DNA from: Prevotella sp.
GTDB taxonomy: Bacteria; Bacteroidota; Bacteroidia; Bacteroidales; Bacteroidaceae
Assembly (NCBI GenBank): GCA_016291915.1
Contig: JAEEZP010000027.1
Coordinates: forward strand, 1 to 39,478
Direction of reading: 5' to 3'
DNA length: 39,478 nt
A model generated the notes under the pieces. That model worked only from the letters and a program-made list of their open reading frames with translations. It did no database searches and was not told the origin of the DNA. Made by a program: the position numbers and the translations under genes. The first letter of the stretch is position 1; every line of letters starts with the position of its first letter. Positions 1-39,478 of the stretch are shown here, one piece after another.

Positions 1-1
1 A

Positions 2-316
2 ATCAGCAAGAACAATACACAGTTTACCTTTAATGCTGACAAGACTTTCTCAGCAAAAATCGGTGGTAAGAATATCAATGGAACTTATGAGTACAATGCT
101 TCCACGGGTTCTGTCGCATTGAAGACACTGCTGCTCAATGCCAACGGTTATCTTACCCGCACTGCTAATGGTATGAGCCTTACCTTCGAGTCGAAGAAAC
201 TGTTGTCTGCCCTTCAGATTATCGGTGGCATGAGCGGTAACCAGACATTAAGTACGGTTAGTGAACTCAGCAAGAACTACGACGGTATTCGTTTAGGTTT
301 CGACCTTTCTAAATAA
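2..316 (+). CDS. DUF4923-like / lipocalin-like secreted protein, C-terminal part (5' truncated by window edge)
   Basis: Frame is open from base 2 (ISKNNTQFTFNADKTFSAKIGGKNINGTYEYN...) through the tracked ORF to TAA at 314-316. Confidence 0.6.
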   Translation: MSKNNTQFTFNADKTFSAKIGGKNINGTYEYNASTGSVALKTLLLNANGYLTRTANGMSLTFESKKLLSALQIIGGMSGNQTLSTVSELSKNYDGIRLGFDLSK

Positions 317-467
317 TACCTTTGTACACCATATAAAGATAGGCGAGTATTGCCACGATCACAAGCGTTGCTATGCTTTTGACGAGGCAACTCGCCACTT
401 TTTTTATCACCACTACAGCAATGATGATCAACACCAACGCGATAATATAACTACTGTAATTTTCCAT
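309..467 (-). CDS. Small (52 aa) hydrophobic membrane protein
   Basis: My translation: MENYSSYIIALVLIIIAVVVIKKVASCLVKSIATLVIVAILAYLYMVYKGII*. Below the ORF-track length cutoff; sits 19 nt downstream of the pseudouridine synthase on the same strand. Confidence 0.55.
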   Translation of the reverse strand: MENYSSYIIALVLIIIAVVVIKKVASCLVKSIATLVIVAILAYLYMVYKGII

Positions 468-486
468 ATCTATGATTTATTTATTC

Positions 487-1380
487 TTAAAACAAACTTT
501 TAAACGGAGCGGGAATCGGTGTTTCAAACTCCAGACGCTCTCCGGTAATTGGATGGGTGAAACACAAGAGGAAAGCATGTAAGCATAATCTCTCCAGAGG
601 ATCATCATCATTACCATATTTGATATCTCCACATACAGGGTGCCCTAAGTCGGCTGCATGCACACGAATCTGATTCTTCCTACCGGTTTCCAACTTAAAC
701 TCCACTAGTGAATGGTCGCTCGAGCGGTCAAGGGTAAAATAATGAGTAACAGCATATTTACCTCCATTATCTACAGGTGATGAAAAGATTGTGTACGCCT
801 TATTTTCTTTCAACCAACTACACACCATACCCTGGTCATTTTCCATCACACCACTCAGCACAGCGATATATCGACGGTCATATACCAGTTCATGCCAGTT
901 GTGAGCAAAAATCTGTTCGGTGTTCATATCCTTGGCATAGACGAGTAAGCCACTCGTATCCCTATCGAGCCGATGAACAACATGAGCTGTACACCGTTGT
1001 TTAGTCTTCTCGAAATACTCATCAAGAATGGATTTGACATTGAGGGAACGATGACCTGCTTTCATCGAGAGCACTCCAATATTTTTCTCCACCACAATAA
1101 GATACTGATCTTCATAGACGATCCGGATGTAACGACTATGGAACGGTTCTGTCCGCTGTTTATTCTTACTGACAGTCACCACCATATCTTTCTCCAACGG
1201 GTAATCATATTGGGTAACGGTCTTGCCATTTACCTGTATGCCCCTACCCTTCAGCGTCGCCTTGATCTTCGTGCTACTGCTACCAGTAACATGCTCCAGC
1301 AAGAATTCCAAGAGAGGTTGTGGCTCCTCAACTTTAAAATGACTGTAATCCGTATCTTGATTCGATGGGTTATAATTCAT
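487..1380 (-). CDS. RluA/RluD-family 23S rRNA/tRNA pseudouridine synthase
   Basis: HRLDRDTSGLLVYAKD catalytic motif, N-terminal S4-like segment, GRKNQIRVHAADLGHPVCGDIKYG. Confidence 0.9.
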   Translation of the reverse strand: MNYNPSNQDTDYSHFKVEEPQPLLEFLLEHVTGSSSTKIKATLKGRGIQVNGKTVTQYDYPLEKDMVVTVSKNKQRTEPFHSRYIRIVYEDQYLIVVEKNIGVLSMKAGHRSLNVKSILDEYFEKTKQRCTAHVVHRLDRDTSGLLVYAKDMNTEQIFAHNWHELVYDRRYIAVLSGVMENDQGMVCSWLKENKAYTIFSSPVDNGGKYAVTHYFTLDRSSDHSLVEFKLETGRKNQIRVHAADLGHPVCGDIKYGNDDDPLERLCLHAFLLCFTHPITGERLEFETPIPAPFKSLF

Positions 1381-1403
1381 AATGTGCTTCTGTAATTACC
1401 TTG

Positions 1404-1411
1404 CAAAGATA
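1404..1411 (-). promoter_or_regulatory. Putative Bacteroidetes -7 element (TATCTTTG) for the pseudouridine synthase
   Basis: Minus-strand TATCTTTG 24 nt upstream of the start codon; no clear -33 element. Confidence 0.4.
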
Positions 1412-1473
1412 ATGAAAAATTGATAATAAAATGAATTTTCTCTTAGAAAGGTTATAAGTAAAGGAAAAATGGT

Positions 1474-1504
1474 TTTGAAAAACAAAAAATAATCATTACT
1501 TTTG
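1474..1504 (+). promoter_or_regulatory. Putative Bacteroidetes sigma-ABfr promoter of radA
   Basis: TTTG (1474-1477), 19-nt spacer, TACTTTTG (1497-1504); 20 nt upstream of radA ATG. Confidence 0.6.
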
Positions 1505-1524
1505 TTGCATAAATCATTCAGTAA

Positions 1525-2925
1525 ATGGCAAAAGATAAGATTGCTTATGTATGTTCCAACTGCGGACAGGAGTCGGCGAAGTGGATAGGCAAATGTCCCT
1601 CATGCGGACAGTGGAATACCTTTAAAGAGATACGTATCGCTAACGATAGTGGACAGGCTGCTGCACGCAATGCTGCTAGTGTGGTGCGTGCAGGGAAGTC
1701 CAACGACAAAAACAGGCCAATGAGACTGCGGGATATCTCTTCCAAAGACGAGCCGCGTATTGACATGTGTGATGCGGAACTCAACCGTGTTTTGGGTGGA
1801 GGACTCGTACCCGGAAGTATTGTTCTGCTAGGTGGAGAACCCGGTATCGGTAAGAGTACGCTGACTCTTCAGACCATCCTGAATATCCCTGATAAGAAGA
1901 TTCTGTATGTCAGTGGTGAGGAGAGTGCCCACCAGTTGAAGATGCGTGCTGAACGCTTGAAGCAGAAAGACGAAAACTTATCAGAACAAGTACTGATTCT
2001 GACAGAAACATCTTTGGAGAATATCTTCACACATATCAAAGAAGAACAGCCTGATATTGTGATTATCGACTCGATACAGACGATTTCCACAGAAGATGTT
2101 GACAGTTCCCCCGGTAGTGTGACACAAGTAAGAGAATGTGCCTCCGCCCTACTCCGTTTCGCCAAATCAAGTGGCACCCCGGTCATTCTTATCGGTCATA
2201 TCAACAAAGAAGGTACCCTTGCAGGTCCAAAAATCCTGGAGCATATCGTGGATACCGTGATACAGTTTGAGGGTGATCAGCATTATATGTACCGTATCCT
2301 GCGATCGATGAAAAATCGTTTCGGGAGTACCTCAGAGTTGGGTATTTACGAGATGCTGCAGAACGGATTGCGGCAGGTAAGCAATCCTTCAGAACTGTTA
2401 CTTTCCGAAGATCATGAAGGGTTATCCGGCATTGCCATCTCCTCAGCGATCGAAGGCGTGCGTCCTTTCTTAGTAGAGACACAAGCCTTGGTATCCACTG
2501 CTGCCTATGGAACTCCTCAAAGAGTCGCTACGGGATTTGACCAACGGCGATTAAACATGTTATTAGCGGTATTGGAGAAACGTGTCGGTTTCAAGTTAAT
2601 ACAGAAAGATGTCTTCATCAATATTGCCGGTGGCCTGAGGGTTACCGACATGGCCATGGACCTGAGCATCATCGCAGCTGTCTTGTCGAGTAATGTAGAC
2701 ACCTCCATCGAACAAGGATGGTGCATGTGTGGAGAGGTGGGATTAAGCGGTGAGGTACGACCTGTCAACCGTATCGAGCAGCGTATTGCAGAGGCTGAGA
2801 AACTGGGATTCTCACATATCATCATCCCGAAATACAATCTGCAGGGTATCAATCATAGGAAGTTTAACATTGAGATGATACCGGTGAGAAAAGTAGAGGA
2901 AGCACTGCGCGCACTCTTTGGTTAG
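1525..2925 (+). CDS. radA: DNA repair protein RadA
   Basis: N-terminal CSNCGQESAKWIGKCPSCGQWNT zinc motif, GGEPGIGKSTL Walker A, KNRFG motif, Lon-like C-terminus. Confidence 0.96.
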   Translation: MAKDKIAYVCSNCGQESAKWIGKCPSCGQWNTFKEIRIANDSGQAAARNAASVVRAGKSNDKNRPMRLRDISSKDEPRIDMCDAELNRVLGGGLVPGSIVLLGGEPGIGKSTLTLQTILNIPDKKILYVSGEESAHQLKMRAERLKQKDENLSEQVLILTETSLENIFTHIKEEQPDIVIIDSIQTISTEDVDSSPGSVTQVRECASALLRFAKSSGTPVILIGHINKEGTLAGPKILEHIVDTVIQFEGDQHYMYRILRSMKNRFGSTSELGIYEMLQNGLRQVSNPSELLLSEDHEGLSGIAISSAIEGVRPFLVETQALVSTAAYGTPQRVATGFDQRRLNMLLAVLEKRVGFKLIQKDVFINIAGGLRVTDMAMDLSIIAAVLSSNVDTSIEQGWCMCGEVGLSGEVRPVNRIEQRIAEAEKLGFSHIIIPKYNLQGINHRKFNIEMIPVRKVEEALRALFG

Positions 2926-2935
2926 TTTCTTTTAA

Positions 2936-2985
2936 ATTCTTTTAGGGCCTTAAGGACTTTAACGACCTTAAGGCCCTAAAAGAAT
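2936..2985. terminator. Bidirectional hairpin terminator between radA and the TonB receptor
   Basis: 20-bp perfect inverted repeat ATTCTTTTAGGGCCTTAAGG (2936-2955) / CCTTAAGGCCCTAAAAGAAT (2966-2985), 10-nt loop. Confidence 0.8.
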
Positions 2986-2987
2986 CA

Positions 2988-5048
2988 CTAAAACTTATAT
3001 CTTACTCCTGCGATAAACCAGAATCCTGGTTGACGCACATTACCATAATCAACATACTCTTTGTTGAAGATATTATTCGCTTCAACATACCATTCTGTGG
3101 TGGACACTTTCCACGACAATCGTGCATCAAATAAAGAATACGGTTGATAATCAGCCACAACGCCATCTACAGTCGTATAACTGCCGGTACGCTCCTGGAA
3201 ACGATAGTTAATATTCAGATCTATTCCTTTCAACAGCTGTAGCTGCAGGGTAGAAACCAGTTTATGACGCAGATACTCTAAAGAATACTGCGACTGTATG
3301 TTCGCTGGTGTATCTTTCTTCTGGTTGATGAAATTGTAAGATACCTCCCATCGCTGCAGGAATGACTGTTGCGGAAACCATTGGTGGAGATCAACTCCGA
3401 CATTCGTTTCCACACCTATAGCATCCACCTTCGTATGGTTAACACTCTGCCACACTGGTTCTTCAGCTGTTGTATCCAAGATCCAGTCGATCAGATTCTT
3501 ACTGTGATGATAATAAACACTCAACCGACCGTTGACGATAGGTGAAATATATTTGGTTCCTGCCTCCAACGCATGCAACTCTTCCGGTTGAAGATGCTTA
3601 TCTGCCTGATGACCACCCACACTGTAATACAGTTCTGTGAACGATGGCATACGCAGGGAAGTGTTATAAGAGGCGAAGAACTTCCAGTGATCCCCCACCC
3701 TATAGCTTATGTCAATACCCGGATACACACGCATCGGCATCTCATTCCACGTATTCTTCACACAGGTAAGTCCAGCTGAGAGGGTGAAATGATTAAGCAG
3801 GATATTATGCTCCAGGAAAAAACTGATATTCGACCGGTTCAGACCATGATCATAGGAACGGTCAGTACCATGGATAGTAAGGGGTTTGGATAAAGGTTCA
3901 CCGAGATTGCCACTGACGAGGTCCTCGTTCCTGAACTCTGCACCGAAAGCAGTACGCCCCAGCAGCCAGTCGAAATAACTGTTTAGATTAACACCAAAAA
4001 CATTTGTCCGGTGGTAGTTGAATGGATATTTGTCAGCTCCCTCTCGGAAGAGCTCAAAGCGGTCGGTACTATGATTCCAATACACAGAGGGTTGGAAATG
4101 AAACCGTGATGCCTTAACCTCAGCTTGCAAGGCTGTGTAACTCTTCAACGTGTGCTCATACTGATCATCATACTTCGCACTGTAGAAAGTATTACTGCCG
4201 AAGCCTTTGGAAGATAAACCAGCATACCATCGAATCATAAATAAGGAATCCACATATTGCCCCTGATAGAAAGCTTTTCCACCTTGATAGTCAGCATTGA
4301 GATTGCCTGCCTTTGAGCGGCTGAAGCCATCACTTCTCGTATAAGAGGCACTCAACTGCTGATGAACATTCTTAGCAGAGAGATTGGCATAACCGCCACC
4401 CGACAGATAGCCGTAGCTACCACCATCGAGGTGGACCTGTCCACCACAACGCTTATCGATACGTGTCACAATATTGATAGCACCTACCAATGAAGAGGTA
4501 CCATAGACACGTCCTGCCGGACCTTCCAGCACTTCGATACGTTCAATCTCACTCATGTCAACGGGGAAATCAAAGGCGTTGTGCCCAGTCTGCGGGTCAC
4601 AGATATTGATACCGTTAAGTAAGATAGTTATTTGTTCGTTGGTTCCGCCACGGATGCTGATATCCGTCTGTGCCCCAATGGCACCCCGTTGTCGCACATC
4701 CACGCCGGCGGCATACTTCAATAAATCGTTAATACTCTGTACCGGCGCTTGCGCTATCTGCTCACGATCCAGTACAACGACCATTCTCGCCGCCTGACCT
4801 AACATCAGCGGCGCACGGGAGCCGGTAATCTCCACATCATCAAGCCGTATCTCTTTTACCGGTTCCGAAGGATTGATGTCTGAAATACTGTCGATATTTT
4901 CACCGGCAGCCATGGAATGACTGAGGGTGGCAACACTCAGTGTACAGACAATCACTTCCTTACGCAAACAGGAAAAGAGCGAGTAGCCCTTGTTGGAGAA
5001 TTGTTTGAAACGAACAACTTCCCGTTTGTTAAATAATGATTTGTACAT
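2988..5048 (-). CDS. TonB-dependent outer membrane receptor (BtuB-like)
   Basis: Plug domain (DVRQRGAIGAQTDISIRGGTNEQITILLNGINICDPQTGHN...IERIEVLEGPAGRVYG) and terminal aromatic beta-strand (WFIAGVRYKF). Confidence 0.9.
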   Translation of the reverse strand: MYKSLFNKREVVRFKQFSNKGYSLFSCLRKEVIVCTLSVATLSHSMAAGENIDSISDINPSEPVKEIRLDDVEITGSRAPLMLGQAARMVVVLDREQIAQAPVQSINDLLKYAAGVDVRQRGAIGAQTDISIRGGTNEQITILLNGINICDPQTGHNAFDFPVDMSEIERIEVLEGPAGRVYGTSSLVGAINIVTRIDKRCGGQVHLDGGSYGYLSGGGYANLSAKNVHQQLSASYTRSDGFSRSKAGNLNADYQGGKAFYQGQYVDSLFMIRWYAGLSSKGFGSNTFYSAKYDDQYEHTLKSYTALQAEVKASRFHFQPSVYWNHSTDRFELFREGADKYPFNYHRTNVFGVNLNSYFDWLLGRTAFGAEFRNEDLVSGNLGEPLSKPLTIHGTDRSYDHGLNRSNISFFLEHNILLNHFTLSAGLTCVKNTWNEMPMRVYPGIDISYRVGDHWKFFASYNTSLRMPSFTELYYSVGGHQADKHLQPEELHALEAGTKYISPIVNGRLSVYYHHSKNLIDWILDTTAEEPVWQSVNHTKVDAIGVETNVGVDLHQWFPQQSFLQRWEVSYNFINQKKDTPANIQSQYSLEYLRHKLVSTLQLQLLKGIDLNINYRFQERTGSYTTVDGVVADYQPYSLFDARLSWKVSTTEWYVEANNIFNKEYVDYGNVRQPGFWFIAGVRYKF

Positions 5049-5094
5049 AAGTTAATTAATAAATGAATAATAAACAATTGATATATAAATATAT

Positions 5095-7515
5095 CTATTC
5101 TTCGTTTTTCTTCACCACTTTATATCTTGCGAACTTCAACAATAACTGTTTTACGCCTGTATTACGGAACTCCACCGTGGCCTTGGTATTCTCACCGGAA
5201 CCCTCCACACGTAGCACCTTTCCGATTCCAAAGCGTTCATGTTCAATAACATATCCTTCCTGTAAGGGAGCTTTTCCTATGGAGGGAACACTACCGACAG
5301 TTGGATGCACACTCTTGTTAATCACTTCAGAGACACGTCGCAGATTACCACCCGACTGTGTGAAGGTTCGTTTAAACCTTGCAGAGAAGGGATCTGACGG
5401 TTGTTCTTCTTGATGACCGACAATGCGTGGCTTGGGATCGGCACGAAACTGAGTAGCAACAGGGCGGGAATTTTGGAAACCGCGATTCGTCGTACGGAAA
5501 ATATCTACGGGTGTATCCTCCGGTACCGCATCCTCATCATCCACCGTTATCAAATGCTGATCAATATCACGAAGGAACCTGCTGGGTGGATTAAACTCCA
5601 TCTTTCCATAGCGATAACGATTCTGGGCATAGGTCAGGATACAGTGTTTTTCTGCACGGGTAATAGCGACATACAATAATCGGCGTTCTTCTTCCAGTTC
5701 ACGGGCAGAACCCATACTCATCGGACTGGGAAAAAGGTTCTCTTCCATTCCCACAACAAAGACTGTTGGGAATTCCAACCCTTTGGCACTATGGATGGTC
5801 ATCAACGTGACACGCGGCGTATTCTCGTCACCATCACTGTCAAGATCTGTCAACAGCGACACTTCCTGCAGATAGTCAGTGAGCGAAACCTCATTGCCAC
5901 GATCTTCCTCCTTTCGGATATCCACAAAGTCTTGCATGGCAGACAGCAACTCCTCCAGGTTCTCCTGTCGGGAGATAGCCTCTGGCGTAGTATCACTGTA
6001 TAAATCAGCACTGATACCGCTCTGCTTGATAATATCCTTTCCCAATTCATAGGCATCCGTCATAAAGAAACGCTCCATAAAACCGGTTATCAGTTGTTTG
6101 AAGGCATTCAACTTATTCAGCGTAGCATTATTCACAGAAAGGCTGTAAGCTGTTGGATTACACACCACATTCCAAATACTGGTGGTATGTTGTGTTGCGG
6201 CAGCAGCAATCTTCGTCATGGTAGTATCACCGATTCCTCGTGCAGGATAGTTGATGATACGCTTGAGTGCCTCCTCATCATCAGGATTAGCAACCAGCCG
6301 GAAATACGCAATAACGTCTTTTATCTCTTTCCGCTGATAAAAACTCAGTCCGCCATATATACGATAAGGAATATTTGCCTTACGCATCGCCTCCTCAAAA
6401 CTACGACTCTGCGCATTAGTACGATACAGAATGGCGAAATCGGAGTACTCACAATGATCCTGTCGTTTGAACTTATGGATATCTTTGCATACGATAGCCG
6501 ATTCTTCCCGATCACTGTATGCCTTTTTCAGCAGGATCTTCTCTCCTACTTCCTTTTTGCTGTACACATCTTTCGTGATCTGTCGTACATTCTTTTTGAT
6601 CAGACTGTTTGCAGCCCTTACGATATTCTGCGTACTGCGATAGTTCTGCTCCAACTTGAAGAGCTTTGTGTTAGTGAACAACCGTTGGAAATCGAGGATA
6701 TTATCGATGTTGGCCCCTCGGAACCCATAGATACTTTGTGCATCGTCACCCACCACACAGACACGCTGATGTTCATTCAATAACTGTAAGACGATTCGCT
6801 GCTGGACGGCATTGGTATCCTGATACTCATCCACCAAGATATACTGGAAATGGTTAGCATATTTCTGTCGGATATCCTCATGGTCACGTAACAAGATAAA
6901 CGTCATGGTGAGCAGGTCGTCGAAATCCATCGCATTGGCTTGTCGGCAACGGGCACTGTATGTAAGATAGATATCTTTGATGGCAGGCATCTTCGCATCT
7001 ACATCTCTACGTACGAGTGAGGCATCTGTTGCATAATCGTTTGCCAGTATAAGATGGTTCTTTGCCATACTGATACGGGCATGGACAGATGCAGGCTTAT
7101 ACACCTTATCATCTAATTTCATTTCTTTGATGATCGTCTTGATCAGAGAACGTGAGTCAGACTCATCATAGATGGTGAAGTTGTTATTGAATCCTAAATG
7201 GTCAGCTTCTTTCCGGAGCATACGGGAGAAGATGGAATGAAAAGTACCCATATACAGATAACGGGCATTCTCAGCGCCTACCAGTTGTCCGATACGTTCT
7301 TTCATCTCCCTTGCTGCCTTATTGGTAAAGGTAAGTGCCAGTATCTGCCAGGGTTTGACACCTTTTTGCAGCAGGTAGGCAATCTTATAGGTAAGCACAC
7401 GTGTCTTACCCGATCCGGCACCCGCGATGACGAGCGACGGTCCGTCGCAATATTCCACAGCCTGTCGCTGGGCAGTATTCAGATCATCCAACAAACGGTT
7501 CTCTTCTTCCATCAT
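5095..7515 (-). CDS. uvrD: UvrD/PcrA-type superfamily 1 DNA helicase
   Basis: AGAGSGKTRVLTYKIAYLL Walker A, DEYQDTN, VGDDAQSIYGFRGA, QNYRST, TIHSAKGLEFPTVFVVGMEE, PcrA-like C-terminal domain. Confidence 0.95.
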   Translation of the reverse strand: MMEEENRLLDDLNTAQRQAVEYCDGPSLVIAGAGSGKTRVLTYKIAYLLQKGVKPWQILALTFTNKAAREMKERIGQLVGAENARYLYMGTFHSIFSRMLRKEADHLGFNNNFTIYDESDSRSLIKTIIKEMKLDDKVYKPASVHARISMAKNHLILANDYATDASLVRRDVDAKMPAIKDIYLTYSARCRQANAMDFDDLLTMTFILLRDHEDIRQKYANHFQYILVDEYQDTNAVQQRIVLQLLNEHQRVCVVGDDAQSIYGFRGANIDNILDFQRLFTNTKLFKLEQNYRSTQNIVRAANSLIKKNVRQITKDVYSKKEVGEKILLKKAYSDREESAIVCKDIHKFKRQDHCEYSDFAILYRTNAQSRSFEEAMRKANIPYRIYGGLSFYQRKEIKDVIAYFRLVANPDDEEALKRIINYPARGIGDTTMTKIAAAATQHTTSIWNVVCNPTAYSLSVNNATLNKLNAFKQLITGFMERFFMTDAYELGKDIIKQSGISADLYSDTTPEAISRQENLEELLSAMQDFVDIRKEEDRGNEVSLTDYLQEVSLLTDLDSDGDENTPRVTLMTIHSAKGLEFPTVFVVGMEENLFPSPMSMGSARELEEERRLLYVAITRAEKHCILTYAQNRYRYGKMEFNPPSRFLRDIDQHLITVDDEDAVPEDTPVDIFRTTNRGFQNSRPVATQFRADPKPRIVGHQEEQPSDPFSARFKRTFTQSGGNLRRVSEVINKSVHPTVGSVPSIGKAPLQEGYVIEHERFGIGKVLRVEGSGENTKATVEFRNTGVKQLLLKFARYKVVKKNEE

Positions 7516-8252
7516 TTCTTTTTATAGATACCACTGCTCACTGTTGACGGATCAACATCCTCTCCTTCTCTGGGCAACAGCGGAATAGTCTTCATCTCTT
7601 TCATAATCTTATACTTCCTCTTCACCATGTAGTTAGATGGATATTTTGAGGAGAACTTACGGGGATTAGGCAATGTGGCAGCTATCAGCGCACAGTTGGA
7701 ACGTGACAAGTCGATGGCATGACAATTGAAATGCTCCCGTGCCACAGCCTCGACACCATAGATGCCATCACCCATCTCTATCGAATTAAGGTACACCTCC
7801 ATGATGCGCTGCTTACTCCATATCAGCTCTATTAAAACGGTAAAATAAGCCTCCAGTCCTTTTCTTACCCAGGTACGACCAGGCCACAGGAAGACATTCT
7901 TGGCTGTCTGTTGAGTAATGGTGCTTCCACCCAGTTTCCTGCTACGTTCCACATTATTCATCGCAGCCTGTTCTATAGCTTTGAAATCAAACCCATGATG
8001 CTTCAGGAAACGCTGATCCTCACTGGCCATCACTGCCACAGGCATGCTCGGGGATATTTTGTCGAGAGATACCCAATGGTGTTTCCATCGTATCGACTCA
8101 CCAGCCTGATGCTGCTGATAACTTCTGATAAACATCAGTGGTGTACAGAACACCGGAACAAAGCGGAATAATACAACAGCAAGGATGGTGGAGGCGAAAA
8201 ATGCCACCACCATCCATCGTATGGTCTTTTTGAATATCTTAAAGATTTTCAA
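7512..8252 (-). CDS. mtgA: Monofunctional peptidoglycan glycosyltransferase MtgA
   Basis: ASEDQRFLKHHGFD, GGSTITQQTAKNVFLWPGRTWVRKGLEAYFT; 4-nt overlap with uvrD. Confidence 0.93.
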   Translation of the reverse strand: MKIFKIFKKTIRWMVVAFFASTILAVVLFRFVPVFCTPLMFIRSYQQHQAGESIRWKHHWVSLDKISPSMPVAVMASEDQRFLKHHGFDFKAIEQAAMNNVERSRKLGGSTITQQTAKNVFLWPGRTWVRKGLEAYFTVLIELIWSKQRIMEVYLNSIEMGDGIYGVEAVAREHFNCHAIDLSRSNCALIAATLPNPRKFSSKYPSNYMVKRKYKIMKEMKTIPLLPREGEDVDPSTVSSGIYKKK

Positions 8253-8275
8253 TGACTTGTCTTGTCAAAACAAAA

Positions 8276-8995
8276 TTACTTCAGTGTACCGTTGTTAGCA
8301 GCGTTGATCATTGCCTCGCTGGCATAGAGGTAAACCTCCACACGACGGTTCTGAGCCTTACCGGCAGCTGTAGAGTTGTCAGCAACAGGGTTAGCCTCGC
8401 CGAGACCCTCAACAGACTTGATCTGAGAAGCGTTTACACGCTGACCGAGCAGATAGTTCTGCACAGCCTGTGCACGCTGCAGTGACAGATTCTGGTTCTT
8501 GGCTGCACTCTGCTCAGGAGTAGAGTTCTTCCAACCTGCATTGTCTGTGTAACCTTGAATAGCCACATCACAGTCGGTATATACATTCAGCACATTGTTA
8601 GCGAAGTTAGACAGAGAGTTCTTAGCAGCTGTCTGCAGTGTAGAACTACCGGTACCAAAGAGGATACCACTGTCGAAGGTAACCTTAACAGCCTGCAAAC
8701 CGTTAGCATCGGTAACGCTCTCTACCTGTGCATTCTGAACAGCCTCAGCAGCGGCCTTAGCCTTATCCATCTTCTTACCGATCAGCACACCAGCAGTTGT
8801 ACCAACAGCTGTACCGATAGCAGCACCGATAACGGTACTCTTTGTATTCTTACCGATCAGATTACCGATAGCTGCACCTAAAGCAGCACCACCTGTGCTA
8901 CCGAAGATACCACCCTTGGCTGTATTACTCATACCACAACCTGAAAGCAAAACGAGGGAGCAAAGTCCCAAAACTGATACTTTTAAACTTTTCAT
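8276..8995 (-). CDS. OmpA-family lipoprotein with glycine-zipper N-terminal region
   Basis: Lipobox LLSGC, Gly-rich repeats, OmpA-like C-terminus (IQGYTDNAGWKNSTPEQSAAKNQNLSLQRAQAV...NRRVEVYL). Confidence 0.9.
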   Translation of the reverse strand: MKSLKVSVLGLCSLVLLSGCGMSNTAKGGIFGSTGGAALGAAIGNLIGKNTKSTVIGAAIGTAVGTTAGVLIGKKMDKAKAAAEAVQNAQVESVTDANGLQAVKVTFDSGILFGTGSSTLQTAAKNSLSNFANNVLNVYTDCDVAIQGYTDNAGWKNSTPEQSAAKNQNLSLQRAQAVQNYLLGQRVNASQIKSVEGLGEANPVADNSTAAGKAQNRRVEVYLYASEAMINAANNGTLK

Positions 8996-9089
8996 TTTTT
9001 CTTTTTATTATTAAGTTAATGTTCTTTTAATAAAACAAATAGCAAGAATTGACATATTTCCATATGTACCTTCTGCTCATTTTACCGTG

Positions 9090-9120
9090 CAAATATAAAT
9101 AATTCTTTTTAATAAAACAA
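9090..9120 (-). promoter_or_regulatory. Putative Bacteroidetes promoter of the OmpA lipoprotein gene
   Basis: Minus strand: TTG (9120-9118), 20-nt spacer, TATATTTG (9097-9090). Confidence 0.5.
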
Positions 9121-9211
9121 CGAAATAAAGTTTTTTTATCTTTTCAGGTATTAAGAATACGGTGAAAAAAATGTTTTTTGTATTTTTCTTCTCTCTTCAC
9201 AATAAAATTCG

Positions 9212-9219
9212 TACCTTTG
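9212..9219 (+). promoter_or_regulatory. Putative -7 element (TACCTTTG) of proS
   Basis: TACCTTTG 29 nt upstream of proS ATG; -33 element not convincing. Confidence 0.45.
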
Positions 9220-9248
9220 CATCCTAATTTGAAAAAAGAATAAAAACT

Positions 9249-10730
9249 ATGGCAAAAGAATTGAAGGATCTTACCAAGAGAGCTGACAATTACAGTCAGT
9301 GGTATAATGATCTGGTGGTAAAGGCTGACCTGGCAGAACAGTCAGCAGTACGCGGCTGTATGGTTATCAAGCCTTACGGATACGCAATTTGGGAGAAGAT
9401 GCAACATCAGTTGGATACAATGTTTAAGGAGACAGGCGCACAGAACGCATATTTCCCATTGCTGATTCCCAAATCATTCCTCTCGCGTGAAGCAGAGCAT
9501 GTAGAGGGCTTTGCCAAGGAGTGTGCCGTAGTAACCCACTATCGTCTGCGTGCAAAAGAAGATAAGAGTGGTGTGGAGGTTGATCCGGCTGCAAAACTGG
9601 AAGAGGAACTGATTATCCGTCCTACATCCGAGACGATTATATGGAATACCTATAAAAACTGGATTCATTCTTGGAGAGATCTGCCATTGATCTGCAATCA
9701 GTGGTGTAATGTGATGCGCTGGGAGATGCGCACCCGTCCTTTCCTGCGTACTTCCGAGTTCTTATGGCAGGAAGGTCATACCGCTCATGCCACCCGCGAA
9801 GAGGCAGAGGCAGAGGCTCAGAAGATGCTGAAGGTATATGCCGACTTCGCCGAGCAATGGATGGCTGTACCGGTAGTACAGGGTGTGAAGAGCGAGACTG
9901 AGCGCTTTGCCGGTGCTCTCGATACCTATACCATCGAGGCGATGATGCAGGATGGCAAGGCACTGCAGAGCGGCACCAGTCATTTCCTCGGGCAGAACTT
10001 CGCCAAGGCTTTCGAAGTCACCTATTTAAATAAGGAGAATAAGCCGGAGTATGTATGGGCTACCTCATGGGGTGTGTCCACCCGTCTCATCGGTGCACTC
10101 ATCATGACCCACTCTGATGACAATGGTCTGGTATTACCTCCGCGCCTTGCTCCTATCCAGGTGGTTATCGTTCCTATCACCAAGGGTGCAGAACAGTTGG
10201 CATCGATCACCGAGAGACTGCAACCCATCATCTCTGAGTTACGTAAGGCAGGCATCAGCGTAAAATATGACGATGCAGAAAACAAGCGTCCAGGCTTTAA
10301 GTTTGCCGACTATGAGCTGAAGGGTGTTCCAGTTCGTCTGGTCATGGGTGGTCGTGACTTGGAGAACAACACCATCGAGGTGATGCGCCGTGATACACTG
10401 GAAAAGGAAACCCGCAGTCTCGACGGTATCGTGGAGTATGTAGAGCAATTGTTGGTGGACATCCAACAGAATATCTTCAATAAGGCAAAGGCATACCGTG
10501 ATGCTCATATCTACGAGTGTGACAACTACGAGGAGTTTAAGGAAAGAGTAAAGGACGGTGGTTTCTTCCTCTGTCACTGGGACGGCACTGCTGAGACAGA
10601 AGCCAAGATCAAGGAGGAGACACAGGCTACCATCCGCTGCGTGCCCTTCGGTGTAGAACAGACTCCCGGTATCGACATGGTATCCGGCAAACCGGCCAAA
10701 TACCGTGTAATCATTGCAAGGTCTTATTAG
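9249..10730 (+). CDS. proS: Prolyl-tRNA synthetase (ProS type 3)
   Basis: Class II aaRS motifs ([60 protein letters not shown]), C-terminal YRVIIARSY. Confidence 0.97.
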
Positions 10731-10806
10731 TAGACAAGTAAACAAGTAGACAAGATATTTGCTTTGAGTAATAACTCGTTTACTAGTTTACTCGTCAACT
10801 TGTCAA
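10731..10806 (+). repeat. 8-nt tandem repeats at the proS stop codon with an inverted partner block
   Basis: TAGACAAG TAAACAAG TAGACAAG (10731-10754), then CTCGTTTA CTAGTTTA CTCGTCAA CTTGTCAA (10775-10806), an imperfect reverse complement. Confidence 0.8.
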
Positions 10807-10808
10807 CT

Positions 10809-10850
10809 AAAAAGAATAAAGGGCGGTAAATTCCGCCCTTTATTCTTTTT
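10809..10850. terminator. Bidirectional terminator between proS and the DUF1232 gene
   Basis: 18-bp perfect stem AAAAAGAATAAAGGGCGG / CCGCCCTTTATTCTTTTT, loop TAAATT; overlaps the 3' end of the DUF1232 CDS. Confidence 0.85.
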
Positions 10851-11229
10851 CAAATAAATGGTTGATCTCCTCTATCTCGTCGGTATCAAACCATTGGTTG
10901 AGTTTATTCTTTGCCTTTTCTTTCACCTCTTCTGACACTTCTCCCCATACCTTTTGTAGTACGAAGATCAATACAGCCATATCATCACCGAGTCCGGCAA
11001 TGGGGATAGCGTCAGGAACCACATCCAATGGACTGATCAGATATCCCAAGGCACCGATAATGATGGCCTTATCTTTCAAAGACACTTTATCACTCTGTAA
11101 GGTATAAAATAAGATCAACGCCGCATATACGAGCTTTGCACCGGCTCGCTTGGCAATGCGGGATATCTTCTCAACAAATTCAGATTTTGTGAATTTGTTA
11201 CTATATTGCATAAAATCAGGTACTTCCAT
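10840..11229 (-). CDS. DUF1232 / YkvA-family membrane protein
   Basis: SDKVSLKDKAIIIGALGYLISPLDVVPDAIPIAGLGDDMAVL motif. Confidence 0.9.
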   Translation of the reverse strand: MEVPDFMQYSNKFTKSEFVEKISRIAKRAGAKLVYAALILFYTLQSDKVSLKDKAIIIGALGYLISPLDVVPDAIPIAGLGDDMAVLIFVLQKVWGEVSEEVKEKAKNKLNQWFDTDEIEEINHLFEKE

Positions 11230-11275
11230 ATTTTGAATAATTTATAATTAAATGCGTAATCGTACAATGAACGTA

Positions 11276-11308
11276 CAAAAGTATTAAAAAGTGCCTTTTT
11301 AACACAAA
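11276..11308 (-). promoter_or_regulatory. Putative Bacteroidetes promoter of the DUF1232 gene
   Basis: Minus strand: TTTG (11308-11305), ~21-nt spacer, TACTTTTG (11283-11276). Confidence 0.5.
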
Positions 11309-11313
11309 TATTT

Positions 11314-11344
11314 TTGCTAAATAAACAAAAAAATATTATCTTTG
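11314..11344 (+). promoter_or_regulatory. Putative Bacteroidetes promoter of the structured RNA upstream of ribE
   Basis: TTG (11314-11316, in TTTTTG), 20-nt spacer, TATCTTTG (11337-11344). Confidence 0.6.
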
Positions 11345-11349
11345 CATCA

Positions 11350-11575
11350 GAAGAATGTAACGATTACAATAGAGAAGACAAAATATAGGTCGTATCGGTT
11401 AGATCGGGATACTCATCAAATAAAAACGAAAACCGAGAAGACACCTTTTGCTAATGGCGGGCCATATAAAGTTCTTCGGAACCTAAGTTGTATAACCGGT
11501 GGATTACAAAGGCGGAGGGCTCTCAAATCTTATTAGCTCGGAGTTTCATCACATCATCGGTACGACCTTTTTTTA
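11350..11575 (+). ncRNA. Structured ncRNA or leader candidate, possibly 6S-like
   Basis: Own promoter; closing helix AGGTCGTATCGGT (11387-11399) with ATCGGTACGACCT (11556-11568), 13 bp including two G-U; followed by TTTTTT. Internal helices 11433-11437/11537-11541 (CCGAG/CTCGG), 11444-11455/11503-11512, and a UUCG tetraloop hairpin (11471-11482). Confidence 0.5.
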
Positions 11576-11594
11576 TTCTTAAACCCAAATAACT

Positions 11595-12197
11595 ATGTTT
11601 TCCGGAATTATTGAAGAATTTGCTACCGTTGTGGATATCCGCCACGACAAAGATAATATTCACTTTATGCTTACCTGCTCCTTTGTGAATGAGTTGAGCA
11701 TCGACCAGAGTGTTTCCCATAACGGGGTATGTCTCACAGTCGTAGAGATAACTGATAATACGTATGTCGTTACAGCCATGCGGGAGACCTTGGAACGTTC
11801 TAATCTCGGACTACTGAAGGTGGGTGACAAGGTGAACGTGGAGCGTTCTATGCTCATGAACGGTCGTTTGGACGGTCATATCGTACAGGGACATGTGGAT
11901 ATGACTGCCACCTGTATCGCCATGGAAGACGCCGCCGGCAGTACTTATTTCACCTTTCAGTATCCCTACGACCGTGAGATGGCAAAAAGAGGGTATTTCA
12001 CAGTTGACAAAGGTAGTGTGACCGTCAACGGTGTCTCCCTCACGGTGTGTAACCCTACCGATGACACTTTCCAGGTAGCTATCATTCCTTACACTTTCGA
12101 GCATACCAATTTCTGTGATATCCAGGTAGGTACGGTAGTGAATATCGAGTTCGATATCCTCGGCAAGTATATTGCCCGCTTGCAGAGTTTGGTGTAG
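11595..12197 (+). CDS. ribE: Riboflavin synthase, alpha chain
   Basis: MFSGIIEE start, duplicated lumazine-binding repeats (NGVCLTV, VNGVSLTV), GHVD motif. Confidence 0.95.
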   Translation: MFSGIIEEFATVVDIRHDKDNIHFMLTCSFVNELSIDQSVSHNGVCLTVVEITDNTYVVTAMRETLERSNLGLLKVGDKVNVERSMLMNGRLDGHIVQGHVDMTATCIAMEDAAGSTYFTFQYPYDREMAKRGYFTVDKGSVTVNGVSLTVCNPTDDTFQVAIIPYTFEHTNFCDIQVGTVVNIEFDILGKYIARLQSLV

Positions 12198-12247
12198 AGT
12201 TCATAGTTCAAAATTCATAGTTCAAAATTCATAGTTTAGAGTTCTCA
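12192..12247 (+). repeat. Heptanucleotide tandem repeat overlapping the ribE stop codon
   Basis: GTGTAGA GTTCATA GTTCAAA ATTCATA GTTCAAA ATTCATA GTTTAGA GTTCTCA; ribE stop TAG is inside the first unit. Confidence 0.85.
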
Positions 12248-12253
12248 CCGATT

Positions 12254-12302
12254 TAACTATTAATTATTAATTATTAACTATTAACTATTAATTATTAACT
12301 CT
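12254..12302 (-). repeat. Inverted heptanucleotide tandem repeat upstream of nudC
   Basis: TAACTAT TAATTAT TAATTAT TAACTAT TAACTAT TAATTAT TAACTCT; reverse complement has ATAGTTA units resembling GTTCATA. Confidence 0.8.
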
Positions 12303-12317
12303 GTTGATAATAAAGTA

Positions 12318-13094
12318 ATGAATAAATACTGGTTCGTATTCTGCAAGGGAGATCTGTTGTTGGAGAAGAGCAACGACGGCACCTATACTATTCCCCTGCA
12401 GGAAGAGGCTCCTACTCCTTTAAAACCATGGACAACTGTACATGAGATTACGCCATTAGGTGATTATGAGGTGCGTACTTATGTTATCGACCAACCTATC
12501 ATCGGTTCTCCCCGATATAAGATGTGCGGATTACGGGCTACATACAATGAGATATCCGAGGACCTGTACTTAAAGGCTGGCAAATGTCAGGAGATCCTTT
12601 ATTGGGATAGTAACACGAAATACTGTGGTGTCTGCGGCGGACCGATGAAACTACACACAGCCATCTCCAAGCGTTGCACCCATTGCGGGAAAGAGGTATG
12701 GCCCTTGCTGGCTACTGCCATCATCGTACTGATCCATCGCGACGATAAGGTGCTATTGGTACATGCCAGGAATTTCCGCGGCAACTGGTTTGGCTTGGTT
12801 GCGGGTTTTGTAGAAACAGGAGAGACTTTAGAAGAAGCTGTTGCCCGTGAGGTACAGGAAGAAGTTGGTCTCACCATCAGTAATATCCGTTATTACGGTT
12901 CACAGCCTTGGCCCTACCCCTGCGGCCTGATGGTTGGCTTCCATGCTGACTATGTCAGTGGTGACCTCCATCTGCAGCGCAGTGAGATCGATGACGCAGG
13001 CTGGTATGATCGTGATCACCTTCCCCCTGTCCCCGGCAAAATGAGTATTGCCCGCAAACTGATTGACAGCTGGTTAGATAGAAGATTTGATTAA
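12318..13094 (+). CDS. nudC: NUDIX hydrolase, NADH pyrophosphatase NudC-like
   Basis: Zinc ribbon CGVCGG...CTHCGK, Nudix box GFVETGETLEEAVAREVQEEVGL, SQPWPYPCGLMVGF motif. Confidence 0.92.
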   Translation: MNKYWFVFCKGDLLLEKSNDGTYTIPLQEEAPTPLKPWTTVHEITPLGDYEVRTYVIDQPIIGSPRYKMCGLRATYNEISEDLYLKAGKCQEILYWDSNTKYCGVCGGPMKLHTAISKRCTHCGKEVWPLLATAIIVLIHRDDKVLLVHARNFRGNWFGLVAGFVETGETLEEAVAREVQEEVGLTISNIRYYGSQPWPYPCGLMVGFHADYVSGDLHLQRSEIDDAGWYDRDHLPPVPGKMSIARKLIDSWLDRRFD

Positions 13095-14429
13095 TTCCCA
13101 CGCTTTTCTCAATACGAGATTTGCATGATGTTCAGCTGCCGAATTCGTATTTGTAGCTATTATTCTATAATAACAATCATCCGAGTTAAATAAGGCTCTG
13201 CCAAGATATGCTTTTACTTCCAACAAGACACGATCAATACTCTTTTTATAATCTTCTTCAGAAATATCTATTTTCATTTCCTGGATTTTTCTGTCAACCA
13301 ACTCTTTAAGTTGTTGACTATCGAAATTCTTTATGAAGGACTCTTCTGACTTATACTTGAGTTTTTCCCTATTTTTATCTATATAATTGTTAGCAACATC
13401 AGAAGCTGATCTCGTCAACAAGAACATGGTATACCAATTCGTTTCATATGGTGTAGAAAAACTGGGCACTTCCATATCGGGATTGATACCATCATTACAT
13501 ATTAGAGGACGACGATGAATCAGTGAAGGACAAGTTTTGGGGTCATTATTAGGTTGAACACCATCATTATATGGTTTTTGGATAGATCTACCTGCCGGCG
13601 TAAGATAACGAGCAACAGATATCTGTATGGCAGAACCGTCCTCAAAAGGTAGTGTCTCCTGTATCAGTCCTTTACCGAAAGATTTCTCACCGACAACAAC
13701 ACCTCGATCCCAGTCTTGTATAGCACCTGCAAACAACTCTGCAGCAGACATCGTTTCTCCATTTACAAGTAATACTATTTGACCTTTTTCAAAACATCCT
13801 GTTTTACCTGCCTTGAAAACTTGTCTGTCAATATGAGCTCCTTCTGCTGTAAAAATTGTCTTATCACCGTCAAGCAGTTCATCTGCTATTGCAACTGCAA
13901 CATCTGTAAGACCGCCGTGGTTATTACGTAAATCCAGAATCAGATGCTTCATTCCTTTACTTCGTAATGCAGCTATTGCAATACGAAATTCTTCAGATGC
14001 GACCTCAGAAAAAATCATCAGTTGTAAGTATCCGGTAGTCTTGTCCAACATGTAATACCTCAGGGAAGACATTTTACCTGTTGAATTGACAGTCCGCTGT
14101 TTGTTACCATTACCAGGAACTACTTGTACAGATGATCTCTTCGACTGTTCACCCGATGGTTGAGCAAGAATAGACTGCTCTTTAGCCTTAGCCTGTTGGG
14201 CAGGCAAATACATAGTGAAAGGATCCATTTCCTGCAGCATTCTGGAAATCTGCTGGTCAACAAAAGTAGCCTTTGATACCGAATCGACATACATATTCAT
14301 AATTGCATACATCACCATATTGAGTTTTTCTTCAGGTGATTGTTGTGCAAATAATTGTTTTACAGGTGATAACACAAAGATAGAAGTAAGGATCAACTTC
14401 CATTTTATTTGATTAAGACTCATCTTCAT
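13074..14429 (-). CDS. S41-family (C-terminal processing) peptidase, apparently PDZ-less
   Basis: Signal peptide, TGYLQLMIFSE, ILDLRNNHGGL, NGETMSAAELFAGAIQD, GEKSFGKGLIQ. Only a short polar linker where PDZ is expected. Confidence 0.9.
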   Translation of the reverse strand: MKMSLNQIKWKLILTSIFVLSPVKQLFAQQSPEEKLNMVMYAIMNMYVDSVSKATFVDQQISRMLQEMDPFTMYLPAQQAKAKEQSILAQPSGEQSKRSSVQVVPGNGNKQRTVNSTGKMSSLRYYMLDKTTGYLQLMIFSEVASEEFRIAIAALRSKGMKHLILDLRNNHGGLTDVAVAIADELLDGDKTIFTAEGAHIDRQVFKAGKTGCFEKGQIVLLVNGETMSAAELFAGAIQDWDRGVVVGEKSFGKGLIQETLPFEDGSAIQISVARYLTPAGRSIQKPYNDGVQPNNDPKTCPSLIHRRPLICNDGINPDMEVPSFSTPYETNWYTMFLLTRSASDVANNYIDKNREKLKYKSEESFIKNFDSQQLKELVDRKIQEMKIDISEEDYKKSIDRVLLEVKAYLGRALFNSDDCYYRIIATNTNSAAEHHANLVLRKAWELIKSSI

Positions 14430-15559
14430 TACTCTTCTAACAATTGTTTGATTAATTCTTCAAGTATCTCGCCATGGACATTCTTCTCTGAAAGGATACC
14501 ATGCTTATCGATCAAAACAATAAAAGGAACTGACTGCACAGCATAATTTCTTACCGCCTCGTCTTTCCATGCCTGCAAAGAACTGAGTTGAGGCCATGGA
14601 AGACCAAGATCTTTAATGGCTTTCAGCCATGCCTCTCGTTTATTATCTAAAGATAAACCAACAATGTTCAGTCCTTTATCATGATACTTCTTATATAGTG
14701 TGATCATCTCAGGAGCTTCAGCACGACAGGGACCACACCAAGAGGCCCAGAAATCCAACAGAGTGACACACCCTTCCTTGACGTAATCAGAGAAATGAAC
14801 ATCCTTACCTTCTATCGTCTTGGAAGCGAAATCGCGATAGGATTTACCTTTGTTGGTGAGTATGTGCGATTGTGCTATATACGCTTGTTCGCTCTTTTCC
14901 CGAGCGACTCTTTGTTCATAATAATTGCGGAAGGTGCTGTCAACCTGTTCATATAGTTGTTGATACATGTCTTCTGTGAAAAGGGTCTTTGGTCTACCAA
15001 GGAACATGTAGGCACCAACAGGATTAGTAATATTCTCGGCAATATACTGATTGATTCCCGGATTCAGGGCTTCATACTGTTCTCGGATATAGTCATTGTT
15101 ATCTGTGATTCCAGCTTTATTAAGACTATCCAGACGTTGGTTTACCCGCTTTCTTGTATCACGATTCGGTTTGAGAATACGACGATCGTATTCTTGGTTC
15201 ATCTGTCCTCCACGTAAGAAAATATCCAAACCATCATAGTCAATCTGAACCATACCGTTCTCTATAATACACTCTGCCTCAGGTAGTCCATACGAAAAAT
15301 AACGGTTTTTCATAGGCAATGCTAGAAGAGCCATATAAGGCTTCTCCGTCACATTGATATTAAAATGATAGATACCATCTTTAATGACAGTACTGTCAAT
15401 GCAGACGGTACGACTACGGTCCCCCACTCCTATTTGGTAGAGATAGATTGGCAGACCATCATAATCATTACTGTGTGTATTGCCAGTCAGATGAAACATC
15501 TGTGCATGAATACTTACAGGAAGTACGAACAACAATAGCGATAAAAAATACTTCATCAT
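14429..15559 (-). CDS. Secreted thioredoxin-like (TlpA/ResA) protein with DUF4369-like N-terminus
   Basis: Signal peptide; TLLDFWASWCGPCRAEAPEM; cis-Pro VQSVPFIVLIDKHG; 1-nt overlap with the S41 gene. Confidence 0.9.
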   Translation of the reverse strand: MMKYFLSLLLFVLPVSIHAQMFHLTGNTHSNDYDGLPIYLYQIGVGDRSRTVCIDSTVIKDGIYHFNINVTEKPYMALLALPMKNRYFSYGLPEAECIIENGMVQIDYDGLDIFLRGGQMNQEYDRRILKPNRDTRKRVNQRLDSLNKAGITDNNDYIREQYEALNPGINQYIAENITNPVGAYMFLGRPKTLFTEDMYQQLYEQVDSTFRNYYEQRVAREKSEQAYIAQSHILTNKGKSYRDFASKTIEGKDVHFSDYVKEGCVTLLDFWASWCGPCRAEAPEMITLYKKYHDKGLNIVGLSLDNKREAWLKAIKDLGLPWPQLSSLQAWKDEAVRNYAVQSVPFIVLIDKHGILSEKNVHGEILEELIKQLLEE

Positions 15560-16626
15560 TTAATAATATGAATTGTCTTTAACCAGTTAACAATTGTCTT
15601 TAAGACCTCTTCTGATACAGGATCCTTAATATCCTTATACTCGTCCTGTGTACCCTTCTTGCATGGTAACAGCAAATGATTCACGTTTTTGATAGGAACC
15701 GTAGTAACATCCTTGTTGTGAGCAAGATACTTCTTGACATTCGAGAGATTCTGCTCACAGTTTACCATGATATCCTTTGTTCCATTAATGGCCAATACAG
15801 GTACATTTACATTACATAGATAATCGGCTGGATTGTAGCGTATAAAGAACCGATACCACGGTGTTGTAGCCTGCATGGTATACATATAGATAGGAAAACG
15901 GAAATGGTCAAACTCTATGTTTAAAGTCTTGAAATAGGCATCATCCTTTACTTTCCATTCATTATAAGCATCCCACAGGATTTGTGCCAATGAAGCACTG
16001 TCAGCTTCAGAATGCTCATAAACCTTATGGAACATGATATCATTAATCTCATCATAACGTTTCATATCATGCTCTGGTATCGGGGAGGTATGTACAATAT
16101 CGTAATTCTGTTTTATAAGAGAGGACAGACCGTCTGTCATCAGACCAGCCAATGAAATCAGGTAATGGATATCCTTACACATAGAAGCGGCGATAGAAAT
16201 GACTGCCCCACCCTCGCTGTGTCCAATAGCTCCAATCTTCTTCTTATTGATATCCTTACGCGATTTGAGATAATCCACAGCAGCAAGACAGTCATCAGCA
16301 AAATCTGCTGTAGTAGCCTCTGCATAATTGCCGTTCGTCTCTCCCACCCCACGGTCATCCATGCGCAATACTGCCATACCGTTGGCTGTCAGGTAATCGG
16401 CAATTTCCTTAAACACCTTATGACCCGCCATCGTTCCGTCACGGTCTTGAGGATTAGTACCAGACATGATTACCACTGCCGGAGCTTTCTTAATACCAGC
16501 CGGTAATGTTAGTGTAGCACCGTAATGCAGGGTGTCTGCACCATTGAAGACTACTTTTTCTTCTTTCTGTGAATATACAGCGATAGCCATGATTATGGCT
16601 ACCGCTAAAATAAATGATCGTTTCAT
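15556..16626 (-). CDS. Secreted alpha/beta hydrolase
   Basis: Signal peptide; MDDRGVGETNGNY, GAIGHSEGGAV nucleophile elbow, NHLLLP; 4-nt overlap with the downstream gene. Confidence 0.88.
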   Translation of the reverse strand: MKRSFILAVAIIMAIAVYSQKEEKVVFNGADTLHYGATLTLPAGIKKAPAVVIMSGTNPQDRDGTMAGHKVFKEIADYLTANGMAVLRMDDRGVGETNGNYAEATTADFADDCLAAVDYLKSRKDINKKKIGAIGHSEGGAVISIAASMCKDIHYLISLAGLMTDGLSSLIKQNYDIVHTSPIPEHDMKRYDEINDIMFHKVYEHSEADSASLAQILWDAYNEWKVKDDAYFKTLNIEFDHFRFPIYMYTMQATTPWYRFFIRYNPADYLCNVNVPVLAINGTKDIMVNCEQNLSNVKKYLAHNKDVTTVPIKNVNHLLLPCKKGTQDEYKDIKDPVSEEVLKTIVNWLKTIHIIK

Positions 16627-18626
16627 TATTCGTTTTTGAGATAGTCTATGATGAAGCTTAACTCATCCACCAATGCTGTAGGACTACCGAAGTAACCATT
16701 AGAGTACCAGCGGGCATTGCCATTCTTGTCGATAACCATCTTCATAGGAATACCTGATGAGTTAAACATTTTGGCATAGGTATTATAGATTTTCTCTTTT
16801 TTACCCTGTGCACTTGGCTCATCATAGCATACCTGGAAGGTATAACCCTTCTCTTTGATAAAGTTCTGAATCTTCTGTTTGTAATTCTTATCAGTCTCCA
16901 TAGTAGCGATGAATAGGAACTGAACATCTTTATCATTTTTATATTTGTCAACAGTCATCTGCATGCCAGGCATTGCCGCCTTACACGGTCCACACCATGT
17001 CGCCCAGAAGTCGATTACTATGACCTTTCCCTTCAGACTGTTCATGTCGAGACGGCCACCTTGCATCTTTTCCATTGAGAAATATTGTGCAGGCATATTG
17101 ATGAGTTGAGAGAGTACCCTCTTCTTCAGTCTTTCCAATGACTCGCTGGATTTCAAAGAATTATAGTAGTCTGTAAAGGAGGCATACTGTTTCTTCAGTA
17201 TGGCACTGCCATTATATTCTTTTTCCAAATAGGCAAGCATTTCTGGTGAGGCAGCATTCCTGCGCAATCCGTCTTTTACCAAAGGAAGGATCTCATTATT
17301 TCTTCCACATTTATCGAGCATAGCCACATAGAAAGTGCTGAAATCGGTATCACGTGTTCCGTAATAGGTTTCGAGCGTATCAGCAAGCGCCATAGCTTGT
17401 TTGGTATAGCCCATATCATTAAGAATCTGAGCATAAACAAACTGTGCTGCCAGGTTATTACTATACATCATCTCTTTCCACTCAACTGGTGAATATGCTA
17501 ATTGTGCTCCTTGTCTTGGACGTGACATTACCTCATCACGGATTGTCTTGGCACGGTTAAATAGTTGTTGTGCAGTCTCGTCTTTTCTGTCATATGGAAT
17601 TTGAACAAGATGCCAGAAATAAGTCCACAGCATTTCGTTAGGAGATGTCTTGATACATTCAAACAGACGAGAATAGTCCTTATTCATCGCTGCTGTGTAA
17701 ACATAGATTCGAAACAACTCAGAATAGGATTTCGTTGACATATCTTCCGCAGTAAAACAATTGACATATTTCTCTGCAGGATATTGTTTGAGCAACTGAT
17801 GGAATCTTTCGGCGAAATCACCTTTCTGGTAATCTTTGTGTAATGTCTTAATAGCTAATTCACGAGCCAATCCGCCATTGGGGTAACGTTGCAGAAGGAC
17901 ATCTTTGAATTGATTGGTAAGTACAGGGTCCCATAACACTTTGCTCACGTTGTATCCTTTAAGTAACTGATTCTCTGTCAATGGTTTCTTTTTATCCATT
18001 TCGAGAAGATGCTTGACATTATTTTTAAACAGTTCCATATTAGTGGTTGCGGAATCAGTCATAAGCGCCTTGATAGCGAACCATGTAACATCTGGAAACT
18101 GCTCAGGATGATCACGTAACTCATTATTAATCCAATATGCCACCACATCATTACCAAGTTTTCTGAAAGGAGCTTTCTGTACTGTTGGGATACCACCAAG
18201 ATCTTGAGTATTAGCACCACGCAGCAATGCCCAACCGATATTGGCAGATGGCATTCCTTTTCCATCCTTATTCACATAACTGGCATAAGTCCATTCATTA
18301 CCACCTACATCTAAGGTATCACGGTCATAGAATTTCCATACTACCAAGGCTGTGTTATCAGGTAGTTTAAAAGATGTCTTAAAAGTGTTCTGCTCTCTAT
18401 TGAGCACCATGTCGAACGCTTCCCAACGATAGTCGCGCCAACAATAATAAACACCCTTAACCTCTCTAAAGTCTTTAAACAAGTCTTTGGCTGGTTGGTA
18501 CGTAAGAGTAACATTTGTACCGGGAGTAAGCAATTCCGGCATTACCTTACAAGTAGTTTCCTGCTGTGCATCTGCCAATAATACTGACAGTGCAAGCATA
18601 AGTGTTGTAAAATACTTTTTCATCAT
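16626..18626 (-). CDS. Large TlpA-family thioredoxin-fold protein (paralog 3 of 3)
   Basis: Signal peptide; Ig-like/TPR-like N-terminal region; VIDFWATWCGPCKAAMPGMQ; GIPMKMVIDKNG. Confidence 0.88.
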   Translation of the reverse strand: MMKKYFTTLMLALSVLLADAQQETTCKVMPELLTPGTNVTLTYQPAKDLFKDFREVKGVYYCWRDYRWEAFDMVLNREQNTFKTSFKLPDNTALVVWKFYDRDTLDVGGNEWTYASYVNKDGKGMPSANIGWALLRGANTQDLGGIPTVQKAPFRKLGNDVVAYWINNELRDHPEQFPDVTWFAIKALMTDSATTNMELFKNNVKHLLEMDKKKPLTENQLLKGYNVSKVLWDPVLTNQFKDVLLQRYPNGGLARELAIKTLHKDYQKGDFAERFHQLLKQYPAEKYVNCFTAEDMSTKSYSELFRIYVYTAAMNKDYSRLFECIKTSPNEMLWTYFWHLVQIPYDRKDETAQQLFNRAKTIRDEVMSRPRQGAQLAYSPVEWKEMMYSNNLAAQFVYAQILNDMGYTKQAMALADTLETYYGTRDTDFSTFYVAMLDKCGRNNEILPLVKDGLRRNAASPEMLAYLEKEYNGSAILKKQYASFTDYYNSLKSSESLERLKKRVLSQLINMPAQYFSMEKMQGGRLDMNSLKGKVIVIDFWATWCGPCKAAMPGMQMTVDKYKNDKDVQFLFIATMETDKNYKQKIQNFIKEKGYTFQVCYDEPSAQGKKEKIYNTYAKMFNSSGIPMKMVIDKNGNARWYSNGYFGSPTALVDELSFIIDYLKNE

Positions 18627-18630
18627 TTTG

Positions 18631-20646
18631 TTATTTAGTATCCTTTTTAAGTATTTCTATTACAGTGATCAGCTCGTCCATCAGTCCGCTGGGACTTCCC
18701 TGATAGCCACTTGCCCTATAACGTACCTTCCCATTCTTCAGGATAGCTTTCTGAGGGATTCCAGAAGCATTTGGAAAAATGTTTCTGTACAATTCTGCGC
18801 CATCGTTTGTTCCTGGTGTATTTTTGTCAAAAGCAATAAGCATGTTATGATAGCCTTTTTCATTCCAATAATCATTCAGTTGTTCTTTTGTTGCTCTGTC
18901 TTGGGTATCTACAAAGTAGAATTTCACCTGCGGATCATCAAGATAGTGATCCACAGCCATCTGCATTCCGACAAGGGCAGCACAACAAGGTGCACACCAG
19001 GTAGCCCAAAAATCGAGCACCACTATATCATCAGTAGCAAAATCTTCTGAGCGCACCCTACCTCCGTTTATATCTTCAATGTCAAAAGGAGTGAAGCTAT
19101 CCGACACCAATCCCTGTGCAGCATGTTTCAATAATTCCTCTTTTGCCTCTGGGGTCTTAAGAGAATAAAGATATTCATCAAATCCGGATACTTGTTTAAC
19201 AGCAAGGTTCTCATAATGTTTTTTCAGCTGTTCCATGAGGTATGGCGTTAGTTTATTTTGAGAGGCAGAGGCTTCTAATGCTTGAATGATCTCCTCTTTT
19301 CTACCTATTTGCTCCAGACAGCGTACATATGCCTCATTGCCAGTAGGATCATAATTGAATCGTTCTTCCTCCGGTATCTCATTCATCAACTCAATCCCCT
19401 GCTGATAGTGTCCTGTTCGACGAGCCAACTCAGTCATAACCGTCAGGTAATAATTCAAGGTCTGCTGATGCTGGTATCTGGCTTGTAGCGGTGAGACTAA
19501 AGAACCGGTCGTATTTCCAGCAAAAGTCAGTTTATTACGCAGTTCCGCTATATAACTTACGGCGATATCATAGTAATCATTAGGATTCCGATCCGGAAAT
19601 TTCATCGATTGTTTGGGCTGATGTAGGAAAGCATCCTCTATCATACTTGAGTTCATCTCCTTGAGTAACTTCTCCAACTGATCGTATTTCTTTGCGTCGA
19701 AGAGCTCTTGTGATAACCTTCTGTAGAAATTGGAATAGAGATAACTCTGATAATCTGGTTTCCGATAGAAATCCATGACAGGGAAATCCTGCCTAACCTG
19801 CTTTGCACGATCGAAATAATCGTCACCCTTAACTGAATAAGGAATCTCCATTGCTTTACGTCGGGCTAACCTACCTTGAGGATAACGTTCTGTCATCATC
19901 TGATCGATCTCCTGCGACTTCTCTTTGTCGTTTAGTAGGAAAAGATAAGCAAGACTGAGATTGTACAAGGCATCCTCATCGAGTCTTTTTATCCGTGAGA
20001 TATCATCAACTGTCTTCTGTATCGGTTGAACAGCATTTTCCCCAAAGAGATGTTTATAGAGATTCACCTCCTCATAAAAATAATACTGATGCTTCTTTGG
20101 AGCAATCTTCTTCTCTATTTCTATAAGTGATTTCAATAAGTCTCTATCAACTATCTCTTGTTTATCTTCAAAATAACTGGTTACACCCATATATCCAGGT
20201 GCTGACATAACAGAAGGGGTGAGAAAGGCAGCCTTGCCAATAGCTGCTCCAGGCATCAATTTATGTTTTTTGTTATACACCTGAAATAGGTACCCTTTGT
20301 TATTGTTATTGTCTGTAACTGCCGAATGAGTACTGAATGAATCCTGAAATATGAAGGCAACAAACCCGGCATTTTTTGGAACAACAAAGCTACCTTCCCA
20401 AAGATCTTTCCCACTTGTGGTTAATTCCACATCATATACTTTCCAATGATAATCTTCATAGACATAAGCTATTCCGACGACCTGTTTCTTATTTTCAAGT
20501 GGGGTACCCTGACAATGATATATAACAAGTACTTTAGAACCTGCTGTTAATTCAGCAGGATCTAAAGTCATACCCCTTTGCTGGGCAGAGCCAAGCAAAG
20601 CAAAGGTGAAGACGAATAATGTCAGATAATACCTTATCACATTCAT
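18631..20646 (-). CDS. Large TlpA-family thioredoxin-fold protein (paralog 2 of 3)
   Basis: Signal peptide; VVLDFWATWCAPCCAALVGMQ; GIPQKAILKNGKVRYRASGYQGSPSGLMDEL. Confidence 0.88.
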   Translation of the reverse strand: MNVIRYYLTLFVFTFALLGSAQQRGMTLDPAELTAGSKVLVIYHCQGTPLENKKQVVGIAYVYEDYHWKVYDVELTTSGKDLWEGSFVVPKNAGFVAFIFQDSFSTHSAVTDNNNNKGYLFQVYNKKHKLMPGAAIGKAAFLTPSVMSAPGYMGVTSYFEDKQEIVDRDLLKSLIEIEKKIAPKKHQYYFYEEVNLYKHLFGENAVQPIQKTVDDISRIKRLDEDALYNLSLAYLFLLNDKEKSQEIDQMMTERYPQGRLARRKAMEIPYSVKGDDYFDRAKQVRQDFPVMDFYRKPDYQSYLYSNFYRRLSQELFDAKKYDQLEKLLKEMNSSMIEDAFLHQPKQSMKFPDRNPNDYYDIAVSYIAELRNKLTFAGNTTGSLVSPLQARYQHQQTLNYYLTVMTELARRTGHYQQGIELMNEIPEEERFNYDPTGNEAYVRCLEQIGRKEEIIQALEASASQNKLTPYLMEQLKKHYENLAVKQVSGFDEYLYSLKTPEAKEELLKHAAQGLVSDSFTPFDIEDINGGRVRSEDFATDDIVVLDFWATWCAPCCAALVGMQMAVDHYLDDPQVKFYFVDTQDRATKEQLNDYWNEKGYHNMLIAFDKNTPGTNDGAELYRNIFPNASGIPQKAILKNGKVRYRASGYQGSPSGLMDELITVIEILKKDTK

Positions 20647-20650
20647 TATC

Positions 20651-22654
20651 CTACTTCTCTTTTTTCAGAATCTCAATAACTGCTGTTATCTCATCCATCA
20701 GTCCACTGGGACTACCACCATAACCTTCTGCACGGTATCTAATACGTCCATTCTTGAGGATAGCTTTCTGAGGAATGCCGGATGTACCTTTGAACATATC
20801 ACTATACACCTTGTTGTATCCTTTGCTCTCTGAAGATTTATTCTGGTCGTATATCACCTGCATATTGTGGTATTTCCCACGTGCCCATACACGGTCGACA
20901 GCACCACCCGGGGTATCTTGTGTCTGTACAAAATAGAATTTCACATGTGGATCATCGGCATATTTATCTACAGCCAGTTGCATACCGGCCAATGCTGCAA
21001 TACAAGGAGCACACCAAGTAGCCCAAAAATCGAGCACCACTATATCATCCTTACCGAATGAAGCAGAATTGACAGAACCCTTGGCATTATGCATCTGAAG
21101 ATTGAACGGAGTAAACGGTTCGTTAACTAATCCTTCACGAACATGTTTCATCATCATCTCCTTAGCCTCAGCTGATTTTAATGAAGAGAGATATTCATTA
21201 AAAGACTTAGCTGGCTTTTCTCTCAGAGAATCATAATAGGCATGTAGTTTGTCAACAAGAGCTGGTGTCAACTGTGCAGCGGCCGCAGAACTCTTCAAGG
21301 CTTGAATAGTTTCATCATGACGTCCTAGTTTTTCCAAGCTGAGAATATATGCCTGATTGCCGGCAGGATAGAGTTTGAAACGTTCACTACCATCAATCTT
21401 ATTCATATAATCAATAGCATCCTGATAACGTTCACTGCGCTGGAATATCTCCGATTGCACACATAGATAATAGTTCAATGTCTTCTGCTGTGTTTCTTTC
21501 ATCTGTAAGTCAGTCTGTGAACGACCGTAATAATCGATATTCTCGCCCACCTTAGCCTCCATACAATCTATGATCCGCTTACTGATCTCAACATACTCTT
21601 TGGGATCTGTCGGGGCTTTCTGTATCAGCCACATAGGTCCATGCATATAAACATCAGCTGCAGTATTGAAGGATCCCTCTTCCATCACTTCCATCATCTT
21701 GTCGTACTTCTTGTCTTTATATAGGCTACGCTCAAGAGCTGAGTAGAAATTGGCATAGGGGAATCCTTGTGGGTCAGGATTCTTTAACCACTCCCTGAAA
21801 GGATAATTTTTGCGGAACTCATCAGCAGCCTTATAGAAGTCTTCACCCTGTAATTGAGAGAGCTTAGTGGCTGCCTCACGACGATTTAACATGCTGTATG
21901 GCTTCATAGCATTAAATGCATTCAACACGCTGTCTGCTTTCACCTTATCTTTTAAGTCAAACATGTATGTTGACCAGATATTGTACACATCCTCATCGGT
22001 CTTATTGGGTTCTGCCTCCAGCACACTAAGAAGATATCGGATACCTCCTTCAGCCTTGTCACCATATTGATGACGGAAGACTGCCTTCATGACATTGAAG
22101 AACTTATGTCCTTCTTGGGGAAACATTTTCGTCTCTTTATCCAACCACATCATAATGGCTTCATCGGATATCTCCTGATAGGCCTGACTAAAATAGCCTT
22201 GTACGCCCATATTGAGTGATGGTTTACGTAGTAGTCCCCATGCCAGTTGAGCACCTGGTATCGGTTTTTTCTCAGCATCACCTACCATGTAGATATACCC
22301 CTGATTATCATTATTATCTATCGTATCAGGAAACTGTGACAGACTGGCTTGAAACTTAAAAGCAACAAGACCACAGTCGGAGGGGATGTCGAATGTTCCT
22401 TTCCAAATATTATCCCCACTATTGTTAAGCAGCACATCACAAAGATGCCACTTATAATTGTTATAGGTATAGGCAAATCCGTAGATATGAGCCTCACCTC
22501 CTAAAGGACCACCTTTAGCGTCATATGATACGGTTATTGTTCGTCCGGCAACTAACGGTTCTTCTGACAACGTCAGTCTGTTTGTCTGTTGTGCAAAAAC
22601 AGTTGCTGGCATTATGAACATCAATGCCGACAACATAAAATATAAACGTTTCAT
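20651..22654 (-). CDS. Large TlpA-family thioredoxin-fold protein (paralog 1 of 3)
   Basis: Tracked ORF to 22696; start placed at MKRLYFMLSALMFIMPATVFAQQ (22654) on signal-peptide logic. VVLDFWATWCAPCIAALAGMQ; GIPQKAILKNGRIRYRAEGYGGSPSGLMDE. Confidence 0.85.
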   Translation of the reverse strand: MKRLYFMLSALMFIMPATVFAQQTNRLTLSEEPLVAGRTITVSYDAKGGPLGGEAHIYGFAYTYNNYKWHLCDVLLNNSGDNIWKGTFDIPSDCGLVAFKFQASLSQFPDTIDNNDNQGYIYMVGDAEKKPIPGAQLAWGLLRKPSLNMGVQGYFSQAYQEISDEAIMMWLDKETKMFPQEGHKFFNVMKAVFRHQYGDKAEGGIRYLLSVLEAEPNKTDEDVYNIWSTYMFDLKDKVKADSVLNAFNAMKPYSMLNRREAATKLSQLQGEDFYKAADEFRKNYPFREWLKNPDPQGFPYANFYSALERSLYKDKKYDKMMEVMEEGSFNTAADVYMHGPMWLIQKAPTDPKEYVEISKRIIDCMEAKVGENIDYYGRSQTDLQMKETQQKTLNYYLCVQSEIFQRSERYQDAIDYMNKIDGSERFKLYPAGNQAYILSLEKLGRHDETIQALKSSAAAAQLTPALVDKLHAYYDSLREKPAKSFNEYLSSLKSAEAKEMMMKHVREGLVNEPFTPFNLQMHNAKGSVNSASFGKDDIVVLDFWATWCAPCIAALAGMQLAVDKYADDPHVKFYFVQTQDTPGGAVDRVWARGKYHNMQVIYDQNKSSESKGYNKVYSDMFKGTSGIPQKAILKNGRIRYRAEGYGGSPSGLMDEITAVIEILKKEK

Positions 22655-22681
22655 AAAAAGCATATCTTTTTTATTATAACG

Positions 22682-22744
22682 AAGAGACTGTGTCAATATG
22701 ATAGATAATAATCAATAAAAATCGTTCATTTGACACAGTCTCTT
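22682..22744. repeat. 15-bp perfect inverted repeat with 33-nt AT-rich loop
   Basis: AAGAGACTGTGTCAA (22682-22696) / TTGACACAGTCTCTT (22730-22744). Confidence 0.9.
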
Positions 22745-22753
22745 GAATATAGT

Positions 22754-23725
22754 TTAATTGGCAATAGCCCTCAGATCAAGACCGTAATTATTCTTGAAAT
22801 GATTGATGATGATATTCCACTTGGTATTGATAAGCGGATACTTCAGGTAGGTTGCCATGAAATCATCTGTGCAGTTCAAGATCATCGTCATATAATACGT
22901 ACGGTCGTTATTCATGATGGTCTCTTTTGTGGAATTACCCCACGTACTGTACCCTGATGTATATTTATACAACCAGAAGTTTACACCCGATCCCCATGAG
23001 TTGGAATAATATTGTGGTAAGAATCCCCTATTAAAGAAATCTTCCTGATCTAACGTATAGGAATAAGCATTAGGAGTTGCCAAATAGAAACGTGGTTCAT
23101 TGACATAATCTGTAACATCGAAAAATTCTTGCGGGAATGTCATGATACCCTTAGCGATATAGTAATTGATCAAATCAGAGATCAATGCCACTTTCTCTGT
23201 CTTTTTCTCAGTTTCCGTCATCTCATCCAGACGGTTCATACCAGCAATAATAATACTATTTCCATCAGTCATCAGACGATGATTATAGTTTGTCTTCATA
23301 CTGGATGTGGGATCATAGACAATCAAATTGTAGCAAGAGTCTGCCAAGAATACGCGATAAGGTATTCCACCATTTTTAAGAACATCGTCAGAAAGATATT
23401 TCAACCAAATATCATTCACATAGTCCAGCATCTTACCTACATTGGCAGGATTTCCAGGAATAACATAGTCGGTACCTCTTGAAGAAGCTTTTCCAGTGTA
23501 TTTAATCCAGTTAGCATCCTGCTGTGTGAATGAATAGACGAAATAGGAACCGTATTTCTCATACAGTTGTTTGATACGTGCATTATCTGCTGCAGAGGCA
23601 GCACCCTGATCTAATTGGTAATCCTCGATAATAGTTATCGGGTCCTCTAAATCTTTATCACTAGTACATGCGATAAAGAAGAAGGAAAACACCAAAGCAG
23701 TTATCGTTATATAATAATTCTTCAT
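22754..23725 (-). CDS. SusC/D-associated zinc-metallohydrolase-like lipoprotein, HExxH not visible
   Basis: Lipobox FFFIAC; TGKASSRGTDYVIP; FPQEFFDVTDYV; C-terminal WNIIINHFKNNYGLDL. Position right after SusD matches LP_HExxH_w_tonB-type proteins. Confidence 0.7.
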   Translation of the reverse strand: MKNYYITITALVFSFFFIACTSDKDLEDPITIIEDYQLDQGAASAADNARIKQLYEKYGSYFVYSFTQQDANWIKYTGKASSRGTDYVIPGNPANVGKMLDYVNDIWLKYLSDDVLKNGGIPYRVFLADSCYNLIVYDPTSSMKTNYNHRLMTDGNSIIIAGMNRLDEMTETEKKTEKVALISDLINYYIAKGIMTFPQEFFDVTDYVNEPRFYLATPNAYSYTLDQEDFFNRGFLPQYYSNSWGSGVNFWLYKYTSGYSTWGNSTKETIMNNDRTYYMTMILNCTDDFMATYLKYPLINTKWNIIINHFKNNYGLDLRAIAN

Positions 23726-23738
23726 AACTATATTATTC

Positions 23739-25271
23739 TTAATTGTTCTTAACTACAGACTGTCTTTCTGACATATTCCTATTTTCACTCTGTTGTAATG
23801 AGCGGTTGTTCTCAAGCAGAGCATTAGGAAGCGGAAGCGTATACATAGGATCTTTCTCATTAAGTGTAAAGACATAATGCTGTCCACCCTCATCATAAAG
23901 GAATTCATGAGTGATAGCTGGCATACCATAACGACGAAGATCGAACCATCTGTAACCCTCATAGCAGAACTCCTTTCTACGCTCATTGCGAATGGTTTGG
24001 AGAAGTTCGTTACCAGAGAGATTTCTGTCTGTATATCCTTTGATTCTCGACTTACAGAAAGTATTCAGGTCGTTCAGAGCATCACCACCCTTGCCTGACA
24101 ATGCCTCGGCCTCAGCCTTGTTCAGGTAAGCCTCAGCAACACGTATGGTCTGGCATAAAGCAGAATTACCGTAAACCTTTTTGAAAACACCCCAGTCATC
24201 GGTCGGAAAACCAAACAAATTGTATCTGATATCATTCATCTGATCGAACAACATAATCAGATCAGTAGCAAAACGACCACATCTGTATGAAGAAGACTCT
24301 ACACGAGTCCCCGGGCCAAACATCCAAAGCACTTCAGGATTACCATAATCATAAGGATTATATCCGTAAGGCAGAGAATAAGGATCTATCTGAGACATAT
24401 CAGACAATGACGACTGTTTCAATGCCTTCTTTACCTCAGCAATACACTCATCATACTTATCCATAAAGAGATAAACTCTTGAGAGGATGATATGTATAGC
24501 CGGCTGATTGATACGATAGTTACTCTTGACATATTCAAGGGGATCCATCAGTCGGGCTGCTTCTACCAAACCAGGAACAATCAAATCTTCATACACCTCT
24601 CTGACAGTAGCACGGGCAATACCCTCATCTGAAAGGTTCGCATTCGTCTTCAGAGGTACACCCAAAGCCTCCTTATTATAATTATAAGGCTCACCGAAAA
24701 GATTTACCAACTGGAAATACATCAACGAACGAATAGCCAATGCCTCTGCCTTGACACGGTCTTTATTTTCTTGGTTACCTAAAGCATCATCTATATTATC
24801 AAGTACAGCATTACAGCCCATGATCTTCTTATAGAAACCCTTGTAGGCATTCTCTACTGCCTCTACCTTATCACCATAACCGTTCTCATCACACATATAT
24901 GGTTGCCACTGGTAATAAGCTGCATATTGCAGAGTCTCCATGGAGTTGATAAAAGAGTTGATATAGCCACCTGCATTATTGTCCCAATATGAACTTTGGA
25001 AATCAGGAGCACAATCGTCATCTAACATCGAGATAAACGAGAAGTCAGGATTATAATTATCCGGATAGGCATTACCTATAAGGAACTCTGAGAAATCCTC
25101 TGTTGTCTTAGGTATCACTTCACTCTGTGACTCTTCCTCCAAGAAATCTCCACAAGATGACATCAAGAGGCAGACAACAGTCAACAGGAAAACAACAGGA
25201 CTTGTCACTCTCTGTTTTAAACCTATAGTATATATATTCTGTTTCATTTTTAAGTTCTTTTTATTCAACAT
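23739..25271 (-). CDS. RagB/SusD-family nutrient-binding outer membrane lipoprotein
   Basis: Lipobox LMSSC; RVKAEALAIRSLMYFQLVNLFGEPY; RNERRKEFCYEGYRWFDLRRYG. Confidence 0.95.
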   Translation of the reverse strand: MLNKKNLKMKQNIYTIGLKQRVTSPVVFLLTVVCLLMSSCGDFLEEESQSEVIPKTTEDFSEFLIGNAYPDNYNPDFSFISMLDDDCAPDFQSSYWDNNAGGYINSFINSMETLQYAAYYQWQPYMCDENGYGDKVEAVENAYKGFYKKIMGCNAVLDNIDDALGNQENKDRVKAEALAIRSLMYFQLVNLFGEPYNYNKEALGVPLKTNANLSDEGIARATVREVYEDLIVPGLVEAARLMDPLEYVKSNYRINQPAIHIILSRVYLFMDKYDECIAEVKKALKQSSLSDMSQIDPYSLPYGYNPYDYGNPEVLWMFGPGTRVESSSYRCGRFATDLIMLFDQMNDIRYNLFGFPTDDWGVFKKVYGNSALCQTIRVAEAYLNKAEAEALSGKGGDALNDLNTFCKSRIKGYTDRNLSGNELLQTIRNERRKEFCYEGYRWFDLRRYGMPAITHEFLYDEGGQHYVFTLNEKDPMYTLPLPNALLENNRSLQQSENRNMSERQSVVKNN

Positions 25272-25272
25272 A

Positions 25273-28200
25273 TTAGAATGACATGTTCAGAGAGAAAGTC
25301 AGTGATCTGCGCGCAGGCCAGTTAGCTGTTTCAGGATCTCGTCCTTCCCACTTCTTGTCGAAAGCGATAAAGAATGGATTAGTAAGGCTCAAGTCACAAT
25401 AGATATTCCTCATACCAAGAGATTTAGCCCAAGTGTTTGGCATATTATATTGCACAGACAGTGAACGACAACGAATGAAGTCTGTCTTTGCCACGCGAAC
25501 AGTCGAATGGTTATATGCCTCATAAATATTATACTGCATATCTGATGATGTATACGAATTATCTATTGTCAGAGGTAATGTGACATTCAGATTATTAGGT
25601 CGTCCCTCAGGAATAGATGGAATATCGGTATTCAATTCATCTCCTGGTTGACGCCATCTGTCAGCCATATATCTTGGTAGGTTCTCTTCCGGACGCGGAG
25701 CACCTGATGTTGCAAAATAACTCGGCAAGTATGTCTTAGCACCGAAAGACATTGCAAAGGTTGCGCGTAAATGGAAGTTCTTATAACGTAAAGAGGTATT
25801 CATACCACCAAAGAGATTAGGCTCTCTTGTTCCGGCTTTAACGAGGAAATCGGTATAATCTGTTGCATTTGTTATATCCAACTTGTTAAAGGTAGGACGA
25901 CCTTTCTCATGATCCAGACCGGCAAAGTCGAATGCATAGAAAGTACCGTATTCATCACCCTCTTTAATAAATGTACCATTCAGGTAGTCGGTAAGTGTAT
26001 TCACACGGTCTTTGCTATCTACGCTGTTCTTCACCTTGCTGGTATTGAAAGAGAGAGACCAAGTCCAATCACGTGTTCTGATTGGCGTGACACTGACGAT
26101 CAGTTCGTATCCTTTGTTTCTCATGGTCGTGCCATCGATATATGCTGCATCAACACCATATTCAGCACTTACCTCTCTGGATGCGAGGACATTACTCTTC
26201 TTGTTATACATGTTGAAACCAGCACTTAAACGGCCATTAAAGAATGAGAAGTCAACACCTAAGTTCCAGTCTTTGGTCTTCTCCCAGCCCAAATCAGGAT
26301 ACGGCAAAGAAACCAATGACAGATAGTACTGATGGTAATAGGTATGTAATCCTCCATCTTTGGCTATCAGATAAGGTGATACTGCTGAGACAGCATTTCC
26401 ACGCCAACCATAAGCAAATGAGATGTCAAACATATCATACCAGTCGCGTGCCCACTCCATGAAATGTTCTTCTCCGATACGCCATTTAGCACCTAAGGAG
26501 AAGGATGGGTTAAAACGCTTATTCTCATCCTGTCCAAAACGGTTAGAGGCATCCATACGAGCATTCATGTTCAGCACATAACGGTTATCATAGCTATACA
26601 CAGCCGTGAAATACTCACTTAAGGTGTTGGACTTTGTATTGGTCACATTTGAACCTGCTCTCATATTTTCTGCCAGGTCGGTAAGACTTCGATAACCTGT
26701 TACATTATCGAGAGTAGCTAACGACGGAACAGTAGCAAATGTCTCACCACGGTATTTCAGATATCCATAACGAAGGTTGGTCTCACCATCCACCTTATTG
26801 GAAGTAACCTGTGCTCCAAGATTCAGTGTCACAGAGTGCTTATCAGCGAACAACTTATTAAAGACCAAAGCACCACGGAAAGAATAGTTGATAGTGCTGT
26901 TGTTCTGCATATTCAACAATCCTCCATAAGGCAGGATACTGGAAGCTTCTTCACGAGAGTTAACCGGAGCTTCACCATATTCATAACCACGAATTGAAGA
27001 GATATAATTAGAATATTCTGTTGCCCACGACTTGATGTTACTGTTTGCCATTGAGAAGGATCCACTTCCCTGGAATTGCAGACAATCTAAAATATTCCAC
27101 TTCAGATTTAATGCTCCTTGGAAGGTTTTACCGATATTTTTACTACCAGTATTGTCTATCTCATTCAGAATATTGTAATTATAATAATACCTATTAGCAT
27201 ACGAATAACTTGTATTACCATATTTATCATGATAGAAATAGGTCCCGTCATCATTATAGGCAGCAATACTACGAGTAGTATTCATGGCATACTCATAAGG
27301 ACTGACACCATAAGCGAAGTCAGTTGTCTTACGGAAACTACCGTTCATCATCAGGTCGATAACCAGTTTCTTACTGACACGGAATGTGGTATTCGAGCTG
27401 GCAGTGAAACTGAACATATCATTACCTTTCGCCTCACCAGAAGTATTATTCACGCCTAAGGATATACGGCTGGACACCGTATTGGTACTGGCGGAAAGAC
27501 TGATGTTGTGATTCGTACTGAAAGCGGTTCTGAAAAGCAGGTCAAACCAGTCGGTGTTCATCATTTCAAGTTTTCTGAACTCCTGCTCAAACTCCTGACG
27601 TGTAATCTTCTTATCTCTCAGTTGTGAGATGAGTCCAGCATAACTGATATTCAACACGTCATTCGTATACTGATTTCTGTCTTGCCACATTTCCTGTTGA
27701 AACTGCATATACTCCTGAGAGTTCATCATATCATACAAGCCATAACTGGGTCTTTCAGTCAAGGTCATATTACCATTATAATTAACACTCAGACCACTAC
27801 CCTGCTTGGCTTTCTTCGTGGTGATGACAATGACACCATTTGAAGCCTGTGAACCATAAATAGCTGTAGCAGAAGCATCCTTCAATACTGTGATCGTCTC
27901 AATATCAGCAGGGTTCAACCAAGAGATTGCATTTCCTGCAGTCTCTGTCAATTCATCCATATTACTGGAAAGAGGACTGGCATCGTTGGGTATAGGGGTC
28001 GGATTGGTCTGTATCACATCATCAACGACCCAGAGGGGTTCTTGATTACCAAGGATAGTACTGGTACCACGAATACGGATCTTTGGGGTTCCACCCACTT
28101 TACCAGTCGTATTGATTACCGACATACCCGGAATAATACCCTGTAGCATCTGATCTATCGTAGCCTCACTAGCTATTTTAATATCATCAGCCCTTACTTG

Positions 28201-28833
28201 TGTCACAGCACCAACATACTCGCCTCTTTTATATGTACCATATCCTGTGACAATCACATCGTCGATCATATTGTCAGAGACCATGGAGATTGTACCGTCT
28301 TTAGCAGCAACAGTAGCTGTCTTCATACCCAAATAGGAAATTTGCAGCTTGTCATTGTCAGCAACACCGTCAATAGTAAAACGGCCGTTGGCATCTGCTA
28401 CGGCAACAAGGTTTTTACCAACCACCTGTATCGTAGCACCCATCAACGGTTCACCGTTATCATCAACCACCTGACCGGTAACCTTTTTACCGCCTCCTTG
28501 TTTGTTAACAGACTTTGTGTCTGGTGTGATGTAGATGTAATTCTTGTCAACAGAATACTTGAGAGGTAGCCCACTGATCAGGTTACGAACAACAACATTA
28601 ATGTCTTTTTCATTAATGTTTTTCGTGACTCTGAAACGGTTCAGGTCATCATTGGTGAACATGAACTTGTAGTTGGAGTTCTTTTCAATCATTCGCAACA
28701 CTTTAGGTAGTGGCTCATTCTGAACATTAACCACGATTGCTTTTGATTGAGCATAGGTTTCCTGTCCCACAAAAAGACATAGCAGAAGTATGAACAACTG
28801 CAGAAACCAGAGTTTTCTTACTGTTTTTTTCAT
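25273..28833 (-). CDS. SusC/RagA-family TonB-linked outer membrane protein with N-terminal STN domain
   Basis: Tracked ORF to 28896; likely start MKKTVRKLWFLQLF at 28833. STN domain, carboxypeptidase-like domain (VTGQVVDDNGEPLMGATIQV), plug (VLKDASATAIYGSQASNGVIVITTKK). Confidence 0.95.
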   Translation of the reverse strand: MKKTVRKLWFLQLFILLLCLFVGQETYAQSKAIVVNVQNEPLPKVLRMIEKNSNYKFMFTNDDLNRFRVTKNINEKDINVVVRNLISGLPLKYSVDKNYIYITPDTKSVNKQGGGKKVTGQVVDDNGEPLMGATIQVVGKNLVAVADANGRFTIDGVADNDKLQISYLGMKTATVAAKDGTISMVSDNMIDDVIVTGYGTYKRGEYVGAVTQVRADDIKIASEATIDQMLQGIIPGMSVINTTGKVGGTPKIRIRGTSTILGNQEPLWVVDDVIQTNPTPIPNDASPLSSNMDELTETAGNAISWLNPADIETITVLKDASATAIYGSQASNGVIVITTKKAKQGSGLSVNYNGNMTLTERPSYGLYDMMNSQEYMQFQQEMWQDRNQYTNDVLNISYAGLISQLRDKKITRQEFEQEFRKLEMMNTDWFDLLFRTAFSTNHNISLSASTNTVSSRISLGVNNTSGEAKGNDMFSFTASSNTTFRVSKKLVIDLMMNGSFRKTTDFAYGVSPYEYAMNTTRSIAAYNDDGTYFYHDKYGNTSYSYANRYYYNYNILNEIDNTGSKNIGKTFQGALNLKWNILDCLQFQGSGSFSMANSNIKSWATEYSNYISSIRGYEYGEAPVNSREEASSILPYGGLLNMQNNSTINYSFRGALVFNKLFADKHSVTLNLGAQVTSNKVDGETNLRYGYLKYRGETFATVPSLATLDNVTGYRSLTDLAENMRAGSNVTNTKSNTLSEYFTAVYSYDNRYVLNMNARMDASNRFGQDENKRFNPSFSLGAKWRIGEEHFMEWARDWYDMFDISFAYGWRGNAVSAVSPYLIAKDGGLHTYYHQYYLSLVSLPYPDLGWEKTKDWNLGVDFSFFNGRLSAGFNMYNKKSNVLASREVSAEYGVDAAYIDGTTMRNKGYELIVSVTPIRTRDWTWSLSFNTSKVKNSVDSKDRVNTLTDYLNGTFIKEGDEYGTFYAFDFAGLDHEKGRPTFNKLDITNATDYTDFLVKAGTREPNLFGGMNTSLRYKNFHLRATFAMSFGAKTYLPSYFATSGAPRPEENLPRYMADRWRQPGDELNTDIPSIPEGRPNNLNVTLPLTIDNSYTSSDMQYNIYEAYNHSTVRVAKTDFIRCRSLSVQYNMPNTWAKSLGMRNIYCDLSLTNPFFIAFDKKWEGRDPETANWPARRSLTFSLNMSF

Positions 28834-28916
28834 ATCATTCTCATCAGTGATTAGTAATATTTGCTTACTAGACGAGAAGGATAAGAAATCGGGCACTGAA
28901 TAATAAAAATAATTGA

Positions 28917-28946
28917 AAAAGGGCTTACTTTAAAGTAAACCCTTTT
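28917..28946 (-). terminator. Hairpin terminator downstream of fecR, before susC
   Basis: AAAAGGGCTTACTTT/AAAGTAAACCCTTTT; the one mismatch (C-A on plus) becomes a U-G wobble in the minus transcript. Confidence 0.65.
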
Positions 28947-28954
28947 ATATCGTA

Positions 28955-30160
28955 TCAATCAATAAAGATTGTATTGTTGTTAACCGTGGCATGAACCTTC
29001 TGAAGCATATTCAATTGTTCTACGATCTTCTGGATACTGCAGTCACGCTCACAGAAGAAATGCATCTTAATTTTACAAAAATCAGGATTACGGAATACAA
29101 TATTCACATTATACCAACTACCTATTTGCTTCATCATTTTCTCCAGAGGCTCATCATCAAAGAAGAAATAGCCGTCCTTCCAATAGCTGTACAGATCTGT
29201 ATCCACCTCTTTAATATTAAAGGCTGAGGTGTTCGCTTCAAAAACTGCTTGCATACCGGGTGTCAACGTAAATTCATTGTTATTTCCTTTTGAATATACA
29301 GAAACCTTACCTTTTACCAGCGTTATTTCACAGTCATCAGTGTCATGAACTTGGGTATCTGTGTTCTTCTTCATGCGGATATTAAACTCTGTGCCCAGTA
29401 CACGTGTATAAATATCTCCAGATTTGACGATGAAGGGATGAGTAGCATCAGGAGAAACCATGAAATAAGCTTCTCCATCCAACTGAACTACACGGCTACT
29501 GCCTGCAAAACGTGTAGGATAAACCAGTCTGCTACCTGCATTGAGCCATACTGTAGAACCATCTGACAATAAGATTCTGAACGTCTTTCCCTCAGGTATC
29601 GTCACAGTATGTGATTCAATAATATTACTGTTCAACTGGTTATAGGCAATCGTCAGTTCATCAGTCTGTGACACCTCACTACCGAGTTTCGAGATATTCT
29701 GTTTATTGAAAACGACACTGTTACCTTGGTCTGATGTAATGACGATGTCTCTTGCAGCATCATTAGCCTTGTATACCACGTATTTACCAGAGAATTCATC
29801 GTGTGTCTGTTTCTGTCTGTTCCACGTAAAGACAAACGCCAACAACAGAACTGCAGCCGCTGCTGTAATATAATTAATGTATGGTTTTAGAACAAATCGT
29901 CTGGCAGTAGTATCATTGAGTTGCAGGCGCTGCCATTCCATATTAGGATCTGGAACATGTGCATTATTTTTGTCTATAGCTTTCTTGATAGCAAATAGGT
30001 CTTTTGTGTCTTTCATACAAGAATCATCCTGAAGAAGGCGAACGATCTCTTCATCCGTCAGCTCCTCAGACTGCTCCATAAGTTTGAGCGCATTTTCCAT
30101 CTCCGACAATTCAATGTCAGAGATGTCTAACGATTCTTCTATGTTAACTTTATCATTCAT
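28955..30160 (-). CDS. FecR-family anti-sigma factor
   Basis: TIPEGKTFRILLSDGSTVWLNAGSRLVYPTRFAGSSRVVQLDGEAYFMV; single central TM segment. Confidence 0.95.
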   Translation of the reverse strand: MNDKVNIEESLDISDIELSEMENALKLMEQSEELTDEEIVRLLQDDSCMKDTKDLFAIKKAIDKNNAHVPDPNMEWQRLQLNDTTARRFVLKPYINYITAAAAVLLLAFVFTWNRQKQTHDEFSGKYVVYKANDAARDIVITSDQGNSVVFNKQNISKLGSEVSQTDELTIAYNQLNSNIIESHTVTIPEGKTFRILLSDGSTVWLNAGSRLVYPTRFAGSSRVVQLDGEAYFMVSPDATHPFIVKSGDIYTRVLGTEFNIRMKKNTDTQVHDTDDCEITLVKGKVSVYSKGNNNEFTLTPGMQAVFEANTSAFNIKEVDTDLYSYWKDGYFFFDDEPLEKMMKQIGSWYNVNIVFRNPDFCKIKMHFFCERDCSIQKIVEQLNMLQKVHATVNNNTIFID

Positions 30161-30212
30161 TTCGATACTTTTATTAATAGACGATTAAGGTAAATAATAG
30201 GGCACTAATAAA

Positions 30213-30731
30213 TTAAATAAAATTTGAATTATTATTTGAAAGAACTTCTTTTCGAATATGAGAGAGTGCTGCCATAATTAATTTCTTTACATAACTCGTA
30301 CTTATATTTAACTCATCTGCTACATCACGATATTTCATTTTCTGGAAATAACACATCTCAAGAACCTTCCGAGGCAACTCTGGTAATGTTTCAATAGAAT
30401 GATAGATAGCATCCAGACGTTCATCATCCTCATTATATTGCTCGAATGACTCGGAAGTGACTGCTTTATAAAAATCGATGTATTTCTTCTTAACCTGTTC
30501 TCTTCGTAAATGATCCAGACATTTGTTCTTTACAGCATGATACATGTAGGCTTTCCATTGGTCAACAGTGCCATCACAGTATTTTTCCCAGACAAGTTGA
30601 GTGCACTCACTTACCATATCACGACTTAGCTCCTCGTCATCCAACAAGTGATAAGCCGTAAAATAGTAAAATGAATAATTCTCTTTAAAGAATGACTCAA
30701 AAGCTTTTATTCGTGCACTCTTGTCAAACAT
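30213..30731 (-). CDS. ECF RNA polymerase sigma-70 factor
   Basis: Region 2 and region 4 (LPELPRKVLEMCYFQKMKYRDVADELNISTSYVKKLIMAAL). Likely start MFDKSARIKAFE at 30731; tracked ORF starts at 30755. Confidence 0.92.
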   Translation of the reverse strand: MFDKSARIKAFESFFKENYSFYYFTAYHLLDDEELSRDMVSECTQLVWEKYCDGTVDQWKAYMYHAVKNKCLDHLRREQVKKKYIDFYKAVTSESFEQYNEDDERLDAIYHSIETLPELPRKVLEMCYFQKMKYRDVADELNISTSYVKKLIMAALSHIRKEVLSNNNSNFI

Positions 30732-30781
30732 TATAATTAGGTATGAAAACCTCAATCATGCAGACATACATAAAGTAAGTC

Positions 30782-30844
30782 CCTAAACCATAAATCCTAA
30801 ACTCTAAACTATGAACTATGAACTCTAAACTATGAACTATGAAC
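30782..30844 (-). repeat. Heptanucleotide tandem repeat starting at the PBP stop codon
   Basis: Minus sense: GTTCATA GTTCATA GTTTAGA GTTCATA GTTCATA GTTTAGA GTTTAGG ATTTATG GTTTAGG; first G is the last base of the TAG stop. Confidence 0.88.
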
Positions 30845-33144
30845 TACTCATACACCTCCTCAATGCCATTGAGTCCGTTGGCATCAGCGGGACTAGCACA
30901 GGGATCATAGCCTTCAGGGATATCAAATTTCTCATCTGGATTATAACCTAACGACTTGTCAGCAAAGACTTTCTGCATGTAATACGCCCAGATAGGAAGG
31001 GCCATGTTCGCACCCTGTCCCATCTTCATCGAGTCGAAGTGGATGTCACGGTCTTCGCCACCTACCCAACAGCCACTGACCAATGACGGCGTGAAGCCCA
31101 TAAACCAAGCATCCGAATTACGGTTCGTCGTACCGGTCTTACCACCCATCTCACATTCTATCTTATAACGGTAACGCATACGACTACCAGTACCACCGTC
31201 CATCACACCCTTGAGCATCACCAGCATCTTGTTAGCACTCTCCTCGCTGATCACCTCGTTGACACGTGGCTGGAACTCAGCCAGCGTATTCCCTTCATTA
31301 TCAGTGATCTTCGTCACGAACAAAGGAGCACAACGGATACCATTATTAGCGAAGGTGGTATAGGCACTGACCATCTCACCCACACTTACCTCATTAGGAC
31401 CGAGACAAAGAACGATAGACGGATAGATGCCCGGCGTACTGATACCGAAGTCATTAAGTGTCTGCACAAAATCGTTCGGATCGATACGACTCATCAGATA
31501 AGCAGAGATCCAGTTGTTTGACTGGGCCAGTCCCCACTTCAGCGTTACCATCTGTCCATATCTCGAACGACTACTGTTACGCGGTGTCCAGTTGCCGTAG
31601 CTCCGTTGTACGTTAGGTGCCACATCACAAGGGGACAGTCCGTGTTCCATCGACAAGGAATAAAGGAACGGTTTGATGGTAGAGCCTACCTGTCTGCGGC
31701 CGTCCATCGCCATGTCATATTGGAAATGATGATAGTCGAGTCCACCCACATAGGCTTTTACATACCCCGTATGTGGATCCATGCTCATGAAACCGGAACG
31801 TAGGAATTTCTTATAGTAACGGATAGAATCTAATGGAGTCATGGTCGTGTCTATATCCCCACGATAAGTAAAGACACTCATCTCTAAGGGTTTACGGAAG
31901 GCAGCCTGTATCTCTTCCTCACTGGCGCCATTGCTTTTCATCACCCGATAGCGCTCACTCTGACGGATTGAACGGTTCAGGATGGCAGACACCTCCTTCG
32001 CAGTCAGCGCATCCGTAAACGGTGCATTAGGCTTTGCCCTGTTCTCTTTGTTGAATTCCGGTTGCAGATACTGTGCCACATGACGATAGACAGCATCCTC
32101 AGCATACGCCTGCATACGGGAGTCGATCGTCGTATAGAACTTCAGTCCATCCGTATATATATTATAAGGTTGTCCGTTCTTCTTATGGTTCTTGTTACAC
32201 CATCCATAAAGCGGATCGTTTTCCCATGTCAGTGAATCGATCACGTATTTATTCTTGTTCCAAGAAGGATAATCCGAACGATTCGGTTTTTTTGCCATCA
32301 CATATTGACGCATGAACTCACGGAAGTATGTTGCCAATCCCTCTTTATGATCCTTACGATGGAAATGCAGGACGAGAGGCTCGTCTTTCACGCGATTGTA
32401 AGTACTGTCAGCCAGATAACCAGCCTTCACCATCTGGTTAAGCACCACATTACGTCGTTCCTGACAACGTTCGGGATATCTCACAGGATTGAAATAAGAA
32501 GGGTTCTTACACAGTCCGATGAGGGTTGCCGACTCTGCCAGTGTGAGATTCTTGGGTTCCTTATTAAAATAGGTGTTACTGGCGGTCTTGATACCTACCG
32601 CATTATGCAGGAAATCGAAGTAGTTGAGATACATCGAGATGATCTCTTCCTTGGTGAAGTTATGCTCCAGTTTGATGGCTATCACCCATTCTATAGGTTT
32701 CTGTAGGAGTCGTTCCATCGTACTGTGAGCTGTAGAGGAATACAACTGCTTAGCCAACTGCTGGGTAATGGTTGAACCGCCACCGGCACTGGTCTGACGG
32801 AGGATACCACGCTTCAGGATAGCACGTCCTAACGCAATGAAGTCAATACCCGAATGATCATAGAAACGCTGGTCCTCAGTGGCTACCAATGCCTGGATCA
32901 GTTCAGGTGAGAGGTTGTTGTAGTCAACCATCACACGATTCTCCCTGCCGGAGCTCCACGTTCCCATCACTTTACCATCTGCAGAGAAAATCTGCGAGGC
33001 ATACTTACTGATAGGGTTCTGGAGGTCATCCACATTGGGCATATACCCTACCCAACCATTCCATATGGCAACAAAGCCCACTACGAGGGCTGCTATACCT
33101 ATTAATAATGTTCCCCAAAGGAAACGTATAAACGCCTTTCTCAT
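30844..33144 (-). CDS. Class A penicillin-binding protein 1A
   Basis: GT51 motifs (ATEDQRFYDHSGID, GGGSTITQQLAKQLY) and transpeptidase motifs (STIKPF, KTGTTNRNSDAWFMGFTP). Confidence 0.95.
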   Translation of the reverse strand: MRKAFIRFLWGTLLIGIAALVVGFVAIWNGWVGYMPNVDDLQNPISKYASQIFSADGKVMGTWSSGRENRVMVDYNNLSPELIQALVATEDQRFYDHSGIDFIALGRAILKRGILRQTSAGGGSTITQQLAKQLYSSTAHSTMERLLQKPIEWVIAIKLEHNFTKEEIISMYLNYFDFLHNAVGIKTASNTYFNKEPKNLTLAESATLIGLCKNPSYFNPVRYPERCQERRNVVLNQMVKAGYLADSTYNRVKDEPLVLHFHRKDHKEGLATYFREFMRQYVMAKKPNRSDYPSWNKNKYVIDSLTWENDPLYGWCNKNHKKNGQPYNIYTDGLKFYTTIDSRMQAYAEDAVYRHVAQYLQPEFNKENRAKPNAPFTDALTAKEVSAILNRSIRQSERYRVMKSNGASEEEIQAAFRKPLEMSVFTYRGDIDTTMTPLDSIRYYKKFLRSGFMSMDPHTGYVKAYVGGLDYHHFQYDMAMDGRRQVGSTIKPFLYSLSMEHGLSPCDVAPNVQRSYGNWTPRNSSRSRYGQMVTLKWGLAQSNNWISAYLMSRIDPNDFVQTLNDFGISTPGIYPSIVLCLGPNEVSVGEMVSAYTTFANNGIRCAPLFVTKITDNEGNTLAEFQPRVNEVISEESANKMLVMLKGVMDGGTGSRMRYRYKIECEMGGKTGTTNRNSDAWFMGFTPSLVSGCWVGGEDRDIHFDSMKMGQGANMALPIWAYYMQKVFADKSLGYNPDEKFDIPEGYDPCASPADANGLNGIEEVYE

Positions 33145-33265
33145 CTATATGACAGCATAAAATATTAGCAAATGCAAAAATACACATTTTATTCGAAAAA
33201 AATAGAGAATAAATAAAAAATAATGTGTATCTTAGCGCTCGAAATAAAAAAAAACATCAGCAAAT

Positions 33266-34213
33266 ATGAAAAAACATGATTTTGTAACGATTGCCGATTT
33301 GACCAAAGAAAAGATCCTTTATATGATCAAGATGGCGCAAGAGTTCGAAAAACATCCCAACAGAGAAATACTGAAAGGAAAAGTGGTGGCAACCCTTTTC
33401 TTTGAGCCTTCCACCAGGACACGACTGAGTTTTGAAACAGCTGCCAACCGCCTTGGAGCCAGGGTGATAGGCTTCGCAGACCCGAAGGTTACCAGTGGTA
33501 CCAAAGGAGAGACTTTGAAAGATACCATCCTGATGGTAAGCAACTACGCTGATGTTATCGCCATGAGACATTATATAGAAGGAGCCGCACGCTATGCCAG
33601 CGAGATCGCTCCCATTCCTATCATCAATGCCGGCGACGGAGCCCATCAGCATCCCTCCCAGTGTATGCTCGACCTATACACCATCTACCAGACGCAAGGA
33701 ACACTTGAGAATCTGAATATCTACTTGGTAGGTGACCTGAAATACGGTCGTACGGTACACTCGCTGATCATGGCCATGCGCCATTTCAATCCTACCTTCC
33801 ATTTCATTGCTCCCGAGGAGTTGGCCATGCCCAATGAATATAAGTTGTACTGTAAAGAAAACAACATCAAATATGTGGAGCACACGGAATTCAACGAGGA
33901 GATTATCAGTGATGCAGATATTATCTACATGACACGTGTGCAGAAAGAACGTTTCTCCGACTTGATGGAATACGAACGGGTGAAAAATGTCTATATCCTG
34001 AAGGCCGACATGTTGGATAACTGTAAGGAGAACATGAAGATCATGCACCCCCTGCCACGTGTGAACGAGATAGCCTATGATGTAGACGAGAATCCACACG
34101 CTTATTATATCCAACAGGCACAGAACGGACTCTATGCCCGTGAGGCGATCATCTGCGACGTGTTGGGAATAACCCTCGAGGAAGTAATGAACGACAAGAC
34201 CATTATTAGTTAA
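33266..34213 (+). CDS. pyrB: Aspartate carbamoyltransferase catalytic subunit
   Basis: [54 protein letters not shown]. Confidence 0.97.
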
Positions 34214-34299
34214 GAGTGAAGAGTGTAGAGTGTAAAGTGTAAAGTGTAAAGTGTAAAGTGTAGAGTGTAGAGTGTAAAGTGTAAAGTGTAGAGTGTAGA
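34209..34299 (+). repeat. Heptanucleotide tandem repeat (13 units) overlapping the pyrB stop codon
   Basis: GTTAAGA GTGAAGA GTGTAGA (GTGTAAA)x4 (GTGTAGA)x2 (GTGTAAA)x2 (GTGTAGA)x2. Confidence 0.92.
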
Positions 34300-34311
34300 G
34301 TTATGATTACC

Positions 34312-34349
34312 ATTCGGGGACTGGCTCTGTCATGTGCCTGTTCCCGAAT
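34312..34349. repeat. REP-like palindrome in the pyrB-pyrI intergenic region
   Basis: ATTCGGGGA (34312-34320) / TTCCCGAAT (34341-34349), 9 bp with one G-U; 20-nt loop; no T-tract. Confidence 0.5.
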
Positions 34350-34385
34350 ATGACCATTAGTAATAAATAACAAAACAAAATAATA

Positions 34386-34841
34386 ATGAATAAGAAAGAA
34401 CGATTGGTTGCCGCCATTGAGAACGGCACAGTGATTGACCATATACCGGCAGATAAGACCTTCCAGGTAGCTAATATGTTGCGTCTTCATGAACTGCCCA
34501 CCCCTATCACCATCGGTAATAATTATATCTCTAAGTTGGTAGGAAAGAAAGGTATTATCAAGGTGGAGAACAAGTTTTTCACCAACGACGAGATATCCCA
34601 ACTGTCTGTAGTGGCCCCCAATGTGGTACTGAACATCATCAAGAATTATGAGGTGATAGAGAAAAAACGGGTTGAGACACCCGACATGCTGCAAGGTATC
34701 GTCAAGTGCAACAACCCCAAGTGCATCACCAATAATGAGCCCATGGCCACCATCTTCCATGTGATAGACAAGGAACAGGGTATCCTGAAATGCCACTACT
34801 GCGACAAAGAGCAGGATATCAATATGGTGGAGTTGGTGTAA
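34386..34841 (+). CDS. pyrI: Aspartate carbamoyltransferase regulatory subunit
   Basis: [20 protein letters not shown], CxxxxC/CxxC zinc site (CNNPKCIT...CHYC). Confidence 0.96.
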
Positions 34842-34881
34842 AGTTAGTTCAAAGTTCATAGTTTAGAGTGTAGAGTTAGCA
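34836..34881 (+). repeat. Heptanucleotide repeat overlapping the pyrI stop codon
   Basis: GTGTAAA GTTA GTTCAAA GTTCATA GTTTAGA GTGTAGA GTTAGCA; TAA stop inside the first unit. Confidence 0.8.
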
Positions 34882-34923
34882 GGCTTTGCCTGCAAAGTTA
34901 TCGTTAACATTAACGTTGATAAT

Positions 34924-34958
34924 TAACTATTAATTATTAACTATTAACTATTAATTCT
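34924..34958 (-). repeat. Inverted heptanucleotide repeat upstream of glyA promoter
   Basis: TAACTAT TAATTAT TAACTAT TAACTAT TAATTCT, matching the block upstream of nudC. Confidence 0.8.
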
Positions 34959-34989
34959 TTGGTTATTCTTTCACTATTTCATACCTTTG
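34958..34989 (+). promoter_or_regulatory. Putative Bacteroidetes promoter of glyA
   Basis: TTTG (34958-34961), 20-nt spacer, TACCTTTG (34982-34989). Confidence 0.65.
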
Positions 34990-35029
34990 CAGCATCTTAA
35001 TAACTTATTAAATAAATAGAGAAAACACG

Positions 35030-36310
35030 ATGAAAAAAGACGTTGAGATCTTTGATCTCATTGAAAAAGAGCACCAGCGCCAGTTAAAAGGCATGGAGTT
35101 GATCGCATCAGAGAACTTTGTCAGCGATCAGGTTATGAACGCCATGGGCAGCTATTTGACCAACAAATATGCTGAGGGTTATCCCGGCAAACGCTATTAT
35201 GGCGGCTGTCAGGTAGTAGATCAGGTTGAGCAACTGGCTATCGACAGAGTATGCAAGCTCTTCGGTGCTGAGTATGCTAACGTCCAGCCACACTCCGGTG
35301 CACAGGCAAACGCTGCTGTGCTGTTAGCTGTGCTGAAGCCCGGTGATACCTTTATGGGTCTGAACCTTGACCACGGTGGTCACCTCTCTCACGGATCAAA
35401 AGTAAACACCAGTGGTATTCTCTATAATCCCATCGGTTACAACCTGAATAAAGAGACAGGAAGAGTGGATTACGATGAGATGGAAGCACTGGCATTGGAG
35501 CATAAGCCAAAGCTCATCATCGGTGGTGGTTCTGCCTATAGCAGAGAGTGGGACTACAAGCGTATGCGTGAGATTGCCGATAAGGTAGGTGCTTTGCTGA
35601 TGGTTGACATGGCTCATCCTGCCGGACTCATTGCTGCCGGACTCCTTGAGAACCCAGTTAAATACGCACATATCGTTACATCTACGACCCACAAGACCTT
35701 GCGCGGTCCGCGCGGTGGTATTATCCTAATGGGTAAGGACTTTGAGAATCCTTGGGGCCTGAAGACACCAAAGGGTGTTACAAAGATGATGAGTCAGCTG
35801 CTCAACAGTGCAGTCTTCCCCGGACAACAGGGTGGTCCGCTGGAGCATGTCATCGCTGCTAAGGCTGTTGCCTTCGGTGAGGCTCTGCAACCAGAGTTCA
35901 AAGAGTGGGCTAAGCAGGTACAGAAGAATGCGAAGGTGCTGGCAGAAGAGTTGGTAAAACGTGGTTTCTATATCGTAAGTGGTGGTACCGACAACCATTC
36001 TATGCTCGTTGACTTACGTCCGAAGTACCCTGAGTTGACTGGTAAGGTGGCTGAGAATGCGCTCGTCGCTGCTGACATCACCGTCAATAAGAACATGGTA
36101 CCTTTCGACAGTCGTTCTGCTTTCCAGACATCCGGTCTGCGTTTAGGAACACCGGCCATCACTACCCGTGGTGCTAAGGAAGACCTGATGGTGCTCATCG
36201 CAGAGTTGATCGAGGAAGTGCTAAACGATCCTACCAACGAGGAGGTTATCGCTCGTGTACGTGCCAAGGTGAACGAGACAATGAAGGATTATCCGCTCTT
36301 CGCATATTAA
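35030..36310 (+). CDS. glyA: Serine hydroxymethyltransferase
   Basis: [50 protein letters not shown] (PLP lysine). Confidence 0.97.
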
Positions 36311-36328
36311 TCCACCTTATTAATAATA

Positions 36329-36362
36329 TAATAGAGAGATGAAAGTCTCTCTATTATTTTTT
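36329..36362 (+). terminator. Rho-independent terminator after glyA
   Basis: TAATAGAGAGA (36329-36339) / TCTCTCTATTA (36346-36356), followed by a T-tract. Confidence 0.85.
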
Positions 36363-36366
36363 TACA

Positions 36367-37641
36367 ATGATGCTTATAACACTGATCTGCTCACTCCTGT
36401 TGAATACGGTCTCCATCGATGACACTGAGGTAGATACCCTATCTCAGGAACCTTCACGTATCGGTGCTCAGTTGTCGGTACTACCGGGAACTGTCATCAG
36501 TGTGGACCGATATCAGAGGAGTTGGATGAGGAAGCATCATAACATGGCTATCGACGCACGACTGAACTACCGGGCCTTGCCGAAAGACAGTGACTATTAT
36601 GCGGAGGATTATCACTACCCCACTCTTTCTGTTGGAATGATCTATCATCTCAACCACGGGGTGACGATGCATAAGGATCCTGAAGAGTACCCCCGTATCA
36701 CACAACTGGATCACGATGTGCAGATGGGAAATATCATTAGTTTCTATGGTGCCTTCAGCCGTCCGATACTACGGAAGAAACGATGGGAACTCGACTACAC
36801 CTTAATGGTTGGCACAGGATACAGTCATCGCAAATACGATAAGTACAACAATATAGACAATGAGATGATCGGTTCACGCTGGCTCATCTTCTTCGGATTG
36901 GAGACGTCACTGAGCTACCAACTGACGAAAGACTTTGCCTTGCAGACCGGTGTCACCTTCTATCATCACAGCAACGGCACCCTGAGCCGCCCTAACAAAG
37001 GATGTAACGTCGTGGCACCCCATATCGGTGTCAGCTACCGACCTTATCAGGAAACGACGACAGTGGATAAAGTCACCCATCATCCGTTCAAGCCTTACAT
37101 CTATGGGAATATCTCCCCGGGTATCGGACTGCGCACGTTGTTTGAGGACTGGGTGTACACACAGTTTAACGTCCCACATGATGATCCCCAGTACCTTACC
37201 AGTCACTTTAAGACCTACGTCACCTACTCGCTGCAGGCCGATGTGATGTACCGCTATGCCCGACGTTGGGCTTCCGGCCTCGGCTTCGACGTGTTTTACG
37301 GCAATTACTGTAAACGAGCGGAAGAAGTAAACAAGGTTTACGGTCATGAGGAGAAACTCAGTCCGTGGTCATTGGGGTTATCCGTCAAGCATGAGGTGTT
37401 CTACCATCGTCTCTCATTGGCCATCTCCGCAGGCTACTACCTCTATCGTAACATGGGCCACTGGGCTACCAAACAAGAGAAATCATACTATGAGCGCATC
37501 GGCATCAACTATGCGATACCCCATCTGGGAGGTATCAAGATCGGTGCTCATATTAAGGCCCACCTCACAAAAGCCGACCTTACAGAACTTGTAATAAGTG
37601 TTCCAATTGTAAGAGATCGTCGTCTGTTGTCATCCAACTGA
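36367..37641 (+). CDS. Acyloxyacyl hydrolase / PagL-like lipid A deacylase family outer membrane protein
   Basis: Signal peptide; FYHHSNGTLSRPNKGCNVVAPHIGVSYRP (His-Ser motif region); repeated beta-strand pattern. Confidence 0.75.
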   Translation: MMLITLICSLLLNTVSIDDTEVDTLSQEPSRIGAQLSVLPGTVISVDRYQRSWMRKHHNMAIDARLNYRALPKDSDYYAEDYHYPTLSVGMIYHLNHGVTMHKDPEEYPRITQLDHDVQMGNIISFYGAFSRPILRKKRWELDYTLMVGTGYSHRKYDKYNNIDNEMIGSRWLIFFGLETSLSYQLTKDFALQTGVTFYHHSNGTLSRPNKGCNVVAPHIGVSYRPYQETTTVDKVTHHPFKPYIYGNISPGIGLRTLFEDWVYTQFNVPHDDPQYLTSHFKTYVTYSLQADVMYRYARRWASGLGFDVFYGNYCKRAEEVNKVYGHEEKLSPWSLGLSVKHEVFYHRLSLAISAGYYLYRNMGHWATKQEKSYYERIGINYAIPHLGGIKIGAHIKAHLTKADLTELVISVPIVRDRRLLSSN

Positions 37642-38614
37642 TGACGAAACGACAGACGTCACGGTGCTCATCATAGTCACACCACTTTCCGAAGACCACC
37701 TCTTTCGACAGTTTCTCTTTCTGTTCCTTCGTCAGGATGACAAACTGCTGGTTGGTAGGAGAATCCAGGAACAACGGAATCTGATAATGCTGAAAGAGAC
37801 GTTTCAGTTGCATGGCTTTCTCCATAACTCCTTTTGAGATACGCTCATACAGGTTGTCGGTAAACAAAGCATCAAACTGAACACCCACAAGACGTCCCTT
37901 TGCCAGAAGTGCCCCATGTTGCTTGACAGTAGTAAAGAAATGCTTCGGTGTATTGTTGTGGGTGAAGACAACGGCTTCTCCACAAAGTGCGCCCACCTTC
38001 GTACCTCCGATATAGAAGACATCACAATGATGAGCCAAGAACGGTAAAGAGATATCGTTATCAGGCGCCATCAACCCATAACCCAATCGTGCGCCATCGA
38101 TAAAGAGGGGCAACTCATATTCCTTGCATACATCATAGATATCACTCAGTTCCTGTGCAGTATAGAGCGTACCGTATTCCGTAGGGAAGGTGATATAGAC
38201 GAGTCCCGGGAACACACAATGGTCTTTGTTCTCATCCGCATGAAAGGTTATCAACCAGTTACGCAGATCCTCCACCTTGATCTTTCCCTGATATTCGGGA
38301 AGGGTGAGCACCTTATGACCGGTCATCTCCACAGCACCAGACTCATGCACATTGATATGCGCGGTCTCTGCCGCCAGCACACCCTCATAGACCTGCAGCA
38401 TCGCATCGATAACCACCATATTCGTCTGGGTACCACCCGTCAGGAAGAACACCTCAGCATCATCACACCCACAGGCATGGATGATCTTTTTACGGGCAGC
38501 CTCACTGAACTGATCAAAACCATAACCGGAGGTGAGCTCACGGTTGGTCTCTACCAGATGCTGGAGAACTTCCGGATGGACACCATTGTTGTAGTCGCTT
38601 TCAAAAGAAATCAT
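37580..38614 (-). CDS. Threonine aldolase / beta-eliminating lyase family PLP enzyme
   Basis: FESDYNNGVHPEVLQ, FLTGGTQTNMVV, LFIDGARLGYGL, DVFYIGGTKVGALCGEA. Confidence 0.93.
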   Translation of the reverse strand: MISFESDYNNGVHPEVLQHLVETNRELTSGYGFDQFSEAARKKIIHACGCDDAEVFFLTGGTQTNMVVIDAMLQVYEGVLAAETAHINVHESGAVEMTGHKVLTLPEYQGKIKVEDLRNWLITFHADENKDHCVFPGLVYITFPTEYGTLYTAQELSDIYDVCKEYELPLFIDGARLGYGLMAPDNDISLPFLAHHCDVFYIGGTKVGALCGEAVVFTHNNTPKHFFTTVKQHGALLAKGRLVGVQFDALFTDNLYERISKGVMEKAMQLKRLFQHYQIPLFLDSPTNQQFVILTKEQKEKLSKEVVFGKWCDYDEHRDVCRFVISWMTTDDDLLQLEHLLQVL

Positions 38615-39478
38615 TTCTCTTTATCGGAAAAATTATAACCGGATCCGTCAAAACAGTGTGTACAAACCTTACACTTAGGTAAGCCGATAGCACGCAAGAG
38701 AGTCTCTATCTTATTGAAACGTACACTCGTAAGTCCCAGACGCTTACCGATTTCCTCCACCATACGCTTGTATTCCGGACTGTCGGTTGTGGCATATTCC
38801 TTCAACTTCGCATTGGGATCACCTTCAAAGTCATTGATAATCCTGCGGGTGATCAACTCCAAGTCCGACTTCGATGCAGTAAAACCGATGAATGGACAAC
38901 TATATACCAATGGAGGACAGGAGATGCGGGCATGTACCTCTTTGGCTCCGTAGTCAAAGAAGGTCTTGACATTATCACGCAACTGTGTTCCTCGTACGAT
39001 GGAGTCATCGCAGAACACCACCCTCTGGTTCTCCAAGATGGCACGGTTAGGTATCAGCTTCATCCTTGCCACGAGATCACGTCGGCTTTGTTTGCTGGGG
39101 GTGAACGAACGGGGCCATGTGGGGGTATATTTCAGGACGGCACGTTTGTAAGGGATGCCCTTACCTTCAGCATATCCCAAAGCAGTACCGATACCACTGT
39201 CGGGAATACCACAGACACAGTCGGCAGGAGTATCATCTTCCTTACCTAATGCCTTACCGATCTCTTCCCGTACATATTCCGTATTGACATTCTCATAATC
39301 ACTGGCAGGAAAACCATAGTACACCCAAAGGAAGGCACAGATCTGCTCACGTTCGAAAGCAGGCTGCAACACCTCAAAGGAGTCGGCTTTGATCTTCACG
39401 ATCTCACCGGGACCCACATCACGGATAGGCTGATAATTGAGGTTGGGTAATGCCGCTGTCTCACTGGCCACGGCAAAG
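38611..39478 (-). CDS. purF: Amidophosphoribosyltransferase, C-terminal part (5' end outside window)
   Basis: CGIPDSGIGTALGYAEGKGIPY, VVFCDDSIVRGTQLRDNV (PRPP site), ISCPPLVYSCPF. Frame stays open to window end. Confidence 0.9.
   Translation of the reverse strand, partial: FAVASETAALPNLNYQPIRDVGPGEIVKIKADSFEVLQPAFEREQICAFLWVYYGFPASDYENVNTEYVREEIGKALGKEDDTPADCVCGIPDSGIGTALGYAEGKGIPYKRAVLKYTPTWPRSFTPSKQSRRDLVARMKLIPNRAILENQRVVFCDDSIVRGTQLRDNVKTFFDYGAKEVHARISCPPLVYSCPFIGFTASKSDLELITRRIINDFEGDPNAKLKEYATTDSPEYKRMVEEIGKRLGLTSVRFNKIETLLRAIGLPKCKVCTHCFDGSGYNFSDKEK

Follow-up and report, generated by a model that had tools for sequence, protein, structure and literature searches.

A Bacteroidales-1 RNA directly upstream of riboflavin synthase is very probably the 6S RNA gene of a rumen Prevotella

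The stretch of Prevotella DNA analysed here (39,478 nucleotides, hereafter the window) carries at 11388-11573(+) a genuine small-RNA gene belonging to the Bacteroidales-1 family, and we consider it very probable that this element is the 6S RNA gene of a rumen Prevotella, acting as a mimic of the open promoter, with a promoter that probably also feeds the neighbouring riboflavin synthase gene, ribE. By imitating an open promoter, 6S RNA sequesters RNA polymerase. The family is already known, and the RNA is an ordinary member of it except for its position, in Prevotella, directly before the riboflavin synthase gene. The closest ribE to that of the window, 99% identical, belongs to a Prevotella metagenome-assembled genome from buffalo rumen. 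The features of the locus are as follows:

11313-11316, forward strand: -33 element TTTG of a Bacteroidota primary-sigma promoter (sequence; TTG spacing in homologues)
11337-11344, forward strand: -7 element TATCTTTG, consensus TAnnTTTG (sequence; conservation upstream of homologues)
11351-11387, forward strand: putative 5' leader, from the predicted start to the closing stem (distance distribution among homologues)
11388-11573, forward strand: 6S-type RNA, RF01693 Bacteroidales-1 (full-length cmscan match)
11388-11398, forward strand: closing stem P1, 5' strand, pairing with 11557-11567 (11/11 pairs compensated)
11402-11414, forward strand: upper closing stem, 5' strand, with GAU 11402-11404, GGGA 11406-11409 and ACUC 11411-11414
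11415-11434, forward strand: central bubble, 5' strand, AUCAAAUAAAAACGAAAACC (unpaired in the consensus)
11435-11456, forward strand: internal stem, 5' strand, opening with GAG 11435-11437 (covariation)
11462-11502, forward strand: distal stem, 11462-11465 with 11499-11502, and variable apical loops (covariation)
11507-11524, forward strand: internal stem, 3' strand, closing with CUC 11522-11524 (comparative structure)
11525-11540, forward strand: central bubble, 3' strand, AAAUCUUAUUAGCUCG (comparative structure)
11541-11555, forward strand: upper closing stem, 3' strand, GAGU, UC-UC, AUC (comparative structure)
11557-11567, forward strand: closing stem P1, 3' strand, pairing with 11388-11398
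11568-11574, forward strand: terminator-like U-tract, T7, directly after the closing stem (sequence)
11595-12197, forward strand: ribE, riboflavin synthase alpha chain (open reading frame; the RNA lies upstream of Prevotella ribE loci)

Family membership is unambiguous. The search against Rfam proposed in the preliminary description, run over the whole window, returned exactly one match over cut-off, RF01693 at 11388-11573(+), which covers model positions 1-179 of 179 with 144 bits (cmscan, E 2e-24; curated cut-off 60 bits) and includes all the conserved blocks of Bacteroidales-1, with no match to the 6S or FMN models. Canonical 6S (RF00013) found no match up to E 10 in the region 11000-11900, nor any in 40 relatives, such that the RNA has no match of its own to the canonical model. 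Rfam describes RF01693 as '6S-Bacteroidales RNA suggested', and its distribution is that of a near-universal gene, usually in single copy and preceded by primary-sigma promoter elements, as is the case for 6S: RF01693 exceeds its cut-off in 241 of 249 genomes of the taxonomic family, is present in all 22 of its genera, and occurs once in the window's genome and in all but one of the 241 carriers. The sole genome of the 249 with two matches, G202, has them at equal score (C4:14470-14645(-) and C89:440-615(-)), likely an assembly duplication.

The promoter described upstream of the RNA, TTG-N20-TATCTTTG at 11314-11344, is present in the sequence, with 20 nt separating TTG (11314-11316) from TATCTTTG (11337-11344), and TAnnTTTG is the consensus sequence for sigma ABfr, the primary sigma factor of Bacteroidota (PMC7366714). 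As TAnnTTTG occurs within 90 nt upstream of the RNA in 118 of 132 homologous loci (7% in shuffles), with a TTG placed 18-22 nt ahead of it in 111 of the 118 (shuffles 11%), the promoter is conserved. Transcription is predicted to begin near 11351; the resulting leader is longer than in most relatives and may be processed off. At the other end, the U-tract noted behind the closing helix is confirmed as T7 at 11568-11574, and a run of at least four T lies beside P1 in 29 of 34 loci of the window's genus. Outside the genus, at loci L025-L054 and others from non-Prevotella genomes, a hairpin terminator of its own usually stands behind the RNA (77 of 97 loci by a simple scan, which gave false matches inside ribE at L001 and L002 and whose count for the window's genus is left out). 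The 3' end of the RNA may therefore result from processing at these loci, in contrast to Prevotella, where the U-tract directly follows the closing stem.

Folded on its own, the window RNA has an energy no better than that of its shuffles (z = -0.14), and the helices consequently needed comparative support. This came from a purely sequence-based alignment (A1) of 88 non-redundant homologues that exceed the Rfam cut-off. Across A1 a rod of 41 pairs has 93.9% of its cells paired, compared with 37-48% in controls with slid partners; part of this excess is to be expected, A1 itself having supplied the consensus from which the rod was derived. Stronger evidence for the rod is provided by compensatory changes on both sides, which occur at 32 of the 41 pairs, so that the covariation analysis called for earlier backs the proposed 6S-like layout of closing stem, central bubble and internal stem. 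Under a tree-based, R-scape-like null that is harsh on this strongly structured sample, three pairs reach E < 0.05 and a fourth 0.13, all four lying within the proposed structure. The 13-bp closing helix described at 11387-11399 and 11556-11568 is found in the sequence, and each of its 11 core pairs (P1, 91% paired in the 88 sequences) shows compensatory changes, yet none of the 11 is part of the Rfam model, which holds the internal and distal stems only and leaves P1, ACUC/GAGU and the GAG/CUC boundary unannotated. Above P1, the GAU, GGGA and ACUC segments pair with 11553-11555, 11546-11550 and 11541-11544, respectively, and pair 11412/11543 changes from C-G to G-C in L010 and L011 and to U-A in L087. 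Pairing is complete (100%) at GAG/CUC (11435-11437 with 11522-11524), where A-U also gives way to G-C; the adjoining internal-stem helix covaries at each of its 12 pairs, and the distal stem has 4/4 pairs compensated and 99% paired. Of the UUCG-capped hairpin reported earlier, the sequence GUUC-UUCG-GAAC stands at 11471-11482, while the apical part to which it belongs is variable among relatives.

The dimensions of the central bubble require correction: previously given as about 6 nt on the 5' side and 24 nt on the 3' side, it spans in the comparative structure about 20 nt (11415-11434) and 16 nt (11525-11540). G-C pairs flanking the central bubble are a recognised 6S feature (PMC4064990), and here they are conserved on both sides, as C-G in 88/88 and C-G in 85/88 sequences (3 compensated) on the closing side and as G-C in 87/88 and G-C in 88/88 on the internal side; on each side a single pair of A-U type separates the two. 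The 3' strand carries a conserved AAAnCnU(G)U common to 6S-Flavo. Two further readings of the bubble were tried and rejected: Firstly, pairing of CCGAG (11433-11437) with CUCGG (11537-11541) is contradicted by alignment column 57, an invariant G, and column 202, an A in 16 of 88 sequences, and is also ruled out by the fully paired GAG/CUC helix with 11522-11524. Secondly, the 3' strand as a copy of the -7 element TAnnTTTG showed no enrichment over shuffles.

Homology to a recognised 6S family comes through 6S-Flavo (RF01685). A covariance model built only from the Bacteroidales-1 RNAs of A1 (R1; 164 bits on the window RNA, which is among its own 88 rows) was run together with RF01685 over the same 148 genomes sampled from the phylum, and in each of the 13 genomes from other orders with a match to both, the best matches of the two agree in place and strand. 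Searched directly on RF01685 loci, R1 matched 17 of 17 (E 9e-8 to 2e-12) and recovered there the closing stem and U-tract, both absent from RF01685; pair counts on the R1-fitted alignment of these loci agree with the rod, on an alignment that leans towards the model structure and includes two chance rows. No RF01685 match passes its own cut-off among the sampled Bacteroidales genomes; RF01693 and RF01685 nevertheless fall in the same place on the same strand, for example in G309 (103 and 37 bits, respectively) and G343, and are co-located also at L022, L024, L088, L090, L092, L093, L094, L096 and L101. Judged by these matches, Bacteroidales-1 and 6S-Flavo are one RNA family. They share, in co-linear order, ACUCA(A/U)C, the internal stem, AAAnCnUGU, GGAGUUU, the closing stem and the U-tract, but differ in the sequence of the internal stem and in the GGCGGGCC and GGUGGAUUACAAA blocks, which are mostly missing from 6S-Flavo. 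As R1 finds no match at eight RF00013-type loci of other Bacteroidota and RF00013 misses the window, the link to canonical 6S runs through intermediates and one weak match, which the 6S-Flavo locus L229 gives to RF00013 across the full model (25.8 bits, under the cut-off; E 0.001 in a search of all Rfam). With canonical 6S (SsrS) the window RNA shares the closing stem, the central bubble bounded by G-C pairs and the internal stem; it differs in lacking an RF00013 match and in the gene downstream, ygfA there and ribE here. Neither RF00013 nor RF01685 has a match in the window's genome (G000) or in any of 23 genomes from the genus, so that these two models offer no rival 6S candidate there.

The neighbourhood of the RNA sets Prevotella apart. 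In the window it ends 21 nt before ribE, with a divergent gene (10840-11229) on its other side, and of the 34 loci sampled from the genus 33 have ribE nearby, 32 of them downstream on the same strand and one, L017, inverted; at L016 ribE is missing. Conversely, when loci were fetched by ribE itself, the RNA was upstream in 80 of 80 sampled Prevotella ribE loci, a sample that overlaps in part with the 34. The gap between RNA and ribE in 112 loci is 16-312 nt (median 40), and within it TAnnTTTG occurs in 1 locus and a downstream hairpin terminator in 8. Because the RNA precedes ribE with almost no promoter between them, transcription of ribE in Prevotella probably starts at the 6S promoter and continues through the closing stem and U-tract. 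Such an arrangement, with a U-tract behind the closing stem and a separate ribE promoter almost absent, would also suit a cis-acting ribE leader, the main alternative put forward earlier, which as an attenuator or a new riboswitch would sense flavin and control ribE by terminating at that stem and its U-tract. Linkage to ribE does not, however, hold wherever the RNA occurs: ribE is within 1.5 kb in 0 of 97 loci from other genera and families (some contigs end sooner), where the closing stem and bubble are equally conserved and most copies have a terminator of their own. This refutes a ribE leader for the family as a whole, and its homology to 6S-Flavo also argues against one. The earlier statement that no FMN riboswitch is present stands: the FMN model matches nothing in the window at its gathering score, and nothing in 11000-11900 even when matches up to E 10 are admitted. 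We therefore regard a ribE leader as very unlikely.

As a 6S RNA, the element would work as follows. The primary-sigma promoter would drive a transcript of ~185-220 nt that folds into a rod of closing stem, ~20/16 nt central bubble, internal stem and variable tip; by what is known of the 6S family, this rod would mimic an open promoter and capture the RNA polymerase holoenzyme that carries the primary sigma factor as cells slow down, with release following when the polymerase copies the 5' bubble strand into a short product RNA (pRNA). From the position of the pRNA on E. coli 6S RNA, we predict by analogy that the template is the 5' bubble strand 11415-11434 and that the pRNA starts opposite C11417, beginning 5'-GAUGAGUAUCCCGAUC. 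In Prevotella the same promoter would probably serve ribE as well, through transcripts that run on beyond the closing stem and U-tract. Differential RNA-seq in B. thetaiotaomicron has detected 6S RNA and two kinds of pRNA (PMC7366714), and since a Bacteroides control genome is matched by RF01693 but by neither RF00013 nor RF01685, that 6S RNA would, by elimination, be the RF01693 locus. The reported pRNAs also bear on whether the RNA might instead bind core polymerase, as does Ms1 of Actinobacteria, a polymerase-binding RNA structurally related to 6S that also has a central bubble but binds core in place of holoenzyme (PMC9130861). Ms1, set apart here by its description, is ~300 nt long with extra terminal hairpins (PMC9130861), compared with ~185-220 nt for the window RNA, whose homology runs to 6S-Flavo, and an Ms1-like role is thus most improbable. 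That a conserved structured RNA of unrelated function, for example base-pairing with mRNA, resembles 6S by chance is scarcely credible given its co-location with 6S-Flavo matches across orders and the lack of another 6S candidate in the window's genome or genus, even though Bacteroidales-1 was first described as a convincing RNA with its function left open (PMC2864571) and R1 does not reach canonical 6S loci.

The 6S reading, prefigured in the preliminary description as '6S-like', is thus upheld by the RF01693 match, the covariation-backed layout and the homology to 6S-Flavo, and the suggestion carried by the Rfam label now has direct comparative evidence behind it. What is added here is the covariation-supported rod, the 6S-Flavo homology and a genus-specific 6S-ribE unit, in a major gut and rumen group with an unusual primary sigma factor; the full rod can now be drawn with its closing stem and bubble, which opens the pRNA template and the polymerase contacts to experiment. 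In gamma-proteobacteria ssrS lies upstream of ygfA (PMC4064990), and the 6S-ribE pair, likewise a 6S gene upstream of a coding gene, is its lineage-specific counterpart. A bolder and very improbable proposal is that in Prevotella 6S and ribE are transcribed as a single unit whose internal terminator, made of the closing stem and U-tract, is regulated, with read-through altered when polymerase binds or when pRNA synthesis opens the rod; if true, riboflavin synthesis would be tied to free polymerase and nucleotide supply.

Several minor observations were made alongside. In another family of the class, R1 matches without an RF01685 match at G493:C1:1337817-1338013(-) (E 4.5e-7), G563:C2:181725-181919(+) (E 5.8e-5) and G466:C15:293250-293451(-) (E 9.2e-4) are possible unannotated 6S RNAs. 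Three Bacteroidales loci each have a sub-threshold match to the paralogous FopS sRNA family (RF04319), which lies downstream of the 6S gene at a distance of ~0.7-0.9 kb (L088:2352-2433(-), L070:2327-2407(-) and L069:2520-2595(-)). In the window itself, ribE is followed at 12198-12300 by an AT-rich intergenic stretch with short direct repeats of the units TTCATAGTTCAAAA and TTAATTATTAACTA.
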